Below, in pieces: positions 1 through 40,871 of a stretch of 40,871 nucleotides of DNA. Source of the DNA: a virus; IMG/VR virus record IMGVR_UViG_3300013101_000027, positions 1 to 40,871 of that record; one strand, written 5' to 3'. The notes beneath the pieces are model-generated. The model worked only from the letters and a program-made list of their open reading frames with translations, did no database searches and was not told the origin of the DNA. Positions within the stretch are counted from its first letter, which is position 1. Each line of letters starts with the position of its first letter. A program made the position numbers and the translations under genes.

Positions 1-95
1 GTTTTGGTTCTGCTAGGCAATGTATAGAGCAGGGTAAATTAATAGCACTGACCGATTTGGAAATGTATATAGCTGGGGAGACGGAAGGTGATTAA
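1..95 (+). CDS. C-terminal end of a gene cut by the window start (probable DUF551-like protein)
   Basis: An open frame enters from the left edge (codons from base 3) and ends at TAA 93-95, giving about 30 residues without a start codon. Joining the last base of the window to bases 1-2 gives a serine codon and continues, in the same frame, the DUF551-like gene that runs off the right end. I therefore read this as the last part of that gene on a circular molecule, with a total near 137 residues. The join is inferred. Without it, this is simply an unidentified C-terminal fragment. Confidence 0.5.
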   Translation, partial: FGSARQCIEQGKLIALTDLEMYIAGETEGD

Positions 96-112
96 AGAAG
101 GAAGCAAGTAAA

Positions 113-289
113 ATGGATATCAAAGACTTAGAATGGAATGTAGCGCTTGCAGAAAATGAATGGTGCAGGCTAGACGGTTATTTAATAGGCACACTAAATA
201 AAGATCAATATAAAAAAGCATCGGAATTAATGGAGCTTTTTAGAGAGACTATTAAGACAGTAATAGACGATGCACGAGACGATAATTAA
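113..289 (+). CDS. Small hypothetical protein, 58 aa
   Basis: ATG at 113 follows an AAGGAAG purine stretch about nine bases upstream. The product is 58 residues, acidic and probably helical, ending in a charged DDARDDN tail. It lies 17 bases after the preceding stop, in the same direction as the downstream nuclease, so it belongs to the same operon. I recognise no family. Confidence 0.6.
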   Translation: MDIKDLEWNVALAENEWCRLDGYLIGTLNKDQYKKASELMELFRETIKTVIDDARDDN

Positions 290-304
290 AGACGGAGATA
301 TATA

Positions 305-376
305 GTGAGTATACAGATGAATCAAAATAATAACGATATACAGGTGAATATCAGTAACTTACAAGGACTTAACTGA
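305..376 (+). CDS. Possible tiny peptide, 23 aa
   Basis: GTG at 305 follows GGAGA by six bases. The 23-residue frame is Asn/Gln-rich and ends at TGA 374-376, just before the nuclease gene. It fills the gap between two genes in the same direction. It is too short to confirm by composition, so it may be a leader peptide or spurious. Confidence 0.35.
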   Translation: MSIQMNQNNNDIQVNISNLQGLN

Positions 377-392
377 TAAAAAAGGAAATGAA

Positions 393-1076
393 ATGACTAC
401 AGAATTACCCCCTCAAGGGACGCTCGCCATGATCGACGAGGAATTAAGACAGAGAAAAGAAAAAAAAAGAAGCTATCTAGGGGCCTCCGTGCTTGGGTAT
501 GCCTGTGATAGACGGGTTTGGTACCATTATCATCTGCCCGAAAAGCAAACCCCTGTGGGGGCGAGATTGAGACGCATCTTTGATATGGGTCACATGATTG
601 AAGAATACCTTGTCAATATTTTGACGAAAACAGGAATGATAGTCTGGGATAAGAAAGAAGACGGATCTCAATTTGGCTTCGTGGATGGAGAAATTGCCGG
701 CCATTGCGATGGGATTATTAAAAATATACCAGAAAGCAGCAAGCCCCACTTATTAGAAATCAAGACCATGAACAAAAACTCTTTTAGCAAGGTAAAAAAA
801 GAAGGAGTTAAACTGGCCTTTCATCATTACTTCGTGCAAATGCAAGTTTACATGTTGAAGCTGAAATTAGAAAAGGCCCTATTTATATCTTATTGCAAGG
901 ACAACAGTGAGCTATACCAAGAACGTATTGATTTTGATCCTGTGGCTGCTGGCCACTATCTTAACAGGGGCAAGGAGCTAGTAGATAAGTCAAAGGAACC
1001 TACTAGAAAATTTAAATCTTCTGCATATTTTGAGTGCAAGTTTTGCCCGTTTCGAGAGGAGTGTTGGAAATGTTAG
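393..1076 (+). CDS. Cas4/RecB-like PD-(D/E)XK exonuclease with Fe-S cysteines
   Basis: A 227-residue nuclease. The PD-(D/E)XK core is visible: H67, D106 in GHCDG, E122-x-K124 in LLEIKTMN, and a QMQVYM motif (149-154) matching the RecB-family QxxxY. C38 plus C215, C218 and C224 (CxxCPFxxxC) match the [4Fe-4S] cysteine pattern of Cas4 and AddB nucleases; C227 is an extra cysteine. Such proteins resect DNA ends. No CRISPR is present, so a role in phage recombination or DNA processing is more likely. Start ATG 393 follows AAAGGAAATGAA. The stop overlaps the csrA start. If the molecule is circular, it is downstream of the Sak4-like and DUF669 genes. Family assignment is firm; the role is inferred. 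Confidence 0.85.
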   Translation: MTTELPPQGTLAMIDEELRQRKEKKRSYLGASVLGYACDRRVWYHYHLPEKQTPVGARLRRIFDMGHMIEEYLVNILTKTGMIVWDKKEDGSQFGFVDGEIAGHCDGIIKNIPESSKPHLLEIKTMNKNSFSKVKKEGVKLAFHHYFVQMQVYMLKLKLEKALFISYCKDNSELYQERIDFDPVAAGHYLNRGKELVDKSKEPTRKFKSSAYFECKFCPFREECWKC

Positions 1077-1297
1077 TCATATCTAGAAGACCTGGTGAGT
1101 CCGTCGTAATCACAACAGCACATGGGGACCGGATAAGGATCACCGTAATACCCAAGACAGGAAGAAGGAGTTACCTTGGATTTTCCACGGAAGGTGATTT
1201 TAAAATTGTTCGGGAGGAGTCTCTCCTGGAGTCTGAGCTATTCGAGTTACCACTTCTGACGGCGGCGGTGGATCCTCGTAAAGGCCAAACTGATTAA
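1070..1297 (+). CDS. csrA: CsrA-like RNA-binding translational regulator
   Basis: A 75-residue protein starting MLVISRRPGES, the hallmark N-terminus of CsrA/RsmA. The RNA-binding arginine of the first strand (R6) and the VREE-type motif (R48 in IVREES, equivalent to R44 in E. coli) are present. The C-terminus is about 14 residues longer than the usual 61. CsrA dimers bind GGA motifs in mRNA leaders and change translation or stability. ATG 1070 is chosen because it aligns with family starts and has AGGAG eight bases upstream; it overlaps the nuclease stop. The last 98 bases overlap antisense with the end of the late operon. In a phage it could redirect host carbon metabolism or act on phage mRNAs (inference). 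Confidence 0.85.
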   Translation: MLVISRRPGESVVITTAHGDRIRITVIPKTGRRSYLGFSTEGDFKIVREESLLESELFELPLLTAAVDPRKGQTD

Positions 1298-3698
1298 GCT
1301 TGTTTAGCTTTTCCACCTTTTCATAATTAGATCTTTCCGGGTCGTCAAATATCTTTTTTCTAAGAGATGCCTTGATAGCATTATCGGTAACCCTACCGTT
1401 AATCCTTTTGTATGGATCATGGGATAGCATATCCGGCGTTGTTTGGTTTAGCATTAACATGAAATCTTCTAATTGCTCAGGATTATACTTGAGCATGTTT
1501 TCCCATCCCATTGCTATTTCCGGCTCTAGTTGGGCATTGATTTTGGCTATTGAGAATTCCTGGTTGTTGAGAAAATCCTTTGTGTTTCTAGCTAATGGAG
1601 TTCCTAGGATCTTCTCCTTCATTTCAAGTTCTTGTTCGGCCCTCTTCGCTTCCTGCATTTTCTGAACCATGGCCTGGTGCTGACTCATTTCTGGAGCAGG
1701 CTGTTCTGCAAAGGGTGATGATGGGCCCATGCCTTCTAGGTTTTGGTCCTCCATCGGATCGATCTCCCCAGCATTTGCTGTTGGATCAAACGCCTCTGTT
1801 TCGGCGGCCTGAACAAATGGACTCCCTCCTTCCGCACCTTGCATTGGTATGTCTTCTTGAATTGGCTCTTCCACGATGTCTCCCTCGGATTTTAACCCCC
1901 TGTCTGTCTGACTAAGCATATCGGTTAGCTCGTTTTCAAGCAGGGAGGCAACCGCCATTACCCCGCCTTTGGCACCTCTTCTAGCACCCCATTTAGAAAG
2001 ATTCTCAATATGCCCAAAGAGTTTACTTCCAAGGCTTGCATGACCATTAACAGGAGTATGAGCAAAAAGCTTGTTCACTTTTGTGTGTACAGAATCAGGA
2101 AGTCCTGGAAGGTACTCATCTAGCATTCTAAGAACAGTCCTAGACGCCGCAACCTTGGGACCATACATATAATCAGAGGCCTGAATTCGGCTCCCTGTTT
2201 CGGGGTCTACCCGGACCTTACCTAGATTTTTAGAGGCCTCACCACTTACATCTTCTTCAAAGATGAACTGTTCCGAAGCATCTTTTTTATATTTTTCATA
2301 GTTTGCTTTGTTTTTAGGCGAAACATTCTCAGTTATAAAATCTCTTAAAACCTTCCTAGCAACCTCTTTCGTCTCCTTCGCAACAGGTTGAATGTCTCCA
2401 GGTGCAGGAGCTTTTAATTCCTTGTTTATTCTTCTTACGACCGATTCAAAGTCCGCGAGTTGAGGGGGAACTTTTGATCCAAATTCTTCAAACATTTCTT
2501 TAACGACCGCTCTAACCTGCCTTTCTTTTTTTGCTGTATGACCAATCTTGTCTAGAGTGTCTCTAATTATTTTTTCAGCAGCGGGAGGAAGTACTTCTAC
2601 TACATCTCCAACTCTCTTTTTTATTTTCTTTTCACCAAACATCAATCCTGTTTCGGGGTCTTTCACTTGATGGGTTGAAACCTCTTCATAAGCAGGGACG
2701 GACTTCTTTCCCTTACCGGCCTTCGGAGTAAGGATTTCCCTTGCCATCAACTCATCATAGCCAACAGTCTGTCCTTCTATGGACGTATCAACACCTTTCT
2801 TTAATCTCTTTTGGGCAAGGTCTTGTCTGGCAGAAATATCTGAAGCATTAGGGGCACCACCTTTGCCCTGGATTTTTAGCAGAAGTCTTTTGTACCATGC
2901 TCTTTTGTTAATCCACTTCTGCTTATTCACATCGTAATCAATGTCCGCAGTCTTACCCTTCATTAGGCCCCTCTTGTTGGCCTCACCTAAGAATTTCTCT
3001 ACGAATGCTTCTCCCTCTTTTGCGCCACCTTTTGCTTTTTTTGCATTTGCCATGGTTTTCTTGGTGACACCCATAGTGCTTCCTGCTACCTGGGTTTCTG
3101 TTATCTTCATCGGGTTTAGACCCTGTATGGCCGCTCCTCCGGCAAGCCCTGTTACTGTCCCAACTCCAGTCCCTATAAGATCTTGAAGCCAAGAGGCATC
3201 CCCTGGCTGCATGAAATAACCTGTTGCCGATTCGATGGCCACTTGCTTCGCAGGGGTTGCTCCAATTGGGCCCAATATTTCAGCAGTGTATTTCCCTACA
3301 GGGTATTTATTTGAAAGGTCATTATAGATGGCCTCAACAGCTTGTTGGGTAAGTCTAAAAGATCGTTTTGCTTCTTCGTGGCTGAAATTTTTCTTCGGCC
3401 CATTCTTTATAGTTTGGTTTATCATGCTCTCTACATAAGAAAGTGACCCTGCCATTTGATCTAATGAATGCCCGGTAATAGCGAATGGGGCCATAAACAA
3501 AGTCCCTTTTATGATACTATCTATCATCGACCCACCAGGATCTCCCCCTGATGAGATGGCCTTAATGGCTTCCTCGAGCAGATCTTTTGAAAACTGCTTC
3601 TGCATATTCCCAATTTTCCTAAGACCCTTGTCTACAAAACCTTCCTCCTGAGAATCGGCTCTTTTTAAATCTTTCATAAGTTGTTTTTTGTCTGTCAT
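1200..3698 (-). CDS. Large internal virion or ejection-like protein, 832 aa
   Basis: Last gene of the late operon. ATG 3698 (MTDKKQLMK) is preferred over the upstream TTG because GGGAG lies just ahead of it. The product is mostly helical and charged. It has a glycine-rich hydrophobic stretch around residues 180-195 (GTGVGTVTGLAGGAA), a basic region near residues 215-300, and a Gln/Glu/Pro-rich region near 610-700. Large proteins with an internal hydrophobic patch at the end of a podovirus structural operon are commonly internal core or ejection proteins. No catalytic motif (transglycosylase, protease) is visible. Placement supports a virion role; function is unproven. Confidence 0.6.
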   Translation of the reverse strand: MTDKKQLMKDLKRADSQEEGFVDKGLRKIGNMQKQFSKDLLEEAIKAISSGGDPGGSMIDSIIKGTLFMAPFAITGHSLDQMAGSLSYVESMINQTIKNGPKKNFSHEEAKRSFRLTQQAVEAIYNDLSNKYPVGKYTAEILGPIGATPAKQVAIESATGYFMQPGDASWLQDLIGTGVGTVTGLAGGAAIQGLNPMKITETQVAGSTMGVTKKTMANAKKAKGGAKEGEAFVEKFLGEANKRGLMKGKTADIDYDVNKQKWINKRAWYKRLLLKIQGKGGAPNASDISARQDLAQKRLKKGVDTSIEGQTVGYDELMAREILTPKAGKGKKSVPAYEEVSTHQVKDPETGLMFGEKKIKKRVGDVVEVLPPAAEKIIRDTLDKIGHTAKKERQVRAVVKEMFEEFGSKVPPQLADFESVVRRINKELKAPAPGDIQPVAKETKEVARKVLRDFITENVSPKNKANYEKYKKDASEQFIFEEDVSGEASKNLGKVRVDPETGSRIQASDYMYGPKVAASRTVLRMLDEYLPGLPDSVHTKVNKLFAHTPVNGHASLGSKLFGHIENLSKWGARRGAKGGVMAVASLLENELTDMLSQTDRGLKSEGDIVEEPIQEDIPMQGAEGGSPFVQAAETEAFDPTANAGEIDPMEDQNLEGMGPSSPFAEQPAPEMSQHQAMVQKMQEAKRAEQELEMKEKILGTPLARNTKDFLNNQEFSIAKINAQLEPEIAMGWENMLKYNPEQLEDFMLMLNQTTPDMLSHDPYKRINGRVTDNAIKASLRKKIFDDPERSNYEKVEKLNKLNQFGLYEDPPPPSEVVTRIAQTPGETPPEQF

Positions 3699-3700
3699 GC

Positions 3701-5440
3701 CTACTCCCAACTATCTGGATTTGTCTTTTCACCGCCGAGGTACTTCACGACCTGATTACCTATTTTATAATATTGACCTTTTTTGGTCTCAGTATTCTTG
3801 CCGTATATGATGGGGTTTTTTCTACTTTGCCCCTTCCCTCTTTTCGGAGGAACATAACGGTCTTTTTGGGCACCCTTATATTCGGTCTCATCCTCTCCAT
3901 ACATCGGAGAGTGTTCCCCAAGCCACTTATCAAGTTCCTCATCGGTGGCCGAGGTTCTAGATCTAGACCTGATTTTGCTTCGGACGTTTTTCCTCGATCT
4001 CTTCCTGTTTTCTACGGTTCCTATTCTCAGGTTCTCGATTGCATCTTTTATGGCATCTCTTAGTTGTGGCGGAAGCCCTTCATCAGGTCTTAGCCTTTTG
4101 ATGTCTTCTTCAAAACCATCAAAAAGAGAATGTGCCTTGGCGATAAAATCAACATCAAAGTCAGTTAGCCGGCCTTTTTCAATGGCCCTAAGAACAGTCT
4201 TAACTGCCATCTTCTGAGTTCTTACGTTAGGTGAGTTGATCTGCTTCATGCCTGTCATAGTATCGCTAAACGATTGGTCATAAGCAGTGTTTATCTTGTC
4301 GTATTTATCCATAACCGGCTTAACTATAGAGGTATAATCTGATCTACTCACCCCTCTCAGCGGGGATGATTTCCCGGATATACCAATGTTCTGAGTATTC
4401 ACAGGCATTCCTGTCTTCCTATCGAATGCTTTTATTTCCGTCATACCTGTTTCGGGATTAACAACTCTTTCAAATCTAAGGTTAGAAGTTCCATCTGACT
4501 TTGATTCCGCTTTTCTATCCAACGCCGCCTGTTCGGCTTCGGCATCGATCATGGCCCTAGATGTGGCAAGACCTGTAGATGGATCTATCCCTCCCGAAAC
4601 TGCTCCCATCATAGCAGGGATTGCCCATGAGTTTTCATTAAGGAAGTCGGCAGCTCCGTGGGCTATTCCACTTAATGGAGATAGAGTGTCGGAAACTGTA
4701 TCGGCAGCACCGCCAAGCCAGTCAACCCCATCTTGGAGGGCCGTTTTTACCCAGTTCCCATTCTCATCTTGAACCATTTCACCTTCACCTTCTATTTCTC
4801 CTGCTTCTTCTTCTTCTTGAATGTCTTTCAGGCTCTGGTTTAGGTCGGCAGCTTCTGCCTGGTTTATTTTTTGAGTTATTTGAGATCTTACATCTGCTTC
4901 TTTTTGAGGATTTTTTATTCCTGTCCTTTCAACCAAGGCGTCTATCTCAGTAACCCTATCCATGGACTTCTTAAGAGGAGTGACTTCCTTCCCCGTAACA
5001 GGGTCAGTGTCTTTCGCTGTTGCCGCTTCAAGGGCAGTCATCGGTGGCTCTATTTCAGGCTCTCTATTTGCGGAGCCGTCTAGAGAAAGTTTTGTCATAA
5101 CCTCTTCTGTTGGTTTTATTTTGTTGGCCAATTCTACGGCCCCGGGAACTCCTTCCCCTCGAGGTCTCATTGGTATTCGTACATCAGTTGGCTCTGTTCC
5201 TGGTGCCCCTTTTGTAGCTTCAGCTTTTCTCACATCAGGCATTCTAATAGGGTGTTGAGGTTCATCAGATCCACGACCTAGCTCAGGGGCATTTGTGTTG
5301 AGGATAGCATCAAACAACACAGAGGCCGGACGTCTTTCCCTTTTAGCAGCATTAGGTCCGTCCTTTATTCTCGCTGCAAGCTTGCCCGTATCAGGGGCCG
5401 ATCTTTTTATTGAACCATTTAAGTTATCTGCCATTTTCAT
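3701..5440 (-). CDS. Putative internal virion protein, 579 aa
   Basis: A hydrophilic 579-residue protein, low in aromatic residues over its N-terminal half, with an acidic stretch near residues 205-225 and a short hydrophobic segment near 265-285 (NSWAIPAMMGAVSGG). The C-terminal 100 residues are basic (KRSRKNVRSKIRSRSR). The start ATG overlaps the stop of the previous gene (ATGA), and its own stop lies three bases before the next start. It sits between two likely internal virion proteins, suggesting a component of the ejectosome or inner core. No family recognised. Confidence 0.55.
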   Translation of the reverse strand: MKMADNLNGSIKRSAPDTGKLAARIKDGPNAAKRERRPASVLFDAILNTNAPELGRGSDEPQHPIRMPDVRKAEATKGAPGTEPTDVRIPMRPRGEGVPGAVELANKIKPTEEVMTKLSLDGSANREPEIEPPMTALEAATAKDTDPVTGKEVTPLKKSMDRVTEIDALVERTGIKNPQKEADVRSQITQKINQAEAADLNQSLKDIQEEEEAGEIEGEGEMVQDENGNWVKTALQDGVDWLGGAADTVSDTLSPLSGIAHGAADFLNENSWAIPAMMGAVSGGIDPSTGLATSRAMIDAEAEQAALDRKAESKSDGTSNLRFERVVNPETGMTEIKAFDRKTGMPVNTQNIGISGKSSPLRGVSRSDYTSIVKPVMDKYDKINTAYDQSFSDTMTGMKQINSPNVRTQKMAVKTVLRAIEKGRLTDFDVDFIAKAHSLFDGFEEDIKRLRPDEGLPPQLRDAIKDAIENLRIGTVENRKRSRKNVRSKIRSRSRTSATDEELDKWLGEHSPMYGEDETEYKGAQKDRYVPPKRGKGQSRKNPIIYGKNTETKKGQYYKIGNQVVKYLGGEKTNPDSWE

Positions 5441-5952
5441 TTAAAAAGTCCCTTCTGTTGGGGGGCATCCATCTGGGATAGCTGTGCCACCGAGGCCATT
5501 TGTTGGGCCCCATATCCTTGCTCTAATGTTGCAGCGTTGCTCATAAGGTTTGCTGACATCCTCTGATAGTTGCTTTCTGCTGCCATCTGCTCTTTATATC
5601 GTTGGTTAGAGGCAGTTTGTGAAGCACCTGTGGCTATTTGTGCCTGCTCCATTCCTGTTTGTCCGCCAAGGTTTCCACCTCGAACTCTGGCCTGCATGGC
5701 CGCTTGGTTTCCTCTTTGTCTGAGTTCAGCAGATGCTCCTGAGTATCTATCGAGCTGATCTTTTTGTTGTTGGATCCCTGTTTGCATCATATCGCCAACG
5801 CCGGCCTTATCTAGACCGCCCGTCAGTTCGGTAAAAGCTTCGCGTCCTTTTGCCTGCCCTGCTGTTAGGGCCGCTCTGGACTCTCTTGCTTTTCTCTCGG
5901 TTAGACTTCTGGCCGCGTTCTGTTGTTTTCTTGCTCTTCTCTTGCCACCCAT
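5437..5952 (-). CDS. Putative small internal virion protein, 171 aa (Ala/Gln-rich)
   Basis: 171 residues, rich in Ala, Gln and Gly, with a basic start (MGGKRRARKQQ) and long predicted helices. GGGAG precedes the ATG. Its size, helix-rich Ala/Gln composition and position just after the nozzle region resemble the small internal core proteins of T7-like podoviruses (gp14 type), but I see no diagnostic motif. Translationally coupled to the next gene by ATGA. Confidence 0.5.
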   Translation of the reverse strand: MGGKRRARKQQNAARSLTERKARESRAALTAGQAKGREAFTELTGGLDKAGVGDMMQTGIQQQKDQLDRYSGASAELRQRGNQAAMQARVRGGNLGGQTGMEQAQIATGASQTASNQRYKEQMAAESNYQRMSANLMSNAATLEQGYGAQQMASVAQLSQMDAPQQKGLFK

Positions 5953-5955
5953 TTC

Positions 5956-6282
5956 TTACTCCCTAATGATGAATAATCTTAAAAATGTTATATCTGCCGG
6001 ACCATTATTGATAATGGATATTTTCCTATCATCCCATATTGTTCCATCAGTTATGAACCCGTTCCCTTGTTGCTTCAAAACTAGCTTTCCAATCGGTACT
6101 CCCTTTAGTCGATGGGAGACAATAATCTCTGAACCTGCTGTAATAGTCAGGTCGCTTATGGTAATGATCTCGCCTTTTATATTATCTGTAAAAGTGAGGT
6201 TGGAGAGACCTGTGTTCAGTCTATCCATATTATCAGAATATGTGGTTTCTTTAAAGGCCCTTTCAAGATCTCCTGTCCTCAT
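5956..6282 (-). CDS. Small virion-associated beta-rich protein, 108 aa
   Basis: 108 residues with alternating hydrophobic positions, suggesting a beta-sandwich. The pattern SHRLKGVPIGKLVL followed by IWDDRKISIINN resembles small proteins found beside phage tail and fibre genes. Its ATG overlaps the nozzle gene stop (ATGA) and is preceded by GGGGG. Function unknown; a minor tail or decoration protein is the likeliest reading. Confidence 0.5.
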   Translation of the reverse strand: MRTGDLERAFKETTYSDNMDRLNTGLSNLTFTDNIKGEIITISDLTITAGSEIIVSHRLKGVPIGKLVLKQQGNGFITDGTIWDDRKISIINNGPADITFLRLFIIRE

Positions 6283-9200
6283 CTAACCCCCTTTGGTTTC
6301 ATCTGAGTTTGTTCCCACTCAAATTCAAATCCTGTCAGTAGTATTGCCTCATTTAAGTTGTTGTAAAATATCAATCTCATGCATTGGGCCTGAGTTATTT
6401 CAAACTTATGGTCATTAAATCTGACTTGTGAATCAAAGACCATGTCGAATTCTTCCTTATCAACGGGGTTCCAATTAATCTGAGTTTTAACAGTTAAGGT
6501 GAAATCTGGTGGAGTTACGGTCTTCATACTAAGGCCCCTTTGTGAGGGGATAGATTCAAAGTCTCTGGCCCTTAGAAGTGAATACGCATAGAAGTTAACG
6601 AACTTCTTCCTAAGAGAGGCCATATCCATGTCATACCAACCGGTCTTATAGAAAGCCTCAACAGAAACGTCATCTAGGTGGCTTTCTTCATCAACACCTT
6701 CATCAACAACAATAGCAACCCATCCTGTCGGGGGGGAATCTCCTAACACTGGTTGATCGAGTTGTATTTTCCCAGGCACCACATTTTTTACATAGAACGA
6801 GTCGTTGTCTGACAAGAAGGAAAAGTATCGGGCACCAAGATAAGTGTTTATATTAAAAACAATTAACTCTATCAACGATACTGAGTCTATGTTTGCAAAA
6901 TCAACTGTTATCATGTGGCTAGAAGTTGACGTTGGCTCTGTTGGTTGAGCTGACGGGTTCGCAAGGTCGGAAAACCAAATGTTCGTGGTATCGTTGGTGG
7001 CGTTATTTACTACAGATAAGTTAAACCCCTTTCCGGCGATAGCAGATGCATCCGTATCGGCCATATGGAATAAGACATTCTTTTTTTCAGTAATGACGTC
7101 CACGACCGTTAGGTTATCTACGTAATTGTTCCCCGGTTTTCTTATGATGTAGTCGTCCGCTATATATATTTGTTTTTCATAGAATGCCATAGGCCCTGTA
7201 ATAGAAAGATCAGACCAGATGTACCACTGCTTGAAATAGAAGTCGTAAATAAGAAACAGGGATTTCACAGGGGTAGTTGTCCCTTGGAGGTAGATAATGA
7301 TTCTTTCATTGAGAGGGTCTAGCTCACAGATCGTCTTTACCAAGTCAACTGATCCGGAGCCAAATAAAGGCTCATTGGCATCAGAGATCTCTGTCGGTTT
7401 GTTACCACCAACTACATGATATAGGCCCCTGTTGGACATAAACATCACGCCGTCTTCGACTTGGACTAGAGAGTTGTGAGCAATGCACCCAATTCCATCA
7501 GAGAGAGATTCCCTGACTTTATACTGCCCCTGTAGGAGAATCCCACTGAGCCAGAACACCCGCTCTTCCTTGAACATGAATACGTTATCTTGAGTGCCAT
7601 AAATAGCGGTCAACTCAGTTCCATCGTTTACCCCGATCTCTACGAAATCAAAGGGGGCAAAACTTTCCAATGACCCGCCAATTGAAAAGTCAGACCATAT
7701 TGTTCTGTTTTTAAACTTTATCAATGGAAGCTCATCGGGGTACTCTACATTGGATCCAATTAGATGATTTTGGTAATGGCCTAAGAACTTACATTTAGGT
7801 ATTTCTTGCTTGATAGTCGTGGTGTCATATAGATCATCCATAAACACGCCAGCTTCCATGTCGTCGATATCAACAACACTTACAACAATATCAGTGCTAG
7901 GCAACACTAGTCCATAATCACTATCCGGAGTTATGGCCAACTGTAGCTGTTGGTAATTGAACCACTCGTCTGGTGAACTAAAAAAAAGAATCCTGGTGTT
8001 GCCCATAGTTCCATCGTAGAACACGCCATTAGTGAACTGGAATCCAATCTTTGAGCTGTCTCTTAACAGCTCCAAGGTTACGTTAATAGACGTACCTGTT
8101 ACAAGAGAAACCCTTACAGGTTCATAAGCGTAAGTGGCTATAACATCTTTGTCTTGATAAGTGATTATGTAGATGATGTCGCCAACAACCACATTGTGAT
8201 CAGTAGACTTTATAGTTATAAACCCTGCTGACTTACCCCTCTCAGGCAAGACTTCATTGTCAACGTCTCCCCTAACATACAATGGTGCAAACTGATTATA
8301 CGGGGCTTGATAAAAGTCAGGGAGAGGAAAGGTGTAGGTAGATGAGTCTAGCTCTCTGTGAGTCCAGTGGCTGTTTATAATATTTAGTTTATCGTCAAGA
8401 TACGAATAGTAGTACCTGAAATGCCTTTGAGTAACAGAAGGGACTATTGGCAAAAATTCATCTTCTCCTGATTCTCTCCTTAGAAGCTCGGAATATCCTA
8501 CGTCTGTGTGTTGTGCGGTATCTCCATAAGGGACAAAAACCACTAGATCTGTTGAGGTGTCTGATCTTCCCATAATAGCGGCGGATCCACCCCATCTCTT
8601 TTCATTGCTATCGATAGATTCGGGGATCATTCGAATAACTGAAGAAGGGGAAGGGTTCTCAATGTCATCAAAAAAATCAGGCATTATATAAACAGCGCCG
8701 CCGCCAACCTCGCCGGAGGAATAAGAACAAACGACCAGGTCTGATTTTTGAGGTGCCCCTGTTTGGTCAACACTAACGAAGTCTCCAAAGTGTATTTCTG
8801 ATTCGTTGTTTGGAGACCCTCCAGGATATGTAGAGGAGTCAAATTTGGCCGCTAAAGATAGATCTTCATCAAGCGCATTAGGCCGATACCAATTACTAAG
8901 ATGATGACCTGTTGAGGCCACGCCATTGTCCATTGGAATGAAGGCCCCACTCTCTGACCTATGAAAACTACGGTGTATGAGTGTTCCTATGTACGTGTCC
9001 CCGGCATTATCAGCATTGGTAATCTCTTGGCGGAACAACCAATCATTACTCGGCCCAAGGTTGTAATGAAACCTGAGGACTTTTCCGTCCATGCCGACTA
9101 AAATTTCAGTTCTTTCATTGTCATCATTCATTCCCATAACAGACTTACCGAAGCCCTCAGAGGCTCCTCCCCATCCTGCTTCAAGCGATGTGTCTAGGAA

Positions 9201-10154
9201 CGTCTTGTAAGTATAGTTTGGTGGATCTGATCCCGGTACTGCGGTGACGTTCTCCCAAACATGAACGAGCTTTTGCCCTGGTTGACCTGCTATGAAATGC
9301 CTAAATCCGGCAGTATCACCGGCGTAGTCAACCTTCCCGCAGAGACTTATGTTGCTGAACGGGGAGGATCCGGAGTCCACTGAAGAAACGTAGTCAAATT
9401 TATTGGTATTATAATTCATTTCGTAAATTAAAATAGTGGTTGTGCCTGCATACAGGATGATCAGAATTTGGTCGTTTACGTCAACGGCCCCAACCGAACC
9501 TGATAGAGAGATCCTTTGTTGCTGAATCCATGCGGGATCGGCCCCTGGAGTAGAGTAATTAGCGTCTTCATATAGGTACACGGCATCCTCTTCCTGGACG
9601 ACCATCATGGACCTTTGCTCGCTATCTTTCCTTCTATAGGCTTTACACCACTTTCCGTAATGTTGATTGTCTCGTGGCTTTGTTGTGTTAAGACCTGATG
9701 CCGAATCAAGAGGCGTATCCGGAAGAGTTGTCTCTATTCGCGGGCAGCCTGATCGGTAGAACCTCTTCCCATCATATTTATATACGTTGTTTTTTCCTGC
9801 TGTATCCGAGATAAACAGAATCCCATTGATCTCAATATAGGTAACGTTCTCGTCCCATGACGTTGTCTCTGGGTCTTGAGGTGAGCCTGGAATTGCAGAG
9901 AGGATACTGCCTGCCTTCTTATACAATCCATCGAAGCACATGGCCAAAAGCTCATTGCCTTCTTTATAATGAATCATTTGAATGACGGTTCTTTGTCCTG
10001 TGACTTCTGAGTCTTTGTGAAACCCAGGTCTTTTAATAAGTTCCCCTGCATAGTTAAGCTGAACATTCTTTAAGTCGGTCGCAGAGGTCTTTGCAACAGT
10101 AAGATCACTCTTCCTGAGTTGAAGGCCTCCGTACTCATATTGCTTGTGTATCAT
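6279..10154 (-). CDS. Tail nozzle / tail tubular protein B-like, 1291 aa
   Basis: The N-terminus contains ATDLKNVQLNYAGELIKRPG (residues 25-44), the characteristic opening of T7 gp12 and P22 gp10-type tail tube or stabilisation proteins. A later segment FMSNRGLYHVVGGNKPTEIS matches the conserved 'RGL' strand of that family. The rest is beta-rich with propeller-like stretches. Residues about 1040-1130 carry a module of the form IWFSD...ITVDFANIDS that resembles two modules in the large secreted fibre. At 1291 residues it is longer than T7 gp12 (about 800), so it carries inserted domains. It follows the adaptor gene with an ATGA overlap, the usual podovirus order. Confidence 0.75.
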   Translation of the reverse strand: MIHKQYEYGGLQLRKSDLTVAKTSATDLKNVQLNYAGELIKRPGFHKDSEVTGQRTVIQMIHYKEGNELLAMCFDGLYKKAGSILSAIPGSPQDPETTSWDENVTYIEINGILFISDTAGKNNVYKYDGKRFYRSGCPRIETTLPDTPLDSASGLNTTKPRDNQHYGKWCKAYRRKDSEQRSMMVVQEEDAVYLYEDANYSTPGADPAWIQQQRISLSGSVGAVDVNDQILIILYAGTTTILIYEMNYNTNKFDYVSSVDSGSSPFSNISLCGKVDYAGDTAGFRHFIAGQPGQKLVHVWENVTAVPGSDPPNYTYKTFLDTSLEAGWGGASEGFGKSVMGMNDDNERTEILVGMDGKVLRFHYNLGPSNDWLFRQEITNADNAGDTYIGTLIHRSFHRSESGAFIPMDNGVASTGHHLSNWYRPNALDEDLSLAAKFDSSTYPGGSPNNESEIHFGDFVSVDQTGAPQKSDLVVCSYSSGEVGGGAVYIMPDFFDDIENPSPSSVIRMIPESIDSNEKRWGGSAAIMGRSDTSTDLVVFVPYGDTAQHTDVGYSELLRRESGEDEFLPIVPSVTQRHFRYYYSYLDDKLNIINSHWTHRELDSSTYTFPLPDFYQAPYNQFAPLYVRGDVDNEVLPERGKSAGFITIKSTDHNVVVGDIIYIITYQDKDVIATYAYEPVRVSLVTGTSINVTLELLRDSSKIGFQFTNGVFYDGTMGNTRILFFSSPDEWFNYQQLQLAITPDSDYGLVLPSTDIVVSVVDIDDMEAGVFMDDLYDTTTIKQEIPKCKFLGHYQNHLIGSNVEYPDELPLIKFKNRTIWSDFSIGGSLESFAPFDFVEIGVNDGTELTAIYGTQDNVFMFKEERVFWLSGILLQGQYKVRESLSDGIGCIAHNSLVQVEDGVMFMSNRGLYHVVGGNKPTEISDANEPLFGSGSVDLVKTICELDPLNERIIIYLQGTTTPVKSLFLIYDFYFKQWYIWSDLSITGPMAFYEKQIYIADDYIIRKPGNNYVDNLTVVDVITEKKNVLFHMADTDASAIAGKGFNLSVVNNATNDTTNIWFSDLANPSAQPTEPTSTSSHMITVDFANIDSVSLIELIVFNINTYLGARYFSFLSDNDSFYVKNVVPGKIQLDQPVLGDSPPTGWVAIVVDEGVDEESHLDDVSVEAFYKTGWYDMDMASLRKKFVNFYAYSLLRARDFESIPSQRGLSMKTVTPPDFTLTVKTQINWNPVDKEEFDMVFDSQVRFNDHKFEITQAQCMRLIFYNNLNEAILLTGFEFEWEQTQMKPKGVR

Positions 10155-11038
10155 ATGTTCAAATATTCGTCAGATACTATCGGTGGATAAGGAGGGTCTT
10201 GTGGCACATCCTTAAACAATTCGGTAATAGCTGTACGCTCCTCTGCAGTTAGGGCCGATGATGCGCTAAGATCTTCAGATGAATCTACACCCTGAACCAT
10301 TCGCTCAACGAGACTTGTTAGAAACAATTCACATACGTCTGGAAACTCTGATTGAGTGGTAGTGCGCTCTCCACCGACGATGTAATCAGTGTTAAATACA
10401 TTAGATAAATCACTCGTTGTTGTAATAGTGTGTTGTGACCCAACAACTGACTCGCCACCTATTTCTATTTTTTCACTTTTGAATACCCCATACTTGTCAA
10501 CCACGCTCAGATAATCATAGTAGTCGGATACCTTGAGTCCCGCCGACTGTAATGAGGAAAATATAATCGAGTTGCTTGTTGTGGATGAGACACTCCCAAA
10601 CCTGGGCCCTACATCATGAAGCTTCTTTACGTAGATAAGTCTCGCCGCGCCGATGTTATTCCCATTAGGGATAGGAGAGAAAATAATTTGATTCCCTCTG
10701 ATAATGTATCCAGAACCCCTCCTTCTTTCAGGATTTATTAAGGACTTGGCAGGATACCATCTATCAGAGCTAGTGCTGCTTCGTATATCCACGAAGTTGA
10801 TAGCACTCGTGGCAAAGATATCTGCAGGTAAATCATAAGATTCCTTTCCTGCTTCAAGGGCCATTTCGAGTTCTTGGGAAAAGATCTCATGCCTTGGATT
10901 ACTCTGAATAATCGCATTCTGCATGTGCCTCTGACCATCGTTGAAGTACACCGCCAAATCAAGATCATTAAACCTATTAGGGGTTAGGTTATTGGTATTG
11001 AATCTTACTTTATTTATAAGAAAATCAATCCTTCTCAT
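10151..11038 (-). CDS. Head-to-tail adaptor / tail tubular protein A-like
   Basis: 295 residues. The N-terminal helical region is followed by ESYDLPADIF (residues 66-75), and then YIIRGNQIIFSPIPNG with a downstream Tyr-Val strand. This is the typical signature of P22 gp4 / T7 gp11 type adaptor proteins that bind beneath the portal and carry the nozzle. The gene lies directly before the nozzle gene with an ATGA overlap, supporting the call. Confidence 0.75.
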   Translation of the reverse strand: MRRIDFLINKVRFNTNNLTPNRFNDLDLAVYFNDGQRHMQNAIIQSNPRHEIFSQELEMALEAGKESYDLPADIFATSAINFVDIRSSTSSDRWYPAKSLINPERRRGSGYIIRGNQIIFSPIPNGNNIGAARLIYVKKLHDVGPRFGSVSSTTSNSIIFSSLQSAGLKVSDYYDYLSVVDKYGVFKSEKIEIGGESVVGSQHTITTTSDLSNVFNTDYIVGGERTTTQSEFPDVCELFLTSLVERMVQGVDSSEDLSASSALTAEERTAITELFKDVPQDPPYPPIVSDEYLNI

Positions 11039-11391
11039 CTAAATCCTTTAAGAGTAGACATCAAACTCGTGATGTTCCCTTGTGCTTTTTGCATGGCCAC
11101 TTGTCGTTTATTTCCCATGGTCATATGGTCTGCCACCTGTTCGTTACGCTTCTTCCTTTGAGCATCGATTGCCCCTACAACAGCTTTTGCAGGCCCTTTA
11201 AGCTTGGAACCTAAAGATCCGCCAACGCTCTTATCATTTCCCGTTGTAACCGCTTGAACCTCTGCCCCGGCACTCTGCTTGACTGCCGCATCAGACATAG
11301 ATTTTTGCTTTTCCTTGGCCGCTTCCGCCGCCTCTTCTTTTTTCTTTTTGTTGCCCATCATTTGGGCCCCCATCGCCATTAGTGGTATCAT
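11035..11391 (-). CDS. Small basic Ala/Lys-rich protein, 118 aa
   Basis: 118 residues with a Met/Ala start (MIPLMAMGAQMMGNKKKK), a charged helical stretch, and a C-terminus rich in Gln, Lys and Met. The ATG sits in a TAATG junction with the secreted protein gene upstream, and its stop overlaps the adaptor start. Likely a minor virion or assembly protein; no family recognised. Confidence 0.5.
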   Translation of the reverse strand: MIPLMAMGAQMMGNKKKKEEAAEAAKEKQKSMSDAAVKQSAGAEVQAVTTGNDKSVGGSLGSKLKGPAKAVVGAIDAQRKKRNEQVADHMTMGNKRQVAMQKAQGNITSLMSTLKGFR

Positions 11392-11804
11392 TAGATCGCC
11401 TCCTTATTAGAAACCCAAACATTGAGTTTCGCTTCTCCTGACTTGCTCTCTGATTCTACCCTAAAGCACTTGAAATATACATGTGCCAAGTTCTGAACCA
11501 GATTACAAGATTCTGTTGTGGTTAATGTTACCTGAGGAATCAGAAAGTAATCCACGCAATTAACTGACCCAAGCACCCTGAATTCAAGTTCACAGGCCCC
11601 TGTACATACTGCAACGGTCTGAAATGTTATCCCATGGGAAAACATGTTCTCGTAATCCCTGGTGAAAGTTGTCCCATTTACTGCCTCATCGATAACTAAA
11701 TGCCATCTCTTGTAGACGTATTTCTGACTAGTTTTCTCTTCTTCTAATATCGGACTAATTGCTAATAATTGAGTCGAAATTAGCAGTAAAAATAAGTATT
11801 TCAT
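11391..11804 (-). CDS. Secreted cysteine-containing protein, 137 aa, with signal peptide
   Basis: ATG 11804 is chosen because it begins a clean Sec signal peptide (MKYLFLLLISTQLLA, cleavage near residue 15) and has GGGGAT upstream, one base after the preceding stop. The mature part is beta-rich with about six cysteines (CTGACELEF, VNCVD, ESCNL, FKCFR), as expected for a protein folding with disulfides outside the cytoplasm. It is the last of three signal-peptide proteins in this cassette. No known family; an envelope-associated accessory to the fibre-like neighbours is a guess. Confidence 0.7.
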   Translation of the reverse strand: MKYLFLLLISTQLLAISPILEEEKTSQKYVYKRWHLVIDEAVNGTTFTRDYENMFSHGITFQTVAVCTGACELEFRVLGSVNCVDYFLIPQVTLTTTESCNLVQNLAHVYFKCFRVESESKSGEAKLNVWVSNKEAI

Positions 11805-11805
11805 A

Positions 11806-13734
11806 TTATATCCCCAATAACGCCTCAAGGGCGTCAATCCGGCTTTCAAGGTTGCTCCTGCTGGACCCCTTGTCCGCGGGAAGGCCTTCCCCCATGAGGC
11901 TCATTAAATCCCAGTCTAAGCTAACTGCTCCTGGTTGGAAATTAATTCTCACTCCATAGGCAGCTTGGGTGAATCCTGACTGAGCTACCCCGTCGTATTC
12001 TTTGTACCCTTCGATTGTCGCCCATGTTGGGTTATTCAATGGGTAGTGATTGAGAATCTCTACATATTTTGTTGGCTGTGGGATAGGTATATCAAGACTC
12101 ATAGTCGTTACCGCACCTACGTTGGGACCGGAGCCCCCTGTGTCCAACAAGGTAACAGAGTATGAGACAGAGGCTCCTGCTTCAAGCGGACTACCGTCTA
12201 TTCTGTATTGGTAGAATTTGGCCGGATCATCTGTCTGAGTGAAAGTTAGTATTGAACCAGGGATCGCCCCTAACAGCTCGGACTCTCTGTTCGTTGTATC
12301 TAGATCGACATCACAGACCCTGACAATGGTTTGTTGATTGTCCCTGCTCCAATTGGAAGGACATACAACGTCACTTTGATCGGTCCCACTATAGGTCCAC
12401 CCTCCCGTTACATTTAAAGCCGCACCAGAGTTAAGTGCCTCTAAAAAAACACCGTAAACCTGTCCAGGCAAAACGAGGACATTGTCTTGTTTTATTCTCG
12501 CCCATTCGCCGGGGCTTAATAAAGGGGAGTCTATTGTAGACATTGTTGGGTCGTCTGGATCTGACCCGTTAACAAAAGTTATTCTGTATGTTATATCAGG
12601 GCCTACTTCTGGGGACCAAACATCTACTGATTTCACCCACCCACCTTTATTGAATGTAAATATGCTGCCAACACCAACAGCGGCAGCCTCACTTTGAACC
12701 ACCCATGTAGGAGTAGCAGTCATGCTATCACTAGCTGATCCAATTTCTACTGGTCCGGCCCTATCGAGTGTGTCCTTGTTGGCAATCATAAGCCATTGAT
12801 TGTCTCGAACTACATTGTTCTTCTTGTACGCTTGAGAAGCCCAAGGGCCCTTCCATAACATTATGTCGGTAGTGCTTATGCCTGAATCGGTTACAACTTT
12901 TCCTGTCGGTTCTGAAAATACTGGGAAGTTGTCGGGGGTAACACTGATGTCGTTGTTACTTACATCGCCCTCTATATCACCAATTCTCACATGCAATACC
13001 CCATCTACAGGATGGTTGTTCAAAACAATTCCAGCGTAGACAAGCCTATTAGGAGGTATCGGCTGAATATTTGTGTACACCCCAGGGGTCGTTGTTAAAA
13101 ACAAAACATCGCCCTCTGAAAAGGCTGAGAGATCAACATCACCTACGTTCCCTTCCGAGGTTACATACCCATTGGTATTGTTTGGAATATCATGAGTTGC
13201 TACCCCAAATACGCCTGATTCGTCTTCTAAGTCTGACAGTGCCACTGATAGCACTTGTCCCGATGTTCCTATTATTTTTACCGGCTTCCCGTTCTCTATC
13301 GTTGCCCCTGTTTTGTTTTTAACCTCAACAATTAGCTCTTCACCAACATTTAGAGTCATGTCCGCTACGTCGTTATAAAAAGAAAGGGAGGCTGATTTTC
13401 TGTCGTAGAATAGCCTCGCTTCACTATATGCAGGAGCAGGGCTTTGAGGAATAAAATCAATCCAATCTATCTCGCCAAGTTGAGGAGTTTGAACACTTGC
13501 CCATTCAACTACCCCTAGTCCATTAGTTACAAGAACCTCGTTTAGGACCCCATCTGATGTTGGGAATGCATAAGGAGGTGACATCAAAGAAGACCCTGTT
13601 GTATCCGCCCACAGAGCAGGAGAATACAAGGTCGAAGTTGCAGGACCTGCAATCGTGCCAGGATCATAAGTTACGAACTGGCTGCACATCTGTGCCTGGG
13701 CACTAAAAGAGAGAAGCAGTAGGAGCCACTTCAT
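11806..13734 (-). CDS. Fibre-like protein with Sec signal peptide, 642 aa
   Basis: Starts with MKWLLLLLSFSAQA, a short Sec signal peptide with AQA cleavage. Residues about 105-255 (ARLFYDRKSASLSFYND, then NKTGATIENGKPVKI and IGDIEGDVS) match a domain common in phage virion structural and fibre proteins. Residues 294-318 (WKGPWASQAYKKNNVV...WLMIA) resemble a CBM5/12-type carbohydrate-binding module. The C-terminus ends in a short coiled coil (SNLESRIDALEALLGI) that could trimerise. The ATG overlaps the upstream TM-protein stop. A signal peptide on a phage fibre is unexpected, because virions assemble in the cytoplasm. It may be a virion fibre with a retained membrane-like N-terminus or a phage-encoded surface adhesin. 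Confidence 0.7.
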   Translation of the reverse strand: MKWLLLLLSFSAQAQMCSQFVTYDPGTIAGPATSTLYSPALWADTTGSSLMSPPYAFPTSDGVLNEVLVTNGLGVVEWASVQTPQLGEIDWIDFIPQSPAPAYSEARLFYDRKSASLSFYNDVADMTLNVGEELIVEVKNKTGATIENGKPVKIIGTSGQVLSVALSDLEDESGVFGVATHDIPNNTNGYVTSEGNVGDVDLSAFSEGDVLFLTTTPGVYTNIQPIPPNRLVYAGIVLNNHPVDGVLHVRIGDIEGDVSNNDISVTPDNFPVFSEPTGKVVTDSGISTTDIMLWKGPWASQAYKKNNVVRDNQWLMIANKDTLDRAGPVEIGSASDSMTATPTWVVQSEAAAVGVGSIFTFNKGGWVKSVDVWSPEVGPDITYRITFVNGSDPDDPTMSTIDSPLLSPGEWARIKQDNVLVLPGQVYGVFLEALNSGAALNVTGGWTYSGTDQSDVVCPSNWSRDNQQTIVRVCDVDLDTTNRESELLGAIPGSILTFTQTDDPAKFYQYRIDGSPLEAGASVSYSVTLLDTGGSGPNVGAVTTMSLDIPIPQPTKYVEILNHYPLNNPTWATIEGYKEYDGVAQSGFTQAAYGVRINFQPGAVSLDWDLMSLMGEGLPADKGSSRSNLESRIDALEALLGI

Positions 13735-13889
13735 TTTTTAAGTAGCTCTGTTTTTATCATCTCTCTTGGTGACTCCACATAGATTTTAAACATGCGGACT
13801 CCTCCGACAATTAAGAGGATCAAGATGAACGCATACAAGTATGGGTTCTTCGCTAATGGCTTCATTAGGTTTGCTATTAATTCTTTCAT
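13731..13889 (-). CDS. Small single-span membrane protein, 52 aa
   Basis: ATG 13889 is preferred: it forms a TAATG junction with the large fibre stop and has GGAG seven bases ahead. The product has one strong transmembrane helix (YLYAFILILLIVGGVRMF) flanked by basic residues and a basic tail. It sits between two genes with signal peptides. It could be a holin-like protein or a membrane partner of the secreted fibres; the sequence does not decide. Confidence 0.6.
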   Translation of the reverse strand: MKELIANLMKPLAKNPYLYAFILILLIVGGVRMFKIYVESPREMIKTELLKK

Positions 13890-16800
13890 TATGGTCTCCA
13901 TGAGAACGTCCAAGTTCCTGTTGAATCTCCTGCATTGCATACTCCATTATAGGAGACTGCTATCTTGTCACCCAATACAACCGGTATGTTCGCGACTGAA
14001 ACATTCATATGCGAACTTGCGGATGCAGGGGGTTCGGCCTCGTTCGATTTCGCCAAAGTGACAACTGACCCTAGCCCTCCACCAAATTCTACTTGTAATG
14101 CAATAGAAAGAGGAGTTGCTACATTAGGATCAGCACAAGATTCTACTGTGTAGGCCGCAGACAAGACACCTGTTTCTTGAGCAATCCACTTCCAATCGTC
14201 TCCGGCCGTCCCTGCTAGAAGTTTACCGCCCGCCACCACTCCATTCGTAGTGCTATGAACAGTCCCATAAGAAACAGTTTTATTATTTGTCAAAAATAGG
14301 TTCCCCGTCTGAGAAAGGACTTCAAGCTCAGGTGTAACTCCTGTTGTGCCCCATTCTAACTCCGTAGGTATTGCAGAGACTTTGAGGACTTGTCCTTCAA
14401 TCCCAACAGCAGAAGGAACAGAATAAAGAGTATTAGAAATAGTTCTACCGTCTTCGGCCGCATAGATGGCGATATTGTTTGTGATGGTTACTGGAGCCGC
14501 AGCAGTAACTCCTTGGACTGTGACCGCGACAGCTAACCCAGTAGTTACCCCGCTTTGATCAACTGCCTCGCCGTAGTATTTATTTGAAAAAGTGAATGTA
14601 GGGTCTGCCCAACTACCGCTAAGTCCAGGTGAAAAATTCTGGATGGCGGTGAGAGTCGCTGCTCCTACATCTGCGGAAGTAGAAGCCCCCGAAACATCAA
14701 CCCTTATATAGGTAAATGCCCCTATACTTGGAGGAGAGTCTGCTCCTGAAACATCATACCAAACAACCTCAGTTCCTATAGTTGTGTCTAGTGTGAAATA
14801 AAGCCCTGTCATACTCCCCGGGGCCAACATGGTACTCGTAGTTGTCTCAATATTATCACCATCATCCCTGCCTTGGAGCATAGTATACTCTGCGACGCCA
14901 CTGGCCCCTGTGTAGGTTGCTGCTCCATAAATTCTTCCGTCATGTGCCCAAAGGACTATAGTACTCCCGCCCCCTATGTTCGACCCCGTGTATCTCGTAG
15001 TGCCGTCCATAGCAGCTATCATCGCTGTTTGTATATCGAGCTGACTTGCGGACGCGCTTACATCTATTTTTATGTAGTTAGTGACCCCGGGACCATCATC
15101 GACAGGTTGGCTATCGGACCCCGTAACATCCCACCAGAATACATCTGAGGTGGTGGTGTCGTCTGGGAACCGCCTAAAGTATTCACCGCTTAAAGAAGCG
15201 GTAGTGCTAGGGAGCCCCACTGTTATGTTTTGATTGACGGCCGATGTTCCTACCATAATGTCGAGCACAGCGGGGGCACCCCCGTAAGAAACGCTTCCAC
15301 CAGCGGCACCCCAATAAAGGCCCGCATTGTTTCCGGCAGTGTGTAGGACGTATCCACTGGGACCATCATTTAGCCAGGTGGGGCTGTTTGTTCCGTCAGT
15401 CTGAAGGACAAGACCGGACAAACCACCGTCCGAAGGGAATCCCCCCGCATTTGCGAAGACCAGGGCACGTGAAGAGTTGGCGCTATTCACTACGGTCAGG
15501 ATTTGTCCGTCGGTACCAATGGTTGTTGGTATTCCGTAAGACAGGGAGTCTATAACCTGCCCTGTGTTGTCGGCGAAGATAGCAAACTTCCCTTCTACGT
15601 TATATGTTGGAGCCCCTTTTTGGACAAGGCTCGTTGAGAACATGTCGTTATTAGCGTTTGTTGAGTTCTGTGTGTATTCGGTGAACGGGTTAAACGACAG
15701 AGTTTCCTCTACCAAGAAGCTCATTCTAATTGTTTCAGATGCCGTTCTTGAGACGATCCACGGAACGAATCCGCTTAGCGGATCCGCATACCCATCCAGA
15801 CTCTCAAAAAATAAATCGACATTGACGGCAATGCCCTCTGGATCACTGGGGTCACCTTGCGATCCGATACAAGAATTAGAAGTGATATTAGGGGTTATTG
15901 CATTACAATAATCTTGAACGTTTTGCTCCCAATTCGAATCCATCCCTGACATATTAAGGCAGTTCTTATTATAGCTATTCAGACGAGTATCACCGCTTCT
16001 CCTGTATGTAATGGCCATTCCATCGGTAACGTTCCCCACAGGCTCCACCCCACATACATAGCCCTCAAGCCAAATTATATCCCAGATCTCCCTTTGATTT
16101 GTGGTTGAAGTGGCAAGACTTGTTACATCCCCACCACCACCTAAAGAGACAGTTTGGTTTTTCCATTGAGTGGTAGACGCTTCATAAACTAAAGTCTGCC
16201 CATCTACCGGAGTGGCAAGGGTTACATCAGTTAGATCATTTAGGGCCCCACCTCCACCGCCGGTGGGCGTGTTTATCCAAGATAAGTTTCCACTCGCATC
16301 GGACTCTAATATTTGATTTGCCACTAAAGGCCCTGCCGGAGGTAGAGTTAGAAAATATTGCCCTGTCATAGGGTTTGGAGGTTGAATAAGAATCTGACCA
16401 CCCAGACCGTTAAAAATTAGCATAGGTTGTGGGATAGCTTCACCGTCGCCAATGACAACCGCGGCCCAATTGCTCTGTGCTTCTAAGCTCACTACGGGAG
16501 TACTTGTATCGCTATAAAGTCTTATATCTGTTTTCTGGTCGTTATCCTTATCCGTAGTAATTCTCACACCGGCCCAATCTCCGCCAACGCCAGTTATATC
16601 CGCTAGAAAGTTATACTGAGCGACAGCCCCTGGAATGTAAGTTGCCCTACCGCCATTATCTGAAATCAGTTTCCCTGTAGTAGCATCAAAAAATGCAAAT
16701 GAGTTAACCACAGCACTTGCAGGGCCTACAACGTCTCCGCCTCCGCCTCCGCCTCCACCTTGAAGAGTCCAATTGAGCGTAACTCCAGAATCCGTTTTAA

Positions 16801-17038
16801 TGTACATTTCTGCCGTGCCAGACCTAATGTATACATCTCCCGCAATTCCGTCCTTAGCGACCGCCGAGGGGTCGTCTGTGTCGCCTGTGATATATCTATT
16901 TAAAGATGGTGAGAACTGAAGGCTATCCTTCAAGCATTTCACGCTACTTCCCGCAAAAATACAGGCATCTGCCTTGGAATCAAAAGAGAAGAGAAGTATG
17001 AATATGGCCGCTGTGAAAATAAAGTTTTCTTTTTTCAT
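13889..17038 (-). CDS. Large fibre-like protein with Sec signal peptide, 1049 aa
   Basis: Residues 1-25 form a signal peptide (two lysines, hydrophobic core FIFTAAIFILLFSF, cleavage SKADA/C). Gly8 at 94-101 leads into DVVGPASAVVNSFAFFDATT, the stalk-type repeat of phage tail fibres. Two copies of a beta-module (YF...WWDVTG...IKIDVS from about 620, and YFTLD...WYDVSG...IRVDVS from about 746) follow. The C-terminal 100 residues look like a compact jelly-roll-type head. Cysteines cluster after the signal peptide and near residues 320-390 (VCGVE, NCLNM, DYCNA, SCIGS). AGGA precedes ATG 17038. It reads as a trimeric fibre exported to the periplasm or surface, or a virion fibre with an anchor; which one is unresolved. 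Confidence 0.75.
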   Translation of the reverse strand: MKKENFIFTAAIFILLFSFDSKADACIFAGSSVKCLKDSLQFSPSLNRYITGDTDDPSAVAKDGIAGDVYIRSGTAEMYIKTDSGVTLNWTLQGGGGGGGGDVVGPASAVVNSFAFFDATTGKLISDNGGRATYIPGAVAQYNFLADITGVGGDWAGVRITTDKDNDQKTDIRLYSDTSTPVVSLEAQSNWAAVVIGDGEAIPQPMLIFNGLGGQILIQPPNPMTGQYFLTLPPAGPLVANQILESDASGNLSWINTPTGGGGGALNDLTDVTLATPVDGQTLVYEASTTQWKNQTVSLGGGGDVTSLATSTTNQREIWDIIWLEGYVCGVEPVGNVTDGMAITYRRSGDTRLNSYNKNCLNMSGMDSNWEQNVQDYCNAITPNITSNSCIGSQGDPSDPEGIAVNVDLFFESLDGYADPLSGFVPWIVSRTASETIRMSFLVEETLSFNPFTEYTQNSTNANNDMFSTSLVQKGAPTYNVEGKFAIFADNTGQVIDSLSYGIPTTIGTDGQILTVVNSANSSRALVFANAGGFPSDGGLSGLVLQTDGTNSPTWLNDGPSGYVLHTAGNNAGLYWGAAGGSVSYGGAPAVLDIMVGTSAVNQNITVGLPSTTASLSGEYFRRFPDDTTTSDVFWWDVTGSDSQPVDDGPGVTNYIKIDVSASASQLDIQTAMIAAMDGTTRYTGSNIGGGSTIVLWAHDGRIYGAATYTGASGVAEYTMLQGRDDGDNIETTTSTMLAPGSMTGLYFTLDTTIGTEVVWYDVSGADSPPSIGAFTYIRVDVSGASTSADVGAATLTAIQNFSPGLSGSWADPTFTFSNKYYGEAVDQSGVTTGLAVAVTVQGVTAAAPVTITNNIAIYAAEDGRTISNTLYSVPSAVGIEGQVLKVSAIPTELEWGTTGVTPELEVLSQTGNLFLTNNKTVSYGTVHSTTNGVVAGGKLLAGTAGDDWKWIAQETGVLSAAYTVESCADPNVATPLSIALQVEFGGGLGSVVTLAKSNEAEPPASASSHMNVSVANIPVVLGDKIAVSYNGVCNAGDSTGTWTFSWRP

Positions 17039-17040
17039 CG

Positions 17041-17862
17041 TTATCCTACGTAGTTGATAATGTTTTCTCCGACATCCACAGTGGCAATACCTATGGCCCG
17101 AAGAGATAGTCTAGAGTTTGCTGGTATACTCACCGCTATATTGTTATTCCCCCCTGGGAAAATATATAGTTCATGAACTTCTGAAGGAGCGACCCCCACA
17201 CCTAATTCCAGGGTGTATCCTGCGCTATCAAATATCTGAATTTCTGTTATTGCTTTCGCCCCAGTGTCAGCGACGATTTGAACCCACGCTCCAGTGGTTA
17301 CATTGGTTACGCTATAATCAATCCGGCTTGTTAAAACTACATCTTGAGCGACCGAGGAGGCTCCGGAAGTATTCACAAGAAGAATCCCGTTTACATCTGT
17401 TTGCAGCCAGACAGTAGTGTTATCAGCGTTGGTTGGAAGAGATGCATTGTACTTGGCAACCTTGCTATCTCCTGCGACACCACCACTCGCCGCGGCGGCA
17501 ACAGATGAGTATCGATATACGTCGAATGTTCCGCCAACAATATTTAATGTGGTAGCGGATCCTATTGTGAATGAATTGGCATCACTCACCCCTATGACTG
17601 CGACCTCAGCTCCGACTAGGGCCGTGGGGGTAACAAACTTAATCATGTCGCCGACTCGGGCCCCGTGGGCAGTCGATAGGATTATATTGCCTGCTGACCC
17701 GGCTAAAATCGTGTGACTTGTTGAAAATTCACTCGCTGTAATCGAGATGACATCCAGGGCGTGCCTTTTAGCGGCAACTGGTTGAAGGGTGGCGTAGTTG
17801 GCCGTAAGACCGCCACCTTCAAGTAATTTATCGGATGTTGGAAAACCTTTTATAATGCTCAT
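17041..17862 (-). CDS. Beta-rich virion protein, 273 aa
   Basis: 273 residues, rich in Ala, Val, Ser and Thr and low in charge, with alternating beta patterns. STAHGARVGDMIKFV followed by ANSFTIGSA resembles a small beta-domain often found in phage fibre and structural proteins. A strong GGAGG precedes ATG 17862. The position between capsid and fibre genes suggests a capsid fibre, decoration or tail protein. No signal peptide, unlike the next gene. Family not identified. Confidence 0.6.
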   Translation of the reverse strand: MSIIKGFPTSDKLLEGGGLTANYATLQPVAAKRHALDVISITASEFSTSHTILAGSAGNIILSTAHGARVGDMIKFVTPTALVGAEVAVIGVSDANSFTIGSATTLNIVGGTFDVYRYSSVAAAASGGVAGDSKVAKYNASLPTNADNTTVWLQTDVNGILLVNTSGASSVAQDVVLTSRIDYSVTNVTTGAWVQIVADTGAKAITEIQIFDSAGYTLELGVGVAPSEVHELYIFPGGNNNIAVSIPANSRLSLRAIGIATVDVGENIINYVG

Positions 17863-17905
17863 GATCTACCTCCCCTCCTTATTGGGTTCTCAGTGTAGAG
17901 AAATT

Positions 17906-18262
17906 TTAAATGTCGTAAGAAAATTCAGAACCGACAATTCTAAGTAATAAATCTGCGTCTGTTGGGGTTGCTCCTGTGGCGATATCCCAACAAGTAATCT
18001 GGACTGTTGAGGCGGTCACTGCAGAGACAATACAAATAACTGACGGATCTGTTGACTGAGCAAACGCTATTACGTCCCTAGCGAACGCGCTCCTAAGTGT
18101 TATCAAGTAGTCTCCCGTTCCTGTTTTTTTGATTGGAAGCACACCAAACCTATCAAATCCCAATGGCGTAATAGGGTCTGGAAGGGTTCCAGTGACAATA
18201 AGAAACATTTCTCTCATTTTAGGTTGTGCTGTTTTGATTGATCTTCTTCGTTCTTTTGACAT
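17906..18262 (-). CDS. Small virion protein downstream of the capsid gene, 118 aa
   Basis: 118 residues: a basic N-terminal tail (MSKERRRSIKTAQPKM), then a beta-rich domain. AGGAG lies eight bases ahead of the ATG. It is the first gene after the capsid terminator. Size and place fit a capsid decoration or head-fibre protein, but no family motif is visible. Confidence 0.55.
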   Translation of the reverse strand: MSKERRRSIKTAQPKMREMFLIVTGTLPDPITPLGFDRFGVLPIKKTGTGDYLITLRSAFARDVIAFAQSTDPSVICIVSAVTASTVQITCWDIATGATPTDADLLLRIVGSEFSYDI

Positions 18263-18293
18263 ATTTAACTCCTGTTACCCTGTCTAGGGGTTG

Positions 18294-18351
18294 AAAAAAA
18301 GGTAGGAACTAGGGGTGAAGGGGCCGTAATCCTAACCCCCAGAACCCTACC
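18294..18351 (-). terminator. Intrinsic terminator after the major capsid gene
   Basis: On the minus strand GGTAGG (18351-18346) pairs with CCTACC (18306-18301), and seven T follow at 18300-18294. G- and C-runs between the arms (18333-18338 and 18311-18316) can extend the pairing with mismatches. It lies right after the capsid stop, where phages often place a partial terminator to give capsid protein in excess of downstream proteins. Confidence 0.6.
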
Positions 18352-18359
18352 AAGGCTAA

Positions 18360-19634
18360 CTACAGAGTAGTTAGATTTGTTAATACTCCATGAGCAGTTG
18401 GTGTGATGAAGTTCTCATAGTATCCACCGTATCGAGCTGAATAAGCATCGATCCCAGTTTCTCTAAGGAAAACTGTTCCATCATCGTCAAACCACCCAAA
18501 ATCTGGTCTGTGATGACATTCAATAAAGTTGTCATTTAAGAACCAAACTTCGTCTTCAGGACAGAACCTATCTACAAAGATTCCAATAGGGCCACGGGTA
18601 GACATGAATTCCACACCTTGGAATGACATATTACCTTTAAGGTTTCTATTAGGAAGATTGTAAACTTTCTGATCCTCTAGAAGGGCCAGAATTTTTCTGA
18701 ACTGATTATAGTGAACCATAATCATGTTTGGAACTTTACCGAATGTTCTTTCTACATCAAGCATAACTCCATTCATTAAATCAGTAGTAACACCTGCTCC
18801 ACCGGCATCAGAAACCAAGGATTCCCATCGTCTTTGGATGCCAATATTATAAAGTGTCCCTGAACCGGCGATCGAATAATCTTTAATCGCTTTAAGTCCA
18901 ATTGGATCTGTATTGAATGACCCTTGCATAACAAGTGCATCTGTAGCTGACAGCGGGGTTGAGGCCGAATCAGTGGCAAGAGTTGCAGACGTTCCAACTA
19001 GAGATACCGTTTTAGCAGCATCGTCAACGGCAACAACTTCTAAATAAGAGTTCGAATCCTCATAACCACCCGTCGCAGGAGGCCCTGCCGCGTAAGTGTT
19101 AATCATTTGAACAAAATCTTTTTCTTCGAAATTTACCGAGTTGAAGTCCTGCCCAGTACCATCAAATGAAACTACATAAGGAGTGGCCAATGTACCCGAA
19201 CCAGTAACATTACTTGCAGAAGCAGATCCAGATGCTAAAACGCCGGAACCATCTCCGAAAAGAATTCTTGAAGCGTTTCGCATATAAGACTCAACAGTCT
19301 TTCTAACAGTTTCTTGAGTTGCCTGAACAAATGCACCGGCATTGTTTGCAGAAGCTTTAATGGCCTCTCTCTCGATCTCACAAGTAGCGTATACACGCTT
19401 AGATGTGATAACCGCACCTTCGTAGATACCGGCATTTGATTTAGGAAGAGTTCCTGAACCGACACCACCACTAAAAGACATAGGAGTGGCAACGAACCGT
19501 TGCTTACCCGTAAAGTCATATCTCTTCTTAATCCTACCCTGGAGAACATTCTCCGAGTTGTACATGTTTGCCGACTTTTTATAGTAATTAACCTTAAATA
19601 GGTTAGTCTGATCGGTCATATTAAAACTTGTCAT
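18360..19634 (-). CDS. Major capsid protein (HK97-like fold expected)
   Basis: 424 residues. The N-terminus has the extended, Asn/Tyr/Lys-rich start often seen in capsid proteins. A long helical segment follows (TSKRVYATCEIEREAIKASA, then QETVRKTVESYMRNASRILF), resembling the spine helix of HK97-fold capsids, and later GTLYNIGIQRRW with a conserved VHYNQFRKIL strand-helix. The gene follows the scaffold with AGGAG before ATG and is followed by a terminator. Order terminase-portal-scaffold-capsid makes the call strong; fold assignment is by analogy. Confidence 0.85.
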   Translation of the reverse strand: MTSFNMTDQTNLFKVNYYKKSANMYNSENVLQGRIKKRYDFTGKQRFVATPMSFSGGVGSGTLPKSNAGIYEGAVITSKRVYATCEIEREAIKASANNAGAFVQATQETVRKTVESYMRNASRILFGDGSGVLASGSASASNVTGSGTLATPYVVSFDGTGQDFNSVNFEEKDFVQMINTYAAGPPATGGYEDSNSYLEVVAVDDAAKTVSLVGTSATLATDSASTPLSATDALVMQGSFNTDPIGLKAIKDYSIAGSGTLYNIGIQRRWESLVSDAGGAGVTTDLMNGVMLDVERTFGKVPNMIMVHYNQFRKILALLEDQKVYNLPNRNLKGNMSFQGVEFMSTRGPIGIFVDRFCPEDEVWFLNDNFIECHHRPDFGWFDDDGTVFLRETGIDAYSARYGGYYENFITPTAHGVLTNLTTL

Positions 19635-19647
19635 TTATTTCTCCTAG

Positions 19648-20892
19648 TTATCCACGATGGGTCTTTCCATAATGGTCAAAATCATCAAAGGACTCTATTG
19701 AATCCTCCTTATTTCTCCCTACTTTTCCTGATGGCCTAGAAGTCTCGTAATAACCTTCGACTGCATTTGCCTTCTTGTTCACCCGTCTGGATGAAGAGGG
19801 TTCACCAAAACTCTCTGCCAATACGTTCCTGATTTCTTGTTGTGTGATTTTGGGGTCTTCGATAATCGTTTCAGCGATAGCTCTAACAACCTCATCATCT
19901 TCAACTAGCTCTGGATCAAATGCCTCTACTATCCGCTCGGCCTCTTCAACCACAGGATAATAAGCTGCATACTCCAAAACCTCATCGGAATTCATGTCAC
20001 CGGGATCGGTTCCTAACTCCAACAAATCATTGTAAGCATTGACGAACTCGTCTTCACTAACACCAAGGGCTTCTCGTTGAGCGGTGAGGTCGTTCATGAA
20101 GGCTTCTGTTTCTTCACTTTCTCTCTCCACTTTACCAACATTCGCTTGTTGTTCTCTCAGATACTCGTTCTCTTTCTCAAGGAAGTAACCCTTCCTCTCG
20201 GTATCCGACATCAACTGGAGGTTTTCGACCTCTTCTAGATGATGACTCAAGATACTCTTATAGTAATCATTACGGTTTCTGCCAGTCATGTCTAGTAAAT
20301 AATAAACTGCGTCCATTGGATTTCCATCAGGGTCATCCAATAGATCTGATATATTACCAAGGTGGTCAAGTAATTCACCCCGCTCTTCTGTATAAGCGTC
20401 CATCTCTTCTTGGAGGACTCCCTCTCGCTCCTGAATTTCTTCTCCCAGCTCATTATTCTTCGTGATGGAGGAATAGGCATCTCTCATTTCACTAAGAGGC
20501 ACATTCATAAATTTGCCATCAACCTTAACTCTAACCTCGGCATCTTCGTCGAATTCAACTTGTTTATCGCCAATACGACCCTTTACTTTACTGCCACCCC
20601 GGCGATTAGTCCTTTCCTCTCTAGTTGTCTCAGCTTCTTCTCTTTGTCCTTCTTCGCTCTCCTCTTCTCCTTTATCGTCACTTTCCTCTGGGCCTTCTTC
20701 TTGTCCTTGTCCCTGAACTCCTTCATCCGTAGCCTCCTCTAGTTGGTCTGTTTGGTTTATCTCTTTTGTTTGGGGGTTGATTTCTTCTTCCTGAGGCGTA
20801 TCGAACGCCTGAGGGTTAACTGCCTGAGCGTTGTCGAAAGTGTCGAGGGCTTCCATTGCCCCTCCTGTTGAATCTTTTACTAATGCATCCAT
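19648..20892 (-). CDS. Capsid scaffolding protein
   Basis: 414 residues, very acidic: the first 100 are Glu/Gln/Asp-rich, followed by a KVKGRIGDKQVEFDEDAEV segment and long helical, coiled-coil-prone stretches (EEIQEREGVLQEEMDAYTEE), with a basic C-terminal tail. Acidic, helical, low-complexity proteins lying between portal and capsid genes are scaffolds, and the basic C-terminal end would bind the capsid protein. AGGAG precedes ATG. No protease domain is visible. Confidence 0.8.
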   Translation of the reverse strand: MDALVKDSTGGAMEALDTFDNAQAVNPQAFDTPQEEEINPQTKEINQTDQLEEATDEGVQGQGQEEGPEESDDKGEEESEEGQREEAETTREERTNRRGGSKVKGRIGDKQVEFDEDAEVRVKVDGKFMNVPLSEMRDAYSSITKNNELGEEIQEREGVLQEEMDAYTEERGELLDHLGNISDLLDDPDGNPMDAVYYLLDMTGRNRNDYYKSILSHHLEEVENLQLMSDTERKGYFLEKENEYLREQQANVGKVERESEETEAFMNDLTAQREALGVSEDEFVNAYNDLLELGTDPGDMNSDEVLEYAAYYPVVEEAERIVEAFDPELVEDDEVVRAIAETIIEDPKITQQEIRNVLAESFGEPSSSRRVNKKANAVEGYYETSRPSGKVGRNKEDSIESFDDFDHYGKTHRG

Positions 20893-20907
20893 GGTAGGTT
20901 TCTCCTG

Positions 20908-23097
20908 TTATTGACCGGCCGATTGACCGTATTTTTCTACTTGTTTATTTTCATGTGCTACGTCCGGTGGCGTAGGCATCGGTTCAGGGTTTTTACTGCC
21001 TACTCCTCCTGAAGGGTCTCCGGCAGGTGGGCCCTCTCCGCCCATTCCCATCCGAAGACTTTGGACATCCTCGGGTGTTGGCGATTGATCTGGAGTGAAG
21101 AACAACGGATATGTGTCGTATTCCTGCAGTTTCATCGCAAAAAGCTGATTTCTTTCCGCCCTTACGGACATTAATCCCTCGACAACCGTTAGATATGCAA
21201 TGATGTTCTCTTGTGTTTCAGAAGGCACGCTTTCTTTAAAACTTCTGGATTGCAGCTCTCTCAAAAAGATATCATAGTAGATCAGCAGGTCATCAAAGAT
21301 TTGTGGTTCTGATATTTCCTCTCCACTTAGTAGGCCCTCCAAAGCCGATTTAGCGGCCGTTGCAGATATGGTTGCTGCATTTTTAAAGCTCTCATCTAAT
21401 CCTAGATCAAGAGCTTGTACAATTTCATCACGCTTGAATACAGGGTCATCCGCCGTTGCCTGATTCAAATCGATTATGGTTGATATTCGTCCTGTTTTAG
21501 TGTCTGGAAGGGCCGATTGATTCAGAACCTTCACATCATGACAGACGGAAAAGTCTACAGTCTTCATGTCCTTAATCATAAACTCATTGTCTTTTCCAAG
21601 AATGTGAACAGTTCGACCGTCCTCCGGTTGGTAAAATTGGGCCATCCGGCTCAACATCATCCGATAGATCTTCCTGATCCTCGAGTTTCGCTTGGCGATC
21701 CCACGCGAATCCCTCTGACTCTCTTGCTCGTCTAAGAACCTTAGTGCAGAGTTTGCTGTAACCCCTGGAGGTGGGTCTCCTCGTGATATATCGTAAACAG
21801 CCGATAACTTTGTAATATATTTCTCTAAGGTTTCTTGATATTGAAATATTTCAGCTCCTGTTGGGTTCATGGCAACTAACTGAGGTGCCTGAGGCCCTGA
21901 GTACTCCACAACTACAAACTCATTATTCAAGCTAGAGACAGAACAGGCCCCTTTTGGCATCATCCACTTAGGGGCGGATCCTATTCCATGGTTCCGTGCT
22001 ATCCCAGAAGAGATGTTGTTAAAATGTCTTTGAAGTTGCTCGATATTTGAAATGAAGGACCGCCCGTAAAACTCCTCATAGACATCTATATCGGTATCAG
22101 GGACACAAGGAAGCTCCCCATCGTCATACGGGTGAGGCCCTTCATAAAGAATCACATCGGTTGTGGATATAATATAGGCTCCACTAGGAAGTAACTCATT
22201 CTTTTTATAATAATAGTATCTGATAAGGCAGTGATTCTCGTACTTAGTAAATCGTAAAGTATCGTAATCAAAATAGAGACTGTCAGCAGTTTCCTGGATA
22301 TCATTTTTGTGCTTTGGCCACCTAGCTCGAGCTTCTGTTACATGCATCCATTCGTAGTAGAACAGATCATTAACATCTTCCCATTTCGTTTTACTAGGTT
22401 CCACGAAGACTCTATCAGGGCCGTAAACAAAAACATCCACATCCCCAACTCTAACAGGTTTATCTAACTTCCCTACTTTTTTCCCAGATGCATCTGTGTG
22501 GGTCATTCCGTCCTTGTACTCAGGATGTACCGGCCCTACATTCTTATCCCATGCGACGAATGTAAAAGAATGGCCAAAAGTAAACAGAACCTGGTCTCCT
22601 TTCGTTATCTTGTGGTCTATGTCTATTTGGTCTGCTCTGTTGTCGAGTAACAACTTCGCAGCTTTTGAATTGTTAATGTCGGACTGTTGGTCGGTTTGCG
22701 GGACGACTGCAATAGCAACTTTATTCTTACCCCGTTGGGCCATCTTTGCTTGAACCATTTCTTGGACGAAATTATATACTTGCTTCGGTTTTCGAACAGT
22801 TTCTTCAATATCCCTAGAGCTGTCTCTAGTGTCTTGGGTTCGCCATTGGATCCCTTTGTATAGTGCATGATATCTCCTATAGACATATAGTCTTGATTCT
22901 GCCAGACGCAGACGGTTCTCAAATGCCATGTTTAGCCAATCGAGAGTTTCCATCGGCTCTAACCTAGATGCAGTTCCATCCATCCCCGCACCCAATAGAT
23001 CTTCAGCTTGCCTGAATGGAAATGGAGCTATCTCTTGATATTCACCTAGATTCTCGCTCGAGGAATATTCATCCCAAGCGTTATTAGACATAGTCAT
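20908..23097 (-). CDS. Portal protein (P22-type)
   Basis: 729 residues, the size of P22 gp1. Features include an N-terminal helical entry region, KQVYNFVQEMVQAKMAQRG, a beta-rich wing with VYGPDRVFVEPSKTKWED, the helix-rich stem region (NIEQLQRHFNNISSG), and SVYDISRGDPPPGVTANSAL, typical of podovirus portals. The C-terminus is Pro/Gly-rich. It lies between the large terminase block and the scaffold. Start overlaps the upstream stop (ATGA); an alternative in-frame ATG lies two codons downstream. Confidence 0.85.
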   Translation of the reverse strand: MTMSNNAWDEYSSSENLGEYQEIAPFPFRQAEDLLGAGMDGTASRLEPMETLDWLNMAFENRLRLAESRLYVYRRYHALYKGIQWRTQDTRDSSRDIEETVRKPKQVYNFVQEMVQAKMAQRGKNKVAIAVVPQTDQQSDINNSKAAKLLLDNRADQIDIDHKITKGDQVLFTFGHSFTFVAWDKNVGPVHPEYKDGMTHTDASGKKVGKLDKPVRVGDVDVFVYGPDRVFVEPSKTKWEDVNDLFYYEWMHVTEARARWPKHKNDIQETADSLYFDYDTLRFTKYENHCLIRYYYYKKNELLPSGAYIISTTDVILYEGPHPYDDGELPCVPDTDIDVYEEFYGRSFISNIEQLQRHFNNISSGIARNHGIGSAPKWMMPKGACSVSSLNNEFVVVEYSGPQAPQLVAMNPTGAEIFQYQETLEKYITKLSAVYDISRGDPPPGVTANSALRFLDEQESQRDSRGIAKRNSRIRKIYRMMLSRMAQFYQPEDGRTVHILGKDNEFMIKDMKTVDFSVCHDVKVLNQSALPDTKTGRISTIIDLNQATADDPVFKRDEIVQALDLGLDESFKNAATISATAAKSALEGLLSGEEISEPQIFDDLLIYYDIFLRELQSRSFKESVPSETQENIIAYLTVVEGLMSVRAERNQLFAMKLQEYDTYPLFFTPDQSPTPEDVQSLRMGMGGEGPPAGDPSGGVGSKNPEPMPTPPDVAHENKQVEKYGQSAGQ

Positions 23098-23303
23098 GCA
23101 TAATCCTCACCATCCAGTAGTTCTGGATGAAGTTTTTGTAATAGATCTTTTCCGGTAGTGGCCTCAGAATTCTCAACAGGCATGTACTGAACTTTGTGGG
23201 TAGAACTTTTCATACCCAAGATTTCAATCAACGCCCATACAGAAGTAGCAAGTGATAGTAGCGAAACCATGAACACAACAATGATCAGTACTAACAGCTC
23301 CAT
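23094..23303 (-). CDS. Small membrane protein, 69 aa
   Basis: The first 30 residues form one hydrophobic helix (MELLVLIIVVFMVSLLSLAT), and the remaining 39 are polar. The start overlaps the upstream stop by one base, and the stop overlaps the portal start. Could be a holin-like or membrane-tethering protein; one span and position among head genes do not settle it. Confidence 0.55.
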   Translation of the reverse strand: MELLVLIIVVFMVSLLSLATSVWALIEILGMKSSTHKVQYMPVENSEATTGKDLLQKLHPELLDGEDYA

Positions 23304-23611
23304 CAGAAGGATCCTTTTTTTCCGTTGAGTCCTTCTGATCCTTTGTGCTTAACGTACTCGGATGAACCTCCGGTTCCCATTGAACTTTTGGATTTCGTTC
23401 CTGACTCGACTGAGGAATATCTGTTAGCATCGTCCATCCTTTGAGCGTTATGCCCGTGAGTAATCCCTGATAAGGCATCTTTCATTCTAGTGAATCCTGC
23501 GAACACTCCCTTCTTGTCTCCTGAATTCTTTGAACCGTCTAGGCCTGAGCCTTTGGCCCTTCCTTCAGGACTCATTGATCTTACATACTTGTCTAATTTT
23601 GACATCTTCAT
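23303..23611 (-). CDS. Small Gly/Ser/Lys-rich protein, 102 aa
   Basis: 102 residues, hydrophilic and low in hydrophobic residues, likely disordered. It contains KNSGDKKG, a short motif also seen in the next upstream protein (KNSGDKRK). GGAG lies ahead of ATG 23611. Unknown function; part of the series of small basic proteins around the terminase gene. Confidence 0.5.
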   Translation of the reverse strand: MKMSKLDKYVRSMSPEGRAKGSGLDGSKNSGDKKGVFAGFTRMKDALSGITHGHNAQRMDDANRYSSVESGTKSKSSMGTGGSSEYVKHKGSEGLNGKKGSF

Positions 23612-23615
23612 AATA

Positions 23616-23825
23616 CTACTCCTTATCCCAATAATCGTTAATTTGATCCGTCGAATATGAACTCTTCTCTAAGATCTCTTCGCTATAAGGCTCCTTCTTT
23701 ACAGGGCCCCTCTTCTTTTTAACCATATTAAAGGCAACCCTCTGACGAAGATTGCGCTTCATAATTTCTTTTCTCTTGTCGCCTGAGTTTTTTACCAGAC
23801 GCTTTGGAATTTTTCTAATCTTCAT
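23616..23825 (-). CDS. Small highly basic protein, 69 aa
   Basis: 69 residues with about 20 Lys/Arg (MKIRKIPKRLVKNSGDKRKE). The ATG overlaps the upstream stop (ATGA) with AAGGG ahead. Composition suggests nucleic-acid binding, possibly packaged with DNA, but no fold is recognised. Confidence 0.5.
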   Translation of the reverse strand: MKIRKIPKRLVKNSGDKRKEIMKRNLRQRVAFNMVKKKRGPVKKEPYSEEILEKSSYSTDQINDYWDKE

Positions 23826-24064
23826 GGGTTTCCCTTTTCCACCTTCTGAGATGGTCCTGTGTAGCTAGGGGTGAATGTGCGGCGAGGGCCAGAGCTTTGG
23901 CCCTTCCTTGGGCCTATACCCTGGCGCCGCCTAAGTAAGTTTAAAACACGAGTTGTCGTCTTGCCAATCTTTTCGCCACTAGCGAATTTTCGCCGGTTTG
24001 GATCCATTTCAAATCCCTCGTTGGCATTCTCTTTATACTTCTGTTCTCTTTTTTTAAGCTTCAT
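23822..24064 (-). CDS. Small basic protein downstream of terminase, 80 aa
   Basis: ATG 24064 (MKLKKREQKYKEN) is preferred over 24103 because it overlaps the terminase end by only 11 bases. The product is Lys/Arg/Gly-rich with RRRQGIGPRKGQSSGPRR, likely disordered and nucleic-acid binding. The Shine-Dalgarno is weak, so translation is probably coupled to the terminase gene. Confidence 0.5.
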   Translation of the reverse strand: MKLKKREQKYKENANEGFEMDPNRRKFASGEKIGKTTTRVLNLLRRRQGIGPRKGQSSGPRRTFTPSYTGPSQKVEKGNP

Positions 24065-25484
24065 AATATTCCAATAGACCCTTGTTAAATGGATCTCCTT
24101 CATGACCTGTTATTTCTATAATATCATCCTCATATTTATATGCCCTCCAGTCACTCTTCCTCTCCATCCGTTGACCAGGGATAGAGTAGTAATGGGCAGT
24201 ATTAAGTATATAGCGAAGATCATCAAGTAAGTGATCGTTCTCTTTAGGTATTCTGCCGTTTTCATCTTTCCTGTAATTGCGGGCCTCCCAAAACATATTG
24301 GGACAGTTATCCGACATCACGAGTAGGTCTTCTATTAACAGCTGCTTTATTAATGATAGCTTCATTTCTTTATTTTTCAAATCTTTCGTACACGGAAAGA
24401 TAGCTTCACCGAATTCCATCTGAATCTCGTTCTGAAACCAGGCGGCTGCATAATCGTATATCTTAATCCAGTCGTCATCTATGGGATTTATGGCCCTCAT
24501 TTTTTCGACGGCTCTTCTCCAGATGGCTTTTGATGTGGCCTTGCCTTGCTCTTTTTCGTAGATCTCATCCAGGATAAATATCCTCTTGGTGTACTTATGA
24601 ATCGCCAACATGAGGACAGCGAAGCAACTAGTAGTACCAGGGTCGAAGGAACAATAATAATCATAATCTTTACGACGTTTGCGAATACCCAGCATAATTT
24701 CCGAATGAGGTTTGACATGTTTCTCCGAGTCCAGCATAGGGAATATAAATTTCTGCCCGCCAAAGATGATGTTGGCCATATATTCTCTTTCCCAGATATC
24801 TAGTTCTCCCCTTTGGATAAGGGCCTCTTTTTTGTCCATCAAGTACTCGTGGGAGATATGTGGATTTCTCATTGATGGCATCTTGAAGTAGGCCTTCGAG
24901 GGGGATCCCTGACACTCTTTGGAGAGTTTTACGTATAGATTGTCCTCGTTGTCTGGAGGGGAACCGACTACCAAGAGAGGGGCCGATTTGGCCAAAAGAT
25001 TTGGCTCCATTACTTCCCAAAAAGAATCCTTAACATCTTTCAGTTCATCAAGAACAACAAAATGAGGATTAAGACCGGCCACTGCATGGGCGTTATCACA
25101 TCCCTCAATTTTTATAAATGAACCATTTGCAAACGTGACCCGATAGTCACCATTGTTAAACTTAATTCCATATTTTTTTCTAATTGATTCAGGAAAAAAC
25201 TCCTGCATATACCTAGGATGCCACACGATCTCTGCGGCCTGTTTTAGGTAAGGAGCAAAATAGTAGCAAGCAGAATTAGGGAAGCACATAGCATACCTAA
25301 ACAGGGCATAAATAGCGAAGCACGTTTTTCCGAATTTTCTTCCACACTGTACAAATACCATGCTAAGGCCATATCCGAAAAGGGCCTTTCCAATAAGTAC
25401 TTGTCCCGAGTGCGGCCTAAAATGTTCATGTATGTCCTCCAAGACAGCGGCGTAGTAATTAAGTGAATCGATTTCACCACTCAT
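24054..25484 (-). CDS. terL: Terminase large subunit
   Basis: 476 residues. ATPase: Walker A CGRKFGKT (47-54), Walker B HFVVLDEL (141-148) with the catalytic Glu after Asp, and coupling motif VVGSPP (172-177). Nuclease (RNase H-like): D281 in SFDPG, D344 in YDYAAAWF and D421/D422 in HLLDDLRY. It cuts and pumps concatemeric DNA into the prohead through the portal. The start follows the upstream TAA directly, with GGGGAGAAG ahead. Complete, with all catalytic residues. Confidence 0.93.
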   Translation of the reverse strand: MSGEIDSLNYYAAVLEDIHEHFRPHSGQVLIGKALFGYGLSMVFVQCGRKFGKTCFAIYALFRYAMCFPNSACYYFAPYLKQAAEIVWHPRYMQEFFPESIRKKYGIKFNNGDYRVTFANGSFIKIEGCDNAHAVAGLNPHFVVLDELKDVKDSFWEVMEPNLLAKSAPLLVVGSPPDNEDNLYVKLSKECQGSPSKAYFKMPSMRNPHISHEYLMDKKEALIQRGELDIWEREYMANIIFGGQKFIFPMLDSEKHVKPHSEIMLGIRKRRKDYDYYCSFDPGTTSCFAVLMLAIHKYTKRIFILDEIYEKEQGKATSKAIWRRAVEKMRAINPIDDDWIKIYDYAAAWFQNEIQMEFGEAIFPCTKDLKNKEMKLSLIKQLLIEDLLVMSDNCPNMFWEARNYRKDENGRIPKENDHLLDDLRYILNTAHYYSIPGQRMERKSDWRAYKYEDDIIEITGHEGDPFNKGLLEYYEA

Positions 25485-26546
25485 TTATTTTCTTCTCCCC
25501 ACTCCAAGTATATCCTGAGGCCGTCTAATAGCTAAGGCACCAGGGCCGGCACCACCGCTTCCACCCTGTCCTTTATATCTTGACTTGGTTCTTTTTAGCA
25601 TTTCTTTTAAAGTTCCTTTTCCGGGGTAAACTTTTCTCCCATACTTGGAAACCTTATCAACTCTTTTAATATTTCTATCAAGCTTTCTCTCTTTAATTGC
25701 AGGCACATCTATTTCCCGAGGATGAGACTCGTGGTACATCCCTCTATTTTTGCTCTTAAAGATCGTTTTTGGGTCTTTCTTTTTCCAATTTGCCTGACGT
25801 TTTTTCCTTGATACTTTTTTACTCGGGTCCTTTTTTTCTGCCTCGGCCCTGGCCTCTCTCTTTTTTTTGTTTTGTCTTTTATGAAATTCATCAGGAGACC
25901 CAAAGCCTAAATCTCCCACACCTCTTGTTGTTCTCGACTTGTGTCTCTCAGCACTATCTCGAACCTCATCCCTCTTAGCTATAGTACCCTTCGCGACGTT
26001 TGGGTTGACGCCAACATTGGCCCTTTTATATCTAAGTATCTCGGAGATATGGTTTTCAGCCGCCTCAGGGGCACGATGTCTCACTTGTGCGGCCTTTAAA
26101 TCTGGCCGAGTATTAAGGGGGTCACTTACTGAAATGACCTTTCTCAAAGGCCTATTACCCTTCTTCCCTGTCACAGGATCTACAGGTCGGTTTCCACCAA
26201 TGGCTATTTTTTTTATTGTCCTAAAAACATCTCGTCCAGTCTTGCCAGTGTCCTCTTTTTGTTTCTTGTAGGTCTCCATAGACTGGTGAGATGGCTTTTT
26301 ATATCCTGCCGTCTTGGCAAGCTCTCTAGACACCCTAGTAGATGCGGTTCTTCTTGGGGACTTCCTCATCTTCTTGGCGGCGGCATCGGACGCCCGCAGG
26401 GCCCTTTTAAATGGTTGCCTCTTTACTTCCTTGTCAACTTTCTGAAGCTCAGTAAGACCAAGTTTTTCGCCCTTGGTCTGATACCTCTTTCTTAGACCGC
26501 TTCTCATCTTTGTACGCTTTTTAGTGTAATCTTCTGCGAGCCCCAT
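25485..26546 (-). CDS. Very basic, disordered protein, 353 aa
   Basis: 353 residues, roughly a third Lys plus Arg, with many SR/KR/KK stretches (KKMRKSPRRTASTRVSRE, KKVSRKKRQANWKKKDPK) and a Gly-rich C-terminus. No hydrophobic core is apparent. It sits between the GNAT gene and terL with TAATG coupling. It may condense or bind DNA, or be a virion protein. I recognise no family; composition alone gives the nucleic-acid idea. Confidence 0.55.
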   Translation of the reverse strand: MGLAEDYTKKRTKMRSGLRKRYQTKGEKLGLTELQKVDKEVKRQPFKRALRASDAAAKKMRKSPRRTASTRVSRELAKTAGYKKPSHQSMETYKKQKEDTGKTGRDVFRTIKKIAIGGNRPVDPVTGKKGNRPLRKVISVSDPLNTRPDLKAAQVRHRAPEAAENHISEILRYKRANVGVNPNVAKGTIAKRDEVRDSAERHKSRTTRGVGDLGFGSPDEFHKRQNKKKREARAEAEKKDPSKKVSRKKRQANWKKKDPKTIFKSKNRGMYHESHPREIDVPAIKERKLDRNIKRVDKVSKYGRKVYPGKGTLKEMLKRTKSRYKGQGGSGGAGPGALAIRRPQDILGVGRRK

Positions 26547-26923
26547 TATTTAACCACCTTTAACTTCGGCCTATAGTTCCCGATAATATGTTCTAAATAA
26601 AGGAACGTATCATCGTGATTTTTTACTCTGAACCCATGAGCGAAGAACATATCCAATCTATCAGTGGATCTTTCCATGGTTAAGTTTACGCCACAAGTGA
26701 GTTTCTTTTTACCTAGTTCTATGGCCCTATCCAGGCAGGCATGGAACAACCTAAGTCCTACGCCTGTCCCCCGAACTCCTTTTCTCGTAAAGAAGTGGTA
26801 GATGAAAAGAAAATCCTCCCCTGTTTGATAAGCAATAAACCCATCGTCCCCGGCGTAGATCACATCATCGCAATCCCAGTACTCCTTCCACCATTCTGCA
26901 TATGTTACGGCAAGTTGGTTCAT
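26546..26923 (-). CDS. GNAT-family N-acetyltransferase
   Basis: 125 residues. The acetyl-CoA-binding motif A is visible as RKGVRGTGVGLRLFHACLDR, with RGTGVG at 51-56, preceded by the beta strands FIAYQTGEDFLFIYHFF and followed by a Cys-Gly strand and MFFAHGFRVKNHDDTFLYLE (motif B). It would transfer an acetyl group to an amine; the substrate is unknown. Located between very basic, Lys-rich proteins, which makes them possible substrates (speculation). Confidence 0.75.
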   Translation of the reverse strand: MNQLAVTYAEWWKEYWDCDDVIYAGDDGFIAYQTGEDFLFIYHFFTRKGVRGTGVGLRLFHACLDRAIELGKKKLTCGVNLTMERSTDRLDMFFAHGFRVKNHDDTFLYLEHIIGNYRPKLKVVK

Positions 26924-27084
26924 CTGATTTTACCTTCCTGTCTCAGCTTCTGCCGACCAAAAGCCTCTGCCGGAGTTAAGGCCCCGCTCGGAACTTTCTC
27001 AAGGGGAGTCTTCACTATCGGTTTCGGCCCTTTCGGCAGGGAGGTCTCGCTTACTTTCTTCGTACTCACTTTCTTCTTCTTCAT
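26920..27084 (-). CDS. Small basic protein, 54 aa
   Basis: ATG 27084 (MKKKKVSTKK) has AAGGAG eight bases ahead and lies inside the 3' end of the HTH gene, overlapping it by 86 bases in another frame. The stop overlaps the GNAT start (ATGA). The product is Lys/Pro-rich. The good ribosome-binding site and coupling argue that the overlap is genuine. Confidence 0.5.
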   Translation of the reverse strand: MKKKKVSTKKVSETSLPKGPKPIVKTPLEKVPSGALTPAEAFGRQKLRQEGKIR

Positions 27085-27577
27085 AATCAATTCTCCTTCT
27101 TCCTGCATACATGGGGTCCGATTCGATTATCTCAATAATCCTCTTTGGAGAGTAGTTGATCGACTTAATAATATCAGTCGGTCTTCCGTCCTCGAGGCGA
27201 TTCATCTTATCTAAATTCGTCAGCATACCGGTAAGATCTTTTAGTTCATTTATTGTTAAATTATTACCAGACTCTAGGTGTTGTCTGAGCCCTCTTTGTA
27301 TTAGTGCCAAGGCATTGGCCTCGGTCTTTAGAAACAAATGCCCCTTTATCATCTTGTACTTTTTTACCGGTACAGAATCAGGATGATTCTTACGAATATA
27401 ATAAGGGCAGTCCAAGCTACTTCCGGTCTCATCTTCCCCAAAGATAATCCTTCTTACTCTTGTTAACGAGGCCCCTGTTTCTTTTGCTATCATCGTAACA
27501 GTCATCTCTTGGGAGATATCATCGTTATCTACGACTTCGGCATAATATAGATTTTCAATCTCTGTATCTAGGTTCAC
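26999..27577 (-). CDS. HTH protein, candidate terminase small subunit, 192 aa
   Basis: 192 residues with a helix-turn-helix segment near residues 25-45 (VTMIAKETGASLTRVRRIIF), a central helical region, and a strongly acidic tail (EEEESEYEESKRDLP). A DNA-binding N-terminus with a helical core a few genes before terL fits small terminases, which recognise the packaging site. A transcription regulator is the alternative. Start is GTG 27577, overlapping the upstream stop with AAGGA ahead. Confidence 0.45.
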   Translation of the reverse strand: MNLDTEIENLYYAEVVDNDDISQEMTVTMIAKETGASLTRVRRIIFGEDETGSSLDCPYYIRKNHPDSVPVKKYKMIKGHLFLKTEANALALIQRGLRQHLESGNNLTINELKDLTGMLTNLDKMNRLEDGRPTDIIKSINYSPKRIIEIIESDPMYAGRRRIDYEEEESEYEESKRDLPAERAETDSEDSP

Positions 27578-28194
27578 TCGTCATCTTCCTTCTCGAGAAC
27601 AGGTCTCCTTATGGCACGACCTACTTCTCTCTCTACATAGTTTCGTTTACTAGGGTGACCTCCGCCACCGCCTTTTCCGTACTTGCCACCACGCTTACCG
27701 TTCAATACTTTCGGAATAAATTTATCTAAAATCTTTTCAAGCTTGTCTACTCTGGCCGGCCTAAGTCCTTCACGGGACAGCTTGTCTGAATATCTTTTCG
27801 AAGAAGTTTCCTTCGCTCTCTTCATTAACCTTTTCGAGCTTTTTGTAACAGTCCCTTTGGACTGCCTCCCATACCTGTACTTCAAATTAGTGTTCCCTAA
27901 TCCGGTGTCCCCGTACCTCGGGTTATTTTTTATAGTTGTTCCACCCTTCCAGCCTTCGCTTCCCTTGCCATAATCATTGGCCCTATATCTTTGGGTTCTA
28001 ACCGCTCTCGCTTCATTGCTTTTTTTTCCTGCTTTTCCTAGCATCTTGGCGGCCCTTTTTCCTGTTCGCTTTGGCACCCTCTTGCTTACATAATTAACAG
28101 TGTCCTTCGTTATTCTACCACCACGACCCTTTCCGATCATAATAAGTAGATCCCCGAGCCCTCCAATAGAATCAGGATTATTCCTCTTCTTCAT
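27574..28194 (-). CDS. Basic Gly/Lys/Arg-rich protein, 206 aa
   Basis: 206 residues, strongly basic, with repeated KR/GK patterns (KRVPKRTGKRAAKMLGKAGK) and a Gly-rich segment KRGGKYGKGGGGGHPSKR near the C-terminus. Start overlaps the upstream stop (ATGA). Probably nucleic-acid binding or disordered; no family recognised. Confidence 0.5.
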   Translation of the reverse strand: MKKRNNPDSIGGLGDLLIMIGKGRGGRITKDTVNYVSKRVPKRTGKRAAKMLGKAGKKSNEARAVRTQRYRANDYGKGSEGWKGGTTIKNNPRYGDTGLGNTNLKYRYGRQSKGTVTKSSKRLMKRAKETSSKRYSDKLSREGLRPARVDKLEKILDKFIPKVLNGKRGGKYGKGGGGGHPSKRNYVEREVGRAIRRPVLEKEDDE

Positions 28195-29150
28195 CTTTGC
28201 AGCTTCCGTTTAAGCTTGCTCATTCTAGGTTTAGCATCAATGCCCCTTATCGGGGTCTGCACCTGCTCACCCAACTGAGGGGTATCCTGTCCTAGCGTAT
28301 CTTGCATAAATGTATTTGCTTCGGCCCGATCACCGGCCACACTAGAAGGCGTCCATTCGATATTTCCACCCGAAACTCCTGGTTTATAATCAGCAGACTG
28401 AATCTGTATACTTCCATCAGGTAACTCTGTTTCTTTTGGTGCGTTTAATTTTTTCTTTAATCTCATCTTAGCAATTGGAGCAGCTATCCCCGGCCCCACG
28501 CCTTCAGAACCAGGACGGTTACTAGCTTCACCCCCCACCAGGTCTTTCGACTGATTTACTTTATTTGACTCAATAACTCTCTTCTCGGTATCACTCAATT
28601 CGGAAAATGAATTAAATGCATTAGATAAAAAATCTTTATACGTCTTATGGTGCTTCCCACTTCTGAGAAAACCATCCTGAACAGCATTATTTAACTTCAA
28701 GGGATCGGTCTTACTAAACCTATCAAGCAATTCATCATTAACAGGCAGACCTGCTTTATTTGCCAGTGCCTTAAGAGATTCATGATCCTTCATAATACTT
28801 GAAAAATCATTTATATCTCCACCATACTTACCAACCAACTCTCTCGCATTACGGACACCAAGAACATCGTACATCATCTTCGGGTCTTTCCCGTAAAACG
28901 CCCCGATATCTCCGGCCAGTTCAATTACGTAATCATCCCTAAACTTAGACGGATCCTCTTTACCAAATTTCTCCGCCGCCTTATCAAACTGCTCCTGGGT
29001 TATCTTGCCCTCATCGAGCTTCTCCTTATATCCGACCATCCCGATCTCACCGTAATTTCCAGGAAAATTAGTATTATCCAGGCCAGCGGTCGATCTCGGA
29101 ACATCCTTAAGAGAGGCCAGACCCCTCTTTAAATTATTTACTTCATTCAT
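28191..29150 (-). CDS. Hypothetical protein, 319 aa
   Basis: 319 residues, helical N-terminal two thirds with mixed charge (KITQEQFDKAAEKFGKEDPS) and a Pro/Gly-rich C-terminus ending in a basic KPRMSKLKRKLQR tail. ATG directly follows the upstream stop. It is the only normally composed larger protein in this basic cassette. Function unknown; a virion assembly role is possible from position. Confidence 0.5.
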   Translation of the reverse strand: MNEVNNLKRGLASLKDVPRSTAGLDNTNFPGNYGEIGMVGYKEKLDEGKITQEQFDKAAEKFGKEDPSKFRDDYVIELAGDIGAFYGKDPKMMYDVLGVRNARELVGKYGGDINDFSSIMKDHESLKALANKAGLPVNDELLDRFSKTDPLKLNNAVQDGFLRSGKHHKTYKDFLSNAFNSFSELSDTEKRVIESNKVNQSKDLVGGEASNRPGSEGVGPGIAAPIAKMRLKKKLNAPKETELPDGSIQIQSADYKPGVSGGNIEWTPSSVAGDRAEANTFMQDTLGQDTPQLGEQVQTPIRGIDAKPRMSKLKRKLQR

Positions 29151-29420
29151 CTAATACCCCGAACTCATTTTAGAACCGTAGAACTGAGGATTTTTATTAG
29201 TCAGCTTCTTCGGGGCCCTACTACCACGGACATCAGACGCCACTAACCTAGACGTTCTTTTCTTCGTACTGGCCTTACGGACCTTCTTGGTCTTTTTCTT
29301 TTTCTTTTTCTTTTTCTTTTCACTACTACTTAACGAACCACCTAGAACAGACAGCGTGGACTGCGCTTTAGTGGGTCGAACTACATGGGCATCGCCCGTA
29401 CTATTCCAGGTGAACGCCAT
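29151..29420 (-). CDS. Small poly-lysine protein, 89 aa
   Basis: ATG 29420 is preferred over the preceding GTG; it sits in a TGATG junction with the upstream gene. Residues 33-41 form a run of nine lysines followed by TKKVRKASTKKRTSR. The run is encoded by a hexanucleotide microsatellite. Likely binds nucleic acid; unknown family. Confidence 0.45.
   Translation of the reverse strand: MAFTWNSTGDAHVVRPTKAQSTLSVLGGSLSSSEKKKKKKKKKTKKVRKASTKKRTSRLVASDVRGSRAPKKLTNKNPQFYGSKMSSGY
29292..29320. repeat. CTTTTT hexanucleotide microsatellite
   Basis: Four exact CTTTTT units plus a partial fifth. On the coding (minus) strand this is an AAAAAG repeat encoding lysines. Gain or loss of whole units would change lysine number without shifting the frame. 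Confidence 0.8.
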
Positions 29421-29593
29421 CACATACCTCTCTTTAATTTTAATAACATTTTCAGTTTCCTCAATATACCGCCCTTATCTTCCGGCTGCTTCCCGTCACC
29501 ACCAATCTGTTGGTAATTACCATCAGACTTAGGGGCGGTATCAGGCTTCGAATGAGGGTCTTTTCCAGTTGGTTTTCTACCGGGACTTTCCAC
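29420..29593 (-). CDS. Small hydrophilic protein, 57 aa
   Basis: GTG 29593 is chosen because AAGGAG lies seven bases ahead; a GTG six codons earlier lacks this. The product is polar (Lys, Gly, Asp, Pro) and ends with a basic amphipathic segment GILRKLKMLLKLKRG. It overlaps the preceding small gene by 17 bases. No family recognised. Confidence 0.45.
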   Translation of the reverse strand: MESPGRKPTGKDPHSKPDTAPKSDGNYQQIGGDGKQPEDKGGILRKLKMLLKLKRGM

Positions 29594-29693
29594 GATACCT
29601 CTCCTTAACACTTTTAACAGGGGCCCTTCTCACTTTATTCCTATTCTTGTTTTTAATTAGAGCGGCCGTAATCGCCTTCGCTAACTTTCCCAT
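29577..29693 (-). CDS. Tiny basic protein, 38 aa
   Basis: ATG 29693 follows GGGAG. The 38-residue product is Lys/Arg-rich (MGKLAKAITAALIKNKNRNK) with an amphipathic first helix. It starts right after the upstream TAA and overlaps the next gene, consistent with tight coupling. Unknown function. Confidence 0.5.
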   Translation of the reverse strand: MGKLAKAITAALIKNKNRNKVRRAPVKSVKERYRGKSR

Positions 29694-29852
29694 TTAATCT
29701 CCCGCCTGAATAGACTGACCAGGGTTCTTGTGAAACTCGTCCATCTTGGTCTGGGCGCGGCGCTTTCTCCGGATCTCGGTCAGCCTCGACGCCCGCTCAT
29801 GAACAGTTTCCTTCTTCTTCTTCTTTTTCATAATCTTATTAATAGTATCCAT
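29694..29852 (-). CDS. Small basic protein, 52 aa
   Basis: ATG 29852 lies one base after the lipoprotein stop (TGAAATG), suggesting coupled translation; an internal ATG at 29831 begins a run of six lysines. Residues 20-40 (RASRLTEIRRKRRAQ) are strongly basic and helical. No Shine-Dalgarno is visible. Unknown function. Confidence 0.45.
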   Translation of the reverse strand: MDTINKIMKKKKKKETVHERASRLTEIRRKRRAQTKMDEFHKNPGQSIQAGD

Positions 29853-29853
29853 T

Positions 29854-30039
29854 TCAAAATTCTAATCGATTATCATGATACGGGCAATTTTTTAAAACAG
29901 GGGCAACCATCCTGTATTCGTGGCAATAGGATCTCGGGACCCCATCTACATCTATATAGCGGCGGTCGATGCAATACTTGAAATCATAAGTGCCACAAGA
30001 CAACAAGAGAATAAACGGAGAAAAACGGAGAATGTTCAT
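29854..30039 (-). CDS. Small lipoprotein, 61 aa (first gene of the late operon)
   Basis: The N-terminus MNILRFSPFILLLSC is a lipoprotein signal with LLSC lipobox, so the mature protein would begin at Cys15 and have about 47 residues with three further cysteines. Lipid anchoring in the envelope is expected. It could be an outer-membrane spanin (Rz1-like), but it is not proline-rich and no inner partner is seen. There is no Shine-Dalgarno before the ATG. Confidence 0.55.
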   Translation of the reverse strand: MNILRFSPFILLLSCGTYDFKYCIDRRYIDVDGVPRSYCHEYRMVAPVLKNCPYHDNRLEF

Positions 30040-30119
30040 AGCATATACTGTACCAGATTGTGGTTGGATTCGTATGGGACGCAGGGTACCTGAGTGGATT
30101 GTTTTTATTCATATATTTG

Positions 30120-30188
30120 AAAAAAATTGGGGGAGGGGTCTATAACCCCTTTTTGTTTCTCATTTCCCGTGTACCCCCCCCCTCCCCC
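30120..30188 (-). terminator. Terminator/attenuator-like structure in the late-operon leader
   Basis: Read on the minus strand, GGGGGAGGGG (30188-30179) can pair with CCCCTCCCCC (30138-30129), a perfect 10-bp G:C-rich stem followed by AA and seven T (30126-30120). A second hairpin, AGGGGT (30150-30145) with ACCCCT (30139-30134), uses five of the same bases, so the two are mutually exclusive. Located 80-150 bases before the first late gene. Intrinsic termination with possible antitermination control is inferred; the pairing is directly visible. Confidence 0.5.
30134..30154 (+). terminator. Small plus-strand hairpin with T-run
   Basis: AGGGGT-CTATA-ACCCCT followed by TTTT on the plus strand forms a compact hairpin with T5 (30150-30154). 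It would stop plus-strand transcription, but no plus-strand gene precedes it. It may block antisense transcription, or it may just be the mirror of the competing hairpin on the minus strand. Confidence 0.35.
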
Positions 30189-30501
30189 GGGGTGCAGCAT
30201 CTCTCTAGCGCAACGAAGCACACCATGCCGCAGATCAGCAAGCAATATGTCATGATACATCACATCAAGTGTTGGCATGATTCATGCATATAACAACGAC
30301 GCAACAACACGTGGCATCACTTGCATACACAAGTAATTCCATGACTCATAGCTCAGGCCCTCAATCCACATTGACCCATCGAGTCGCGACAATCGCCAGA
30401 TTTCAAAATATGAAACTTTCGCATACACTGTAATGACTTTCACGCTAGAGTGGTAAGTAAGATTCTGTTATGCTCTGCAATCTTTCATCTGAGGCCATAA
30501 A

Positions 30502-30652
30502 AAAGAATCGCAGTGAAAAACCCCGCTATACATTTTCCTCTCTTTATACGTATATTATTTTTTTTTGTTATAATATAATAATATTAGATACTTACACCAC
30601 ATAAGAATATATTTTTCCAACCCCTTATCGGGGAATTTCACTGCGTTTCTTT
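30502..30652. repeat. 24-bp inverted repeat flanking an AT-rich core
   Basis: The left arm is 30502-30525 and the right arm 30629-30652. The arms match in inverted orientation at 21 of 24 positions (shared blocks AAAGAA, CGCAGTGAAA, CCCCG). The 103-base spacer is strongly AT-rich with TATAAT-type runs and a T9 tract. The right arm also contains a CCCC-TTATC-GGGG hairpin and ends two bases before the -35 of the early promoter. Candidate replication origin or operator. Confidence 0.6.
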
Positions 30653-30653
30653 C

Positions 30654-30682
30654 TTGACTAATGAAACCACTTACATTATATT
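30654..30682 (+). promoter_or_regulatory. Sigma70-like early promoter
   Basis: TTGACT at 30654-30659, a 17-base spacer, then TATATT at 30677-30682. Each hexamer is close to consensus and the spacing is ideal. Transcription would start near 30689, about 37 bases before the first early gene. The right arm of the inverted repeat lies directly upstream, so a protein bound there could control it. Confidence 0.7.
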
Positions 30683-30725
30683 CCTCTTAACACTGATTAA
30701 CACAAACTTTTAAAGGGGTTTTTAC

Positions 30726-30995
30726 ATGTTAGAAAGATTGCAATCGATGGCAACAACACAGAAGGTCACAGCTAGGTTATTGGGTATTAAGAGCGGTTCT
30801 AAGCTTCTTGATTCTCCCCTTGCTGATTACCTGAATAATTTAATTGGAAGTGATAAGGATTTATTTACGGCACTTCATAAGTCGGCGGGCATCAGCTCGT
30901 CAACCATGAAACAGATATTGGCGGCAACTATATTTTGCCCGCCGAAAAAGAGATTGGAAGGATTTGCGTCAATTATTAATAAAAGGGGATTATAA
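30726..30995 (+). CDS. Small HTH-like early protein, 89 aa
   Basis: 89 residues. The segment DLFTALHKSAGISSSTMKQI followed by a Cys-Pro-Pro and RLEGFASII resembles a helix-turn-helix of XRE type, where AGISSSTMKQIL would be the HTH. First gene behind the early promoter, with AAAGGGG ahead of ATG. It may regulate early transcription; DNA binding is inferred from the motif only. Confidence 0.55.
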   Translation: MLERLQSMATTQKVTARLLGIKSGSKLLDSPLADYLNNLIGSDKDLFTALHKSAGISSSTMKQILAATIFCPPKKRLEGFASIINKRGL

Positions 30996-31669
30996 TGCAA
31001 AATTTACAGAAAATATTAGGTACGGGAATGAAGACTGAAAAGGGTGAAAGGGCCGGCTATTTAACCGCTGTTAGCTATTTATTACCGAATAAGGATATTT
31101 GTAAGGGTAGTTCAAAAGAATGTCTTAAATCTTGTTTGAAGGATTCGGGGCGGTTAGTTATGCCGAATGTTAGAACGGCCATGAAAAGAAAGAGTGATTT
31201 ATACCAAAATGATATTGATCTTTTTAAGGCAAGTTTAATAAATGATATTGGAAAGCATGAAAAGAAGGCAATTAGAAAGGGATTGATTCCGGTAGTTAGA
31301 ATTAATGGGACAAGTGACATCGATGTGCAAAGTTTGGGAGTAATTGAGCAATTCCCTAATGTGCAATTTTATGATTATACCAAATTATTTGACCGATATA
31401 GTCACGAATCTAATTACCATTTAACCTATTCTTTTGATGGTCATAATTTAGGGGAATGCGTGAAGAAACTTATGCAAGGTTTAAATGTTGCCATGGTTTT
31501 TAATTGTGATGAGTTACCTAAATCATATAAAGGTTTTCCGGTTATTGATGGGGATAAAGATGATTTAAGGTTTCTCGATGGTTTTGGCGCAATTGTGGGC
31601 CTAAAAGTTAAGGGTAAAGCGAAAAAATATGAAAATGCATTTATTATCAATTTAAAAGGGGGGAAATAA
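30995..31669 (+). CDS. Gp88-family phage protein, 224 aa
   Basis: 224 residues matching the family named after mycobacteriophage gp88: GMKTEKGERAGYLTAVSYLL at 11-30, cysteines C36, C43 and C47 in ICKGSSKECLKSC, RINGTSDID at 102-110, QFYDYTKLFDRY, NYHLTYSFDG, and the C-terminal VIDGDKDDLRF and AIVGLKVKGK. The family is widespread in phages; to my knowledge its biochemical role is unknown. The conserved cysteines could bind metal or an Fe-S cluster (inference). TAATG coupling to the HTH gene. Confidence 0.8.
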   Translation: MQNLQKILGTGMKTEKGERAGYLTAVSYLLPNKDICKGSSKECLKSCLKDSGRLVMPNVRTAMKRKSDLYQNDIDLFKASLINDIGKHEKKAIRKGLIPVVRINGTSDIDVQSLGVIEQFPNVQFYDYTKLFDRYSHESNYHLTYSFDGHNLGECVKKLMQGLNVAMVFNCDELPKSYKGFPVIDGDKDDLRFLDGFGAIVGLKVKGKAKKYENAFIINLKGGK

Positions 31670-31830
31670 TGAAGAAATTTACGTGGGGAAAATTCAAGTT
31701 CATTTTAATATGTAATGGCGATTCGAGTCTTCTTTATCAGGAAGGCGCGGGTTTGGCCGATCATGTTGGAACTGAAAAAGAGTGCCTAGAATATGTTTTT
31801 AATAATTATTCAAGTAAGGGGGACAAATGA
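31669..31830 (+). CDS. Tiny early protein, 53 aa
   Basis: Starts in a TAATG junction behind GGGGGGAAA. 53 residues (MKKFTWGKFKFILICNGDSS...) with an alpha/beta pattern and no known family. Its stop overlaps the next start (ATGA). The junctions and G-run ribosome-binding site support it as a real gene. Confidence 0.6.
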   Translation: MKKFTWGKFKFILICNGDSSLLYQEGAGLADHVGTEKECLEYVFNNYSSKGDK

Positions 31831-31997
31831 AGCTTTATTCATGTAATGGCTTATTATTTACGATTATCGATGAAAATTACGATTATGTTTATTTAAAAGA
31901 AGTTGAGTCTGGAAAAAAGGTTCGTGTGACACTTCAGGCATTTGAAGCTTATTACAAACGAGTGGGGGGGGGGAATGATGTACAAAAAGGGAACTAG
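31827..31997 (+). CDS. Tiny early protein, 56 aa, ending past a G10 tract
   Basis: ATG overlaps the previous stop, with GGGGG ahead. The 56 residues read through ten G at 31964-31973 and stop at TAG 31995-31997, overlapping the next gene by 23 bases. The core (CNG...DENYDYVYLKEVESGKK...AYYK) resembles the next protein. One G more would end it at TGA beside the next ATG; one fewer would fuse it to the next gene. Confidence 0.55.
   Translation: MKLYSCNGLLFTIIDENYDYVYLKEVESGKKVRVTLQAFEAYYKRVGGGNDVQKGN
31964..31973 (+). repeat. G10 homopolymer tract in an early gene overlap
   Basis: Ten consecutive G at the end of one small gene, directly ahead of the next ATG (31975). It doubles as that gene's ribosome-binding site. 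Such tracts slip in replication and are also error-prone in sequencing, so its true length should be treated with caution. Confidence 0.9.
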
Positions 31998-32199
31998 ATT
32001 AATTTGCAAGGGTATTGAGTTAATTTACGTGGGATTAGATGAGGAGACTAATGGGCATATGCTTAAAAAGCTTAATGGTAAAGAAGTTGGGCCCATTAGT
32101 AAGGGATATTTAAAGGCCCATTACAAGTTTAAAGATGTTTATGAATCACTAAAAAATGACGATAGGTTAGAAGAAATTAACCTATTTGGGGGGAAATAA
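31975..32199 (+). CDS. Small early protein, 74 aa
   Basis: ATG 31975 (or the next codon, also ATG) follows the G10 tract; the upstream in-frame ATG at 31942 lacks a ribosome-binding site. The sequence (RLICKGIELIYVGLDEETNG...LKKLNGKEVG...HYKF) is beta-rich, suggesting a small barrel, and resembles the preceding 56-aa protein. Ends in a TAATG junction. Confidence 0.6.
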   Translation: MMYKKGTRLICKGIELIYVGLDEETNGHMLKKLNGKEVGPISKGYLKAHYKFKDVYESLKNDDRLEEINLFGGK

Positions 32200-32372
32200 T
32201 GAATAGCAATTTATATCAATTAGATTTAAGCCTTTTGACGGCCCTAAAACGTCGTTATGTCCTTTCTAAGTCGATGGCGGATAGAATGCCTGTTAGCGAG
32301 ATTGAATACATTAAGGCAAGAATCAAACAAGTTAAAAACCGTATTAATAATATGACAAAAGGGGCAAAGTAA
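32199..32372 (+). CDS. Tiny early protein, 57 aa
   Basis: TAATG junction with GGGGGG ahead. 57 residues, basic and helical with two predicted helices (LDLSLLTALKRRYVLSKSMA and SEIEYIKARIKQVKNRIN). Family unknown. Ends in another TAATG junction. Confidence 0.6.
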   Translation: MNSNLYQLDLSLLTALKRRYVLSKSMADRMPVSEIEYIKARIKQVKNRINNMTKGAK

Positions 32373-32680
32373 TGAGCAATGAAATATTTTTCGCACAAGA
32401 ACTAATCAAGGTATTAAAAAGGCATGAAAACGAATTGACTAGATATTCCGATTCTTGTGTCTGTTTGGATTTGCCGAAAATTAGTTTAATAATATTTGAA
32501 ATATCTAATTATTATAAAATATCAGGAAGGAAGGTCCAAGATGGTTCGTATAACAGTTATGAAGATCTTTTTAAGATTGTAGATGCGGATAAATGCGAAC
32601 AATTAAGGGCAATTATAACGCCTGTTTTAAATAGTAGTAAGGCCGAATTAATTAATCTAATTCAAGCGGGGGGTTTGTAA
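32372..32680 (+). CDS. Small early protein, 102 aa
   Basis: TAATG junction with AAAAGGGG ahead. 102 residues, mainly helical (FFAQELIKVLKRHENELTRY, then DADKCEQLRAIITPVLNSSK). No motif recognised. It belongs to the chain of coupled early genes. Confidence 0.6.
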   Translation: MSNEIFFAQELIKVLKRHENELTRYSDSCVCLDLPKISLIIFEISNYYKISGRKVQDGSYNSYEDLFKIVDADKCEQLRAIITPVLNSSKAELINLIQAGGL

Positions 32681-32808
32681 TGGGTTTCTCTATTTCGCAA
32701 GTAAGAATACTTTTACACCTTGTATCCGATGAATTGGACCAAGGTGTGACTGGAAAATATTCAATTGAGTTAGAGAAAATTCTAGCTATATTAAGGGGGG
32801 TTAAGTAA
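32680..32808 (+). CDS. Tiny early protein, 42 aa
   Basis: TAATG junctions at both ends and GGGGGG ahead of ATG. 42 residues, helical, amphipathic (ISQVRILLHLVSDELDQG). Unknown function. The start MGFS is shared with the next protein, perhaps by chance. Confidence 0.55.
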   Translation: MGFSISQVRILLHLVSDELDQGVTGKYSIELEKILAILRGVK

Positions 32809-33254
32809 TGGGTTTTTCAAGTTATAAATGTGCCAAGTCTAAAAAGAGTATTCCGGCCTATCCTTATGCGGGATTCCCCGCTAAGGCCTCCGAGGTGGTT
32901 CTAGTATTGCCCGAGGTTACTCATAAGAGCGTGGAGCTTAATACAGGTGGTAAGGGAGGTGTCACGCTAGGGGGTGGAGTTATCCGGGGTCATTATGACG
33001 GTTATGGCCATATTGGTAATGCTGATATCTATGAAGAATTAGGGTGGATTATGTTCTACGCAAGGAATAGGGACGATGCTTTTAAGGGTGATCGTTTCGA
33101 GAAGATCCAAGAGGCCGTAAAAATGGTTAGATATGACCATTACAAGGGGCAAAGATTCAACGAGCTTAAAACGTCGGATACCTGCCAATTTCAAGGGTAT
33201 TTTTACCCTGATCGCTCTAGAAAAAGCATTGAAGATTCTTTAAAAAAGGGTTAA
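32808..33254 (+). CDS. Conserved-looking early phage protein, 148 aa
   Basis: 148 residues beginning MGFSSYKCAKSKKSIPAYPY. It has the strand VVLVLPEVT, a Gly-rich stretch TGGKGGVTLGGGV, then IRGHYDGYGHIGNADI and an aromatic C-terminus (MVRYDHYKGQRFNEL). The GHYDGYG pattern reminds me of uncharacterised phage proteins, but I cannot name a family. Last gene of the early cassette, with a terminator 30 bases after its stop. Confidence 0.6.
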   Translation: MGFSSYKCAKSKKSIPAYPYAGFPAKASEVVLVLPEVTHKSVELNTGGKGGVTLGGGVIRGHYDGYGHIGNADIYEELGWIMFYARNRDDAFKGDRFEKIQEAVKMVRYDHYKGQRFNELKTSDTCQFQGYFYPDRSRKSIEDSLKKG

Positions 33255-33283
33255 TCTGTAACTCCCTTTAAGTTTTTATATCT

Positions 33284-33330
33284 AGGCCCTCATAAAGAGA
33301 AATCAATATGAGGGCCTTTTTCTTTTATTT
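33284..33330 (+). terminator. Strong intrinsic terminator ending the early cassette
   Basis: AGGCCCTCAT (33284-33293) pairs perfectly with ATGAGGGCCT (33308-33317), followed by TTTTTCTTTTATTT. Ten paired bases and a T-rich tail on the plus strand. On the minus strand the same stem lacks a T-run, so it acts mainly on the early transcript. It separates two convergent operons. Confidence 0.9.
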
Positions 33331-35709
33331 GTATAGCATTGGATTTGGGACAATTTGAAAGCTCTTTCCTTCCTTTCTGATCTTAATGATATTGTGATCT
33401 TCTAAGATTTCCCTGACTGCTTTCCATTGATGTCGATCCCCATACAGTCTTTTATGATAGGTTCCGAAATCTCTTACTGTTATTCCCATTTCAATTTTCC
33501 CAGTTCTAAAGTGATCAGATATTTCACGAGAGATATCATAAAAAGGAGCTTTAAAAGCATGGTTAATATTTTGGTAATTGTAATCTAGAAGTTTTATGGC
33601 CTTTTCTAGGTAAGGAAGTTCGATATCGCTAAAAGCGATATTTGTAGATACGAATTGAATTAGGTAAGCAAGCTTTACTGCTAGACCGCGGAACTTGCCA
33701 ACAAAAGAAGCGATAGAATCATTTTCCTCGGCAAGTACTCTTTCCTCTATTTCCTCGAGATATGCCATCATGCGGATATAGGCATTTTCAGAAAGTTTTA
33801 TTTCCTCACCTGGTTCGAGATTGCTTCCTTGAAAAAATGGGCCCTTTGCTTTTTCTAGTAATTTATTATGGCAAACATCATCAACAATAGCGTGTTTTTT
33901 CTCCTCATCAAATACGATAAACGCCCTTTGAACAAAGCCATCATCGACTCTTTTGAGATCGTTTATAATCCTGGAATGCAATACAGATGGCTGTATATTA
34001 GCAATGAGTGACCCGCAAAGCTCCTCTATCATGTTGCTTTCTTGCGTCTTGGTTTGGTAAGTGAAGCTCTTATTTCCATCCCATGAGTTCATGACTAGGG
34101 TTCTCATTAGCTCATATCCCTTCTTATTGAATTGATCTAGTAGGGTTGAGGCCTCGTTAAAATACATTAAGACGCCATGAGGGTTAGAATCAAATATTTG
34201 GAATAGTTTTTCCGGGGTTACTACTTGAGCGATGAACGATTCACATTTAAGGGGTTCATCTACTATTGATTGGCTTACTGCTAGTTCTACGCTTAGGGCC
34301 TGTAATTTTTCATCGCTTGGAGTATCCTCGTCGAGTTCCCTTGATAGTTCCTTGTTTATCTTTCTAACCTTTAGTTTTGCTATGCTTTTCATTTCTATCA
34401 CTTTTACGGCCAATTTCTTTTTTTCCTCGAGTCCTTCTTTATCTATTTCTTCAAGTATGGAAAGAATAAGAGAGGATATAGAGGATTTTTTTCTACCTGA
34501 TTTGGCTACAAACAGAGTCCAAATATTAGCGGCTTCTGACCATGGATCATTTTTTTTTGGTTTTATTTTAACTTTGTTACCGATAACAGAAGATAGTCCT
34601 GTCAGGGCATACATAAACATTGGGCCGGGGTCAACTCCCATATTTCTAGCTGTTTTTTGAATCCATTCGTTCCATGTGTCTGGAATAATATCAACATCAA
34701 ATTCTACCTTTCCCCCTCCATCTCTTATAGCTGTAGGCCTCTCCCAATCCTCGTTTTCTATGAAATAGTTGAAATTGCTCGGAGTCGGCACTTCTATCTC
34801 GTGACCGTTTTTTCCCTGGCCTATACTTTGTAGGAATTCAATATATATGGACATGGTGGTAAGTCTAAGTGATCCGGTTTTTTGATGTTTGGCATATTTT
34901 TCGGTGTCTGTCATTAGTGGATTGAACTTGTTTCTGACTCTATCTCTTTCCATGATCTCGTCGACGGCTTCGTCCATTGGTGTTTTGTTCCGGGCCAGAC
35001 TACTCATGAAGGTTTGCATATCCTGGAATCGGCCACCGTCTTCATTATTTTCAGAGTGTATTAGTGTCAGAGGTTTATCAGGTTCAGCATATTTCCCGAT
35101 TCTGTTACATAATCTTTCGGCAGTGGCTTCGGTCTGTTGCCAATCTAAAACAGGAAGAGCATCTTTATCTACTGTGGCCAGGTCTTCAAAGAGCCATTTG
35201 AAATACATCGGGTCACCATCTTCCGGCTGACTATGAAGAGATGGTGGAATTACTGTATATCTTTTAGAGTAGAATATTTCCACATCAGGAGTTTTCTTTC
35301 CTGGTCTAGAGAATTTCCTCATGTTGGAAGTCGGAAGATTTACCCTAGCATCGTATTGATCATACATTCTAAAAAATCTGGTCTCGCCCTTCTCTCCTCT
35401 TTTTACACAGGGAGATCGTGGGAGCCCTGCCAGGATTTCGGCATCATCACAGTCGATATCTATGGCCACAAGATTAGAGGCGGTCCCTAGGACTACTCCT
35501 ATTCCTACCACCTGGCCGTTGTTTCTCCATTGGTCGATGTCTTTTGATGTTGTTAGCCGGTCTGAAAATTCCTGCCAATTAGTTATCTTGCATGCTTTTC
35601 CACTGAACCTGTTCTTTGATTTATCCCAAGTCTTCATGGTGGGTATTACAGAAATCTCATTTTCTATTAACTCTTCCATCAGTCCAAATATTGCGTTCCT
35701 TGATATCAA
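33325..35709 (-). CDS. Prim-Pol (AEP) primase fused to DUF3987-type helicase-like region, 794 aa
   Basis: The N-terminal domain is of bifunctional primase-polymerase type: VVLGTASNLVAIDIDCDDAE with catalytic D84 and D86, and VEIFYSKRYTVIPPSLH (143-159), the family's C-terminal strand motif. Around 402-410, AKSGRKKSS is a variant P-loop, and the following helical region with SLIANIQPSVL and an Arg/Asp-rich end fits DUF3987 helicase-like proteins. It would prime, and perhaps extend, DNA at the fork. No separate DNA polymerase was found. Last gene of the minus-strand replication operon. Confidence 0.8.
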   Translation of the reverse strand: MISRNAIFGLMEELIENEISVIPTMKTWDKSKNRFSGKACKITNWQEFSDRLTTSKDIDQWRNNGQVVGIGVVLGTASNLVAIDIDCDDAEILAGLPRSPCVKRGEKGETRFFRMYDQYDARVNLPTSNMRKFSRPGKKTPDVEIFYSKRYTVIPPSLHSQPEDGDPMYFKWLFEDLATVDKDALPVLDWQQTEATAERLCNRIGKYAEPDKPLTLIHSENNEDGGRFQDMQTFMSSLARNKTPMDEAVDEIMERDRVRNKFNPLMTDTEKYAKHQKTGSLRLTTMSIYIEFLQSIGQGKNGHEIEVPTPSNFNYFIENEDWERPTAIRDGGGKVEFDVDIIPDTWNEWIQKTARNMGVDPGPMFMYALTGLSSVIGNKVKIKPKKNDPWSEAANIWTLFVAKSGRKKSSISSLILSILEEIDKEGLEEKKKLAVKVIEMKSIAKLKVRKINKELSRELDEDTPSDEKLQALSVELAVSQSIVDEPLKCESFIAQVVTPEKLFQIFDSNPHGVLMYFNEASTLLDQFNKKGYELMRTLVMNSWDGNKSFTYQTKTQESNMIEELCGSLIANIQPSVLHSRIINDLKRVDDGFVQRAFIVFDEEKKHAIVDDVCHNKLLEKAKGPFFQGSNLEPGEEIKLSENAYIRMMAYLEEIEERVLAEENDSIASFVGKFRGLAVKLAYLIQFVSTNIAFSDIELPYLEKAIKLLDYNYQNINHAFKAPFYDISREISDHFRTGKIEMGITVRDFGTYHKRLYGDRHQWKAVREILEDHNIIKIRKEGKSFQIVPNPMLYK

Positions 35710-36476
35710 ACTTTCCCCCCTTTGCTTTTAAGTATTTCTTCTGTTCTATCGTCTATTAGATCAGCGAACTCTATTTCGCAGAATAATCCACAATCAGGTA
35801 TTATTATTTTTTGATCATGACCCTCACCAGGGATTAAATCTTTTAATGGCTTTTCCTTAATACAGGATCTTCCTATAGATTCCTCGAGTTTGCTCATCTT
35901 TTGGAACTGCTCCGGGAAATGTTCTCGGACTAAATTCCAGTAACCTTTTCCGCCTTTTACACATCCAATGCAATTGTTATTTGGGAACCCTAATTTATAC
36001 ATCGCCGGAAGTTCTATTCCTCTGTTCTCGATGATCCCATGGCATCGTGGTTTTGTTATTCCATTTTCTATTAAAGGGAATTCGGCCTTAGTATCCGGGT
36101 ATTGCTCCACGAATCTAACGGCCCTATTGATTTCTCTCTTAGCGAATTCGAACCCAAATATTTGTCTTTCAAAGTTGGATTCTTTTTCTACTTTAAATCT
36201 TAGGTTTTTCTTAAGCTCTAGTGTACATCTTGCCCCGGCAGCTCCATTGATATATCTGGTTTTCTCGATTACATCAAAATGATCTTTGTATTTTCCAGAT
36301 ACTCTTTCTATCTTTTGGCCAAACCATTCCTCACATTCTTTTATAAATCTCTCGTTGTCCGGGTGAGCAGATTCGATGTGAAAGTAAATTATCCGGACGT
36401 TGTCATATTTTTTTAGTGCTATTTTCGTTGCAACTGCAGAAGTTACTCCTGCTGAGAACCATGCTATTGTTTCCAT
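35706..36476 (-). CDS. PAPS reductase-like PP-loop protein
   Basis: 256 residues. The PP-loop reads WFSAGVTSAVATKIAL (6-21), a variant of the S-G-G-x-D-S motif found in phage PAPS-reductase/DndC-like proteins. GARCTLELKK (81-90), NNNCIGCVKGGKGYWN (166-181) and CGLFC (229-233) supply cysteines C84, C169, C172, C229 and C233 that could hold an Fe-S cluster. The family activates substrates by adenylation or handles sulfur; the actual reaction here is unknown. ATG 36476 has GGGAG ahead and overlaps the VRR-NUC gene by 74 bases. Confidence 0.75.
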   Translation of the reverse strand: METIAWFSAGVTSAVATKIALKKYDNVRIIYFHIESAHPDNERFIKECEEWFGQKIERVSGKYKDHFDVIEKTRYINGAAGARCTLELKKNLRFKVEKESNFERQIFGFEFAKREINRAVRFVEQYPDTKAEFPLIENGITKPRCHGIIENRGIELPAMYKLGFPNNNCIGCVKGGKGYWNLVREHFPEQFQKMSKLEESIGRSCIKEKPLKDLIPGEGHDQKIIIPDCGLFCEIEFADLIDDRTEEILKSKGGKV

Positions 36477-36849
36477 AAAACTCCCTTATTTGTTTAATTA
36501 CTTGATTGCTCTCTCTGGCCTCTATGAAAAGACCGTCCTGGTCTTCCACTAAACTCTTCATCCCTCTCTGCTCTTTCGATAAAGTACCTGTCCCTGTTTT
36601 CACTTCTATGCAGATGAAAGTCAGCAACCCATTCACCGGAAGAGAAGCGAACAAGTCGGGCCATCCTTTTCTCCCAATCTTTACATGACGGTCCTGTCGG
36701 TTTCGAAATAAACCAACATGCTGTGGGTAGAAACGAATATCCGGAAAAGCTTTTTGCACTTCGTGGCATATCTCTCCTAATTTTTTTTGGTGGTTGTGGT
36801 AAGAAGATGAGTTGGAAACCTTGGTATTACCCCTTTTAATCTTCGACAT
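36403..36849 (-). CDS. VRR-NUC domain nuclease
   Basis: 148 residues. Motifs VKIGRKGWPDLFA (G62, P64, D65), FICIEVKTGTG (E82, K84) and KEQ (Q94) form the PD-(D/E)XK core of VRR-NUC nucleases, which act on branched DNA such as Holliday junctions or flaps. The downstream tail, past about residue 120, is probably non-essential since it overlaps the next gene. ATG has GGAG ahead and overlaps the helicase end by 73 bases. It pairs naturally with the SF2 helicase. Confidence 0.85.
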   Translation of the reverse strand: MSKIKRGNTKVSNSSSYHNHQKKLGEICHEVQKAFPDIRFYPQHVGLFRNRQDRHVKIGRKGWPDLFASLPVNGLLTFICIEVKTGTGTLSKEQRGMKSLVEDQDGLFIEARESNQVIKQIREFYGNNSMVLSRSNFCSCNENSTKKI

Positions 36850-38291
36850 TCTTCTACTCCGTATTTTTCGATCATTTGTTTAAATTCCCATCCTGGTTGG
36901 CGGATTTGTTTCTTTTTTCTAATATTAGAAAACTTGATAAATTCTCTTACAAATTCTACTTGCTGAGTACCTCTGAGATATTTTTTTTGTGGCTTATCAA
37001 ACAATACTTCCTTAAGAATAATCTCATCGTCAATAACAGTATGTTGGCCCGATCTACTCTCCCTTTCTTTGACGTGACCGCATTCCGGACACTCATCGAT
37101 AGCAGAGGACAGCAAGAGGAAGCCACACATACCGCAGAAGCTAAGAGGGTCTCTGTTCTCGGTGCGTGGTTTTGGTTCTAACGAAACTTCTCGAGGAAAA
37201 AAAACTGAACCATGCTCAGCATAATTTCCGGCGTGGTCAATTACCACTAGGTGTTCTTTTCCTGGATATGGCCTAAGCCCTCTTCCTATAGATTGGATAT
37301 GCCATGTTAGAGATTTGGTTGGTCTACACAATTGGACACACCCTACTTCAGGGAAGTCTACCCCTACAGTGAAAAGGTCTACATTACATACTACCTTAAT
37401 TATCCCAGACCGGAGATCATCAATGACTTTATCTCTAGCTTCTTGATTATCGTCACAATCTAAATGGCCTGAAGGGATTCCGGCATCGTTAAAAGCCTCA
37501 GCTATCTTCCTGGAATGGGCCTTAGTAATACCAAACAGGATGGTAGGTAATCCCTTCGGGTTCAACGCCTTCCAATTGGCCACAAAGCCACCGACTATTT
37601 GCCTTGTAGAGGAAGCATCAACTAATTCCTTAGTCACATACTCTCCTGCCACAACTCTAACCTTAGAGGTGTCGATAGTGGCCTTAGGGGGAGCAAAAAC
37701 CTTCTCCTTAACCAGGTATCCCTGATCTCTTAGCTCACTTGCTGATATAGGATGTACAATTTTCTGGAAATAACTATTATCCCCAAAAGGACTAGCAGTG
37801 TAACCAATAACATTGTGGTCTCTATAAGCATGAAAAAATTCTCTATATTTAGAACCTTTCGGATTGCAGTCATGGCACTCATCAATGTGGACATCTGCTG
37901 TGGGGTCATCTCCAAAAATAAAATAGTTCCTGCTATACTCAGTATCAATACTACAGACCTGAATGAGTTCATTCGGACTCCCTTTTTCTCCGGCCATTAC
38001 TATTCCATGAGGAACGCCGATGGCCGTTAATATTTTAGACGTCTGAAAGATTAGGCCTCGCCGTCTTAATGACAGCTTGGCCTTTCTTCCTTCTTCATAT
38101 GCCTTCGCCATTTGATATACGAATACCATCGTCTTTCCCCCACCGGTGGCAAGAAAGAACAAGATCCTCTTTATACCATCAGTGGACAGCTCGTTTAATC
38201 TTTTTGCCCCTTTTTCTTGGTACGGCCTTAGCTTTATTTGATCGGTAGGCGTTGTAGTCTTCAACAATGTGTCTCGGCTTAATTTTCCCAT
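36777..38291 (-). CDS. SF2 DEAD/DEAH-type helicase, 504 aa
   Basis: Walker A ATGGGKT (48-54), DECH box in VHIDECHD (134-141), motif III GYTASPF (163-169), motif V FTVGVDFPEV and motif VI QSIGRGLRPYPG are all present. A four-cysteine zinc-ribbon-like segment CGMCGF...CPECGH follows at about 390-415. It resembles SSL2/RadD/UvrB-like helicases. Role in replication, repair or recombination with the adjacent VRR-NUC nuclease. ATG has GAGGAA ahead and lies within the 3' end of the HTH gene (113-base overlap). Confidence 0.88.
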   Translation of the reverse strand: MGKLSRDTLLKTTTPTDQIKLRPYQEKGAKRLNELSTDGIKRILFFLATGGGKTMVFVYQMAKAYEEGRKAKLSLRRRGLIFQTSKILTAIGVPHGIVMAGEKGSPNELIQVCSIDTEYSRNYFIFGDDPTADVHIDECHDCNPKGSKYREFFHAYRDHNVIGYTASPFGDNSYFQKIVHPISASELRDQGYLVKEKVFAPPKATIDTSKVRVVAGEYVTKELVDASSTRQIVGGFVANWKALNPKGLPTILFGITKAHSRKIAEAFNDAGIPSGHLDCDDNQEARDKVIDDLRSGIIKVVCNVDLFTVGVDFPEVGCVQLCRPTKSLTWHIQSIGRGLRPYPGKEHLVVIDHAGNYAEHGSVFFPREVSLEPKPRTENRDPLSFCGMCGFLLLSSAIDECPECGHVKERESRSGQHTVIDDEIILKEVLFDKPQKKYLRGTQQVEFVREFIKFSNIRKKKQIRQPGWEFKQMIEKYGVEECRRLKGVIPRFPTHLLTTTTKKN

Positions 38292-38442
38292 TTGTTATTT
38301 CCTCTATTTTTACGGCCACTTGTAGATTAGGTAGATAAGAACAGCTTAAAATGTTGTAAACTGTCCTTAGCGTCACACCTAACATAGTGGAAAACTGATC
38401 TCGGGTTAGCTTCTTTTTCTCTAAGTACTGATTAATCTTCAT
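38179..38442 (-). CDS. XRE-type HTH regulator, 87 aa
   Basis: ATG 38442 is chosen for the AAGGAG six bases ahead; the upstream ATG at 38472 has none and lies inside a dyad. Residues 10-45 (KLTRDQFSTMLGVTLRTVYN) form a Cro/C1-type helix-turn-helix. The C-terminus is basic (PRKRGKKIKR). First gene of the replication operon, so it probably controls this operon and perhaps the divergent one. Confidence 0.75.
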   Translation of the reverse strand: MKINQYLEKKKLTRDQFSTMLGVTLRTVYNILSCSYLPNLQVAVKIEEITNGKIKPRHIVEDYNAYRSNKAKAVPRKRGKKIKRAVH

Positions 38443-38455
38443 AGTAGACTCCTTG

Positions 38456-38473
38456 CATGAAATAATCTTCATG
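38456..38473. promoter_or_regulatory. Dyad CATGAA-N6-TTCATG, candidate operator
   Basis: A perfect 6+6 palindrome with a six-base spacer, 14 bases upstream of the HTH gene start and inside the divergent control region. Autoregulation by the adjacent HTH protein is the simplest reading (inference). Confidence 0.5.
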
Positions 38474-38500
38474 AATAAGGTGTATCATGGTTTATTTTTG

Positions 38501-38529
38501 TTGACAATTATTTTTTGCAGTAATAGCTT
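38501..38529 (+). promoter_or_regulatory. Sigma70-like promoter of the recombination operon
   Basis: A perfect TTGACA at 38501-38506, then 17 bases to TAGCTT at 38524-38529, which keeps the key T1, A2 and T6. Transcription would start near 38536, ahead of the gene at 38563. The opposite strand carries the HTH gene, so this is a divergent control region. Confidence 0.6.
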
Positions 38530-38562
38530 AGAGGAAAGAAACAACATGAAGGAGAATTAGTC

Positions 38563-38940
38563 ATGACAAACGCTGAAAAGTATTCCACCTATTTAAAAGT
38601 TAAAGCTAAGAGGGACGGCCTCAGCCGAACTCTCCTGTCTATGGAGCAGGAAATGCTCGTCTGGCATGAAGATTTGCTAAATAAAAAAGAGGAAGGGGTT
38701 ACTCATCTATTTGAGCAGGGATATAAAGTCTCTATCACTAAGCGAAATAACGTAACAATTAACCAGGCAGACGCCGCCTCTTTTGGTGGCCTTGGCTGTG
38801 TTAAAAAATACCAATTTAATAAGGCCGAATATAACAGCTTAGATGATGGGGCAAAAAAAATTGCAAATGAATATATAACTATAAAAGAAGGGAAGCCGTC
38901 TTTTAAAATCGTAGAGGAGGAAACCAATGCAGCTTACTAA
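38563..38940 (+). CDS. Phage protein upstream of Sak4, 125 aa
   Basis: 125 residues: N-terminal helical coil (TYLKVKAKRDGLSRTLLSME), then a beta-rich part GYKVSITKRNNVTINQADAA, and a C-terminus ANEYITIKEGKPSFKIVEEE. It resembles small phage proteins found beside Sak4-like ATPases; I do not assign a function. AAGGAG precedes ATG. Overlaps the next gene by 14 bases. Confidence 0.6.
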   Translation: MTNAEKYSTYLKVKAKRDGLSRTLLSMEQEMLVWHEDLLNKKEEGVTHLFEQGYKVSITKRNNVTINQADAASFGGLGCVKKYQFNKAEYNSLDDGAKKIANEYITIKEGKPSFKIVEEETNAAY

Positions 38941-39607
38941 TACGAATGATCTTGCCATCAACGGCGTCAAGGCAATGATCATCGGCGAGTCTGGGTCTGG
39001 CAAAACGACGCTTGCCAAGACCTTAGACCATGAGCGGACATTAGTCCTTGACCTGGAGTCGGGAATGTTACCGCTTAAGGGGACTAACATTTCCGCCGTT
39101 AGAATCAAATGTAAGGCCGATCTTGATGAAGTCTTGAAGAACCTTACCAATGGATGGGGGAACAAGTTTGATAACATCTTCCTGGACTCTTATACAGAGT
39201 TAGGGGAAATGATGATCAAAGAAATTAAAAAAGATCCAAAGTTTAAAGATCCCAAGATGGGTATTAAAATGTGGGGTGTCTATAATGAGACTATGCAGAT
39301 GTATACTAAATATCTTCGTGATCTTTCTAATTTTAATGTTTTCCTTACTTGTCTGCCATCCACAAAGACCGATGGGATTGTTCAAATCGAAACTATCGCC
39401 ATTCCAGGGCAGGCCATAAAAGACTCTGTTAGGGCGTGGTTCGATTTAGTGTTAGTTCTCAAGGCAGGAAAGGATGATGACAAAAAATCTTATCGGCATT
39501 TGATTACATCAGCAGAAGAACATCCTCTAGCAAAAGATCGGAGCGGGTCTTTGAAACCATTTGAAAAACCACATCTACAAGACATTATAACAAAAGTTAA
39601 TAACTAG
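38927..39607 (+). CDS. Sak4-like RecA/AAA ATPase (recombination)
   Basis: 226 residues. Walker A GESGSGKT (20-27), Walker B-like NIFLDSYTE (83-91), and the segment FNVFLTCLPSTKTDGIVQIE are typical of phage nucleotide-binding proteins of the Sak4 group (AAA_24). Sak4 proteins are small RecA-like ATPases that help single-strand annealing or strand exchange, often with a ssDNA-binding partner. The next gene encodes such a partner. GGAGG lies ahead of ATG 38927. Confidence 0.85.
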   Translation: MQLTNTNDLAINGVKAMIIGESGSGKTTLAKTLDHERTLVLDLESGMLPLKGTNISAVRIKCKADLDEVLKNLTNGWGNKFDNIFLDSYTELGEMMIKEIKKDPKFKDPKMGIKMWGVYNETMQMYTKYLRDLSNFNVFLTCLPSTKTDGIVQIETIAIPGQAIKDSVRAWFDLVLVLKAGKDDDKKSYRHLITSAEEHPLAKDRSGSLKPFEKPHLQDIITKVNN

Positions 39608-39615
39608 GAGAGATT

Positions 39616-40170
39616 ATGAGTACGCTAATGAATATGGATTTAACAGGAGTAATGGACGAGGCAAAGGAGTCCATCAATAAAGGAAATGCCTACGGCGACA
39701 GGCCAATGACGGACGCCATTCCAGATGGAAAATACCCGGTGGAAGTGGTTAATGTCGAGTTAGGAAAAAGCTTTAAAGGGTATAATACTCTATATGTTAG
39801 CTTTAAGGTAATCGCAGGTGGATGTGAAGGCTTAGTGACAGAGTCACAGTTTACCGTTGATCCGTCCCACCCTAGTCAAAAGCACGTTCAAATCAATGCA
39901 AAACAAATTTGCCAATTGATGATAAACGGCGGGCATAAGAATCCGGGACAACTGAGAGATGCTAAAGAACTACTAGGTTTGCGTCTGGAAGTTGTGGTTG
40001 CCAACGATTCTTATGTTGACGGAAGTGGGACTGAGCGGGAGAGTTGTAAGCCCAAATTCTACAACCGACTGCGAGACCTTGGAGTGTATGGAAGTGTTGT
40101 TCCTGTAAAGGTTGATTCCGGCCCTATCGAAGGGACTCCGGCGGCGAACCCATGGTCTGTTGAATTTTAA
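39616..40170 (+). CDS. DUF669-like ssDNA-binding protein
   Basis: 184 residues. The opening AIPDGKYPVEVVNVELGKSF followed by GYNTLYVSFKVIAGG, and the later GLRLEVVVAND, fit DUF669, whose members lie next to Sak/Sak4 ATPases and act like SSB. The C-terminus NPWSVEF resembles the partner-binding tail of SSB proteins. AGGAGA precedes ATG; eight bases separate it from the Sak4 stop. A terminator follows. Confidence 0.8.
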   Translation: MSTLMNMDLTGVMDEAKESINKGNAYGDRPMTDAIPDGKYPVEVVNVELGKSFKGYNTLYVSFKVIAGGCEGLVTESQFTVDPSHPSQKHVQINAKQICQLMINGGHKNPGQLRDAKELLGLRLEVVVANDSYVDGSGTERESCKPKFYNRLRDLGVYGSVVPVKVDSGPIEGTPAANPWSVEF

Positions 40171-40190
40171 CACTTAACAGTTGTGTTTTT

Positions 40191-40226
40191 AGGGGGCCTA
40201 AACAGACATTGGGCCCCCTTTTTTTT
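40191..40226 (+). terminator. Intrinsic terminator after the DUF669 gene
   Basis: AGGGGGCC (40191-40198) pairs with GGCCCCCT (40212-40219), an 8-bp G:C-rich stem with a 13-base loop followed by seven more T. Strong on the plus strand. Small genes continue downstream in the same direction without an obvious new promoter, so read-through or a cryptic promoter is expected. Confidence 0.85.
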
Positions 40227-40239
40227 AAAGGAATCTAAA

Positions 40240-40470
40240 ATGAGTGAAATAGTAGCAGGTGACTGGGGTAAATTATCTAAGGCGCAACAACGGAAATGCA
40301 AAAACATGATATCCAATAAATCAACCTTGATGAGTGTAGACATCATAGAGGTTATTCAAAAAAACTCCATTGGGTTTAACATAAACTTTGCAAAACTGAA
40401 AATGACTATCGCAGAAGGTGGTAGATTATACACTTCCACTATCAGTGGTCATCTTAGTGGGAGTGAATAA
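40240..40470 (+). CDS. Small hypothetical protein, 76 aa
   Basis: ATG 40240 has AAAGGAA ahead; the upstream in-frame start lies in the terminator and is unlikely. 76 residues, basic, with a helical first half and a beta second half (LKMTIAEGGRLYTSTISGHL). No family recognised. Confidence 0.55.
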   Translation: MSEIVAGDWGKLSKAQQRKCKNMISNKSTLMSVDIIEVIQKNSIGFNINFAKLKMTIAEGGRLYTSTISGHLSGSE

Positions 40471-40472
40471 CG

Positions 40473-40538
40473 GTGAGCAAAGAGGATTTATATGCGTTGA
40501 AAGGTATTCTGGAGTCTATCGAGTCTTGTAATGATTAA
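40473..40538 (+). CDS. Possible tiny peptide, 21 aa
   Basis: GTG 40473 begins a 21-residue frame (SKEDLYALKGILESIESCND) two bases after the preceding stop, with GGAG upstream. It ends 14 bases before the next start. Position suggests a real coupled gene, but the length gives little support. Confidence 0.35.
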   Translation: MSKEDLYALKGILESIESCND

Positions 40539-40552
40539 AGGAGGCTTGAGTG

Positions 40553-40871
40553 ATGAAACACCATAATAGAAAATGGTCTATGCTTACCGCCTGTTATTTG
40601 TGGCTTGCTGCCGCAGGACATGGGTATGAGGATGCAATAGATAGTGAGCATGTTACAACTAACTGGAGCGAGGTTACCTGTAAAAGATGCATTTCCGCAG
40701 GAAAAGACTACGAACCAGACTCGAAAAAACTTTCAATTAAGACGAGGGTGGAATGGATTTCAGTTACAGATAGGATGCCAGGAAATGATGATTTTGTATT
40801 GGTGAGCTATCTTCAAGGGTTGATGGACTTTGCCTTCTGGGACGAGGAGTCTAAAGGGCAGTGGTGTGGCA
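40553..40871 (+). CDS. DUF551-like protein with Cys pair, cut by the window end
   Basis: ATG 40553 follows AAAGGAGG. The 106 visible residues contain HVTTNWSEVTCKRC, a pattern of small phage zinc-binding proteins, then VEWISVTDRMPGNDDFVLVS, the hallmark of DUF551 (W-I-S-V ... P ... V-L-V). The frame is still open at the last base. It continues in frame at base 1 of the window, giving a 137-residue protein if the molecule is circular. Function of DUF551 is unknown. Confidence 0.6.
   Translation, partial: MKHHNRKWSMLTACYLWLAAAGHGYEDAIDSEHVTTNWSEVTCKRCISAGKDYEPDSKKLSIKTRVEWISVTDRMPGNDDFVLVSYLQGLMDFAFWDEESKGQWCG

Follow-up and report, generated by a model that had tools for sequence, protein, structure and literature searches.

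The window, by which we mean the whole stretch of DNA analyzed, is an IMG/VR virus record of 40,871 bases that looks like a short-tailed phage and carries a late operon on its minus strand. Along this strand the order is terminase, portal, major capsid protein (MCP), a 118-aa protein, a 273-aa protein, the fibre cassette described here, an SU10-type adaptor, and large tail or internal proteins. The MCP, portal, and TerL genes therefore lie upstream of the cassette and the gene for the SU10 adaptor-like protein downstream, which places the 1049-aa gene between the head and tail genes of the late structural operon. The MCP belongs to PHROG 14242 and has more than 100 relatives in IMG/VR; its identity to that of any named phage is only ~25%. 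The early region encodes a PAPS-reductase-like protein and a Gp88 family protein (35706-36476 and 30995-31669). A stretch of approximately 113 bp (281-393), upstream of a plus-strand YqaJ-like gene, matches a distant phage contig, G011, at 91%, possibly reflecting a shared promoter or regulatory leader; the two short G011 stretches involved (L171:613-682 and L172:17392-17438) lie near both contig ends. The features of the cassette and its upstream neighbour are listed in Table 1.

Table 1. Features of the fibre cassette and the adjoining structural gene, in window positions (SP, signal peptide).
Feature	Position	Strand	Remarks
137-aa exported protein (predicted)	11391..11804	-	SP 1-15
642-aa second exported fibre (predicted)	11806..13734	-	SP 1-14
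One-span membrane protein	13731..13889 (52 aa) or 13731-13940 (69 aa, as listed)	-	
1049-aa exported tail fibre (predicted)	13889..17038	-	SP 1-25, N-domain ~26-95, mosaic body, C-terminal tip
Fibre module	16254..16738	-	DNA identity of 92% with the SP-bearing fibre of distant phage L082/G011
N-terminal fibre domain CIFAGSSVKCLK...	16739..16963	-	Alignment; common to SP-bearing and SP-less fibres
SP of the 1049-aa fibre, MKKENFIFTAAIFILLFSFDSKADA	16964..17038	-	Predicted cleavage between ADA and C26
273-aa structural protein (KGFPTSDK...)	17041..17862	-	SP-less; candidate docking partner of the fibre

A sequence-only reading of this DNA had described two fibre-like proteins, a small partner, and a one-span membrane protein between the fibres, and all four ORFs were found on the minus strand in that arrangement. 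The 1049-aa ORF begins with MKKENFIFTAAIFILLFSFDSKADA followed directly by C, the first residue of an N-terminal domain whose consensus among orthologous fibres is IFxGxxVKxLK... and which AlphaFold2 models as all-beta (mean pLDDT 89). Two cysteines flank the first hairpin of this domain in the window and in one relative (L002); judging from strand register, C26 and C35 would face each other across the hairpin, and such a pair could form a disulfide. Searches of PDB, Pfam, and folds returned no informative named match and no significant structural match for the domain, and we therefore propose no binding partner for it. No direct relatives of the 1049-aa protein were found in viral contigs or annotated phages. 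Pfam scans recognized C1q tips in relatives and no receptor-binding tip in the window fibres; they detected no YadA-type C-terminal membrane anchor or autotransporter domain in the fibres of either.

The 642-aa fibre starts with MKWLLLLLSFSAQA followed by Q. Its residues 31-612 are 49% identical to an SP-bearing fibre of a second, distant phage (L082), and a Vibrio phage D479 protein that lacks an SP matches its residues 291-612. The 137-aa protein, which starts with MKYLFLLLISTQLLA followed by I at an internal ATG of a 152-aa ORF, is modelled with low confidence (pLDDT 69) as a beta-sandwich whose best matches are small beta-sandwich phage proteins. For the one-span membrane protein, the 52-aa form, whose ATG at 13889 lies right against the fibre stop codon, is more likely than the 69-aa form; it may be holin-like. 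Small membrane proteins also lie downstream of the fibre in L011, L138, L130, and L101. In the last of these, the region right after the SP-bearing fibre (L101:16729-18517) encodes two small membrane proteins, a lipoprotein-like protein, and an Amidase_2 endolysin, which together constitute a lysis cassette. Weakly similar small proteins with predicted export follow the SP-bearing fibre immediately in three other phages (L011:16198-16764, L131:12204-13058, and L126:19459-19923) and possibly form a fibre-associated exported family. Co-export of a fibre chaperone was considered and rejected: a profile built from the small SP-less proteins found downstream of SP-less fibres missed the exported small proteins.

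Signal peptides were called with a home-made rule for the n-, h-, and c-regions, and the counts for the window and for its SP-less relative L155 cover genes of at least 100 aa. The Sec signals claimed from sequence for the 1049-, 642-, and 137-aa proteins, inside the structural operon, were recovered in all three, each with a positive n-region, a hydrophobic h-region, and a small-x-small cleavage site; they are the only positives among the 34 genes counted in the window, and L155 has none among 39. In related loci, the rule accepted 6 of the 283 ORFs that precede the fibre, a false-positive rate of ~2%. Across the leaders h-regions are short, and in most the small-x-small site (usually AxA) lies exactly before the conserved domain. 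Because the SP of the 1049-aa protein directly precedes the domain that opens its SP-less orthologues, the case for this SP is independent of any predictor. No ATG, GTG, or TTG occurs within this leader, which argues against a leaderless form arising through internal initiation; the same absence was noted in the leaders of L126 and L131. Sec export of the cassette fibres, as predicted from these sequences, is well supported. The mature parts contain cysteines, as had been noted, with 8, 3, and 5 in the 1049-, 642-, and 137-aa proteins. SP-bearing fibres show a weak cysteine excess over SP-less ones (Mann-Whitney p = 0.03, among related sequences). Set against the remaining genes in their own genomes, the predicted exported proteins show a cysteine excess that falls short of significance (Wilcoxon p = 0.10), for which reason cysteine enrichment was dropped as proof of periplasmic folding.

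The search for homologues in other phages, which had been proposed alongside these claims, yielded 32 orthologues of the fibre in related IMG/VR phages, all occupying the equivalent place in the operon, both SP-bearing and SP-less. They have one N-domain in common, as determined by alignment and HMM matches, and sit after a conserved KGYPS-type structural protein; the counterpart of the window's 273-aa protein is kept directly upstream of the fibre whether or not an SP is present. In 17 of the 32 the N-domain begins 0-5 residues from the start codon, and an in-frame stop precedes the listed start by 1-14 codons. The remaining 15 carry a hydrophobic leader, mostly of 19-36 residues, fused directly to the N-domain and ending in AxA or similar in most cases. 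This SP-bearing set includes L147, whose state is ambiguous because an internal ATG lies just before the domain, and L129 and L121, which are incomplete or short; the leader of L084 contains a possible lipobox and can be interpreted as that of a lipoprotein. SP-bearing fibres in the alignment retain a conserved N-domain. Since the SP-less fibre of L155 contains a Phage Tail Collar domain (PF07484, 7.6e-19), the exported proteins are best read as tail fibres to which an SP has been added. Similarly, C1q domains occur in the SP-less fibres of L080, L107, and L112.

Other arrangements were observed at or near this position. In L146 (10600-12700) the main fibre is SP-less with an apparent ATT start, and a second, seemingly frameshifted protein downstream bears an SP. 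At the same place in L056 (13186-16835), a 672-aa SP-bearing fibre with a different N-terminus is accompanied by a 160-aa SP-bearing protein and a lipoprotein-like protein of 237 aa.

The presence of an SP changes repeatedly across this group. We counted seven changes on the MCP tree, at least four of them forced by well-supported branches, and seven on the portal tree (a quick tree without L147), at least seven of them so forced; both trees treat gain in place, loss in place, and a swap of the fibre gene alike, and swaps could account for the switches. For instance, the sister phages L101 and L086 have opposite states, as do L138 and L136, and the SP-less L155 is nested within the window's own clade. 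Read from sequence, a group of uncultured short-tailed phages appears to have had export signals added in front of ordinary tail-fibre genes, which should place the fibres beyond the inner membrane.

The distant phage L082 resembles the window only remotely in capsid, portal, and terminase (MCP E 1e-12). Its SP-bearing fibre is 1102 aa long, and a 485-bp stretch of its gene shares 92% DNA identity with the 1049-aa gene. A 134-aa SP-bearing protein follows this fibre and is similar to the window's 137-aa protein, weakly so once the SPs are removed; the two have a CTG(A)C pair in common. Modules of fibres with predicted export thus pass from phage to phage even at this distance, pointing to hosts in common.

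We propose that the cassette supplies the tail fibres of the phage itself, along with an accessory protein, all redirected through Sec. Cleavable SPs would direct the three SP-bearing proteins (1049, 642, and 137 aa) through the inner membrane, a step that is well supported, and the cleaved large fibre would have a mature N-terminus equal to that of the cytoplasmic fibres of related phages. The fibres would then trimerize in the periplasm, a compartment that permits disulfides such as C26-C35. Once lysis proteins open the inner membrane, filled virions would meet the periplasmic fibres and the conserved N-domain would dock on the particle, so that receptor-binding proteins would be added at lysis and not in the cytoplasm. 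We consider the chances evenly balanced that this full course, from export through processing and folding in the periplasm to docking on virions at lysis, is correct. The broader proposition, that some tailed phages may finish their particles outside the cytoplasm with Sec-exported fibres and have switched this route repeatedly by gaining or losing the SP, we rate a little short of even. A fibre that still serves the virion by docking at lysis is favoured by the operon position and the conserved N-domain, since conservation in exported fibres is what would be expected if the same virion site were still bound. Against docking, receptor binding could instead lie in SP-less genes of the window (273, 579, 836, and 1291 aa), and L009/L130 contains additional fibre-like genes that lack an SP.

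The main rival reading, raised earlier from sequence, is that the exported fibres have ceased to be virion parts and act on or in the envelope of the infected cell, where they would block superinfection, mask receptors, or make cells stick. The predicted Sec export, the exchange of mosaic fibre bodies among phages, the possible lipobox in the L084 leader, and the SP-bearing phage-like fibres that Bdellovibrio presents on its cell surface (PMC10769870) all agree with such a role. We regard it as rather unlikely, given that the Pfam scans revealed no outer-membrane anchor or autotransporter domain, that the gene still occupies the fibre position within the late structural operon, and that the N-domain is conserved with SP-less fibres. 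A dedicated adhesin or superinfection system is possible, although it is less economical than the virion's own fibre taking an unusual route; the latter is more likely because the operon position is kept, as is the N-domain found in orthologues without an SP, among them the Tail Collar fibre of L155. It is considerably less probable that the phage infects a Bdellovibrio-like predator and that its SP-bearing fibres come from, or feed, the host's repertoire of mosaic adhesive trimers (MATs). MATs, too, have a conserved N-terminal domain behind an SP, and their phage-like tips can be exchanged (PMC10769870); against this, the N-domain belongs to phage fibres, its profile matched no Bdellovibrio protein among PDB sequences, and the four host matches obtained through genome contigs were all small contigs in unrelated MAGs. 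The fibre profile, run against ~985 genomes of three phyla, recovered only the copies in MAGs, prophage-type fibres lacking an SP, and a single weak match that is unrelated.

The remaining alternatives concern the leader itself. As an uncleaved membrane tether, it would hold the fibres to the inner membrane, forming a platform for assembly, a reading to which the hydrophobicity of the leaders and the small one-span membrane proteins adjoining the fibre in several SP-bearing phages lend themselves. We think it improbable, mainly because most leaders place their cleavage site exactly at the domain border; the h-regions are also short, and accessory proteins carry SPs too. A misplaced gene start or a chance hydrophobic N-terminus in front of a working cytoplasmic fibre is largely refuted. 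The home-made rule and the alternative ATG of L147 leave it some room, but the leaders of the window, L126, and L131 offer no alternative start, ~14 orthologues have diverged yet SP-like leaders, and the false-positive rate is low.

The accepted view is that fibres of tailed phages fold and attach in the cytoplasm. Export signals on the fibres of a whole lineage, with SP-less sisters as natural controls, would reveal either a second path to virion completion or a new role for tail fibres at the envelope. Furthermore, the occurrence of both SP states at one locus makes it testable whether MAT-like bacterial fibres began as phage fibres that gained an SP. The literature searched, which included few subscription journals, contained no SP-bearing tail fibres of tailed phages, in line with the earlier remark that no parallel was known.

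Tailed phages package and assemble in the cytoplasm. The closest known counterparts of the window's fibres are those of short-tailed Caudoviricetes, represented by the SP-less L155, L080, L107, and L112, which share the operon position, the N-domain, and the mosaic body and include collar or C1q domains; these fibres start at the domain and are cytoplasmic, whereas those of the window carry a Sec SP and are accompanied by further exported proteins. Filamentous phages make virion proteins with a cleavable signal sequence, namely pVIII and the adsorption protein pIII. A signal sequence on an adsorption protein recalls the window, but inoviruses are unrelated and are extruded through the membrane. 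T5 Llp is a phage superinfection-exclusion lipoprotein. Proteins of this type are phage-encoded, exported, and active at the envelope, like the predicted exported proteins of the window; unlike them, they are small lipoproteins, neither fibres nor located in a structural operon. In the MATs of Bdellovibrio bacteriovorus, an SP precedes a conserved N-terminal domain of ~130 aa, and the tips are phage-like and swappable (PMC10769870); the window fibre has its SP directly before a conserved N-terminal domain in the same way. MATs, however, are encoded on a bacterial chromosome and displayed on the surface, whereas the window gene lies in a phage record and its N-domain is common to phage tail fibres.
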